Below, one piece after another: positions 1-37,993 of a stretch of DNA of 37,993 nt. The translations under genes were made by a program, and so were the position numbers. The DNA is taken from positions 1 through 37,993 of IMG/VR virus record IMGVR_UViG_3300043403_000112. One strand, 5' to 3'. Under the pieces are notes generated by a model. It saw only the letters and a program-made list of their open reading frames with translations, did no database searches and was not told where the DNA came from. Numbering within the stretch: the first letter of the stretch is position 1; the number at the start of each line of letters is the position of its first letter. The stretch comes from a virus.

Positions 1-111
1 TACCGAAAGGGCCTCCGGCCACCCTATCAACAACGGAAATTCTGGGGAAGTGCTGAAATTACGGGGCGAGGCGAAAATTTTTCATTGGGAAATATCGGGG
101 GTCGGGCGTGA
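1..111 (+). CDS. Possible 3' end of an upstream gene, partial
   Basis: Frame 1 is open from the first base to a TGA at 109-111. That TGA overlaps the GTG start of the primase gene as GTGA, the junction used many times in this genome. The 36 visible residues match no family I know, and their codons are less GC-rich at third positions than neighbouring genes. The stretch could equally be a non-coding leader: it contains an AT-rich run (about 75-84) and a G-rich run just before the primase start. I treat it as possible only. Confidence 0.25.
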   Translation, partial: YRKGLRPPYQQRKFWGSAEITGRGENFSLGNIGGRA

Positions 112-3100
112 CGCAGTATCTGGGCGAGGACGTGGTGGCGCGGGTGAAGGCGGCGACGGATCTGGTCGCGGTGATGGGCGATTACACGACGGTCAAGCGC
201 GCGGGCGCGCATCACGTCGCGTGCTGTCCGTTCCATCAGGAGCGCACGCCGTCGCTGACGATCTACGACGACGGGCGCTATCACTGCTTCGGCTGCGGCG
301 CTGACGGTGACGCGATCAAGCTGGTGCAGGAATTGGAGCGCGTCGACTTCATCGATGCCGTCGAGACCTTGGCGCGCCGCGCCGGGATCGTGATCGAGCG
401 CAAGGCCGGCACCGGTCCGTCGAAGGGCCAGCGTCAATCGCTGCTCGCGGCGGTCGAGCTTGCCACCGCGTTTTATGCCGGCTGCCTGGCCAACGATGCT
501 GGCGCCGCCGCGCGCACATACCTCGCGCAACGCGGCTACACCGACGCCACCGTCGCCTCGTTCCGGCTCGGCTGGGCACCTGGTCGCGGCGCGTTGGTGG
601 CGCATGCGCACGCCGCTGGCATCGATCCAGCGTTGCTGGTCACTGCTGATCTGGCAGTCGACCGCGATGGTCGCCGCGTCGATCGATTCTTCGATCGCAT
701 CATGTGGCCGATCTGTGACCGCTTCGGGCAGCCGATCGCATTCTCGGCGCGCATCCTGCCCGAGGCCGAGCGCCGCGCGAAGGAAGCCGGCCACAGCGTC
801 GGCAAGTACGTCAACACCCGCGACACGCCGCTCTACCGCAAGGGCGACGGACTCTACAACCTGCACCGCGCCCGCAGCGCGGCACGCGACGCCGGGCAGT
901 TGCTGCTGGTCGAAGCGCAGACCGGCGTCATGGCCGCGCATCAGTGCGGCATGACCGCGACCACCGCAGCGCTGGGCACCGCACTGACCGCGCAGCAGGC
1001 CAAGCTGCTCGCCACTGCTGCTGGTGACGGTCGCTTGGTCGTGGTCTTCGACGGCGACGCCGCCGGCCGCGATCGCGCTGCCAAAGCCGTGGCCGAACTG
1101 CTGGCCATCGGCGCGCCATCGTCGGTCGCCACGCTGCCCGACGACCACGACCCCGCCGAACTGCTGGTCGAACATGCCGACCCCGCCGTCGGCCGCACGC
1201 TCTTCGACGACGCGATCGCCAAGGCGTGCGACGACGTGACGTACCTGCTGCGCACGATCGCGCCCGACCCGGCCGCGCTGCGCAATCACGAAGTCCTTGC
1301 CGCCGCCGACGCCATCGTCGCGGTGTTGCGTCGCATCCCGGATCCGGATCTGCGCGATCTACACGCGCAGGGGGCCGCCAAACACCTGCGGCTGCCAGCA
1401 TCCACCCTGCGTCGCCGCATGGGTGGCGATGAAAAACCACCGGAAAAAATCGATCTTCCCGACGACACGACGACACCGGCCCCGCCCGTACCCGGACTCC
1501 ACGACACTGTCGCGCAACCTCCCACTGGGGGCGGTGGGGATGTTACCGCGCCAACGACCGCGACCGAACCACCGCCCGAACGCGCCCTCACCGACTGGGG
1601 CAACGCCGAGCGCCTTGTGGATCGCCACGGCCTCGATCTGCGCTACGTCCACGACTGGGGCCACTGGCTGATCTGGGGCGGCACGCACTGGCAGATCGAC
1701 CACACGCAAGAATCCACGCGGCGGATGAAAGACACCATCCGCACCACCATCGGCGCCGAGATCGCCACCACCACCGAAACCATCACACGCCTGCGTGACG
1801 AAGTCCGCAACCTCGAATCCGTCAACACCCGCGTCAAACACAGCGATCTACGGCGCGCCCAGAACGCCTACATTTCCGCGCAGCGCCATCGCAAACAGTT
1901 GACGCGTCACCTGACGACCAGCGAAAACACCAGCCGCCTGCGCGCTGCTCTGGAATCGACGCAGTCGCAATCCGGCGTCGGCGTCGCCGTCACCGCGATC
2001 AACCGTGACCCATGGCTGTTCGCCGTGCGCAACGGCGTGCTCGATCTGCGCACCGGCGAACTGCGTCCGCATGACCGCGCCGACCTGATCACGCGCTGCG
2101 CCCCGATCGATTACCGCCGCGACGCCTACAGCGAACGTTGGGCGCGCTTCATGGAAGATTTGACCGGCGGCGACGAACAGCTTGAAGCGTACCTGCAACG
2201 CGCCGCCGGCTACAGCCTGACTGGGCTGACGCGCGAAGAAGTCGTCTTCCTGGTCCACGGTCCCGGCGCCGCCGGCAAGTCCACGTTCCTCTCGGCGCTG
2301 CAAGGCGTGATCGGCGACTACGCCAAGACCACCGACTTCGAAACCTTCCTGGCCTCCCCCAATCCGCGCGCGCGCGAACAGTACCTGGCAGCGCTTGAAG
2401 AAGCCCGCCTCGTCGTCTGCTCCGAATCCGGCAGCGGCAAACGCTTCGCCGAAGAGGCGATTAAGAAAGTCACCGGCGGCGACGCCGTCCTGGCGCGGCG
2501 GCTGTACGCCGAGCCCTACGAATACATCCCGCGCTGGAAACTGTGGCTGGTCTGCAACGACCCGCCGTACGTCAGCGACGTCGACAGCGGATTCTGGCGC
2601 CGCCTGCAATGCGTCGCGCTCACCAACTCGATCCCCGCCGCCCTGCGCGACAAGGATCTCAAGACCTACCTGCGCGAAGATCCCGACACCCGCGCCGCCG
2701 TGCTGTGCTGGATGGTCAACGGCGCCCTGGCATACGCGCGCGAAGGTCTCGCGCCGCCCGCGTCGGTGCTGCGTGCGCGCGACGCCTACCGCGCGTCCAA
2801 CGACCCCATCGCCGACTGGCTTGCCGAACGCACCGTCTGGCGCACCGAACACAGCGCATGGGTCTCATGCGCCGAACTTGCGCTCGACTACCGCACCTGG
2901 TGCGAACACCTCGATCAAAAACCCCTGTCGCAAAAAGCGCTGGTCAAGCGTCTCGAAGCGCGCGGTGGCAAACGGACCCAGGGCCGTCTCGATGGTCGCG
3001 TCGTCAAACACTGGACCGGCGTACGCCTGCGCCGCCCGAACGAAGACGACGAAACCGTCCCCGCCAACGTGCCGCCGATGCTCGGCGCCGGCGACCCGCC

Positions 3101-3599
3101 CGACCGCATGACCCCCGAAAAATCTGTAACCGCATCTGTAACCGCATCTGTAACCGGAAAAAACGCAGACCACTCGTTGCGGTTACAAACCGACGAAGCG
3201 ACCACCCATGACCCCATCACCATCCCCGACACCAACCCACCACCAGCCACCGATGCCGCCGTGTATCCGGTTACGTATCCGGAAATGTACCCGCACAAGT
3301 CCAGTACTGACAACGCTGTACCCGCAAAACCGGAAAACGGCCCGCACGCGCGCGCACACACGGGCGCGCACGCCCGCACGCGCGCGAATGAAAATCTTTC
3401 TCCAAAAAAATGCATAGAAAAAGATAAAGACTCAGCGGTTACCGGTTACAGCCCCGCCGGCGAACCAACAGCCCCGACGCGCGGCGACCGACTGACCGCC
3501 GACCCATCGCCCGCCGAAGACGCCTTCGCCGACGACAGCATCCCCGACCTCAGCCCGCCCCCCGACGAACCACCAGCCCAAGGCGAACCGTCATGGTAG
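108..3599 (+). CDS. Primase-helicase fusion: DnaG-like primase plus P4/D5-type helicase
   Basis: A 1163-residue replication protein expected to make primers and unwind phage DNA. The N-terminus has a CHC2 zinc finger (C40, H43, C60, C63). A TOPRIM core follows, with the acidic motif LLLVEA near residue 265 and VVVFDGDAAGRD near 313. A Pro/Thr-rich linker (about 440-500) leads to a P4-type C-terminal domain with Walker A GPGAAGKST near 718 and the family's KKVTGGD and LVCNDPP motifs. This is superfamily 3 AAA+ architecture. The last 170 or so residues are low complexity, with repeated VTAS and YPVTYP-like units; the DNA beneath them looks like an origin. The GTG at 108 is chosen because a G-rich run precedes it and the CHC2 finger then sits at its normal distance from the N-terminus. 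It is the first gene of a long rightward series. Confidence 0.93.
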   Translation: MTQYLGEDVVARVKAATDLVAVMGDYTTVKRAGAHHVACCPFHQERTPSLTIYDDGRYHCFGCGADGDAIKLVQELERVDFIDAVETLARRAGIVIERKAGTGPSKGQRQSLLAAVELATAFYAGCLANDAGAAARTYLAQRGYTDATVASFRLGWAPGRGALVAHAHAAGIDPALLVTADLAVDRDGRRVDRFFDRIMWPICDRFGQPIAFSARILPEAERRAKEAGHSVGKYVNTRDTPLYRKGDGLYNLHRARSAARDAGQLLLVEAQTGVMAAHQCGMTATTAALGTALTAQQAKLLATAAGDGRLVVVFDGDAAGRDRAAKAVAELLAIGAPSSVATLPDDHDPAELLVEHADPAVGRTLFDDAIAKACDDVTYLLRTIAPDPAALRNHEVLAAADAIVAVLRRIPDPDLRDLHAQGAAKHLRLPASTLRRRMGGDEKPPEKIDLPDDTTTPAPPVPGLHDTVAQPPTGGGGDVTAPTTATEPPPERALTDWGNAERLVDRHGLDLRYVHDWGHWLIWGGTHWQIDHTQESTRRMKDTIRTTIGAEIATTTETITRLRDEVRNLESVNTRVKHSDLRRAQNAYISAQRHRKQLTRHLTTSENTSRLRAALESTQSQSGVGVAVTAINRDPWLFAVRNGVLDLRTGELRPHDRADLITRCAPIDYRRDAYSERWARFMEDLTGGDEQLEAYLQRAAGYSLTGLTREEVVFLVHGPGAAGKSTFLSALQGVIGDYAKTTDFETFLASPNPRAREQYLAALEEARLVVCSESGSGKRFAEEAIKKVTGGDAVLARRLYAEPYEYIPRWKLWLVCNDPPYVSDVDSGFWRRLQCVALTNSIPAALRDKDLKTYLREDPDTRAAVLCWMVNGALAYAREGLAPPASVLRARDAYRASNDPIADWLAERTVWRTEHSAWVSCAELALDYRTWCEHLDQKPLSQKALVKRLEARGGKRTQGRLDGRVVKHWTGVRLRRPNEDDETVPANVPPMLGAGDPPDRMTPEKSVTASVTASVTGKNADHSLRLQTDEATTHDPITIPDTNPPPATDAAVYPVTYPEMYPHKSSTDNAVPAKPENGPHARAHTGAHARTRANENLSPKKCIEKDKDSAVTGYSPAGEPTAPTRGDRLTADPSPAEDAFADDSIPDLSPPPDEPPAQGEPSW
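3126..3449. other. Candidate replication origin inside the primase-helicase gene
   Basis: Three direct copies of ATCTGTAACCGC/G start at about 12-bp intervals, with GTAACC at 3126, 3138 and 3150. Inverted copies (GGTTAC) occur at 3181, 3269, 3437 and 3444; TGCGGTTACA at 3178-3187 is an exact inverted copy of 10 bases of the iteron. Between the inverted copies lies an alternating C-G/C-A tract (about 3350-3386), then a run of about 44 bases with roughly three-quarters A+T (3387-3430) in an otherwise very GC-rich genome. Iterons plus an easily melted tract inside an initiator-type gene is the arrangement of the lambda O gene. The origin call is inference. Confidence 0.5.
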
Positions 3600-3841
3600 A
3601 TCCCTCGCCGCATCCACGCACGCACCACCACCCCGACATCCAAGGCGACCCCGGCGGCTACCTGCTCGCCCTCGACCAGGCCGCGCGCGAACTGACCGCC
3701 GCCATCGACGACGCCACCCGCAGCGTCGATCGCCACCGCGCACACGCACTGTCACTAGCACACCAGACCATCAGCCGCGAACGCAACGACGTACGCGATC
3801 GGCTGTCGCTGCTGCCGGCGTGTCTGGGGAATGCGTCGTGA
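3593..3841 (+). CDS. Small hypothetical phage protein
   Basis: An 82-residue ORF that overlaps the last codons of the primase-helicase gene and whose TGA overlaps the next gene's GTG. The N-terminus is rich in His and Pro. The rest is a probable helix (ALDQAARELTAAIDDA and onward) with a heptad-like pattern and high charge. I recognise no domain. Its position between replication and accessory genes, coupled on both sides, supports expression. Confidence 0.55.
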   Translation: MVDPSPHPRTHHHPDIQGDPGGYLLALDQAARELTAAIDDATRSVDRHRAHALSLAHQTISRERNDVRDRLSLLPACLGNAS

Positions 3842-4602
3842 CGTCGCAGCCGCTGCTGATGAGCGCACCCATGGTGCCCGGCACGATCGCCGGAATCAAA
3901 ACCCAGACGCGCCGCACGCGCGGACTGGATGCGATCAACGAAGATCCTGGCCAATGGATCGCCGCCGACCCGCCCACCGACCGCGACCCGCTGTGGATGC
4001 TGCGCGGTCGTGGCCACACGCATGGCACCGCGACGTGCGGCCCGGCCACACTCCTGAAATGTCCTTATCGCCTCGGCCACGCATGGATCCGCGAAACACA
4101 CATGATCGAAAGCAATCGCGGCATCGACTGCGCACAACACTATCCGCCGCCATTCTGCGATGGCCGCCCGATCCACCGCGTCACCGAAAGCGAAGATCCG
4201 AACCAGGGACCATACTGGGAACAATGCCACTACGCCGCCACCGATCCCAAGCCCGAACTGTGCGACGACGACGGCGCTCTCATGGGCTGGCGTCCATCAA
4301 TCCACATGCCGCGCTGGGCATCGCGCATCTCGATCGACATCAGCAGCATCCGCCTCGAACGACTGCACGACATCAGTGAAGCCGACGCTATCGCCGAAGG
4401 CATCGAACCGCTCAACGGCAACGGCCCGAACCGCTGGACCGTGACCGTCGACAACGTCGGACTGTCGGCACCGACGGCCAAAGAGGTCTACCGCGCGCTG
4501 CGGTCGTGGCGGCACGGCTACGACGGTCCTCTGGCCTGGGACGCCAATCCCTGGGTGTGGGCGCTCACCTTCCGCCGCTGCGAAGACCCGGAGGGCCTGT
4601 GA
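3838..4602 (+). CDS. ASCH-like phage protein
   Basis: A 254-residue protein resembling a phage family often labelled 'morphogenetic protein' and related to ASCH (PUA-like, RNA-binding) folds. Hallmarks are the N-terminal PMVPGTIAGIKTQTRR segment and the later motifs IHMPRWASRI, then ISEADAIAEGI, then NPWVWALTFRR at the C-terminus. The biochemical role is unknown; ASCH domains are generally linked to RNA or modified-base binding. The GTG at 3838 is preferred because it makes a GTGA overlap with the preceding stop; an internal ATG at 3859 is possible. The gene is coupled to the following DUF1643 gene. Confidence 0.75.
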   Translation: MTSQPLLMSAPMVPGTIAGIKTQTRRTRGLDAINEDPGQWIAADPPTDRDPLWMLRGRGHTHGTATCGPATLLKCPYRLGHAWIRETHMIESNRGIDCAQHYPPPFCDGRPIHRVTESEDPNQGPYWEQCHYAATDPKPELCDDDGALMGWRPSIHMPRWASRISIDISSIRLERLHDISEADAIAEGIEPLNGNGPNRWTVTVDNVGLSAPTAKEVYRALRSWRHGYDGPLAWDANPWVWALTFRRCEDPEGL

Positions 4603-5078
4603 CCGCCGACATCAGCCCCTGCGGCACCTACCGCTACAGACTGTCGCGAACCTGGGGAATCCGTACCAGCCGCGATCGCCTGCTGGTGTGCATGCTCAAC
4701 CCCAGCACCGCCGACGCGACGCAGGACGATCCAACCATTCGTCGCTGCATCGGCTTCGCCAAGCGCGAGGGGTGCTGCGGCCTCGACGTCGTCAACGCCT
4801 ACGCCTTGCGGGCCACCGATCCGAAGGTTCTCCGCACGCACATCGATCCGATCGGCACCAAAAACGACGTCACGTTATTCACGGCGGGAAGGCTTTACGC
4901 GTTCTGCCTGGTCGCGTGGGGAAGCAACATCGATACCGCGCGCGAACGCGACGTCTCCCGCCTGTTGTCCTCAACCGGTGCATGGCTGGGGTGTCTCGGC
5001 GTCACGAAAGACGGACACCCGCGCCATCCGCTCTATGTGCGCGCCGATCAGCCGATCGTTGCATGGAACCTCCCGTGA
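4599..5078 (+). CDS. DUF1643 family protein
   Basis: A 159-residue protein with the DUF1643 signature: CMLNPSTADATQDDPTIRRC, then FAKREGCCGLDVVNAYALRATDP and a central VAWGSNI segment. The family is common in phages and plasmids; its function is not established. The GTG start at 4599 overlaps the stop of the ASCH-like gene (GTGA) and sits just before the conserved domain. The longer reading frame from 4506 would overlap the upstream gene and encode unrelated residues, so it was not used. The end overlaps the next gene's GTG. Confidence 0.85.
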   Translation: MTADISPCGTYRYRLSRTWGIRTSRDRLLVCMLNPSTADATQDDPTIRRCIGFAKREGCCGLDVVNAYALRATDPKVLRTHIDPIGTKNDVTLFTAGRLYAFCLVAWGSNIDTARERDVSRLLSSTGAWLGCLGVTKDGHPRHPLYVRADQPIVAWNLP

Positions 5079-5809
5079 CCACCGCCGCGCCCGTCAACCT
5101 CGACACCGCCGCGCAAGACCGTCTCTTCGACGGTCAGATCACGCCGGCGCAGACCAACGTCGCGGCGATCCAGGAATACGCGCGTTCGATCCGTCGCAAG
5201 CAGGCCCTCGGCGAACGCCTCTCCCCCGTCGAACTGAAAACCTTGGAACGCGCCGCGTTCCTCGAAGTCTCCACCGTCGTCTGGCGCGACCGCGCCGACT
5301 GCGCCGCCGAAATAAAAACCCTCTGCGGCCTCACCTACAACGCGCTCGACAAACGCAAATGCCCGTGGAACGCCCACGGCCCAACCGAAAAGTATCCGGT
5401 CCTGCGCTGGCTCGCGCAGATCCTGGCCGGCGAAGTCGCCGTCGCCAAAGCGCGCGCCCGCGAAGCCAAAGTCGACTGCGCCGTCGACCGCGAACAAGAA
5501 GCCGCCCGCCTGCGCCGCCTGGTCGCGCAAACCGACCACGAAGAAACCCAAGTCGCGCGCCTCAAAGAACGCCTGCGCATCGAAGCCGACGACAGCGCCC
5601 GCCAGATCGTCATCGACCTCTGTGGCACCCTGCGCCGCACCCTGATCGACGAACTTCCCGCGACCCTGGTCGAACTCGCCCGCGCCGCCCCCGACGACCG
5701 CGCCGCCGCCGAACAATCGATCCGCGCCGCCCTCGACGCCGCGATCGCCCGCGCAATGGCGACACCTGCTCCTGCTCCCGCACCGATCACCACAGGGGTT
5801 CCCGCATGA
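5075..5809 (+). CDS. Putative terminase small subunit
   Basis: A 244-residue, strongly helical protein placed where lambdoid phages encode the DNA-recognition subunit of the packaging motor. Residues around LCGLTYNALDKRKCPWNAHG, followed by YPVLRWLAQILAGEVA, resemble the winged-helix region of Nu1-like small terminases. The middle is a long charged helix with alternating Arg and Glu that would form a coiled coil, and the tail is Ala/Pro-rich. Start: the GTG at 5075 overlaps the previous stop; the ATG at 5063 is in frame and also possible. Function rests on weak motif similarity and gene order, because seven tiny ORFs separate it from the large subunit. Confidence 0.6.
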   Translation: MTTAAPVNLDTAAQDRLFDGQITPAQTNVAAIQEYARSIRRKQALGERLSPVELKTLERAAFLEVSTVVWRDRADCAAEIKTLCGLTYNALDKRKCPWNAHGPTEKYPVLRWLAQILAGEVAVAKARAREAKVDCAVDREQEAARLRRLVAQTDHEETQVARLKERLRIEADDSARQIVIDLCGTLRRTLIDELPATLVELARAAPDDRAAAEQSIRAALDAAIARAMATPAPAPAPITTGVPA

Positions 5810-6015
5810 TCATTTCACACCTGCACATGTTCCGCACCGGCGACAACGGACCGCTGAAAGGATCGATTACCATCCAAGGCACGGCTGGTGCCGTCTCGCT
5901 CCAACTCGACGAAGCATCTTGCCAGCGCATCATCGATGTCATGCGCACCGGCATGCGATCGTGCCTCGACGCGCTGGCCACCGGGCTGCGCACTGAAATC
6001 GAGTCAAGGACATAA
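5806..6015 (+). CDS. Tiny hypothetical protein
   Basis: A 69-residue ORF whose ATG overlaps the small-terminase stop (ATGA). The first half is predicted beta (KGSITIQGTAGAVSLQLD) and the second a helix (ASCQRIIDVMRTGM). No known family is recognised. It is the first of a run of seven tiny ORFs between the terminase subunits. Coupling and the lack of gaps support its being a gene. Confidence 0.6.
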   Translation: MIISHLHMFRTGDNGPLKGSITIQGTAGAVSLQLDEASCQRIIDVMRTGMRSCLDALATGLRTEIESRT

Positions 6016-6017
6016 CC

Positions 6018-6290
6018 ATGACCTTCGACGTGGATGTGCCACCAGATCCCGCATCACGGCAGTCTGCATCTGCATGCGCGCAGCGGCAGCGCGTCCGATC
6101 CGTCGCTGTCCCCGCCACGCTGCTGCTGCGCGCCGCCGTGCGGCTCGAACGCGAAGCGCGCCACCTGGGGCAATCGTACCGGACGCCACCGCCCGATTGC
6201 ACATGGGACAACCTCGACGCCCTGCGCCAGTTCAACGACTACCGCACGTTGGCCAAGGAACTGCGCCGTGCTGCGCGAGGTGCGCCATGA
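6018..6290 (+). CDS. Small hypothetical protein
   Basis: A 90-residue basic protein. An AAGGA ribosome-binding site (in gtcaaggacataaccATG) precedes the ATG, confirming the start. The C-terminal half has a helix followed by CTWDNLDALRQFNDYRTLAKELRRA, suggesting a small helical fold. No family is recognised. Its stop overlaps the next ATG. Confidence 0.6.
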   Translation: MTFDVDVPPDPASRQSASACAQRQRVRSVAVPATLLLRAAVRLEREARHLGQSYRTPPPDCTWDNLDALRQFNDYRTLAKELRRAARGAP

Positions 6291-6490
6291 CGATCACCCT
6301 CCGTCCCCTCGCCCAACCCACCGCCCTGCGCTGCGCCGACTGCGGGCGCGCGGCAACGTGTATGATCGAACGCGTCGCCGACGGCGTCACCACGCGCCGC
6401 GCGTTGTGCGACGATGCCGCCCGCGACGTGGCGCGCGCGCATGATCTGCTGTGGCCGCCGCTGACCGACGCCGACATCGAGGTGCCCTGA
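6287..6490 (+). CDS. Tiny Cys-containing hypothetical protein
   Basis: A 67-residue ORF overlapping its neighbour as ATGA. It contains a CADCGRAATC cluster and a later Cys in RRALCDDAA, which may form a small zinc-binding site. The pattern CxxC, then xxRALCDDAARDVA, is typical of small phage zinc-knuckle proteins of unknown role. No specific function can be assigned. Confidence 0.6.
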   Translation: MTITLRPLAQPTALRCADCGRAATCMIERVADGVTTRRALCDDAARDVARAHDLLWPPLTDADIEVP

Positions 6491-6690
6491 TGTTCATCCG
6501 CATCGTCTATCCTGGATCACCCGACCACTTCACCGGACGCCGCGCGCCTGATCCGAATCCCGCGACCGCGCCCGACGTGGCGCCCGTGCCTGATGCCCGA
6601 CCGTCGCACCAGCGCGCCCATCACTGGGGCGAAGGCAGCGAAACGCGCGCGCGGCGCACGCGCCGCAATGCCCGGCGGAAAGCACCATGA
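6490..6690 (+). CDS. Tiny basic hypothetical protein
   Basis: A 66-residue ORF starting with an ATG that overlaps the previous TGA by one base (TGATG). The N-terminus is MFIRIVYPGS; the middle is Pro/Ala-rich and the end is very basic (RRTRRNARRKAP), suggesting disorder or nucleic-acid contact. No family is recognised. The next gene starts inside its final codons. Confidence 0.5.
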   Translation: MFIRIVYPGSPDHFTGRRAPDPNPATAPDVAPVPDARPSHQRAHHWGEGSETRARRTRRNARRKAP

Positions 6691-6923
6691 ACGAACTCGC
6701 CTGGCTCCGGCACCTGCTGGATCACGCCACCGCGCGCGATCAACGCGAGATCTTCCTGATCGACGACACCGCGATGGCGCCCAACCGCATGATCCGCGTG
6801 CGTCCCGGCCTGCTGGGCATGACCACCGCCCTGCGTCCACCGCAATATTCCAACCCACGCGCCACCGTCGTCACTGTCACCTGCGCCGATCTGCGTGCCT
6901 GGCTGCGGGCGGTGACGCCGTGA
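6687..6923 (+). CDS. Small hypothetical protein
   Basis: A 78-residue ORF with overlapping start and stop junctions on both sides (ATGA, then GTGA). It has a helical N-terminus (ELAWLRHLLDHATARDQREIF) and a likely beta C-terminus. No family is recognised. It belongs to the tiny-ORF cassette between the terminase genes. Confidence 0.55.
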   Translation: MNELAWLRHLLDHATARDQREIFLIDDTAMAPNRMIRVRPGLLGMTTALRPPQYSNPRATVVTVTCADLRAWLRAVTP

Positions 6924-7120
6924 CCGACCTCATGCCCTGCCCATTTTGCGGACGAACACCGCAGGGGGTCAATTATCAGCGCCGCTACGACTTCGACTTC
7001 GCCATTGAATGCGAATGCGGCGCCTGCATGTCGAAATGCGAGTACGCGGGCGGTCGCGGAGCGCGTACCGAGGAAGAAACGGTAGCTCAGTGGAATCGGC
7101 GTTCGGAGGTGAAGCCATGA
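6920..7120 (+). CDS. Lar-like zinc-ribbon protein
   Basis: A 66-residue protein of the pattern found in Lar-type restriction-alleviation and related phage zinc-ribbon proteins: an N-terminal LMPCPFCGRTP, a second pair in CECGAC, and a C-terminal TEEETVAQWNRRSE. Lar of Rac modulates host type I restriction, but most relatives have no tested function, so only the fold is claimed. The GTG at 6920 overlaps the previous stop. The 3' end is followed closely by a strong Shine-Dalgarno for the next gene. Confidence 0.7.
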   Translation: MTDLMPCPFCGRTPQGVNYQRRYDFDFAIECECGACMSKCEYAGGRGARTEEETVAQWNRRSEVKP

Positions 7121-7395
7121 AGTCTCTACGAATCACCAAATCCCGAGAATGGATCGTTAACATTGAATGGGATCGAAAGCTGAACACCGGAATTTTTTCC
7201 AGACACAAATCAGAGGCCGAGGCGCGCTCGCATCTGCGCAAAGTCGTCGAGGCCGACCCGCCAACGCGGTGGCGCATCGTCTCGGTCCGCGAGGTCAGAG
7301 CGGTGCTCGACGATTTCGGCGTCGGATGGGACGCTGACGACATGGACAATCCACCACCTCCAACGCTGTCCGCCGCCATCCACATCACCCCGTGA
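7117..7395 (+). CDS. Small hypothetical protein with strong ribosome-binding site
   Basis: A 92-residue ORF whose ATG at 7117 follows GGAGGTGA, the best Shine-Dalgarno in this cassette. The first half looks like a beta-rich small domain (EWIVNIEWDRKLNTGIFSRH), followed by a helix (EAEARSHLRKVVE). Its base composition is visibly less GC-rich than neighbours, hinting at separate acquisition. No family is recognised. The stop overlaps the GTG of the large terminase. Confidence 0.65.
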   Translation: MKSLRITKSREWIVNIEWDRKLNTGIFSRHKSEAEARSHLRKVVEADPPTRWRIVSVREVRAVLDDFGVGWDADDMDNPPPPTLSAAIHITP

Positions 7396-9503
7396 CCGCC
7401 AACCTCGCCACCCTCGCCCGCGACCTCCTCGCACCCCCGCCCGCCCCCGACTGCTGGGCGTGGCACCTTCAGCACGTCGCCACCGCGCCGCCGTCCGAAG
7501 GCGATCGCCGTTGGTCGCCGCGTCGCGCTCGGTTGTTTCGGCACTGGCATCACCTGGTCAGTGCGCGCCTGTCGGGCCGCGCGCCCGCGCATGATCCGCA
7601 CGCGGCGCGCGTCGAAGAAATCTGGGTCGTCGCGGGATCACAGATCGGCAAGGATCGCAACTGGGTCAACGCGGTGATGGCCTACGCGATCGACTGCTAC
7701 CCGCGCGCCATTGGATACTTTCTGCCGCGCCACCGCGATCTCGCCAAGATCTTCCGTGGCCGCATCCGTCCGCTGATCGAACGCACGCCGCGCCTGGCGC
7801 GGCACCTGCCGCAGTCCGATGCCGCGCGGCAAGACGCGCTGTCGGTGGCGATGCTCAACGTCGGCGCCGCGCTGATCTACCCGCTGTGCGCCAGCGTCGC
7901 CAACGATCTACGCAGCCATCCGCTGCGCCTCGAATTGTGGAATGAATTCGACATTTTGCCGTCGATTGTTCAGGACGAAGGCGACCCGATACAGCTCGGC
8001 CTCGATCGCATGAAGTCTTATCCGCGTGATCGCCTGGCCGTCGGCGGCACCACGCCGACGCTGATCGACGCGCACGGCTGGCGGCACCTGTGCCTGGGCA
8101 GCCACGAACGCCTGCTGATCCGCTGCCGCACCTGCGACGCGCACGCGTGGATCAATCCCGACCAGCTTGCCCCCGCCGAACCCGACCTGCCCACCGGCGT
8201 GATCCTGGCGCAAGACGCGGCGGTCTGGCGCTGCGCGCGCTGCGACGCTGCGCACACCTCGACGCAGATCGATCAAGCCATCGGCGATGCCACCGACCGC
8301 GACGGATGGACCGCCGCCGGCGGCTGGTGCCCCGGCGCGTGGGAAGTCAGTCAGGACGCGCCCGACGGCCAGTGGACCGCCGCCGCCGACAGCGACGCCG
8401 GCGGACGCATCGCCGTCGTCACGCCGCCCACCACCGCCAAACGCAGCGGCTGGCTGAACAGTCTGTACGCCACCGAAGACATCAGCCTGGGCCGATTCCT
8501 TGCGCATGAACGCGACGCCGCCAACGCCGGCGACAGCGAACAGCGCACACATACCAACACCTGGCGCGCCGAACCGTGGCTGCCGCGCGTCGAACCAGCC
8601 CCCGCCACCGCCGACATCGTCGCCGGATGCGCCGGCGGCTATCCACGTTTCACCACGCCGCCCGGCGCGCTGAAATTGCTGATCAGTTGCGACCAACAAG
8701 GCCAGCAACTCGAACTGTGCTGGTTCCCCTTCGTGGTGCGCGCGTTCGGCGCCTGGGGACGGTCGTGGCTGGTCGATGCCGGCGAAGTCCACGGCTGGGA
8801 CGAACTCGAACAGTTGCAGGCGCGGTCGTGGACGGTCGCCGGCGCCGCGCGCCACGCCGACGCGATCCTGCTCGATGGCGCCAACGGCACCCTGCGCGTG
8901 CGCATCCAGACGTGGTCGGCCGCCGATCCGGCACACCGCCTGGTGCTGCGCGGCGTGCAATTCCTGGCGGTGCCGTGGCTCGAACGCCGCAACACCCAAG
9001 GCCGTGAAAAACGCAACCGCCGCCTGATCGCCGGCGCGCGTGTCTACTCCTACGATTCCACCGCACACAAGAACGAACTCGACGCGCGCCTGCGCAACGG
9101 CAACGCGTGGCTGCTCGACGGTCAACGGCAAACCGACACCGCCGCCGCGCAGACCGCGCTGGCCGCGCACCTGGAAAAAAACAAACGCTTGCCAATCCAC
9201 ACGCCTCCGTGGTCGCTGCCCGACGATCCGCCCGACGCGTACCTCAAATCGCTGACCAGCGAAGAGCGCATCGCCGAAATCAAAACCATCCCCGGCGAAG
9301 GCAAGCGCCCCGTCCTGGTGTGGAAACCCCGCACCGTCTACGACCACCGGGGCCAGGTCACCGTGCGCACCGACACCCACTGGTGGGACTGCGAAGTGCA
9401 GAATCTGGTCGGCGCCGACATCCTCGGCTGGAATCGCCTGCCACCCGCCGGCACCACCACCGCCCCGCGACGCCACTACGGCGCCGTGGGATCTGTCATC
9501 TAA
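7392..9503 (+). CDS. Terminase large subunit, GpA family
   Basis: A 703-residue packaging ATPase-nuclease that cuts concatemers and drives DNA into the prohead. The N-terminal region carries the GpA-type Walker A equivalent WVVAGSQIGKDRNW (about 78-90) followed by AIDCYPRAIGYFLPR. The Walker B position reads LELWNEFD (about 178-186). Paired CRTC and CARC motifs (about 244-290) form the zinc ribbon seen in this family. A nuclease-like C-terminal domain includes LLDGANGT and DCEVQN. Two departures from consensus are notable: Asp follows the Walker A Lys where Thr or Ser is usual, and Asn replaces the first Asp of DExD. The GTG start overlaps the upstream stop. Confidence 0.9.
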   Translation: MTANLATLARDLLAPPPAPDCWAWHLQHVATAPPSEGDRRWSPRRARLFRHWHHLVSARLSGRAPAHDPHAARVEEIWVVAGSQIGKDRNWVNAVMAYAIDCYPRAIGYFLPRHRDLAKIFRGRIRPLIERTPRLARHLPQSDAARQDALSVAMLNVGAALIYPLCASVANDLRSHPLRLELWNEFDILPSIVQDEGDPIQLGLDRMKSYPRDRLAVGGTTPTLIDAHGWRHLCLGSHERLLIRCRTCDAHAWINPDQLAPAEPDLPTGVILAQDAAVWRCARCDAAHTSTQIDQAIGDATDRDGWTAAGGWCPGAWEVSQDAPDGQWTAAADSDAGGRIAVVTPPTTAKRSGWLNSLYATEDISLGRFLAHERDAANAGDSEQRTHTNTWRAEPWLPRVEPAPATADIVAGCAGGYPRFTTPPGALKLLISCDQQGQQLELCWFPFVVRAFGAWGRSWLVDAGEVHGWDELEQLQARSWTVAGAARHADAILLDGANGTLRVRIQTWSAADPAHRLVLRGVQFLAVPWLERRNTQGREKRNRRLIAGARVYSYDSTAHKNELDARLRNGNAWLLDGQRQTDTAAAQTALAAHLEKNKRLPIHTPPWSLPDDPPDAYLKSLTSEERIAEIKTIPGEGKRPVLVWKPRTVYDHRGQVTVRTDTHWWDCEVQNLVGADILGWNRLPPAGTTTAPRRHYGAVGSVI

Positions 9504-9525
9504 CCCCCGCCACCAAGGACACCCC

Positions 9526-9780
9526 ATGGAACCACAAATCCCCAACCGCCTCGCCCGCCAGGGCCGGCCCGCCGCCACCGCGCCCGCGCGCGTCGAATCA
9601 CCAGCGATGCAGGTAATGACCACCGACACCGTCCCGCCGGTCAACTGCCCCAGGTGCGGACGCGGCCAGCAACCGCGCATGCTGCGTCGCCGCCCCGGCG
9701 AGATCGACTGTGCCTGCGCGCTGTGTGGTAAGCCGTTCACCTACCGGCCACCAACGATCCGAGCGACCAACGACGCGTGA
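9526..9780 (+). CDS. Small zinc-ribbon protein
   Basis: An 84-residue protein with a clear AAGGA ribosome-binding site before its ATG. The N-terminus is disordered and Ala/Pro-rich. The C-terminal half has CPRCG, then a basic stretch, then CACALCGKPF, a plausible four-Cys zinc ribbon. It sits between the large terminase and the gpW-like gene, where small accessory packaging proteins occur. No specific family is assigned. Confidence 0.65.
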   Translation: MEPQIPNRLARQGRPAATAPARVESPAMQVMTTDTVPPVNCPRCGRGQQPRMLRRRPGEIDCACALCGKPFTYRPPTIRATNDA

Positions 9781-9788
9781 CTGCCGTC

Positions 9789-9812
9789 TAAATGTGTATT
9801 ACACATTTTGCG
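9789..9812. promoter_or_regulatory. Palindromic element, copy 1 (before gpW-like gene)
   Basis: An AT-rich perfect inverted repeat in the only intergenic gap of this region: arms AAATGTGTA and TACACATTT separated by one T, flanked by a leading T and trailing TGCG. It ends 30 nt before the GTG at 9843. A near copy lies at 15575-15598, again about 35 nt before a structural gene. It may be a phage regulator's operator, part of a late promoter, or an RNA hairpin. The arms resemble CRP half-sites but are three bases too close together. Confidence 0.6.
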
Positions 9813-9842
9813 CGCCGCCCATCAGCCGCCTAGTCTCGCGCC

Positions 9843-10064
9843 GTGGCACGCCCGGCATCTTCGATCCAGGCTGAGATCGACACTCTAGAGACGTTCCTAC
9901 AATCGACGGACGCGCTCTACCAGTCGATCGACGCGAACGGCATCCGCCGAACCATTGATCGCACCGGGGTCTCGACGCGCCTCGACCAGCTCTACGTGCA
10001 GCTCGGTCGCGTGAATGGCAGCGCGCCGATGATCGTGCGCGGCGTCCTCGACGGGCTGCGCTGA
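9843..10064 (+). CDS. gpW-like head-tail joining protein
   Basis: A 73-residue protein in the position lambda uses for gpW, between large terminase and portal. Like gpW it has an N-terminal helix (SSIQAEIDTLETFLQ), a short central strand region with an IRRTIDRTGVS-like segment, and a second helix (STRLDQLYVQLGRVNG). In lambda, gpW completes filled heads so that tails can attach. The GTG start at 9843 has no obvious Shine-Dalgarno. The stop overlaps the portal ATG (TGATG). Length and order fit; sequence similarity is modest. Confidence 0.65.
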   Translation: MARPASSIQAEIDTLETFLQSTDALYQSIDANGIRRTIDRTGVSTRLDQLYVQLGRVNGSAPMIVRGVLDGLR

Positions 10065-11791
10065 TGCCCGCGCGTTCGCGTCTTGGTGTGATGCTGCGAT
10101 CCGCCTGGACTGCGGCGGTGCCGCCGATCGTGCAGCGCGCGGTGCGTGCAACCTGGACAGCACTCAGCAACGTCGCCAGCGCGTACGACGCTACCGATCC
10201 GCGTCGCAAGACGCTGAACACCAAACGCCCCCCGGCTGGAACCGCCAATCAACTTTTGCTCGGCAGCCTGCCCCTGCTGCGCGCGTGGTCGCGCGATCTC
10301 GAACGCCGCAACCCCACCGCGCGCGCCGGCGTCGAAGCCCTCAAAGCGCTGGTCGTCGGCACCGGCATCGCGCTCGAACCGGCCACTGGCGACGAACGCG
10401 TCGACGCCGCGCTCAGCAAGGCGTGGAAAAATTACATCCGCCGCGTCTCGGTCGATGGCCGCGATCTGTACCACCTGCAATCCCTGACCTTCGCCGAAGT
10501 CGTCGTCGCTGGCGAGGGTCTCTGGCGTTTCACCGTCGACCCCGCCTTGGCCGCCGCCGGCCAGATACCCGTGCGCACCATCCTGCTTGAGTCCGAGTGG
10601 ATCTGCGGCACCGGCGCCACGGGCCGCACGGTCGACGGCGTCACCGACATCGGCGGCGTCCTGGTCGACAAGCTGGGCCGTGCGGTGTCCTATCGGCTGC
10701 AAAACCCCGATTTCACCTTGGCCATCACCAGCGAGACCGTCCCCGCCGCCGAAGTCGCGCACATCTTTGAACCGCGCCGCGCCATGCAGTCGCGCGGCGA
10801 GCCGTGGTATTCTCCGCTGATTGAACGCTTGTCTCAGGAAGGCGACCTGATTTCCGCCGAATTGCAGGCCGCGGTCACCGCCTCATCGCTGGGCATCGTG
10901 ATCACCAGTCAGGTGCAGGACCCGCCCGACACCACCGTCAACGGCACCGCCGAAGACCCCGCGCACACCGTGCGCCTGGGCGGCGTCGCGCGCCTGTACC
11001 CCGGCGAAAGCATCGAAGCCTTTTCCCACAACCGCCCCTCACAAGCCATCGCGCCGTTTCGCGCGACGCTGCGCGGCGACATCGCTGCCGCGCTGCGCAT
11101 CCCGCAACGCTACCTCGACCGCGACGTGTCGCGCGCGAACTATTCCAGCATGCGCGCCGACATGCTCGACACCGATCGCCTGCTGGCACCGGTGCGCGAA
11201 TGGTTCGGCCACGCCACCGCTGGCCGCCTCTACCGTGAAGTGCTGCCCTACCTCGCGATCCAGGCCGGCGTCGTGCTGCCGAAGGGCGCCGAAGATCTCT
11301 ACCGCCTGATCCCTGACGGCCAGCCGTACGTCGATCCGTACAAAGACATCCAGGCCGCCGCGATGGCGATCGGCTGCGGTCTCTCGACCTGGGAAAGCGA
11401 AATCGGCAAGCGCGGCGGCGATCGCACCGACGTGTGGAAGCAGCTCGCCAAAGAACGCGACGACGCCGCCAGCCTCGGCCTGGTGCTGGATCTCAGCGGC
11501 ACCAACGCGCCCGCCCCGCAATCGACGGCTGACATCGATCCCGCTGCCGACACCACCGCCACGGCTGACACTACCGCGCCCGCCGACGCAGCCGCACGCC
11601 GCGTGCCGTCGGTCGTCATCCACGCCCCACCAGCCGACCTGCGCCCCGTTGCCGACGCAGTCGCGTCGGTGCTGCGCCACGCGACGCAGACCGCTCCCGT
11701 CATCAATTTCACCGTACCGACGCGCGCGCCGCAGCAGATCGTGCGTGACGCCGACGGACGCATCACCGGAATCAAGGATCACACCCCATGA
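10064..11791 (+). CDS. Portal protein, lambda family
   Basis: A 575-residue portal, the dodecameric ring at one capsid vertex that admits DNA and docks the terminase and tail. Family features are NPTARAGVEALKALVVGTGI near the N-terminus, then DLYHLQSLTFAEVVVAGEGLWRF, ILLESEWI, and the later HIFEPRRAMQSRGEPWYSPLIERL and PQRYLDRDVSRANYSSMRADML blocks, typical of lambda gpB relatives. The C-terminus (from about residue 480) is Asp/Ala/Thr-rich and probably disordered. No fused protease was seen; the protease lies about 4 kb downstream. It is translationally coupled to genes on both sides. Confidence 0.92.
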   Translation: MPARSRLGVMLRSAWTAAVPPIVQRAVRATWTALSNVASAYDATDPRRKTLNTKRPPAGTANQLLLGSLPLLRAWSRDLERRNPTARAGVEALKALVVGTGIALEPATGDERVDAALSKAWKNYIRRVSVDGRDLYHLQSLTFAEVVVAGEGLWRFTVDPALAAAGQIPVRTILLESEWICGTGATGRTVDGVTDIGGVLVDKLGRAVSYRLQNPDFTLAITSETVPAAEVAHIFEPRRAMQSRGEPWYSPLIERLSQEGDLISAELQAAVTASSLGIVITSQVQDPPDTTVNGTAEDPAHTVRLGGVARLYPGESIEAFSHNRPSQAIAPFRATLRGDIAAALRIPQRYLDRDVSRANYSSMRADMLDTDRLLAPVREWFGHATAGRLYREVLPYLAIQAGVVLPKGAEDLYRLIPDGQPYVDPYKDIQAAAMAIGCGLSTWESEIGKRGGDRTDVWKQLAKERDDAASLGLVLDLSGTNAPAPQSTADIDPAADTTATADTTAPADAAARRVPSVVIHAPPADLRPVADAVASVLRHATQTAPVINFTVPTRAPQQIVRDADGRITGIKDHTP

Positions 11792-12228
11792 GCATGTCGA
11801 ACGCCGCCGAAGCGGCCCTGCTGGATCTGTTATTCATCAACACCAACTGGGCAAACGTCGGCGATGCCACCGGTCTGCGCGGTGCGTCGACGGCCGGTTC
11901 GTACTACATCGCGCTGCACACCGCCGATCCCGGCGAGGCCGGCGACCAGACGACCACCGAAGCGACGTACACCAGCTATGCGCGCGTCGCGGTCGCGCGC
12001 ACGGCCGGCGGCTGGACGCGCAGCGTGTCTACCATCAGCAACACCGCGCTGGTGCAGTTCCCGCAATGCACCGGCGGCAGCAACACCCTGACACACTTCT
12101 CGATCGGCGTCGCCGCCAGCGGCGCATCGCAGATCGTTTTGTCAGGCGCGCTGTCGTCTTCGCTGGCCGTCAGCAACGGCATCCAGCCGCAGTTCGCCGC
12201 CGCCGCGCTGACCGCCACGGCCGACTGA
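11788..12228 (+). CDS. Conserved phage virion protein
   Basis: A 146-residue beta-rich protein of a family widespread in phage structural regions, recognisable by YYIALHTADPGEAGDQTTTE, then TYTSYARVAVAR, CTGGSNTLTHFSIGVAASG and LAVSNGIQPQF. Members are often annotated as virion or tail-fibre-associated; the exact role is unproven. It overlaps the portal stop (ATGA). Placement directly after the portal and ahead of the protease is unusual for fibre-type proteins. Confidence 0.7.
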   Translation: MSMSNAAEAALLDLLFINTNWANVGDATGLRGASTAGSYYIALHTADPGEAGDQTTTEATYTSYARVAVARTAGGWTRSVSTISNTALVQFPQCTGGSNTLTHFSIGVAASGASQIVLSGALSSSLAVSNGIQPQFAAAALTATAD

Positions 12229-12232
12229 TCCC

Positions 12233-13087
12233 ATGGCCGGCTTTGGCAGCATCGGCGAGTGGTGCGACGCCATCACCAACGGCCAGGTCGTGCACAGCAC
12301 CTTCCGCAAGGTGCCGTCGCAGAACGGTCCCGGCGCCGGCGGCTGGTGCGACCTGTCGATGGCCGCAGGAAATCCGCCGCCAAATTATTACGCCAGCGAT
12401 CCGTTGGTCGGCGCCACGCTGTCGTCGCTCAAAGGCATCTACCACGGCGTCGATCAGGCGCCGGCGCAGAAGCATCTCGTGGACTTCTCGCTGACGGCGA
12501 CCGTCGCTGCCTTCGTCGGCCAGTTCAAGCTGATGGACTATCTGCTATATTATCCGTTTATTGATCTCGACACGACCGATGCGCAACCGTTCGACAACCC
12601 CATCGCGCTGCCGCGCTACAGCGACGGCAACGGCGTGCTGGCGATGCTGGTGTGCGCCGCTCCCACCACCGGCGGCGGATCGTTTACCTTCGATTACCTC
12701 AACCAGGACGGCGTGGCCAAAACCAGCCCGTCGCAGATCTACAGCGCATCCAGTTACGGCATCACCAACCTGCTGACGCAGCAGCCAGCGATCAGCGGCA
12801 CCGGCGGACCGTTCCTGCAATTGGCCAGCGGCGACACCGGCATCCGTTCGATCACCGGATGGACGAATCTCGTGTCAAACGGCGGACTCGGCACGGCGGT
12901 GCTGGTCAAGCCGCTGGCCGACTTCGCCACGCGTGAGATCGCCACCACCAGCGAACAGACGTTCGTCGATCGCCGTCCTGGACCGCCACGCATCTGGGAC
13001 GGTGCGCATCTCAACCTGATCTGTGCGCCGAATGGTTCGCTGGGCGCCAACACCATCGTCGGCTCCGCGCGCTTCGCGTGGAATTAG
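12233..13087 (+). CDS. Phage structural protein, paralogue 1
   Basis: A 284-residue beta-rich protein of unknown fold. It shares an order of motifs with the next gene: KHLVDF, then QFKLMDYLLYYP, LPRYSDGNGVLAM, a GTGGPFLQLASGDTGIRSI segment and LVKPLADF. The two are probably diverged tandem duplicates that build repeated structures on the virion. It starts four bases after the previous stop, so re-initiation is likely. The closest role guess is a head or neck appendage, based only on location. Confidence 0.6.
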   Translation: MAGFGSIGEWCDAITNGQVVHSTFRKVPSQNGPGAGGWCDLSMAAGNPPPNYYASDPLVGATLSSLKGIYHGVDQAPAQKHLVDFSLTATVAAFVGQFKLMDYLLYYPFIDLDTTDAQPFDNPIALPRYSDGNGVLAMLVCAAPTTGGGSFTFDYLNQDGVAKTSPSQIYSASSYGITNLLTQQPAISGTGGPFLQLASGDTGIRSITGWTNLVSNGGLGTAVLVKPLADFATREIATTSEQTFVDRRPGPPRIWDGAHLNLICAPNGSLGANTIVGSARFAWN

Positions 13088-13099
13088 AAAGAACACCCC

Positions 13100-14257
13100 A
13101 TGGGCTTCACCTCACAAGACGACCTGATCACGCAACTGACCGCCGGCAAATACACGCGCCGCGATCACAGTAAGTCGATCACCCCCGCGCACACCGCCGG
13201 CGGCTGGAACTGTCTGGCCGGACTCGGCGGCTTTCCCAACGCGACGACCTACCCCAACGGCACCGACCTGCTGTGGTCGAACTGCTCCGAGACCGACGGC
13301 GACGGCACCACCGTCTTCGGCATTCCGCACGGCGGCAATCCCGGCGGCACCGCGACCAAGCATCTACTGAACATCGGCGCCTCTCTAGTCGCCGCCACCG
13401 GCGCGCCGTGGCAGGCGAAGCTGGTCGACCTGATGGGCTACTACCGCATGTCAGGTGCCAACGTCACCGGCACCAGCAGCCGCGCGCTAATCAACACCAA
13501 CACCTTCACCGCCAGCAGCAGCAGCGGCCTGCTGCTGACGTACACCAACGATTTCCGCACCTACACCAAAGTGCGCTTCACCACGACGACCACGTTGCCG
13601 ACCGGGCTATCGCTCAATACCGACTACTGGCTGGTCCGCGTCTCGGCGACCACGGCGCGCGTGGCCACCAGTTTCGCCAACGCCATCGCCGCCACGGTCA
13701 TCGCCTTCACCGACGCCGGCACTGGCACGCACACGCTCAACTGCCGCGTCGCGCGCTATGACGGCGCCGGCGTCGAAGCCTTCTTCGTCTCGCAGACTGC
13801 GCCCACCGCCGGTGGTCCGACACTGTCGGCCAGCAGTTACACCAACAGCGCGGGCACTGCTGCCCGCGCGTTCCAGGGTTCGCCGACGTTCGGCGCGGCG
13901 GCTGACGCTTACGCGACGCGCATCATCAACAGCGGTACGGCGGCCGCTGGCCGCTATGGCGCTTTCCTGCCGCGACAGGGGGGCGACGCCGGCATCCTGT
14001 CGGTGGAATCATTCACCTGGTCGGCGGGCACGGCATACACCGGCTCGGGTGTGATCGCACTGTGCCTGGCCAAACCCATCGCGGACATCTCGATCCCCGT
14101 CACCGGCATGTGGTCTGAACGCGACTTGGTCAACCAACTGCCCAGCCTACCCAAGATCGAAGACGGCGCCTGTCTGACGTGGCTGCTGTTCGCAACCGCC
14201 GCGACCAACAACAACAGTCCCTTCACCGGCGCCATCGACGTCGGTTACGGCGGCTGA
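13100..14257 (+). CDS. Phage structural protein, paralogue 2 with nested insertion
   Basis: A 385-residue relative of the preceding protein (KHLLNIGASL, QAKLVDLMGYYRM, VARYDGAGVEAFF, FLPRQGGDAGILSV, LAKPIADI). It is about 100 residues longer because residues about 130-215 insert a separate beta module: TNTFTASSSSG, then TKVRFTTTTTLPTGLSLNTD, YWLVRVSATTARVATSFANA and GTGTHTLN. Such modules recur in phage adhesins. The insertion lies just before the shared RYDG/RYSDG motif. An AAAGAA run precedes the ATG. The C-terminus is Gly-rich. Confidence 0.65.
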   Translation: MGFTSQDDLITQLTAGKYTRRDHSKSITPAHTAGGWNCLAGLGGFPNATTYPNGTDLLWSNCSETDGDGTTVFGIPHGGNPGGTATKHLLNIGASLVAATGAPWQAKLVDLMGYYRMSGANVTGTSSRALINTNTFTASSSSGLLLTYTNDFRTYTKVRFTTTTTLPTGLSLNTDYWLVRVSATTARVATSFANAIAATVIAFTDAGTGTHTLNCRVARYDGAGVEAFFVSQTAPTAGGPTLSASSYTNSAGTAARAFQGSPTFGAAADAYATRIINSGTAAAGRYGAFLPRQGGDAGILSVESFTWSAGTAYTGSGVIALCLAKPIADISIPVTGMWSERDLVNQLPSLPKIEDGACLTWLLFATAATNNNSPFTGAIDVGYGG

Positions 14258-14258
14258 C

Positions 14259-15050
14259 GTGCTGATTGGCAACGGTCTGCGCTTGGCGATGAATCCTGGC
14301 CGCCTGACTGGCGCTGATCAGGCGTATGCCATTGATCGCATGGCATCGTGGAATCGCGGCGACCGCAACTGGTGGGCCGGCGAAGGCTCCGTGCAAGCGG
14401 GCGCCAGCATCGCCAACAAGGACGCCTTCCCCAGCGGCTATCGTCATCCGTATACGTGGCAAATGGCGCCGAAGAATGGCGGCATGGCGTCACGCAATCG
14501 CGCGACCCTGACGCTGACACCCGGCGCGCTCAACGTCGCTGCCGGCATCAACGTCGCCGGCGACGCGACGCTGACGATCACTGCCGGCGCCGCGCAATTG
14601 CAATTGGTCGTCAGCGCCACCGGCACCGCGACGCTGACGTTGACCGGTACCGGCAATCTTGCTGGCGTGCTTGCCGCCGCCGGCACTGCGGCATTGACGC
14701 TGACCGCGACTCCTGCGTTGCTCGGCGCGCTCGCTGGACTGTCTGCAGCCGCCACCGTCACCCTGTCGGGCGCCTCCACGATCCGTGCGATCGGCGCGCT
14801 GGCCGGCGACATCCTTCCCTACGACCCGCTCAGCCCGCAGGGCTTGGCTGACGCGGTCAAGAACATGGCCGTCGACGGCGAATACACCCTGGCCGAAGTC
14901 CTGCGCCTGATCGTCGCCGCCGTCGCCGGAAAAGTCAGCGGCGGACCGGGGTCGCCAGTGTTTCGCGATCTCAACGACACGGTCAACCGCATCACCGGCA
15001 CCGTGGACAGCAACGGCAACCGCAGCGTCGTCACCTACAACGCGGACTGA
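14259..15050 (+). CDS. Phage structural protein with about 20-residue beta repeats
   Basis: A 263-residue protein. After an N-terminal region of about 85 residues come four imperfect repeats of about 20-21 residues built on G-T-A-TLTLTG cores (about 86-185), followed by a C-terminal module (LSPQGLADAVKNMAVDGEYT, AEVLRLIVAAVAGK, FRDLNDTVNRITGTVDSNG) that recurs in many phage structural proteins. The GTG start is one base after the preceding stop region. The repeats suggest a stacked beta shaft. A role in a fibre or head decoration is inference. Confidence 0.65.
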   Translation: MLIGNGLRLAMNPGRLTGADQAYAIDRMASWNRGDRNWWAGEGSVQAGASIANKDAFPSGYRHPYTWQMAPKNGGMASRNRATLTLTPGALNVAAGINVAGDATLTITAGAAQLQLVVSATGTATLTLTGTGNLAGVLAAAGTAALTLTATPALLGALAGLSAAATVTLSGASTIRAIGALAGDILPYDPLSPQGLADAVKNMAVDGEYTLAEVLRLIVAAVAGKVSGGPGSPVFRDLNDTVNRITGTVDSNGNRSVVTYNAD

Positions 15051-15052
15051 TC

Positions 15053-15565
15053 GTGGCCTGGTTCGGCGATTGGCTGGGCGATTGGTTCGGCGATTGGTTC
15101 GGCGCCGGAACCGCGCCGACTGGCGACATCGCCGGCACCACCACCGCATCGTTAACCGGCGGCGCGACGCCCAGCGCTGTCGGCAGCCTCAGCGGTTCTG
15201 CCACCCTGTCACTGACCGGCGTCGACACGACGGGCGACACCGTTACCACGCCCGGCGGTGGCAGCGGACTGGTCTGGATCATCCCGCCCTATCCGCTTGC
15301 GCTGCCAGCCGTCACACCCACCGCGATCGCTTGGATCAGCGGTGCCGCGACCCTGACGCTGCGCGGCACTGCCCATGCGACCGCCACCGCATCGACGCCT
15401 GGAATCGCCGCGCTGTCGCTGTCGCTGACCGGCCGCGCTGCGCCCACCGCGATCGGAAACCTCGCAGGCAGCGGCACGTTGGCCATCTCTGCGCACGCGT
15501 CTGCCGACACCGTTTTCAATGACGACGACGAAGCCCTGTCGCTGTTGCTCGCTCTCGTCGGTTAA
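15053..15565 (+). CDS. Phage structural protein with DWFG and TLTL repeats
   Basis: A 170-residue protein starting from a GTG two bases after the previous stop. It opens with MAWFGDWLGDWFGDWFGAG, a tandem Gly-Asp-Trp-Phe repeat also tandem at DNA level. It continues with beta repeats of the same style as the preceding gene (SLSGSATLSLTG, then AWISGAATLTLRG and LAGSGTLAISA). The two neighbours therefore probably build related parts. The stop lies inside the first copy of a 12-bp tandem duplication. Confidence 0.6.
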   Translation: MAWFGDWLGDWFGDWFGAGTAPTGDIAGTTTASLTGGATPSAVGSLSGSATLSLTGVDTTGDTVTTPGGGSGLVWIIPPYPLALPAVTPTAIAWISGAATLTLRGTAHATATASTPGIAALSLSLTGRAAPTAIGNLAGSGTLAISAHASADTVFNDDDEALSLLLALVG

Positions 15566-15580
15566 ATGGTCGGTTAAATG
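15557..15580. repeat. Tandem 12-bp duplication
   Basis: GTCGGTTAAATG occurs twice without interruption (15557-15568 and 15569-15580). The first copy contains the stop codon of the upstream gene and the second runs into the palindromic element. It could be a slippage product or extra half-sites (each carries TAAATG) for whatever binds the element. Confidence 0.85.
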
Positions 15581-15598
15581 TGCAATACACATTTTGCG
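15575..15598. promoter_or_regulatory. Palindromic element, copy 2 (before protease-capsid gene)
   Basis: A second copy of the element at 9789: arms AAATGTG and CACATTT around CAATA, again flanked by a leading T and trailing TGCG. It ends 32 nt before the ATG at 15631. Outside the 5-base centre the two copies are identical over 19 positions, far more than the surrounding DNA. Both copies precede core virion genes. Confidence 0.6.
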
Positions 15599-15630
15599 AA
15601 CGTCGCGCGGCTTCCCACGATCGGCCACTC

Positions 15631-17724
15631 ATGACCGCCCAGCGCGTTTTGCACCGTCGCGATGCCACCGACAGCGGTCGCGTCTACCGCCGCTTCCGCG
15701 CAGTTGCGACGCAGGTGGCGGACGACGGCACGCTGCAACTGGTCGCGTCCACCGATGCGGCGGTGCCGATGGGATCCTGGCGCGAAGTGCTGGTGCACAC
15801 GCCGTCCGCGATCGACACCACGCGAGCCGCGTCGCTGCTGATCAATCACGATCCGAATCAGATTGCAGGCAGCGTCACCGGCTTCGCGATCGCCGACGGC
15901 GAACTGCGCTGCGTCGCGTCCGTGATGCCTGACGCGAAATTGGCCACCGGCGTCAGCGTGCGTGCGGCGGTCAACGCCGGCGCGCTGCGCGGCGTCTCGA
16001 TCGGCTACACCTACGACCTCAACGACGTCACCTATGACGAACCCCAGCGCACCGTCACGGTGAAACGCTGGCAGGCGCTCGAAGTCAGCCTGACCCCCAT
16101 CCCTGCGGACGCCAACGCCGGCGTGCGCGCTTGCCCCTTCGACGCTGACGCCACCGGCGCCAGCACCAATCCCCAACCAAGGAATCCCGCCGTGCACAAA
16201 ATCACTCTCCGCGCCCTCCTGGCCCTGGCCGCGACCTTCGCGCACCTCAAAGATGCCCTGGCCGCGCGCGCCGAGATCGTCGCCGCCGACAGCGACGCCA
16301 CCGCCGTCGGTGAACGCGACCTGCGCGCCTGGGCCGATGCTCAGCCCAAACCCGGCGTCGCGCCCGTCGCCACACACGACGAAAGCGCCCGCGCCGAACA
16401 GATCGCCGACAGCCGCGAACTTGCCAAGATGGCCGAGTCGCACGGCCTGACCGCGTCCGACTACGTCGGCATGCGCAAGTCCGAAGCGCAGGCCAAGATG
16501 CTGGTCGATCTCGCCGCCAAGCGCGCGACCACGCCGCCCACGCAGGCGATCACCCGCGTCGCCGTCGATACCGTCGACAAGGCCCGCGACGCCGCCATCG
16601 GCGCCGTACTGCACCGCGCGAACCTGACCGGCGACCGCTTCGCCGCGATCCAGAACAACAACCCGCTGCGCGGCCGCAGCATGCTGGACATCGTGCGCGG
16701 CTTCGCGCGTATGTCCGGCGAAGTCGGCTGCGAAGACTGGTCGAAAACCGATCTGGCGTGGTACGCCCTGGGCCGCCGCGAGATGATCAGCGGTGCCCGC
16801 GCCGCCAACGTCGGCATCAGCGACTTCACCAGCTTTGTCTTCCTCGACGCGATCAACAAGGCCGCGCTCGCTGGTTACGAAATGGGATCGTCCAGCGTGC
16901 GCTTCCAGCAACTGGTCGACGTGCAGCGCGTCGCTGATTTCAAGACCTTCAACATCGGCACCCTGTCGGCCGGCAACCTGGTCAAGACGGCGGAAAACGC
17001 CGCCTTCCCCGAACTCGACAAGTCGGAAGGTAAGTATTCCAGCGCGTTGAAGATGTGGGGCGGCACCATGTCGCTGTCGTTGCAGGCGCTGGTCAGCGAC
17101 GACACCGCCCAGTTCGAACGCAACCTGCGCATGGCCGGCGTGCTCGCGCTCAAGACGGTCGACAAACGCGTCTTCCAGAAACTGATGATGGGCACGTCGA
17201 CCGACGAAGCGGTCTCGACCTGGACCAGCAACACCACCCCGAGCGCGACGATCGCCTACAACACCGCCGACACGGGATACGCCGCGCGGCAGAACGTCGG
17301 CAAGGTGCGCGCCGCCTTGCAAAACAAGGTTGGCCTCGACGGCAATCCGCTGGGCACCGCGCCGCGTTTCCTGGTCTGCGGCCCCACGCGCGAACAGGAA
17401 GCGATCGGCCTGATGTCGGTCGCGCCCGGCCAGCAGACCTCGCAGAACCCGTCGCTGCAAGTCGTCGCCAGCGCCTGGCTGGAAGCTGCGGCCCTCGCCG
17501 GCAACAGCGCGACCAGCTATTACCTGTTGGCCGACCCCAAAGAGGTGACCGGTCTGATGCTGTCCTACCTGACGGGCATGGACACCATCCAAGTGATGGA
17601 ATACGACGCCGGCGCCGTCGCCGCGCGCAACTGGAAATTGTTCCTGCCGTTCGAGGCCGACCTGCCGTCCATCTCGGTTGCTGGCACCAACACCATCGCC
17701 GCCGCACAGCAGGGCACGCCCTGA
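15631..17724 (+). CDS. Prohead protease / major capsid protein fusion
   Basis: A 697-residue fusion. Residues 1-185 are an S78-type prohead protease: LLINHDPNQIAGSV supplies the catalytic His (about 72), ALRGVSIGY the Ser (about 122), and WQALEVSLTPIPADANAG closes the domain. Residues about 230-697 are a HK97-like major capsid protein, with FQQLVDVQRVADFKTFNIG, KYSSALKMWGGTMSLSLQAL, RFLVCGPTREQEA and MEYDAGAVAARNWKLFLP. The protease would mature the shell after assembly. The ATG at 15631 is chosen over an in-frame GTG at 15580 because the latter lies in the palindromic element. An internal ribosome-binding site and GTG at residue 188 may yield capsid protein alone. Confidence 0.88.
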   Translation: MTAQRVLHRRDATDSGRVYRRFRAVATQVADDGTLQLVASTDAAVPMGSWREVLVHTPSAIDTTRAASLLINHDPNQIAGSVTGFAIADGELRCVASVMPDAKLATGVSVRAAVNAGALRGVSIGYTYDLNDVTYDEPQRTVTVKRWQALEVSLTPIPADANAGVRACPFDADATGASTNPQPRNPAVHKITLRALLALAATFAHLKDALAARAEIVAADSDATAVGERDLRAWADAQPKPGVAPVATHDESARAEQIADSRELAKMAESHGLTASDYVGMRKSEAQAKMLVDLAAKRATTPPTQAITRVAVDTVDKARDAAIGAVLHRANLTGDRFAAIQNNNPLRGRSMLDIVRGFARMSGEVGCEDWSKTDLAWYALGRREMISGARAANVGISDFTSFVFLDAINKAALAGYEMGSSSVRFQQLVDVQRVADFKTFNIGTLSAGNLVKTAENAAFPELDKSEGKYSSALKMWGGTMSLSLQALVSDDTAQFERNLRMAGVLALKTVDKRVFQKLMMGTSTDEAVSTWTSNTTPSATIAYNTADTGYAARQNVGKVRAALQNKVGLDGNPLGTAPRFLVCGPTREQEAIGLMSVAPGQQTSQNPSLQVVASAWLEAAALAGNSATSYYLLADPKEVTGLMLSYLTGMDTIQVMEYDAGAVAARNWKLFLPFEADLPSISVAGTNTIAAAQQGTP
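16179..16194 (+). promoter_or_regulatory. Internal ribosome-binding site and GTG start in the protease-capsid gene
   Basis: AAGGA (16179-16183), eight bases, then GTG (16192-16194), in frame with the fusion and exactly between the protease and capsid parts. The same AAGGA-spacer-start pattern precedes the ATGs at 6018, 9526 and 23255. Initiation here would give a capsid protein of about 510 residues beginning HKITLRALLA after the start Met. Confidence 0.55.
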
Positions 17725-17741
17725 TCAATGACCGCATCCGC

Positions 17742-17771
17742 GCCGGGCGGCGATCACGATCGTCGCCCGGC
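17742..17771. terminator. Hairpin downstream of the capsid gene
   Basis: Fourteen-base arms GCCGGGCGGCGATC and GATCGTCGCCCGGC with one G-T mismatch lie 18 nt after the capsid stop. There is no T-run, so this is more likely an attenuator or mRNA-stabilising structure than a full intrinsic terminator. Confidence 0.5.
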
Positions 17772-17821
17772 CGCTGCCGCCACCACCCAACCATCCCAAC
17801 CCTTTCGCGAAAGAACATCCC

Positions 17822-18625
17822 ATGACCATCCGTTTCAGCGACTCTGCCGGCGCCATCACCGGATCGATCACCGCCACCGCCATGGCCGCCGCCCTCATGG
17901 GCGACGTCTACGGCATCGCCCACAACACCACGACCAGCGCCGACAACGCGGTGCAGATGCAGATGAAGCGCATCCTGGGATTCCCCAAGGACACCGGCCA
18001 CGCCTGGCGCGCGGGCGATCAGCTCTATTACGACGCGACCGCCGTCAAAGCGACGCGCACGCCCGGCCCGTACATCCTGGGCAAGGCGGTCGCCGCCGCG
18101 ACGGCCGGCGCCACCACCGGTGATCTGCTGATCGATGCGCGCGTCGGTTCGTTGCTCGGCGCGCAGTTGGTCGCATCGGCCGCCGTCACCAACACGATCA
18201 CCGAAACCGCCTTCGACAAGACCGTCGTCATCCCCGCCGCCTATCTGGCCGATGGCGCCGTCCTGCGCATTCGCGCGCAGGCGATCGCCACCGCGACCAA
18301 CAGCACTGACACCCTGGCGCTGCGGCTGCGCATCGCCGGCACCAGCGTCGTCCTGACGACCGCGCTGGACGTCGCCAACAACGACATCGGCGTGATCGAC
18401 GCGCTGGTGACGATCCGCACTGACGGTGCGGGCGGCACGATGGTCGCCTCGGGATCGTGGAACACCGGCGTCCCCGGCACCGCCACCGCGCGCGCGTTCG
18501 CTCTGGCCAGCACTGCGATCGACACCACCGCCGCGATCACCGTCGACGTCACCGCGACGTGGTCGGTGGCCAACGCCGGCAACTCGTGCCGCCTGGATCA
18601 GCTCGTCGTCGAACGCGTCGGCTGA
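17822..18625 (+). CDS. DUF2190-type capsid decoration protein with extra C-terminal domain
   Basis: A 267-residue protein directly after the capsid gene. Residues 1-107 match the DUF2190 pattern (GDVYGIAHNTTT, KRILGFPKDTGHAWRAGDQLYYD, then YILGKAVAAATAGATTGDLL), small beta proteins that decorate phage heads. Residues about 108-267 form a separate beta domain (AAVTNTITETAFDK, IPAAYLADGAVLRIRAQAIA, NSTDTLALRLRIAGT) found in other phage surface proteins. The fusion would put an exposed appendage on each decoration unit. GAAAGAA precedes the ATG. Hairpins lie on both sides of the gene. Confidence 0.72.
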   Translation: MTIRFSDSAGAITGSITATAMAAALMGDVYGIAHNTTTSADNAVQMQMKRILGFPKDTGHAWRAGDQLYYDATAVKATRTPGPYILGKAVAAATAGATTGDLLIDARVGSLLGAQLVASAAVTNTITETAFDKTVVIPAAYLADGAVLRIRAQAIATATNSTDTLALRLRIAGTSVVLTTALDVANNDIGVIDALVTIRTDGAGGTMVASGSWNTGVPGTATARAFALASTAIDTTAAITVDVTATWSVANAGNSCRLDQLVVERVG

Positions 18626-18634
18626 TTCCACCCT

Positions 18635-18657
18635 GACCGCACGCCGTGCGCGCGGTC
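18635..18657. terminator. Hairpin before gene 18670
   Basis: GACCGCACGC and GCGCGCGGTC pair around CGT with one mismatch, ending 12 nt before the next ATG and just upstream of its AAAGG. No T-run follows. It may attenuate readthrough or occlude the next ribosome-binding site. Confidence 0.4.
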
Positions 18658-18669
18658 TGAAAGGCGCGC

Positions 18670-19419
18670 ATGGCGATCAAGGCGAATGACGTGATCTACC
18701 TCCCGGTCACCCTGGCGACGCTCGCCGGGGTGCCGGTGTCATTCGCGACCAAGGCGGCGCTGCTGGCCGCCGGATTCGCCTTCGGCTACCGCGTCAGCGG
18801 CGCCGCCGTGTCCTCGCCCACCTGGTCGTGGAACGTCATCAATGCCGCCACCGGCGAACATGAAATCGCCCTCACCGTCGCCGACGGCAAAGCCGACGCC
18901 GTCCTGCGCCCGCCGTTCGGCTATCGCTGCAACGTCGCGTCATGGATCCTCGACGTGGAATCGAACGACCTCGACGCGATCGCCAGTGCCGTGCTGTCGT
19001 CCTCGGGCACCTCGATCGTCACCGCTGGCATCAGCACCGGGCGCCTCGACGACTGGATCCAAGCCGACGACTACGCGCACACCGGGCTGGTCGTACCGCT
19101 TGGCGCGCTCAGCAAGGTCGGCCTGTCCGATCTCACCGGCAGCCCAACCCTGACCTGCGGCGCGAAACAATACTGGCCCACCAAGAACGCCGCCGACACC
19201 GAAGAAATCCGCTTCGTCGTCACCGTCACTGACGGCGCCAATCGCGTGGTCAAGATCACCAGCACCTGGGCCGCCGCCCTCTCGTTCAACGCCGGCATCG
19301 TCTTGGCCACCGCAGAAAAGCGGTCGTACAAAGTGGACCTGTCAGTCAGCAATGCCGGCCTCAAACAAACCGTCGGCCAGTACGATCTCGATCTCAAATG
19401 GCAGGCGGACACGCAATGA
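18670..19419 (+). CDS. Hypothetical phage structural protein
   Basis: A 249-residue protein with an AAAGG site before its ATG. The sequence is beta-rich with no recognised domain; notable segments are TWSWNVINAATGEHEIALTV, RPPFGYRCNVASWILDVES and VKITSTWAAALSFNAGIVLA. Position between the decoration gene and small head-proximal genes suggests a virion part. Its stop overlaps the next ATG. Confidence 0.55.
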   Translation: MAIKANDVIYLPVTLATLAGVPVSFATKAALLAAGFAFGYRVSGAAVSSPTWSWNVINAATGEHEIALTVADGKADAVLRPPFGYRCNVASWILDVESNDLDAIASAVLSSSGTSIVTAGISTGRLDDWIQADDYAHTGLVVPLGALSKVGLSDLTGSPTLTCGAKQYWPTKNAADTEEIRFVVTVTDGANRVVKITSTWAAALSFNAGIVLATAEKRSYKVDLSVSNAGLKQTVGQYDLDLKWQADTQ

Positions 19420-19637
19420 TCGCCACCGCCGCCCCCAATCCCTCCAGCGCCGAGACCGCCGCCCTGCTCGGCAATCTCGCCGACGTGTCCGCCGGCCAGA
19501 TCGCGCCGCTGTTGCCCAAGCGCCAGACGATCGGCGCTGCCCTGGCCACCGCGCGCACCGTGCAACAGGCCCACCGCGCGCTGCGGTTCGTGCCCGACGT
19601 GAACGCCATGCGATCCACCTATTTCCTAGGACGATAA
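19416..19637 (+). CDS. Small helical hypothetical protein
   Basis: A 73-residue ORF; the ATG at 19416 overlaps the previous stop as ATGA, which decides against the longer start at 19398. The composition is Ala-rich and helical (SSAETAALLGNLADVSAGQI, then GAALATARTVQQAHRALR). No family is recognised. It could be a small head-completion or scaffold-like protein, with no direct evidence. Confidence 0.55.
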   Translation: MIATAAPNPSSAETAALLGNLADVSAGQIAPLLPKRQTIGAALATARTVQQAHRALRFVPDVNAMRSTYFLGR

Positions 19638-19640
19638 CCC

Positions 19641-20081
19641 ATGCCCGGCCAGAATACGATCCCCCGCTATCCGTCGTCGCACACCACCGCGCACGTCTCG
19701 ATCGCCACCGCCAACACCAACCGCGACGGCACCGGCACCGTTGGCACGCTGTACACCGCAGCAGCGACCACCGCTGGCGGCGCTGGCGCGAAGGTGCGAT
19801 CGATCTCGATCAAGGCCACTGGCACCACCACCGCTGGCATGGTGCGCTTCTTCCGCCATGACGGCACCAACTTCTTCCTGATCCGCGAAATCGACATCGC
19901 CGCATTCACGCCGTCGGGCACAGTCAAGGGCGCCGCGATCACCACCACCGAAGGCGCCGACGTCAACGGCCAACTGTCGGTCGACTGGGATCTCAAGCCC
20001 GGCGATTCGATCCGGTGCAGCACGCACAACGCCGAGACGTTCCACGTCACGGCCAACGTGGACGTCTACGACGCGACCTGA
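19641..20081 (+). CDS. Conserved phage virion protein
   Basis: A 146-residue beta-sandwich-type protein of a family common beside phage fibre genes: HVSIATANTNRDGTGTVGTL, ISIKATGTTTAGMVRFFRHD, AAFTPSGTVKG and CSTHNAETFHV. An AGGA site precedes the ATG. Relatives are annotated as structural or fibre-associated without proven function. The last base of its stop is the first base of the next ATG. Confidence 0.7.
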   Translation: MPGQNTIPRYPSSHTTAHVSIATANTNRDGTGTVGTLYTAAATTAGGAGAKVRSISIKATGTTTAGMVRFFRHDGTNFFLIREIDIAAFTPSGTVKGAAITTTEGADVNGQLSVDWDLKPGDSIRCSTHNAETFHVTANVDVYDAT

Positions 20082-20554
20082 TGCCGCTGCCCGCCGTCAA
20101 TCGCATTGCCCCGGGACTGGTCCAAGGCTGGAACGCGCGCCTAGGCGCGCCCGAGTGGATGTCGCTGTCCCGCGCGCTGGCGTTGGCCAGGTCGGGCATC
20201 GTCAGCGTCAGCGGCGGCATCGGTTATGCTGGCGGCGCTGGCGGCGCCGTCACGCAGGCCACCAGCAAATCGACCGGCGTGACGCTGAACAGGATCTGCG
20301 GACAAATCACGCTGCACAACGCCGCGCTGGCGCCGACCACCAGCGTCGGCTTCACCGTCACCAACAGTGCGATCGCCGCGACCGACACCGTCGTCGTCAC
20401 CATCGCCAGCGGTGCCACTGCCGACAGCTACACCGTCACCGTCGACGCCACCGCTGCGGGAAGCTGTCGCATCAGCTTGCGCAACTACACCGCCGGATCG
20501 TTGGGCGAAGCCCTGGTCCTGAATTTCACGGTGATCAAAGGTTCCGCCACATGA
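20081..20554 (+). CDS. Phage virion protein with conserved beta module
   Basis: A 157-residue protein starting at a TGATG junction. After about 50 residues it contains a widespread phage module: GGAVTQATSKSTGVTLNRIC, GQITLHNAALAP, VGFTVTNSAIAATDTVVV, CRISLRNYTAGSLGEALVLN, ending NFTVIKG. The module is usually the C-terminal part of virion appendage proteins. The exact site on the particle is unknown. Confidence 0.7.
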   Translation: MPLPAVNRIAPGLVQGWNARLGAPEWMSLSRALALARSGIVSVSGGIGYAGGAGGAVTQATSKSTGVTLNRICGQITLHNAALAPTTSVGFTVTNSAIAATDTVVVTIASGATADSYTVTVDATAAGSCRISLRNYTAGSLGEALVLNFTVIKGSAT

Positions 20555-20766
20555 CCGCCACACCCGGACCTTTACCCGCGATCTCGGAACGCACGCAACT
20601 GCGCGTGCCGATCATCACCGTGGTCACGGCGATTCTGCTGGCCCTGGCCGGCGGCCTGTGGTTCGTCTACCAACGCACCGAACGCATCGCCGTCATCGAA
20701 TCACGCATCGAAGACGTGCGCGATTCGATCCGCGATCTGCGCGACCTGATTCGGAGCAAACCATGA
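20551..20766 (+). CDS. Small membrane protein, possible holin or inner-membrane spanin
   Basis: A 71-residue protein with one strong membrane segment (about 19-40: VPIITVVTAILLALAGGLWF) followed by a charged amphipathic helix (IAVIESRIEDVRDSIRDLRD). One N-terminal membrane helix plus a coiled coil, directly followed by a lipoprotein gene, resembles an i-spanin/o-spanin pair, though small phage membrane proteins of this shape also act as holins. It overlaps both neighbours (ATGA). Confidence 0.6.
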   Translation: MTATPGPLPAISERTQLRVPIITVVTAILLALAGGLWFVYQRTERIAVIESRIEDVRDSIRDLRDLIRSKP

Positions 20767-21230
20767 TCCGCACCGTCACCGTCGTCGCCGTGCTCGCGCT
20801 GCTGTGCGGGTGTTTCCGCTCGGAACAGCAGACGCAGACCCAGGGCGTGCTGCGCGGCACGCTCAACGGCCAACCGGTCGAGCTGAAGGTGGTGCTGGGC
20901 ACCGACACGCAGACCGCCACGGGCGTCGATCTGATCGCGGCGCTGCAATCGACCATGCAGGCCGTGCGCGGCGATCTGCTGGGCGCGGTCGATCGCCTGA
21001 AACCACCGCCGTTGCCGGCGATGCTGCAAGACCCCGATCGACTGATTGCCGCCATCGGCGCCGGCGTTCCGAAGCCCGACACGCTGCCGACTGGCACCGC
21101 CCTGGGCGGCGCCGGTGCCGCGCTGGCCTGGGCGATCGCGCAGACGCTCGCCGCGCGCCACCACAAACGCGACGCCGACGAAGGCTGGCAGCGCGCGCTG
21201 AACACCACGCCACCGGCAGAGCGAGCCTAG
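20763..21230 (+). CDS. Phage lipoprotein, possible lysis partner
   Basis: A 155-residue protein with a classic lipoprotein signal: basic MIRTV start, hydrophobic core VVAVLALL and lipobox LCGC with Cys at residue 17. The mature protein begins FRSEQQTQTQG, so Ser/Glu near the cleavage site may favour outer-membrane delivery. A second hydrophobic stretch (GGAGAALAWAIAQTLAA) lies near the C-terminus. Coupled to the upstream membrane protein, it may complete a lysis or envelope-modifying pair. The longer overlapping frame here belongs to the next gene's frame and is not used. Confidence 0.65.
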   Translation: MIRTVTVVAVLALLCGCFRSEQQTQTQGVLRGTLNGQPVELKVVLGTDTQTATGVDLIAALQSTMQAVRGDLLGAVDRLKPPPLPAMLQDPDRLIAAIGAGVPKPDTLPTGTALGGAGAALAWAIAQTLAARHHKRDADEGWQRALNTTPPAERA

Positions 21231-21232
21231 CC

Positions 21233-23242
21233 GTGGCCGTCGTCACCTCACTGACGGGCGCAGCCTGGCCAACCAGCGGCACCGCGACCACTGGCACCAC
21301 CGGCCTGTCGTCGATCTCCGGCTTTACCCACGTCGGCAGCACCGACGTGCCCGCCGGATCCGGCGCCAATGGATACCTGAAGGGGGCCGACAATTCCGGG
21401 ACGACCTTTCGCATCGACGGCACCGGCGTGCCGTTGCAGTCCGGCACCGAATACTGCATCAGCTTCTGGTTTCGCGCCGCGCGCACGGCGTCGGCGCTGC
21501 CGGCCAACGGCACGCCCGACACCTGCTTCGTTGTGTCGTCCGGCGGCACCAAGCTGCGCATCAATCACAACATCATCACGACGGCCAGCGCACCAGGTCT
21601 GTGTCCGCAACTCGACGAATTCCTAACCGGCGGCACTACCGACGGCATCAGCAGCCTGGGCGGCGCCGGCTATCCGGTGATCTCGTTCGACCGTTGGTGC
21701 CGCGTCGACATCTACCTCACCAAGGACGCCGCCGTCGGCGTCTTCGCGCTCTACGTCAACGGCTGCCTGTTGCAGCGCGCGTCCGGCCTGCCGACGTCTG
21801 GGGAAATCACCCTCGGCCAACTCGGCGCCGAGTGGCAGATTTATGGCGGTGCGGTCTCGGGCCTGCGCTGGGAAATCTGCGCGCCGATCATCAGCTACGA
21901 CGCGCTGCCCAGCATCCGCCCGCTGCACACGCTGAACCCCAGCACCGCACTCGTCACGCAATGCCATCCGGTGGGCATTATCAATCAAACCGCCGGCGGT
22001 TTCTGGAACACCGCCGGCACGGCCACCGCCACGTCCACCGAATATGCCACCTCGGGCCTTAACCCCGCCCGCAAGCGTGTGGTCTACACCGGCGCCGCGT
22101 CGGCGACCTGGTCGCAGACCTTGATCGACCAGGTCGGCACGTTGCCGTTCAATTCTGGCGGCTGGGCAACGCTGGTGCTTCCCGGCCTGCTGTTTCGTGG
22201 CACCAGCGCCACCGGCCAGATCGTGGTCAAGACCACGGGCGGCGCGGCGCTGCTGACGCTCGACGTCACGGGCGGCCAACTCAAATTGGCAGCAGCCAAC
22301 AAGATCGCCTGGACGCAGGCCGATCGCTACGTCGTCGCGATTCACTTTTCGTCCAGTGGCTCGGTCAAGGTCACGATCAACGACGCCACGGCCAACAACA
22401 GCGCGACCAACGGCGGCAGCGCCGACCTGGGCGCATGGACGCCGCAAGCGATCGGCGTGGTCACGATCAGCGGCGTGCTGGGCAGCGACGCACTCAGCCA
22501 GGACGCCGACGGCGTCTACGTGTGCAAGGAATTCGACGCCGTTGGCGTCGACTCCTTGTCGCAAGACGTGGCCAACGCCCTGACCCCGTCGCTGTCCATC
22601 CCAAATCATGTCGGCGCCACCTACGGACAGTTCCCGGAATCCTTCGCGATTCCCGACGCGCCGTGGCGTAACCGCCCCAGCGGGCAGGTGCGCCGATTCG
22701 CGTTGTTCGTAATCGGGCGCAGCGGTCAATCGCGCACCGACCTCCAAAACAATGTCTTGGCAAACTGGACGCACACGCGTGGCGTCTGCGTGGTCAACAT
22801 CGATGGCGGATCGATCAATGACATCAACGCCATCGACAACAGCACCGCCGCGCGCGACACCATCGTCGCCACGCTGGCCGGCCAGATCGTATCGATGTGC
22901 ACCCTGATCTTGGCCAGCACCGCCAACCGCGTGTGGCTAACCACGATGATTCCGCGCGTGCAGGGCAGCACCTACACCGCCACGGAATTGCAGGGCATCA
23001 ACCTGTACAACATCCAGCTGCGTGCCCTGGCGCGCAGTCAGCAGGTGGGCGGCCGCCTGCGATTCTCAGACGTCGCCCTGGCGCAGGTTGGCGCCGAAGC
23101 CGCGATGTTCACCGGCGGTGACGACACGCATTTCAACGCCACGGGCGACGACACCTACGCCACCAAGATGGCACTGCTGGAAGCCGCGCTGTCGAACAAC
23201 ACCCCGCACCGATCCGGCATCGGCATCACCGCCGGCATCTAA
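21233..23242 (+). CDS. LamG-like / SGNH-like virion adhesin
   Basis: A 669-residue protein starting from a GTG two bases after the lipoprotein stop. Two lectin-like beta-sandwich regions are likely: residues 1-200 (YCISFWFRAARTA, CRVDIYLTKDAAVGVFALYV) and about 205-430 (RYVVAIHFSSSGSVKVTIND). The C-terminal part from about 480 resembles SGNH hydrolases: VIGRSGQSRTDL fits block II, DGGSINDI block III and DDTHFNATGDD block V with the catalytic Asp-His. No GDS block I nucleophile is visible. It probably binds or deacetylates surface glycans, in a spike or fibre. Confidence 0.65.
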   Translation: MAVVTSLTGAAWPTSGTATTGTTGLSSISGFTHVGSTDVPAGSGANGYLKGADNSGTTFRIDGTGVPLQSGTEYCISFWFRAARTASALPANGTPDTCFVVSSGGTKLRINHNIITTASAPGLCPQLDEFLTGGTTDGISSLGGAGYPVISFDRWCRVDIYLTKDAAVGVFALYVNGCLLQRASGLPTSGEITLGQLGAEWQIYGGAVSGLRWEICAPIISYDALPSIRPLHTLNPSTALVTQCHPVGIINQTAGGFWNTAGTATATSTEYATSGLNPARKRVVYTGAASATWSQTLIDQVGTLPFNSGGWATLVLPGLLFRGTSATGQIVVKTTGGAALLTLDVTGGQLKLAAANKIAWTQADRYVVAIHFSSSGSVKVTINDATANNSATNGGSADLGAWTPQAIGVVTISGVLGSDALSQDADGVYVCKEFDAVGVDSLSQDVANALTPSLSIPNHVGATYGQFPESFAIPDAPWRNRPSGQVRRFALFVIGRSGQSRTDLQNNVLANWTHTRGVCVVNIDGGSINDINAIDNSTAARDTIVATLAGQIVSMCTLILASTANRVWLTTMIPRVQGSTYTATELQGINLYNIQLRALARSQQVGGRLRFSDVALAQVGAEAAMFTGGDDTHFNATGDDTYATKMALLEAALSNNTPHRSGIGITAGI

Positions 23243-23254
23243 AGGACCACGACC

Positions 23255-23500
23255 ATGACCACCACCGGCCCACGCGATCCCGCCTATGGCGGTTTCACCA
23301 TCACCGAAGCTGACACCGACTTGGCGACCAACGCCCGCTTTTTTTACGTCGGCGTCGGCGGCACGGTAAAGATCACCACCGTCGACGGCAATGTTTTGAC
23401 TCTGGTCGGGATTCCTGCCGGCACCTTCGTGCCGATCAGCGTCAAACGCATCTGGCTGACCGGCACCGTCACCGCCACCAGCTTCGTTGGATTCCTCTGA
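23255..23500 (+). CDS. Spike base protein, RCAP_rcc01079-like
   Basis: An 81-residue protein with AAGGA before its ATG. It matches the small beta-rich spike-base family known from the Rhodobacter gene transfer agent: ITEADTDLATNARFFYVGVG, GTVKITTVDGNVLTLVGIPA, PISVKRIWLTGTVTATSFV. In GTA particles such a protein anchors head spikes. Directly following a large adhesin gene, it is likely the base for that adhesin; this pairing is inference. Confidence 0.75.
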   Translation: MTTTGPRDPAYGGFTITEADTDLATNARFFYVGVGGTVKITTVDGNVLTLVGIPAGTFVPISVKRIWLTGTVTATSFVGFL

Positions 23501-23507
23501 GACCCTG

Positions 23508-23900
23508 ATGTCGTTTCGGTCGAACATCCAAACTGCGGTGCGCAACGTGATCGCCATCGCCGGCGAAACGTGGCAGTACCGTCGTCTGACCAGCGGCGCA
23601 GCCGCTAGCACGCGCACGTATGGCACCGCGACCGACGTCACTGCATCGATCAGCCTGCGCAGCGCGGCCGAAGAATTCGACGAACAGCGCGGCGGATGGA
23701 AACGCATCGAGCGCGCCCAACTGGCGATCAGCGATGCGCTGGCCGAACTGCACCAGGGCGACCAGGTCAAAGACCCCAACGCTGTGTGGTGGTCGATCGA
23801 AGGCATCGTGCGCAGCGACGAACGATGCGGCGCGATCATCTACGACATCCGCCGCGAGATCACCCTGCGCGCCGAAGCCAACCGGCAGGGGGGTGTCTGA
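23508..23900 (+). CDS. Putative head-tail connector
   Basis: A 130-residue protein. The series WQYRRLTSGAAASTRTYGTA, then WKRIERAQLAISDALAELHQ, GDQV and WWSIEGIVRSDERCGAIIYD resembles head-completion or neck proteins of siphophages (gpFII-like position). It is followed by a terminator-like gene, which strengthens a neck assignment. Start: ATG at 23508; an in-frame ATG-like codon at 23487 lies inside the upstream gene. Confidence 0.6.
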   Translation: MSFRSNIQTAVRNVIAIAGETWQYRRLTSGAAASTRTYGTATDVTASISLRSAAEEFDEQRGGWKRIERAQLAISDALAELHQGDQVKDPNAVWWSIEGIVRSDERCGAIIYDIRREITLRAEANRQGGV

Positions 23901-24301
23901 TGGTTTGGGAAAACCCGCCCGCCGCCGTCAGCGCCATGCGCACCATGATCCTGGCCTGTGCCAGCGCCGTCGCCTATGGCATCACCACCGACCGCATCCA
24001 TTACCCGGCGGCGGCGCTGCACAGCGACGACGCCACCACCGACGATCCGTTGCCGCTGATCGTGATCGCCGACGATCTCAGCGCCCGGCAACGCTATGCC
24101 GAGATCGGCGTGCCCGGCGTGCCCGGCGGATCGCTGACGCTGATCGTGCATTCGTCCGCGACCACCGGCCTGATTGAAACCTTTGCCGACGATCTGTGCC
24201 GCGAACTGCAAGCGCTGTCGACCGGCCTGCCCATCACCGGCGCGCAGCGCGTGCGCGCCAGCGAACCCTCGCCCGGACAGCGAGCGGCGGAGTCGGTATG
24301 A
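23900..24301 (+). CDS. Putative tail terminator
   Basis: A 133-residue protein starting at a TGATG junction. The alpha/beta pattern (AVSAMRTMILACASAVAYGI, then PLPLIVIADDLSARQRYAEI, GSLTLIVHSSATTGLIETFA, DDLCRELQAL) fits small tail-completion proteins of the gpU type, placed correctly between connector and tube genes. Sequence evidence alone is weak. The stop overlaps the next ATG. Confidence 0.5.
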   Translation: MVWENPPAAVSAMRTMILACASAVAYGITTDRIHYPAAALHSDDATTDDPLPLIVIADDLSARQRYAEIGVPGVPGGSLTLIVHSSATTGLIETFADDLCRELQALSTGLPITGAQRVRASEPSPGQRAAESV

Positions 24302-25158
24302 CCTTCGACTACGCACAATGGAATGGCGGTTCGGACGAATGGGCGGTGGCCTCGAACTGGGCGAACGGCGTTGGCGGACCACGCGTGCCGCTGGCCTCGG
24401 ACGACGCCCGTTTCCCAAACGGCCCTGGCAATTGCATCCTGGCGGGCGCCTCGCACTGCCGGGGCATCGATTTTCACTCGGATGGCCCACCGAATTGGGC
24501 AGCCACCTTTACCGATTATGGCAACACGCTGACCACCCATGGCTCGGCGCAGCCGGGCGTGATCCTGCGTCTGAGCGCCTCCGCGACCTATGTGCTGACT
24601 GGTTCCATCGTCGTCACCGACGATCAGGACTTCGAAGACGATTGCGACATCCATCTCAACGGAAAGGCGCTGAACCATCTCACCTTCGCCTTGTCGGCGG
24701 CACCCGGCATCGGGAAGAATACGGCCATCCGTTTCGTCGGCGCGGCGGTCATCAATGGCAACCTCACCATCTCGATCGCTACTGGCGCGCGCACGCTGGA
24801 CTTCACCACCTTCGGCGACGGCACGCTGGCTGTCGGTAACGATCTGACCATCGCGGCGGCCAGCGCGTTGAATCAGTCGTTGGCGGGCGTCGCGGTCACG
24901 GTCGGCGGCGACTTCCTGTCTGGCGCCGCTGCCGACGCGCTCGACCTGGATACGCCGGGGACCTTCGCAGTCACCGGCACCGCCGTCGCGCACAGTCAGA
25001 TCATCCGCAACTGCGATTTTTCCGGCGGCACCACGCTCGATGCCACCGACGCGTGCACCGACGGCGGCGGCAATCTCAACGTCGACTTCGGTGTCATCAC
25101 CGAAACCGGTCCGGCATCCACCATCGCCATCGCCATCACCTGGGGACTTCGCCCATGA
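24298..25158 (+). CDS. Beta-helix-like virion protein
   Basis: A 286-residue protein starting as ATGA. It opens with YAQWNGGSDEWAVASNWANG, a start seen in beta-helix surface proteins. Repetitive beta strands follow (AVINGNLTISIATGARTLDF, GTLAVGNDLTIAAAS, VTVGGDFLSGAA), ending with a phage-typical CDFSGGTTLDATDACTDGGG segment. It is probably an elongated right-handed beta helix exposed on the particle. Finding such a protein between tail terminator and tube candidates is unusual. Confidence 0.6.
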   Translation: MTFDYAQWNGGSDEWAVASNWANGVGGPRVPLASDDARFPNGPGNCILAGASHCRGIDFHSDGPPNWAATFTDYGNTLTTHGSAQPGVILRLSASATYVLTGSIVVTDDQDFEDDCDIHLNGKALNHLTFALSAAPGIGKNTAIRFVGAAVINGNLTISIATGARTLDFTTFGDGTLAVGNDLTIAAASALNQSLAGVAVTVGGDFLSGAAADALDLDTPGTFAVTGTAVAHSQIIRNCDFSGGTTLDATDACTDGGGNLNVDFGVITETGPASTIAIAITWGLRP

Positions 25159-26063
25159 CCGCCTCCATCTGGTCTCTCGCACCCATCACCATCGGATCGA
25201 CCACCATCGGCGTGATGTCGTACACCCTGCCGCAGGCGGTGCTGGCGCAGTTGTCGCAGCACAGCGGCAACGAATACCCCACGCTGATCGCCGTGCCGGG
25301 TAGCAATCCCCGGCTGCGCTTTCGCGCGCATCTGCATGACGCGCTGAATCTGATCGGCCTGACCGTGTTGTCGGCGACGACGTGCAGCGCCTACCTGGCC
25401 AAGTTTGAGTCGTTCGCGCGGTCGTCCAACAGCGTGCACATGAAGCTGGCGCTGAGCACGTCGTGCACCGCCGCAGTGCAGATCGACAGCATCGGCGTCG
25501 ATCAGGATGGCATCGCCTTTGCCGAATGTTCGGCGGTGTACCTATCCAACGATGGCGCCGCGCATCCGTTGACGTTGACCACCAGCAACGCCCTGCCCGC
25601 GCTATCGGCGGCGGCAGTGGTGCACACCCTGGGGCCGTCGGTGCTGAATGGCAGCGGCATCCCCGCCGTGGCGTCGGTGTCGGGCGACCTGAATCAGGAA
25701 CTGGTCGCGCAGCGCAGCGACGGCGACAAATACCCGCGCATCGCCGCGCGCATGGGCGGCCAGCCGCGTCTGACGATCCCGCACAAGGATCCGGTGGCGG
25801 TGCTGGCGGCGCTGGGCCTGGATGGCGCCAACGTCACGTCGAACTTCGTGCAGTACTTCCGCCGCTTCGACGCCACCACCGGCGTCGTTGGCGCATCGTC
25901 TGGCATCAGCATCACCATCGCCAGCGGTCGCGCGCATCCCACCCAGATCGAGGCAGAACACGGCGCGATTGCCGGCCAGGCGATCGAAGTCATCGGCCTG
26001 TCGGCCACCAGCACCCACCCCTTCGCCCTGTCGCTGTCGGCCACCGTGCCAGCGGCGGCGTGA
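25155..26063 (+). CDS. Candidate major tail protein
   Basis: A 302-residue protein overlapping its neighbour as ATGA. A repeated beta/alpha layout with an N-terminal IWSLAPITIGSTTIGVMSY segment and a second domain (GDKYPRIAARMGGQPRLTIP, then VAVLAALGL) suits a tail-tube subunit. Position after the terminator candidate and before small tail genes supports this. No diagnostic motif was seen, so an appendage or minor tail role is possible. Confidence 0.45.
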   Translation: MTASIWSLAPITIGSTTIGVMSYTLPQAVLAQLSQHSGNEYPTLIAVPGSNPRLRFRAHLHDALNLIGLTVLSATTCSAYLAKFESFARSSNSVHMKLALSTSCTAAVQIDSIGVDQDGIAFAECSAVYLSNDGAAHPLTLTTSNALPALSAAAVVHTLGPSVLNGSGIPAVASVSGDLNQELVAQRSDGDKYPRIAARMGGQPRLTIPHKDPVAVLAALGLDGANVTSNFVQYFRRFDATTGVVGASSGISITIASGRAHPTQIEAEHGAIAGQAIEVIGLSATSTHPFALSLSATVPAAA

Positions 26064-26076
26064 AAGCGAGCACCGC

Positions 26077-26223
26077 ATGCGCATCGAATTCTTCTTCACC
26101 CACCGCTGCATCGCAGTGGCGTTCGCCACCAACCCCGACGGCACCCTGGGCGAACCCATCGCGGTTGCCGCTGGCGCCAATCCAGCCGAAGCCGAGGCGG
26201 CCCTGCGTGCGAAGCTGCCCTGA
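26077..26223 (+). CDS. Tiny hypothetical tail-region protein
   Basis: A 48-residue ORF beginning MRIEFFFTHRCIAVAF and ending with a helix (NPAEAEAALRAKLP). The intergenic sequence before it is only 13 bases. No family is recognised. Together with the next tiny ORF it occupies the slot where siphophages often encode tail assembly chaperones, but it is much shorter and no slippery heptamer was seen. Confidence 0.5.
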   Translation: MRIEFFFTHRCIAVAFATNPDGTLGEPIAVAAGANPAEAEAALRAKLP

Positions 26224-26224
26224 T

Positions 26225-26401
26225 ATGCCGGCCCCGGCCATCGTCTGCGCCCAGCCCGACGGGCTGCGCATCACCGACGCCGAATGGCGCGCGATCGTCC
26301 TGGCGTGGAAACGCGGTGGCCGCGTGCCTCTGGGCGACAGTCGTGTGCGCGCCATCGTCCATCGCCTGCGTCAGGCGCAGGCCCGACTGGTTTTCGCATG
26401 A
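26225..26401 (+). CDS. Tiny basic hypothetical protein
   Basis: A 58-residue ORF starting one base after the previous TGA. The C-terminal part is a basic helix (SRVRAIVHRLRQAQARLVFA). The order ITDAEWRAIVLAWKRGGRVP recalls small tail-assembly proteins, without firm similarity. The next gene begins within its last codons. Confidence 0.5.
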   Translation: MPAPAIVCAQPDGLRITDAEWRAIVLAWKRGGRVPLGDSRVRAIVHRLRQAQARLVFA

Positions 26402-26979
26402 TCATCTACCGCGACACGCAGCACGCCACGCGCCGCACGCCGCCGCCCGGATGCGACGGCGCCGTCGACCTGGTCGAACGTCCCGCCGCTGATGGCAGTC
26501 TGTGGGCGATTGGCGACGGCATTCTGGTCGGCCCGGCGCCCGACCGCGCGTGGACCGACATCGGCGACGGCTGGCAGGCGCGCCTGCTGGATCCGCTGGA
26601 CACGCAGCGCCTGCGCCGCGATCAGCGCCACGTCACCACGTCGTGGATCGCCGACCTGCGCGCGCGTCACTGGGCGGCGCCGGTGGTCTTGGCTGACGGC
26701 GGCGAACGCGCCCTGCGCGTGACGTACGGCGCCGACTTCCTGCCCGCCTTGACCGATGACCAACGCCACGCCGAAGCCATCGCCCGCGCCGCGCGCGACG
26801 CCTTGGTCAGCAACGCCGAGATCGACATGGCCCTGGCCGCGCGCTGGACGGCCGACCTGCTGGCGTTCGCGAACCACGTCGCGCCGGCCACGCTGGCCGC
26901 GCTGCACCTGATCGACGATGCGTTGGTGGTTGGCGTCCTGAGTACCGCCGCCGGTGTGCGCGTGCGGATCGAGGCGTAG
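26398..26979 (+). CDS. Hypothetical tail-region protein
   Basis: A 193-residue protein overlapping the previous gene as ATGA and ending immediately before the next. It has a compact N-terminal region (RTPPPGCDGAVDLVERPAAD, SLWAIGDGILVGPAP) and a long helical C-terminal part (RHAEAIARAARDALVSNAEI, RWTADLLAFANHVAPATLAA). No domain is recognised. The location suggests a tail or assembly role. Confidence 0.55.
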   Translation: MIIYRDTQHATRRTPPPGCDGAVDLVERPAADGSLWAIGDGILVGPAPDRAWTDIGDGWQARLLDPLDTQRLRRDQRHVTTSWIADLRARHWAAPVVLADGGERALRVTYGADFLPALTDDQRHAEAIARAARDALVSNAEIDMALAARWTADLLAFANHVAPATLAALHLIDDALVVGVLSTAAGVRVRIEA

Positions 26980-27648
26980 ATGGCCATGCGTCCGATCTCG
27001 AAGCCAGGCGCCATCCGCGCCTACCTGGCGGCCAACGCCGACGAACTGTCGGAATTCACCCCGGCCAACGCCAACGCCATGATCCGTTCCGCGTTGATCG
27101 TGGCCGGCGAAACGTGGGCCGTGGCATTCCTGGGCCGACGGTTCAGCAGCTACGCGTTCAAGCTGGGCTATCGCGTGCGCGGCAACTGGTCGAAAGGCAA
27201 AGCCAAACGCATGGGCAAGGCCATCCCGTTCGTGGGATTCACGCCGCCCGGCGGCGGCGCCGCATCCCCGGCAGGCAAGCCGCGCAATCCGCAGAAGATG
27301 ATCACCGCCGTGCAGCAAGGCACGCGCATCACCGCCACCGCCACCGCCAATCGCCACCAGATCGTGATCCTGATCCCCTTCGGCCACGCCGTGCGACCCG
27401 AAACCGCCGACGCCTTTCTGAAAACACCGCCCTGGGAATTGGCACGCATCAGCGACGCCGCCGTACGCGCCATCGCATCCGCCATGGCCGGCGCCCAGCG
27501 CATCAAAGTCGCATCCGGCGAATGGCGCCAGCATTTCGACACCGGCACCGCCGCGTCGTATTACGCGGCGCCGCAGTGGGCACAGGCCCGCCGCACCACC
27601 GCCCATCCACCCCGCCGCACCGGCGCCCGCGCGCCCCGTCAGGTCTGA
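26980..27648 (+). CDS. Hypothetical tail-region protein
   Basis: A 222-residue protein starting at the base after the previous stop. N-terminal helices (AIRAYLAANADELSEFTPAN) precede a basic region (NWSKGKAKRMGKAIPFVGFT) and an Ala-rich helix. The C-terminus is Arg/Pro-rich and probably disordered. It lies directly before the tape-measure candidate, where minor tail or connector-like proteins occur. No family is assigned. Confidence 0.55.
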   Translation: MAMRPISKPGAIRAYLAANADELSEFTPANANAMIRSALIVAGETWAVAFLGRRFSSYAFKLGYRVRGNWSKGKAKRMGKAIPFVGFTPPGGGAASPAGKPRNPQKMITAVQQGTRITATATANRHQIVILIPFGHAVRPETADAFLKTPPWELARISDAAVRAIASAMAGAQRIKVASGEWRQHFDTGTAASYYAAPQWAQARRTTAHPPRRTGARAPRQV

Positions 27649-27649
27649 T

Positions 27650-28543
27650 ATGCCCCGCATCGTCATCGACGCCGACGCGCAGAAGGTGCTGAGCGAATCC
27701 GCCAAAGCCAAGAAAGCCGTGGAAAGCATCGGCGACGGTGCGGTCAAGGCCGGCAAGAAGATCGAGGCCAGTCTGGGCGATACCATCAGCAAGGCGGTGC
27801 TGCGCGTCGAGCTGCTGAAGAAGGTGCTATCTGGTGCCGGTCAGGCACTGTCGACGATTCTCGACAAGGCGTCGCAGTCGTCACAGTCAGCGGGCGGCCG
27901 CAAAGTCGAGACGGCGGCATCGTTTGCAGAACTGGGCATCCGCGACATCCCCAAGGCGATCGACCGCATGGAGGCGACCAAGGGCGTCGCGTCCATGCAG
28001 CAACGCGCCGGATTCGCGTCGGCATTGGTCGGCGCCAGTCGCTCGGCGCGCGTGCCGTTTTCCCCCGAACAAGCGCAGGAAGCCTTGCAGATGTTCGCGC
28101 GCGGCGGTGAGGTGATGTATGGCCAGGGCGGTCAGGCGATCCTCGAAGGACTGTCGCACGGCAAGACGCCCGAACAAATCCGCACCGAAGCCGCACGCAA
28201 GCGCCCCGGATTGGTGTCGATCTATGGCACCGCCAACGATGTGTCCGAAGAATTGGCCACGCAGAGCAAGGAACGCGAAGCCCAACTGATCACCGAAGAA
28301 GATGAACATCAACGCGGCCTTCAGACCCGCATCGGACGTGCGCGCACCGCCATCCGTGCCACCGATCTGCCCTTGTCGGTGCGCGGTCTTTATGAACTGA
28401 CCCCCGACGCGCTGAAAGACGGGATCGGTACCGATAACGGATCGATCAAGGACGTGCACGAAGAACTCCAGGAACAGACCAGGGTCATGCGCCGCGAAGG
28501 TCGGCAACTGAACCTGTCCGCCGGCACCGAGAAAGCCCCATGA
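27650..28543 (+). CDS. Candidate short tape measure protein
   Basis: A 297-residue, largely helical protein: KVLSESAKAKKAVESIGDGA, then ISKAVLRVELLKKVLSGAGQ, and later GGEVMYGQGGQAILEGLSHG and heptad-rich KEREAQLITEEDEHQR. The N-terminal part resembles tape-measure starts, and it lies just upstream of the tail-tip genes, the normal place. If it is the tape measure it is very short, implying a tail of only tens of nanometres. A chaperone or minor tail role is the alternative. Confidence 0.5.
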   Translation: MPRIVIDADAQKVLSESAKAKKAVESIGDGAVKAGKKIEASLGDTISKAVLRVELLKKVLSGAGQALSTILDKASQSSQSAGGRKVETAASFAELGIRDIPKAIDRMEATKGVASMQQRAGFASALVGASRSARVPFSPEQAQEALQMFARGGEVMYGQGGQAILEGLSHGKTPEQIRTEAARKRPGLVSIYGTANDVSEELATQSKEREAQLITEEDEHQRGLQTRIGRARTAIRATDLPLSVRGLYELTPDALKDGIGTDNGSIKDVHEELQEQTRVMRREGRQLNLSAGTEKAP

Positions 28544-28980
28544 GCCTCGGCACGTTATCGATGACCACTGGCAACGGCGCGGGCCTGGTGCTGCCGTTCC
28601 TGACCTTCGCCACGCCGACCGGCTGGCTGGTCGATCAGTACGCCGTCGACGAAGAGGAACTGCGCAGCCCCGGCGTCGATGGCCGTCGCTATCGCACCGA
28701 GTCGCAGCAGTTTCCGCCGTTCACTGCCGAGACCATTGCCGACGCTGACAGTTATGCCGCTGCCATCGCGCGCGCGCGGCAATATCTGCGCACGCAAGGC
28801 GGCTATGGCGATTTGGCGGTGACGATCGATGGCACCGAATACCGCATCCGCCGCGTGCATGTGCTGCACGTCGCGCCGCGTTGCCAACCGGGCAAGGTGG
28901 TCGGCGCCGGTGCGTCGGCCGCCGCCGCCGCCAGCGTGCTGGGCGCGTGGACCTTTCAGCCGTTGGAATTTCCCGCGTGA
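28540..28980 (+). CDS. Putative distal tail protein
   Basis: A 146-residue protein overlapping as ATGA. Features: VLPFLTFATPTGWLVDQYAV, DEEELRSPGVDGRRYRTESQ, and YLRTQGGYGDLAVTIDGTEY, then an Ala-rich segment and LGAWTFQPLEF. The pattern of a small beta domain with a parameter-like insertion suits tail-tip adaptor proteins. It is coupled to the hub gene that follows (GTGA). Confidence 0.45.
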   Translation: MSLGTLSMTTGNGAGLVLPFLTFATPTGWLVDQYAVDEEELRSPGVDGRRYRTESQQFPPFTAETIADADSYAAAIARARQYLRTQGGYGDLAVTIDGTEYRIRRVHVLHVAPRCQPGKVVGAGASAAAAASVLGAWTFQPLEFPA

Positions 28981-31229
28981 CCCAGACGCTGCCCTTCATC
29001 AACCGCGAACGACCGCTGATCCGCATCCTGTATGCCGACACGTTCAATCTCGGCGCTGGTCCGTGGATCGAACTGCCGATGGCGCGTCGCGGACGTCTGG
29101 GATTTGGCTGGGAGCTGCTGAAATGTTCGCGCACCTGCCTGCCGGCAACCGGCGAGGCGACGCTGCGTTTTCGCTATGGCCGCATCGACGACGTCTTGGT
29201 CGCGCCCGGCCAGGTCGGCGCGTGGGCTGGCGGATCGGACGACCTGGGATTGCTGGATCTCACCGGAAAAGAAATCCGCATCCAGGCCGCGCCGCGTACG
29301 CCAGGCACGCCCGCCTGGCGCACCGTGTGGTGGGGCCAGTGCGAATACCAACGCGATCAGGACTGGCCCGCTGCCGCCGTGCCCGCCGGCGAACGGCTGT
29401 ATCTGTGCGTCGATGGTCTGGCGCGCACGCGTCGCTGGCCGATGGACCGCCACGGCGTTTATGTGGGCGGCGCCCACTATGACGACGTGCAGGGCCACCC
29501 CGGCTATAACGTGCAGGACGCGGCCGGGCTGACGCGGGGCAATCGCGAAGGCACCGAAGCATCGTACGATCCGACCGGCGACACCGACGCGAAGTGCTAT
29601 TACCACGCTTGGCAGGGCGGCGCTTCCACGCAGTGGACCGATCAGCAGGCGATCGAGCACGCCCTGCGCGCCACGCGGCCCAAGGGTGAACCGCTGTTCA
29701 ATCTGTACGGTTCGACCACGTTCTACAGCCAGTCCGGCACCGCGTGGGACATCAGCGAGACCGGCACCGTCTTCGATTTCATCGGACGCGTCTGTCGCCG
29801 GCAACGCGGGCGCGGCTGCGTCTTCGTCGAATGGGTCGACGACACCGGCAACCCCACCGGCCCGCTGTCGGTGCGTCTGACAGCGCGGCCGCAGACCTTG
29901 GCCGATGTCGTGTACACCAATCCCGCCGGCGGCGGCGGCGTGGTCACGTTGGCCGGCGCCACGACCGCCGCGACCACCAGCACCGTCGATCTGATCGGCG
30001 ACCACCGCGTCGCGCACTATGAACTGGGCGACCGTTTCCAGCACCGCTACGACAGCGTCGAGACGGTCGGCGAACCGATCGAAGTCCTGGCCACGCTGTC
30101 GAACAAGGACGGCACCGATCTGTCGTTGTCGAAACGCTGGGCCACCGCATCCGAGACCGCGTTTCAGGCGCTGTCCGCCGACAAGCGCATCGACGAGGCG
30201 TGGCGCACGGTGTGGCAGTTATGGGGCCTGCCGCGCGACTGGCAGGGCAAGGCCGGCGACCACAACGCCGGCGCATCGGCGCCGGTGCAGCGCATCGATT
30301 ACCGCTGCGACGATCTCGGCAACGTGACCGTGGGCAGCATCAACGACACCTCGCCGCTGCTGGTGTCGGTGATGTCCGATCTGCCGCTGCTGGAAGGGTA
30401 CACCTACACCAGTGCGCCGGCGCGCAAGGACGGCGCCAGCGAATCCGGCACGCCGCCGCGCCGCCCGCCGTTTCTGATGATCCGCACCGACGCCGATAAG
30501 TATCTGCACGGCGACGAATGCACGCCCGCGCTGAATCTGCACGTCAGCGCCGACGGCATCCTGGTCTTCGCATCCGCCGACATCAGCGATCAGGGCGCCT
30601 TCCGTGCGATCAGCGACTACGCGCAAAGCGGACTGGGCACCGTCTACGACTGGCACACGCTGGGTCTGACGGTCGGCCTGCGTCTGCCACATCATGCCCG
30701 CATGCGCACCTTCGGCACCACCGACGCCGGCGATGCGTACGACGCGATCACCGCACGTCGCCGCCTGCGCATCGAACTGCCCGGCGTCCATCTGTGGGTC
30801 GCGCCGACCTGCGCGATCTGGGACCTGGACACCGCCAACCGCACCAACGCCGGCAGCCCCGGCCGCCGCGTCGCCGGTGGATTCACCCTGGGCGACGGCG
30901 ACCACCGATCGATGGCCTTGCTGCGCGACGATCGCGCCGCGCTGGCCCTGCATCACGCCTTGGCCTGCGCGTGGTACCTGGCCGACCGTCGCACCGCGAC
31001 CTGGACGCTGCGCGACTGCGGCCTGCTGCCCAGCTTCACCAGCGTCACCGACGCGTCGCAGCAGACCGGCACCGCAGTAACCTATCCCGTCCTGGGCCAA
31101 CTGCTGACCACGCTGAGCGCCGCCGGACAGAACCTGGCGATCAACACCCCGATCACGTCGATCGTCTACGACAACGAATCGTGCGAAACGACGTGGGCCA
31201 CGGACTGGCAGGAATTGGATTTCCAGTGA
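28977..31229 (+). CDS. Large tail hub / tip protein
   Basis: A 750-residue protein, the largest in the tail module, beginning at a GTG that overlaps the previous stop. Conserved-looking parts include RGRLGFGWELLKCSRTCLPA, DVQGHPGYNVQDAAGL, GTVFDFIGRVCRRQRGRGCV, VAHYELGDRFQHRYDSVETV, and RIELPGVHLWVAPTCAIWDL. Size, beta-rich composition and order (after tape measure and distal-tail candidates) fit a tail-tip hub that plugs the tube and organises receptor binding. It is not a recognised lambda J homologue. Trp/Cys-rich stretches may form an ordered core. Confidence 0.6.
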   Translation: MTQTLPFINRERPLIRILYADTFNLGAGPWIELPMARRGRLGFGWELLKCSRTCLPATGEATLRFRYGRIDDVLVAPGQVGAWAGGSDDLGLLDLTGKEIRIQAAPRTPGTPAWRTVWWGQCEYQRDQDWPAAAVPAGERLYLCVDGLARTRRWPMDRHGVYVGGAHYDDVQGHPGYNVQDAAGLTRGNREGTEASYDPTGDTDAKCYYHAWQGGASTQWTDQQAIEHALRATRPKGEPLFNLYGSTTFYSQSGTAWDISETGTVFDFIGRVCRRQRGRGCVFVEWVDDTGNPTGPLSVRLTARPQTLADVVYTNPAGGGGVVTLAGATTAATTSTVDLIGDHRVAHYELGDRFQHRYDSVETVGEPIEVLATLSNKDGTDLSLSKRWATASETAFQALSADKRIDEAWRTVWQLWGLPRDWQGKAGDHNAGASAPVQRIDYRCDDLGNVTVGSINDTSPLLVSVMSDLPLLEGYTYTSAPARKDGASESGTPPRRPPFLMIRTDADKYLHGDECTPALNLHVSADGILVFASADISDQGAFRAISDYAQSGLGTVYDWHTLGLTVGLRLPHHARMRTFGTTDAGDAYDAITARRRLRIELPGVHLWVAPTCAIWDLDTANRTNAGSPGRRVAGGFTLGDGDHRSMALLRDDRAALALHHALACAWYLADRRTATWTLRDCGLLPSFTSVTDASQQTGTAVTYPVLGQLLTTLSAAGQNLAINTPITSIVYDNESCETTWATDWQELDFQ

Positions 31230-31642
31230 GCACAGCCGATGCCGCGCGCATGCACCGTGCCCTGGAAAACCTGCGCGCCCGCACGCCGCTGCGGCAGCCT
31301 TTCCCGGCGACGGTTTTCTCGCGCATCCTGATCGATCGCGGCAACACACTCGATGACGGCAGCACGCTCGGCGTCAAGTACAGCAGCAGCGAGATCACCA
31401 GCGTCCCGTCGGCCTACGATCCGACCGTCACCAGCAGCTTCATCGACGGCATCGGACGTGGCACGCTGTACCGCAATGGCGTGTCGCTGGGCTATGTGTT
31501 GGTGGTGAATGACAACGGGCACGGCAACGCGCTGGCGTTCGCGTTGTTCGCTGGCGACGTCATCGCCGTCGCCGCGCCGACGTTGATTCAGGTCGGTTCG
31601 TCTGACCAGTATGTGCGGGCCTACGCCCCGCAATTCATCTGA
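31226..31642 (+). CDS. Small tail-tip protein
   Basis: A 138-residue protein starting at a GTGA overlap. The N-terminal helix (TADAARMHRALENLRARTPL) precedes beta segments (TVFSRILIDRGNTLDDGSTL, LYRNGVSLGYVLVVND). No family is recognised. It is coupled to the hub and to the terminal fibre-like gene, whose ATG shares its last base. Confidence 0.5.
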   Translation: MSTADAARMHRALENLRARTPLRQPFPATVFSRILIDRGNTLDDGSTLGVKYSSSEITSVPSAYDPTVTSSFIDGIGRGTLYRNGVSLGYVLVVNDNGHGNALAFALFAGDVIAVAAPTLIQVGSSDQYVRAYAPQFI

Positions 31643-32700
31643 TGGCCATCCCGCGTACCATTGAGACCATCTATCCGTTGGCGTATGCGCAATCGCCTGC
31701 GGCGTCACTGGGTCGTGGTGCGCCGTGCGATCCGCTCGACGAAACCTACGACCTGATCGATGACGAATTCGAGATCTACGCCTGGATCCAGCACCCCAAG
31801 ACCATCCTGCCCTATGTCGTGCCGTGGACGCGCGCGACCGACGATCTGGGATTCTCGTTTCCGTCGGGCTTGGTCGGCATCGTTCCCACGATCGGACTGG
31901 ACGACCAGCACGGCGACCCGTTCCAAGATCGCATCGATGCCTATCTAGAGAAACGCACCATCGCGGTCCCTGCGACGCTGCCGTCGGGTTACACCGCACG
32001 CCTGCGCCGCGATCCGTGGGAGACGATCGGCGCCGGCAACCTGGGCCTAGTCGGCAGCGGCGGCGGCGGCCTGATCTACCTGCCGCGCATGCGCACGGCG
32101 ACCGGGCTGAATCCGATCACCTACCAATACGGCAACGTATGGGCGCCATGGACGGCGGGCGTGCAGCATGCGGGGCTGTCAGGCAACGGCTACGTGACTG
32201 GCAGCGATTCCACCGGCATTTATTCGCCGTACACCACCTGGTGGACACAGATCGAGCTGACCACGGGACTGCGCGCGGCGAAATATACGATGATAGCATC
32301 GAACGCGCCCGACCCATTTTCGTCGGTTCCCACCTTCGTCGGTACTGTCACTGTGAAAATATCTCACAATGCCGACGGCTCCGACCCCGGCGACGCCGCC
32401 GATGGCGACACCATCGACCACACACACAGCTTCAGCGCCGGCGATTTCACGCAGGTCGGATTCAATAGCTATCTGTCGTCAGAGGTCACGATTGCCGGCG
32501 GTCTATTACCGGCGGTCGGCACCATTGCTAAATACAAGGTGTCGATCACTGCGTCGCATTTCGTGATTTTTGCCACTGACCAATACTATGCGACGGTGGG
32601 GCCAATGAATCTCTACGGCGCCCCGCGCGTCGATATTCCATTCCCCTGGACCTACACCGGCGCCGGCGGACTGATCGCGCCGGGCGGGACGTTGACCTAA
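31642..32700 (+). CDS. Terminal tail fibre-like protein
   Basis: A 352-residue protein, the last rightward structural gene. Residues 1-110 (IYPLAYAQSPAASLGRGAPC, WIQHPKTILPYVVPW) may attach it to the tip; the remainder is beta-rich and Gly-rich (GLSGNGYVTGSDSTGIYSPY). The 3' third (about 32285-32600) is noticeably lower in GC than neighbouring genes, common in exchanged receptor-binding parts. Its TAA abuts the stop of the opposite-strand gene with no bases between, so no terminator separates them. Confidence 0.6.
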   Translation: MAIPRTIETIYPLAYAQSPAASLGRGAPCDPLDETYDLIDDEFEIYAWIQHPKTILPYVVPWTRATDDLGFSFPSGLVGIVPTIGLDDQHGDPFQDRIDAYLEKRTIAVPATLPSGYTARLRRDPWETIGAGNLGLVGSGGGGLIYLPRMRTATGLNPITYQYGNVWAPWTAGVQHAGLSGNGYVTGSDSTGIYSPYTTWWTQIELTTGLRAAKYTMIASNAPDPFSSVPTFVGTVTVKISHNADGSDPGDAADGDTIDHTHSFSAGDFTQVGFNSYLSSEVTIAGGLLPAVGTIAKYKVSITASHFVIFATDQYYATVGPMNLYGAPRVDIPFPWTYTGAGGLIAPGGTLT

Positions 32701-33423
32701 TCAGCGCCGCAATTGTTCCGTCCGCAGATACTGCGCCAGCAGCGCGCGTACCCACGCCGACGGGCGATAAGTTGCATAGATCTTCAGCAGCGGCGTCGCG
32801 ACGATCTCTTGCGCCGCATAGCGTCGTTCCTGGTCGGTCTTCGCCTGCGCCATCACGCGCAGCGCCGCATTCAACTGCACGATCAACCCGATCTCGTCCA
32901 TGCTCTTCTGATCGGTACCCACCGTCGCCGGCACATCGATCGGCCGCGTATCGATCGCCGCCGCGCATTCCGCCATGAACGCCTCCTGCGCCTTTCCGCG
33001 CGCGACCCGCGCCGCCTGAATACGCTCGCGCAGCCGCCCTTCCTCATTGATCAGCGATTCCATCTCCGCCTGCGCCGCCATAAACCGCCCCATCGCCGGC
33101 GGCATCATCGTGCGCGGATCGTCGCCCACCGCATCCGTCGTCGTCGCTGCCGCTGTCGGCCCGGCCTGCGCCGCCGGCGTCACTGGCGCCGCCTTCACCA
33201 CCGGCACCGGCCGCGCGATTGCTTCCCGCTTGGCGATCTTTTGCGGCATCACCGGCACGAACGCCTTACCAAGCCCGCCCACATCGATCTGGTGCCGCGC
33301 CTCATCGTACGTCCCGTCCAACGTCCGCCCGTCCTCCAGCACGAATCGCTCGAACGGCGGCACCGCCGCACCCGACTCGGCCGACAGCGCGCCAATGATC
33401 AGCAGCAGGAACAGGACACGCAT
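32701..33423 (-). CDS. Exported protein, paralogue A
   Basis: A 240-residue protein with a signal peptide (MRVLFLLLIIGALSAESG). The start at 33423 is preferred because it begins the signal peptide; an upstream in-frame start would add 17 non-hydrophobic residues. The mature N-terminus (FERFVLEDGRTLDGTYDEAR) matches the paralogue encoded at 34724-35737. A helical middle with heptads (AQAEMESLINEEGRLRERIQ) follows. No enzyme motif is visible. Expression from its own conserved promoter cassette next to the attachment site suggests a lysogeny-expressed protein acting in the envelope. Confidence 0.65.
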   Translation of the reverse strand: MRVLFLLLIIGALSAESGAAVPPFERFVLEDGRTLDGTYDEARHQIDVGGLGKAFVPVMPQKIAKREAIARPVPVVKAAPVTPAAQAGPTAAATTTDAVGDDPRTMMPPAMGRFMAAQAEMESLINEEGRLRERIQAARVARGKAQEAFMAECAAAIDTRPIDVPATVGTDQKSMDEIGLIVQLNAALRVMAQAKTDQERRYAAQEIVATPLLKIYATYRPSAWVRALLAQYLRTEQLRR

Positions 33424-33442
33424 GGCAGCCTCCAATGCGCGC

Positions 33443-33500
33443 ACACTAGAGCCCCGGTTTTCCCACGCACGCACGAACCGCCCCGCCGTCGCTGCGCCCT
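33443..33500 (-). promoter_or_regulatory. Promoter cassette for exported protein A
   Basis: Compared with 35756-35813, this block keeps the 12-mer CGCACGCACGAA (+ strand 33466-33477), a CCCGGTT element, an A/T-containing CTAGA/TAGAT element near the start, and GCGCCCT at the far end, in the same order and spacing and at the same distance (about 20 nt) from the ATG. Read on the - strand it is TTCGTGCGTGCG, then AACCGGG, then TCTA. The pair is probably a duplicated promoter-regulator site. Confidence 0.55.
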
Positions 33501-33502
33501 AG

Positions 33503-33729
33503 CGGTGATCCATGGTGTCCCACAAATTTCCACCGATCGTCGTCGTAAACCACTGCCGAGACCGGGACTCGAACCCGGACCCCATTTCTGGGAGGGGATT
33601 TTAAGAAGAAGGTGGGGTGTCGCGCGGGGATGCGCGATAGGCGGTTATGCGGTTTTACCGGTGTTTTCGTTGGGTGCGGGATGTCGGTGGTTGCGTGGGA
33701 GTGCGCTCGGTGATCCATGGTGTACCACA
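33503..33729. repeat. Two 22-bp direct repeats flanking the attachment site
   Basis: CGGTGATCCATGGTGTCCCA begins the copy at 33503-33524; the copy at 33708-33729 differs at one position (C to A). They lie 205 bp apart in the same orientation, on either side of the tRNA-Leu segment, one of them inside the integrase 3' end. Their arrangement suggests arm-type integrase binding sites. Confidence 0.7.
33554..33605 (-). other. attP core: 3' half of tRNA-Leu(UAA)
   Basis: Read on the - strand the segment has an anticodon loop CTTAAAA (anticodon UAA), the 3' anticodon strand TCCCC, a long type-II variable arm (CCCA-GAAA-TGGG), a complete T-arm CCGGG-TTCGAGT-CCCGG, and acceptor CTCGGCA, with no encoded CCA. 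The 5' half is absent. A tRNA 3' end beside an integrase is the usual form of a phage attachment core that restores the tRNA gene on insertion. Confidence 0.82.
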
Positions 33730-34724
33730 GAATTGTCGCCGCTGATGAGGTCGCGGGCGCGGTCGAGACTGGTGCGCGCGTAGCGCAGGACTTGGCCGAT
33801 GGTCTTGTGGCCAGTGAAGTGGGCGACTTCCTGCGGGGCGAGCGGGCGGTGCCACGGCGCATCGCCGCGCAGCATGCGCGAGATGGCGACGCGCTTGAGG
33901 TCGTAGATCTTGCGCAAGCGTCCGGGGATCGATTGCGAGCTGCGCGGTGGCCAGGCGGCGCCGGTGTAGGGGCTGATGAAGAGCGCGGCGGTGCCGGCGC
34001 GCCCAGCGCACAGCGGACGCAGTCGATCGACGGTGTCGGGGAAGATCGGATGCACGAGCTGGTCGCCGCCCTTGATGCGGCAGGTGACGGTGGCGCCGGC
34101 GAGATCGATGTCGGCGATGGTCAGGCGCGCGGCAGTGATCGGACGCCAGCCGTAGGTGATCAGGCAGTGGACCAGCGCACCGCAATTGGGACTGAGGGCG
34201 TCGGCGTCGCGCTGCCAGCGCTCAATGGCTGATTCGCTGAGCAAGGGGCGGTCGGCGCGGCGCTTGGCGCGCGGCGGGCGGAGCGCGATCAGCGTGCGCA
34301 GATCGACCGGCTGTTCGAGCGTCTCGAATGCCCAGCGCAGGACGGCGCGCAGGCAGGCGCCGCCACGCGGACTGCCGCCATCGAGGCGCCAGGTCTGCAC
34401 GGTGGCCGGGGTGATGTCGGTGGGATGCGTCCAGGCGCGATCGGCGCACAGCGAGGTGATCCGCTTAGCGACGACGCTGGTCCACAGCGGATCGTTGCCG
34501 ATGGCATCGCGACTCTGCCGCCAGCGTTCGATCAGTTCGGTCATCGGTAGGATGGCCCCGCTGCGCACGGGTCGACGCGCGGCGACGGTGGCAGCGATGC
34601 GGTCGCGTTCGGCGACGGCCTTGGGTTTGGTGGTGATGATCGGCGAACTCTTGAGCGACGCGGCGCGGCCGCCGTCACGCCAGCGCACCCGATAGCCGCC
34701 GCGTACGCGTTCGATTGAGGCCAT
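33645..34724 (-). CDS. int: Tyrosine integrase
   Basis: A 359-residue site-specific recombinase. An N-terminal SAM-like region is followed by the catalytic domain with the box I Arg (YGWR, R194), beta-hairpin Lys (RIKGG, K218), box II region YDLKR (274-278), TGHK (H306), and nucleophile Tyr in RYAR (Y315). Box II normally reads HxLR; here the His position is Tyr and the aligned Arg is Lys, an unusual change. The 3' end carries one of the direct repeats. The ATG overlaps the stop of the upstream exported-protein gene on the same strand. The target is probably tRNA-Leu. Confidence 0.88.
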   Translation of the reverse strand: MASIERVRGGYRVRWRDGGRAASLKSSPIITTKPKAVAERDRIAATVAARRPVRSGAILPMTELIERWRQSRDAIGNDPLWTSVVAKRITSLCADRAWTHPTDITPATVQTWRLDGGSPRGGACLRAVLRWAFETLEQPVDLRTLIALRPPRAKRRADRPLLSESAIERWQRDADALSPNCGALVHCLITYGWRPITAARLTIADIDLAGATVTCRIKGGDQLVHPIFPDTVDRLRPLCAGRAGTAALFISPYTGAAWPPRSSQSIPGRLRKIYDLKRVAISRMLRGDAPWHRPLAPQEVAHFTGHKTIGQVLRYARTSLDRARDLISGDNSVVHHGSPSALPRNHRHPAPNENTGKTA

Positions 34725-35737
34725 CAGTCGGTCTGTTGTGGCATGGTATTCTTTGGCGCGGAGATCGGCATGACCGACCAGATCAGCATCGCCAGCCAGC
34801 CGACGGTCATGAGCACGACGGGCACGGGTTTAGTCATATCAGAGGCTGCGAGTGCGAACGCCGCCGGCGGCGTTGCCAGTGCGGCAGCGTAGATCGGCAT
34901 TCGATAGGGATGACGCCGTCGCCATGCCACCACCACAGGAATCAGCCAGATTGCCGTCGCTAGGGACCAAGCGATCACGATCCACCGCACCATGCGTGCA
35001 TGTGCTTCATCGTCGCGCCGCCGCTGTTCTGCGATTCGCTGGGCCAGTTCTTGTTTGAGCTGCTGCTGGGACTGTTCCAGTGACCGGTCCCATTCGGATG
35101 CGTCTATCGCGCTGTTGGGGATGTCTTCTGTTGGCTGTATCGCGTCTTTCCCCGGAATCGCGGATGCGGCTTCGCGTCGCCGCGCCATTTCTTCTGCTCG
35201 GTTGCGTTCGTCATCGGCTGCGTTTTTGGCATCGAAGGCGGCCTGCTTGCGCGCTTCATCGGCTTTGACGATGGCGTCCATCGCGTCGGCGGTTTGCGTG
35301 GCGGGATTGAAGTCATAGCCCAAGGCGCGGTACTGCTGCGCGCGCGTCGCGGCCCGTGCGCGTTGCTGTTGTTCGTTCTGCATCGCGGCAATTTTCGCGT
35401 CACGTTCGGCGGCGCGGGCTGCCAGTTCGGATTCGGTACGTGTGCGTTCGGCGGCGATGGCATCGAGCGCGGCGCGTGTTTCCGGTGGCAGGGCCGGTGG
35501 CGGGGCGTCGGCGATCACGGTGCGGGTGACGATGTCGGATGGGGCGACGGGCAGCACGGCGACGGTGGCTTTGCCGCTGGCACTGCCGCCGATCAGGGCA
35601 TGCAGTTGCTGCTTGGCTGCGAGGTAGACGCCGTCGAAGGCGCGTCCGTCGCGCAGGGTGAAATGTTCGCGCGGGCCGTCGGGCAGGTCGGCGGCCATGA
35701 GCGCTGACGCGCAGAGGATCAGGATGGCGATGCGCAT
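34724..35737 (-). CDS. Exported/membrane protein, paralogue B, coupled to integrase
   Basis: A 337-residue protein with a signal peptide (MRIAILILCASALMAADLPD), an N-terminal domain shared with paralogue A (EHFTLRDGRAFDGVYLAAKQ), a long charged coiled coil (about 90-235), and C-terminal membrane segments (WIVIAWSLATAIWLIPVVVA, then MPIYAAALATPPAAFALAAS and VVLMTVGWLAMLIWSVMPI). The coiled coil would lie outside the cytoplasm. Its TGA overlaps the integrase ATG (TGATG), so both probably share a transcript. A superinfection-exclusion or lysogenic-conversion role is a guess from context. Confidence 0.68.
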   Translation of the reverse strand: MRIAILILCASALMAADLPDGPREHFTLRDGRAFDGVYLAAKQQLHALIGGSASGKATVAVLPVAPSDIVTRTVIADAPPPALPPETRAALDAIAAERTRTESELAARAAERDAKIAAMQNEQQQRARAATRAQQYRALGYDFNPATQTADAMDAIVKADEARKQAAFDAKNAADDERNRAEEMARRREAASAIPGKDAIQPTEDIPNSAIDASEWDRSLEQSQQQLKQELAQRIAEQRRRDDEAHARMVRWIVIAWSLATAIWLIPVVVAWRRRHPYRMPIYAAALATPPAAFALAASDMTKPVPVVLMTVGWLAMLIWSVMPISAPKNTMPQQTD

Positions 35738-35755
35738 GGGGCGTCCTTGGCCGGG

Positions 35756-35813
35756 ACCATAGATGGCCCGGTTCTGCGCGCACGCACGAATCCGGTGGGT
35801 GTCGGTGCGCCCT
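35756..35813 (-). promoter_or_regulatory. Promoter cassette for exported protein B and integrase
   Basis: The second copy of the cassette described at 33443. The shared CGCACGCACGAA lies at 35779-35790 and GCGCCCT at 35807-35813. It would drive the exported-protein-B/integrase pair. Confidence 0.55.
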
Positions 35814-35818
35814 GCGAT

Positions 35819-36205
35819 TCAGTCGGGCTGATCGATCTCGCGGCGCAGTTCGGCCATTTCGTCGTCGTTCAGCATGTCGGGGCCCAGGTCGGTGGTGTCG
35901 CGGATGCCGCGATACCATTGTTCGTAGCGGTCGAGCAGCGATTCCAGCCGCACGATGCGTTCGGTGGTCCAGGGATGGGTATGCGCGCACGCACAGGCGA
36001 CGACGTAGCGCCGCACGCCGCTGTCGGATAGGTGCAGCGCGCTCGCCCAATCGGTTGCATCATCCAGTGGTGGCGGTCGATGTCCGGCCAGCACCCGCAA
36101 CAGGTGGCGTTCGGTACATCCGATGCGTTGCGCGAAGGCGGCCTGCGCCTCGGGCGTGGCCAAACGTTGGCGCAGCAGGTCGACGGCGGGTTTCCATTGA
36201 GCCAT
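35819..36205 (-). CDS. HTH regulator 1
   Basis: A 128-residue DNA-binding protein with an XRE-type helix-turn-helix near residues 19-45 (AFAQRIGCTERHLLRVLAGH). The C-terminal part (RRYVVACACAHTHPWTTERI) resembles the C-terminus of the regulator at 36530-36886 (RFRLLAACAHIPTDIRAEF), so the two are likely paralogues. It may be an immunity or lysogeny regulator. The TATACT -10-like site and palindromes upstream fit autoregulation. The ATG lacks a clear Shine-Dalgarno. Confidence 0.7.
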   Translation of the reverse strand: MAQWKPAVDLLRQRLATPEAQAAFAQRIGCTERHLLRVLAGHRPPPLDDATDWASALHLSDSGVRRYVVACACAHTHPWTTERIVRLESLLDRYEQWYRGIRDTTDLGPDMLNDDEMAELRREIDQPD

Positions 36206-36240
36206 GATAGGGCGCCGAGTGGTGTGGTAGCTGGCTGGCA

Positions 36241-36288
36241 GAGCCAGGGTCTGGCTCGATGTCGTCAGTATACCCGGCGCTGCGCCGG
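36241..36288. promoter_or_regulatory. Palindromes and leftward promoter before HTH regulator 1
   Basis: GAGCCAG-GGT-CTGGCTC (36241-36257) and CCGGCGC-T-GCGCCGG (36274-36288) flank AGTATA (36267-36272), which on the - strand is TATACT, a good -10. The second palindrome fills the spacer just upstream of it. No -35 is obvious. This fits a promoter controlled by a repressor or activator that reads palindromes. Confidence 0.55.
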
Positions 36289-36344
36289 ACCCTGGCGCGA
36301 TCCGGTGCGACCTTCGACGCGCGTGGCCATGTTCTGGGTTGGGC

Positions 36345-36374
36345 TTGACGTGCTTGACGTCGCATTGCTACGAT
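36345..36374 (+). promoter_or_regulatory. Rightward promoter for the small Arg-rich ORF
   Basis: TTGACG at 36345-36350, 18-bp spacer, TACGAT at 36369-36374. A second TTGACG at 36354 is too close to serve as -35. The start would fall about three bases before the ATG at 36384, giving a nearly leaderless mRNA. Confidence 0.55.
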
Positions 36375-36383
36375 CGCCGGACT

Positions 36384-36533
36384 ATGGCAGCACGGCAGAA
36401 TGCATCACGGCGCAGCAATGCGCGGCCGCGGCAGGCGTATGCGGTGCTGGCGCGTGAGCTGCGTCGGTTGATGCGAGCGACGCGACGGGATCTGCGCGCG
36501 GCGCGGTGCCGCGCTCGGCTCAGACATGATTAG
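36384..36533 (+). CDS. Small Arg-rich protein
   Basis: A 49-residue protein with 16 Arg (AARQNASRRSNARPRQAYA, RRLMRATRRDLRAARCRARL), probably nucleic-acid binding. The upstream promoter places its ATG almost at the predicted transcript 5' end. Its stop overlaps the stop of HTH regulator 2 on the opposite strand, so its transcript would be antisense to that gene unless terminated. It could be a small phage regulator or a non-functional ORF on an antisense RNA. Confidence 0.4.
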   Translation: MAARQNASRRSNARPRQAYAVLARELRRLMRATRRDLRAARCRARLRHD

Positions 36534-36886
36534 GGGCGTTTCGTGCGCCGGCGCCGTGTCGCCGGCTGCTGGTGTTCGACGGTTGCCCGGATCTCGGCGG
36601 CCTCGTAACGCAGCGTCAGAAAGGCCTCGACGAAGCCTTCGAATTCGGCGCGGATGTCGGTGGGGATGTGCGCGCAGGCGGCCAGCAGGCGGAAGCGTTG
36701 CCGGGTGTCGCCGGTCAGGTGCAGGACGTCGGCCCACTGGTCGAGACGGTCGATGGGCGGGGTGCGTTTCCCTGACAGGATCAGGCTGATGGTTGCCGGT
36801 GATAGGCTGACGGCTCGGGAAAAACCCCGCACCGTGATGTCGCATCGGGATAGGGCCTGCCGCATGAATGTGCCGAAAGAAGTCAT
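36530..36886 (-). CDS. HTH regulator 2 (repressor-like)
   Basis: A 118-residue protein from an ATG at 36886 (MTSFGTFMRQALSRCD). The XRE-type helix-turn-helix lies at about residues 18-45 (VRGFSRAVSLSPATISLILS), followed by a tail (DRLDQWADVLHLTGDTRQRF) similar to HTH regulator 1. Upstream in-frame starts to 36976 exist and cannot be excluded, but they would read through the operator. It is divergent from HTH regulator 3 with a strong palindrome between them, the layout of a CI/Cro-type switch. Confidence 0.7.
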   Translation of the reverse strand: MTSFGTFMRQALSRCDITVRGFSRAVSLSPATISLILSGKRTPPIDRLDQWADVLHLTGDTRQRFRLLAACAHIPTDIRAEFEGFVEAFLTLRYEAAEIRATVEHQQPATRRRRTKRP

Positions 36887-36930
36887 TTTGGCAGCATAGA
36901 GGGCTGTTTCCCAATCTGCAAAGCCGCCTA

Positions 36931-36958
36931 TTGACGTTTGCATATTGGCTAACATAAC
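36931..36958 (+). promoter_or_regulatory. Rightward promoter of HTH regulator 3
   Basis: TTGACG (36931-36936), 16-bp spacer, CATAAC (36953-36958; four of six consensus bases). Transcription would begin at about 36965, immediately before the ATG at 36966, giving a leaderless mRNA like lambda cI from PRM. The whole promoter lies within the palindromic operator. Confidence 0.5.
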
Positions 36959-36985
36959 GGGCAACATGTTAGCCAATCAGCAAAC
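36936..36985. promoter_or_regulatory. Large palindromic operator between HTH regulators 2 and 3
   Basis: Two 20-bp arms (36936-36955 and 36966-36985) are inverted copies, matching at 18 of 20 positions, with an 11-bp perfect core TTGGCTAACAT / ATGTTAGCCAA and a 10-bp spacer AACGGGCAAC. The site covers the rightward promoter and start codon of regulator 3 and the start region of regulator 2. It is a prime candidate for repressor binding. Confidence 0.8.
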
Positions 36986-37388
36986 ACCATTTGCCGACCT
37001 GCTGCGCACCTGGCGCGCTGATCGCACGTGCAATCAGGCGCGCCTGATCCTGGGCCTGGGGTTCCACACCTATCAGGGCTGGGAAGCCGGCAAGGTGCTG
37101 CCGCGCGATCGCGATCTGGCGCACGTGGCGGACGTGTTGGGCCAGCCGGCCGACACGCTGCGCGCGCTGGTCGCCGCTGATCGCGCACGTCGCGCGGCGG
37201 CGCTGGCACCGACGCCGATCCAAGGCCATCCGGTGCTGGCCGCGTCGAGCGATCTGCCGACCGCAGGTCCAGGTCTGTCTGAGGCTGTCCACGCTGCGCA
37301 ATCTGCCGCTGATCTGTCTGACCACACGCACGAAGCGCACGCGTCGCCGTGCGCGGCGATCACCACCATGACCGAGGCCATTCCATGA
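36966..37388 (+). CDS. HTH regulator 3 (Cro/CII-like)
   Basis: A 140-residue protein with an XRE-like helix-turn-helix in residues about 9-60 (FADLLRTWRADRTCNQARLI, then GFHTYQGWEAGKVLPRDRDL) and a Pro/Ala/Ser-rich C-terminal region. Start: ATG at 36966, favoured because the predicted transcript begins there; an upstream TTG at 36945 would lie before the transcript start. It is the first gene of the rightward early operon. The stop overlaps the next ATG (ATGA). Confidence 0.7.
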   Translation: MLANQQTPFADLLRTWRADRTCNQARLILGLGFHTYQGWEAGKVLPRDRDLAHVADVLGQPADTLRALVAADRARRAAALAPTPIQGHPVLAASSDLPTAGPGLSEAVHAAQSAADLSDHTHEAHASPCAAITTMTEAIP

Positions 37389-37993
37389 GCACGACCATCG
37401 CATCCGCCCCAGCGCCGCTGCGCGCTTTCCACAACGACCCCGCGATCAAGCAGACCTATCTGGAGCGCCTGCGTGCACACCGCGCGGCTGACGAATTGGT
37501 GCACGGGAAGTATTGGGAGAACGGCAAGGGGTGCGCCGTCGGTTGTACGATTCATAGCGGCGATCACGCACGGTACGAGACGGAACTGGGTATTCCGCGC
37601 ATTTTGGCTCGACTCGAAGATCGGCTGTTTGAGGCGATGCCCGAGGTCGATGCCATGTTGTGGCCGGAACGGTTTCTGGATGCGATCGCGGTTGGCGCCG
37701 ATCTGAGCGGTGTCGCGGATCGTTTTTTGGAATGGCTGCTGGGCGTGACGCGCGCGTATGCGCGGTCTGAGCGCGCGATCGCGTCGATCGATCAGGTGCG
37801 CGGCATGTACCAGCGCCGGATCGCTGGGGATAACCCCACGCCCCAAGAGTGGCGTGCCGCCGCCGCCGCCGCCGCCTACGCCGCCTACGCCGCCGCCGCC
37901 GCCTACGCCGCCTACGCCGCCGCCGCCGCCTACGCCGCCGACGCCGCCGACGCCGCCGCCTACGCCGTCGCCGCCGCCGACGCCGCCGCCTAC
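37385..37993 (+). CDS. Conserved phage protein with Ala/Tyr repeats, partial
   Basis: The first 203 codons of a conserved phage protein. The N-terminal 155 residues carry a recognisable block: LRAHRAADELVHGKYWENGK, GCAVGCTIHSGDHARYETEL, LARLEDRLFEAMPEVDAMLW, ERFLDAIAVGADLSGVADRF. Then comes a run of Ala with regularly placed Tyr and Asp that continues past the window edge. Such Ala/Tyr repeats are typical of this family; the function is unknown. Coupled to HTH regulator 3, it is probably an early gene. The true C-terminus is missing. Confidence 0.8.
   Translation, partial: MSTTIASAPAPLRAFHNDPAIKQTYLERLRAHRAADELVHGKYWENGKGCAVGCTIHSGDHARYETELGIPRILARLEDRLFEAMPEVDAMLWPERFLDAIAVGADLSGVADRFLEWLLGVTRAYARSERAIASIDQVRGMYQRRIAGDNPTPQEWRAAAAAAAYAAYAAAAAYAAYAAAAAYAADAADAAAYAVAAADAAAY
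37856..37993. repeat. GCC/TAC tandem repeat at window edge
   Basis: About 138 bases of GCC codons interrupted by TAC and, later, GAC, in units such as GCCGCCTAC (9 bp) and longer. It encodes the Ala/Tyr/Asp repeat of the partial gene. Short-period repeats like this are slippage-prone and difficult to assemble. Confidence 0.9.

Follow-up and report, generated by a model that had tools for sequence, protein, structure and literature searches.

The 3′ end of the primase-helicase gene of this phage carries an array of short repeats at positions 3125–3450 of the window (the whole stretch of 37,993 nucleotides that was analysed, IMG/VR virus record IMGVR_UViG_3300043403_000112). We read this array, with a probability of about 0.85, as the double-strand replication origin of the phage, of the iteron type that is served by an SF3 initiator. 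The array lies wholly within the gene (108–3599), past the last folded domain of the encoded protein, and the stop codon (3597–3599) follows about 147 bp after the last iteron. An earlier note on this DNA had proposed a replication origin inside the primase-helicase gene, and sequence comparison lends support to that proposal through the recurrence of SF3-linked arrays in other phages, the annotated origin of phage Sfi21 and the layout of PICI origins.

Layout of the iteron array

GTAACC occurs 12 times in the window, compared to 4.4 expected, and seven of the 12 copies fall in 3126–3449. Three of these are direct (3126, 3138 and 3150) and four are inverted (3181, 3269, 3437 and 3444), which bears out the three direct copies at 12-bp spacing and the at least four inverted ones that the earlier note had listed. 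A second, degenerate triplet with the cores GTATCCG at 3263 and 3275 and GTACCCG at 3287 had been overlooked; it could be partly decayed. When the fourth base is left free, 11 GTAHCCG copies are found within 324 bp (3126–3449). GTANCCG, of which 10.8 copies would be expected in the whole window, is present 22 times, and 11 of these copies fall in the same interval.

The alternating CG/CA tract that had been described together with the repeats is real (3339–3386). The A+T-rich tract of about 44 bases was located at 3387–3430 (34 of 44 positions) and is the 44-mer with the highest A+T content anywhere in the window. It is flanked by two iteron sets, triplets I and II on one side and the inverted pair on the other. 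GC skew, which had been suggested as a means of locating the origin, follows gene direction in the window and places no origin.

Table 1 Coordinates of the primase-helicase gene, its domains and the elements of the repeat array (aa, residues of the primase-helicase)
Feature	Position	Strand	Basis or remark
Primase-helicase gene, 1163 aa	108–3599	+	Domain matches
CHC2 zinc finger, DnaG N and Toprim	aa 7–356		
D5_N	aa 500–686		E 6e-31
DUF5906/SF3	aa 717–832		1.8e-9
Predicted winged helix, candidate iteron-binding domain	2841–3035 (aa 912–976)	+	AlphaFold2 model
Disordered C-terminal tail	3045–3596 (aa 980–1163)	+	Predicted
Iteron triplet I, three direct TGTAACCG, 12-bp spacing	3125–3156	+	
Inverted iteron TGTAACCG	3180–3187	-	
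Iteron triplet II, degenerate: TGTATCCG, CGTATCCG, TGTACCCG, 12-bp spacing	3262–3293	+	
Inverted iteron GTAACCG within triplet II	3268–3274	-	
Degenerate iteron TGTACCCG	3317–3324	+	Core at 3318
Alternating CG/CA tract	3339–3386	.	Purine-pyrimidine alternation
A+T-rich tract, 77% (34/44)	3387–3430	.	Candidate unwinding element
Two inverted iterons, GTAACCG and TGTAACCG, 7 bp apart, past the A+T tract	3436–3450	-	
Next ORF	3593–3841	+	ATG shares bases with the primase-helicase stop (ATGGTAG)

Repeat excess and loss of codon periodicity

Given the protein and the codon usage of the phage, 0.27 copies of GTAACC are expected in 3126–3449, where seven are seen. None of 20,000 synonymous recodings of the same protein contained more than three copies, and none of 20,000 codon permutations reached seven. 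GTAACC/CGGTTA is also the top hexamer cluster in the window (Poisson P about 1e-9).

The repeats might instead be derived from the protein, whose low-complexity tail would evolve fast and contain SVTASVTASVTG as a tandem peptide repeat; the DNA would then have no function of its own. The direct copies, all of them in codon phase 0, do recur in frame every four codons (12 bp), and in tail-fibre-like genes GTAACC does arise from VT-rich peptide repeats. However, the inverted copies are spread over three codon phases and encode RLQ, PVT, AVT and GYS, and therefore no single peptide repeat explains the GTAACC copies. As the synonymous nulls never match the GTAACC count, and homologues hold the same array past their stop codons, we consider a protein-derived repeat scarcely credible.

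GC1/2/3 is 0.58/0.54/0.57 in 3119–3460, compared to 0.71/0.51/0.81 elsewhere in the gene. Codon periodicity is gone across the array, yet the frame is open, a state found in only 2% of composition-matched shuffles. The flattened GC1/2/3, together with the predicted disorder of residues 980–1163, supports the suggestion of the earlier note that the protein is unconstrained in this region.

TGTAACC arrays near the 3′ ends of other SF3 genes

In order to find similar arrays independently of the protein, we used a pattern of mixed orientation (TGTAACCN5TGTAACCN{10,40}GGTTACA) to search viral and genome collections. It was adopted because a pattern of three direct GTAACC copies was unspecific and had to be dropped, most of its matches being VT/YG peptide repeats or tail-fibre-like genes. 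The TGTAACC pattern matched at least 119 viral loci and 54 loci of the genome collections; a permuted heptamer in the same pattern frame matched seven viral loci, compared to the at least 119 for TGTAACC.

Among the matches listed, a large ORF terminates within 750 bp of the array in 67 of 173 loci. Within these 67 ORFs, Pfam matches are to DUF5906 (32), VapE (24), DUF927 (5) and D5_N (4), and there are also matches to PHROGs DNA primase/helicase families. An SF3-type homologue is present anywhere in the locus in 82 of the 173 loci among the matches listed, and in most of the 82 the array follows the 3′ end of this gene at a distance of a few hundred bp at most. SF3-linked TGTAACC arrays were thereby found in dozens of unrelated phages and prophages, usually in non-coding DNA past the stop codon. 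In two D5_N relatives, L035 and L193, the arrays begin about 20–80 bp either side of the stop and are mostly non-coding. The same array-after-gene arrangement was found, through the first pattern, with two DUF5906 proteins (L007 and L048) and with a P-loop ATPase related to known members (L088). L203 is a second case of an array that lies entirely within an ORF.

Of the other SF3-adjacent arrays, 54 have at least six copies, and in 45 of these the 44-mer with the highest A+T content of the locus falls inside the array, compared to 14% expected. T precedes 89% of 330 copies outside the positions set by the search pattern, which extends the core to the heptamer TGTAACC. The commonest spacing between copies is 12 bp, a peak to which the search pattern itself contributes part.

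Two of the loci deserve a separate remark. In L203 (8462–10861) the TGTAACC array occupies the 3′ end of a frame and encodes the VT/CNP/GLQ-rich tail that follows an apparent helix-turn-helix region. In L235 (8598–10859) a TGTAACC array has a DUF3987/Prim-Pol protein in its vicinity, and this type of iteron may thus be used by DUF3987 helicases as well.

That the array of the window is a regulatory operator for expression or copy number, bound by a repressor or by the primase-helicase while replication starts elsewhere, appears improbable. Its inverted pairs and palindromic overlaps, such as 3266–3283, look operator-like, but the array lies at the end of a gene and not upstream of a promoter, and it combines 11 copies with an A+T core. 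It also argues against an operator that in many phages such arrays accompany the 3′ ends of SF3 helicase genes, and that the annotated Sfi21 origin is laid out in the same way.

TGTAACC arrays of 3–6 copies are found beside small-terminase-like genes in other phages as well, where 13 of 43 scanned ORFs match phrog_51; TGTAACC is thus not exclusive to SF3 origins. Such terminase-side arrays (e.g. L136:6269–6316, L137:3551–3597 and L150:125–171) are possibly a packaging site or an operator. They raise the question of whether the array of the window is a pac/cos site for the small terminase subunit, which we hold to be very unlikely: the large terminase gene of the window starts at 7392, about 4 kb off, the array is inside the helicase gene, and it has many copies and an A+T core, like the SF3-linked arrays.

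Iterons of other sequence at the same position

A second comparison started from the genes. SF3 genes from bacterial genomes were sampled by Pfam family alone and joined with distant named relatives, and each locus was scanned, blind to the motif, for its strongest heptamer cluster at any position. Among the 50 loci with a strong cluster, it was located at −300 to +450 of the 3′ end of the SF3 gene in 41, compared to 23% expected, a count that is likely conservative, as the automatic strand choice is probably wrong in several of the exceptions. The heptamers vary by lineage and include ATGTAAC, GTTACAA, AGGTAAC, GTGAACA, TGGAACA, TGGCACA, CTAGGAC, CTTGTTC and others. Judged by these sequences, the position of the array is general among SF3 loci but its sequence is not, and GTAACC/TGTAACC is one recurrent type. 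A GTAACC motif universal to SF3 helicases was accordingly rejected, and since the motif-blind relatives usually carry iterons of other sequence at the same place, the motif alone is no proof of function.

Close relatives of the phage were found neither by protein pattern (helicase region, terminase) nor by DNA similarity, and conservation was therefore examined across deep divergence only; distant phage primases, once aligned, proved too divergent to serve for scanning. The earlier note had counted relatives lacking the iterons as evidence against an origin. Distant relatives often do have iterons at the same place, but their sequence differs, so that this expectation needs to be reworded.

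The primase-helicase and a proposed mechanism

The protein consists of a primase (aa 7–356), a helicase (aa 500–832) and a winged helix (aa 912–976), in that order. An AlphaFold2 model built on an alignment of five sequences has a mean pLDDT of 53 overall; the helicase core is modelled with moderate confidence, the winged helix reaches a pLDDT of about 65–80, and the 184 residues that follow it are without structure, with a pLDDT mostly near 30. A Foldseek search with this model retrieved viral D5-type primase-helicases and the SaPI5 primase-helicase 7ola (E about 1e-12). The homologues L035 and L193, which are 31% identical, terminate right past the winged helix, and the C-terminal tail is thus an extra part of the window protein. 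The primase part of the window protein is of the DnaG type and is fused to a D5/SF3 helicase; several relatives, L035 among them, have an AEP-type Prim-Pol.

By analogy with the C-terminal domains of SaPI Rep and Cch2, the winged helix probably binds the iterons. We propose that the primase-helicase, a hexameric SF3 enzyme of the D5 type with a fused DnaG-type primase, would recognise TGTAACCG through this C-terminal domain, and that assemblies on both iteron sets would melt the A+T-rich tract 3387–3430. The helicase would then load itself and the fused primase would begin synthesis. Binding, melting and initiation at 3125–3450 are all inferred. As the frame runs through the putative origin, the last ~180 residues may be a disordered by-product of selection acting on the DNA.

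We lean towards the wider view that, as a general rule, an SF3 primase-helicase of a tailed phage, plasmid or satellite comes with its cognate origin, situated within or shortly past the 3′ end of its gene, as one portable cassette of initiator plus origin, and that TGTAACC is a recognition sequence common to several SF3 families that have diverged deeply. Here the frame of the initiator would have overprinted the origin, so that origin DNA encodes a disordered tail. The two comparisons suggest that origins of this 3′-end type are common in phages. Phage origins are rarely annotated, and a simple rule follows, namely to search the surroundings of the 3′ ends of SF3 primase-helicase genes for iteron arrays. 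With TGTAACC and its relatives as the core to look for, the origins of many uncultured phages and prophages become predictable and testable. An embedded origin would also mean that a low-complexity C-terminal tail can be a disguised DNA element.

Other features of the window

At the window end (37856–37988), about 14 copies of a GCCGACGCC-type unit are repeated in tandem with a period of 9/27, and four near-identical 12-bp repeats TGGCTCGGCGAT lie within an ORF at 15059–15104. An ORF with a Lar-like restriction-alleviation domain (Pfam PF14354, PHROG 599) is located at 6593–7120, in the same block as a DUF1643 protein (4506–5078).

Comparison with known origins

The best reading is that the origin would work like those of SaPI/PICI elements, P4 and Sfi21, but inside the coding sequence of its initiator. 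PICI origins lie immediately 3′ of rep and consist of two iteron sets around an A+T-rich region (PMC6092414). In SaPI/PICI elements, as proposed for the window, a helicase or primase-helicase loads itself at an origin that lies at the 3′ end of the gene encoding it. Both also have an A+T-rich region with an iteron set on each side, and an SF3/D5-type initiator with a C-terminal DNA-binding domain, for which the window has a predicted winged helix; the fold match to the SaPI5 primase-helicase 7ola is a further likeness. Several points set the window apart. Its array is inside the ORF and not immediately downstream of the initiator gene, and the phage has its own large terminase and portal and is not a satellite; on these two counts we do not class it as a SaPI/PICI origin. 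The primases differ in type, DnaG (Toprim) in the window and AEP in SaPIs, and the window iteron TGTAACCG differs from SaPI/PICI iterons.

P4 encodes the primase-helicase alpha (4636–6969, on the minus strand), and the cis-required crr (4291–4590), with direct and inverted octamers, lies just past the 3′ end of that gene. Its domain order of primase, helicase and C-terminal DNA-binding region is found in the window too, the last of these as a prediction. However, P4 has two separate sites, crr and ori1, and its type 1 iteron octamer, present in ori and crr, is TGTTCACC and not TGTAACC; the window iteron TGTAACCG does not match it.

In the Streptococcus phage Sfi21 (NC_000872) the annotated origin (34487–34784) begins in the last codons of the primase gene and holds two GTAACC, two GGTTAC, many AGTAAC and an A+T core. 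Like the window, Sfi21 thus has an A+T-rich core surrounded by GTAACC/GTAACT cores of either orientation, but its origin is nearly all non-coding and its iterons are mostly AGTAACT, with other spacing. In Phi105, AAGTAAC repeats directly follow the primase gene. The D5-like helicase Cch2 of SCCmec binds, through its C-terminal domain, short repeats just past its own gene and unwinds them (PMC7581432). Unlike the window, the Cch2 system has three copies of an AAGTG iteron and a separate polymerase-type primase.

Lambda is the system in which iterons and an A+T-rich element lie within the coding sequence of the initiator (gene O), as in the window. Lambda O, which is no helicase, loads the host helicase through P and has longer iterons. 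The candidate initiator of the window, in contrast, combines an SF3 helicase with a primase, and the array falls in the part of the gene that encodes its disordered tail, past every folded domain. The parallel to lambda drawn by the earlier note thus stands for an origin within the initiator gene but not for the mechanism, which would be closer to that of SaPI/PICI, P4 and Sfi21, whose initiators are themselves helicases.
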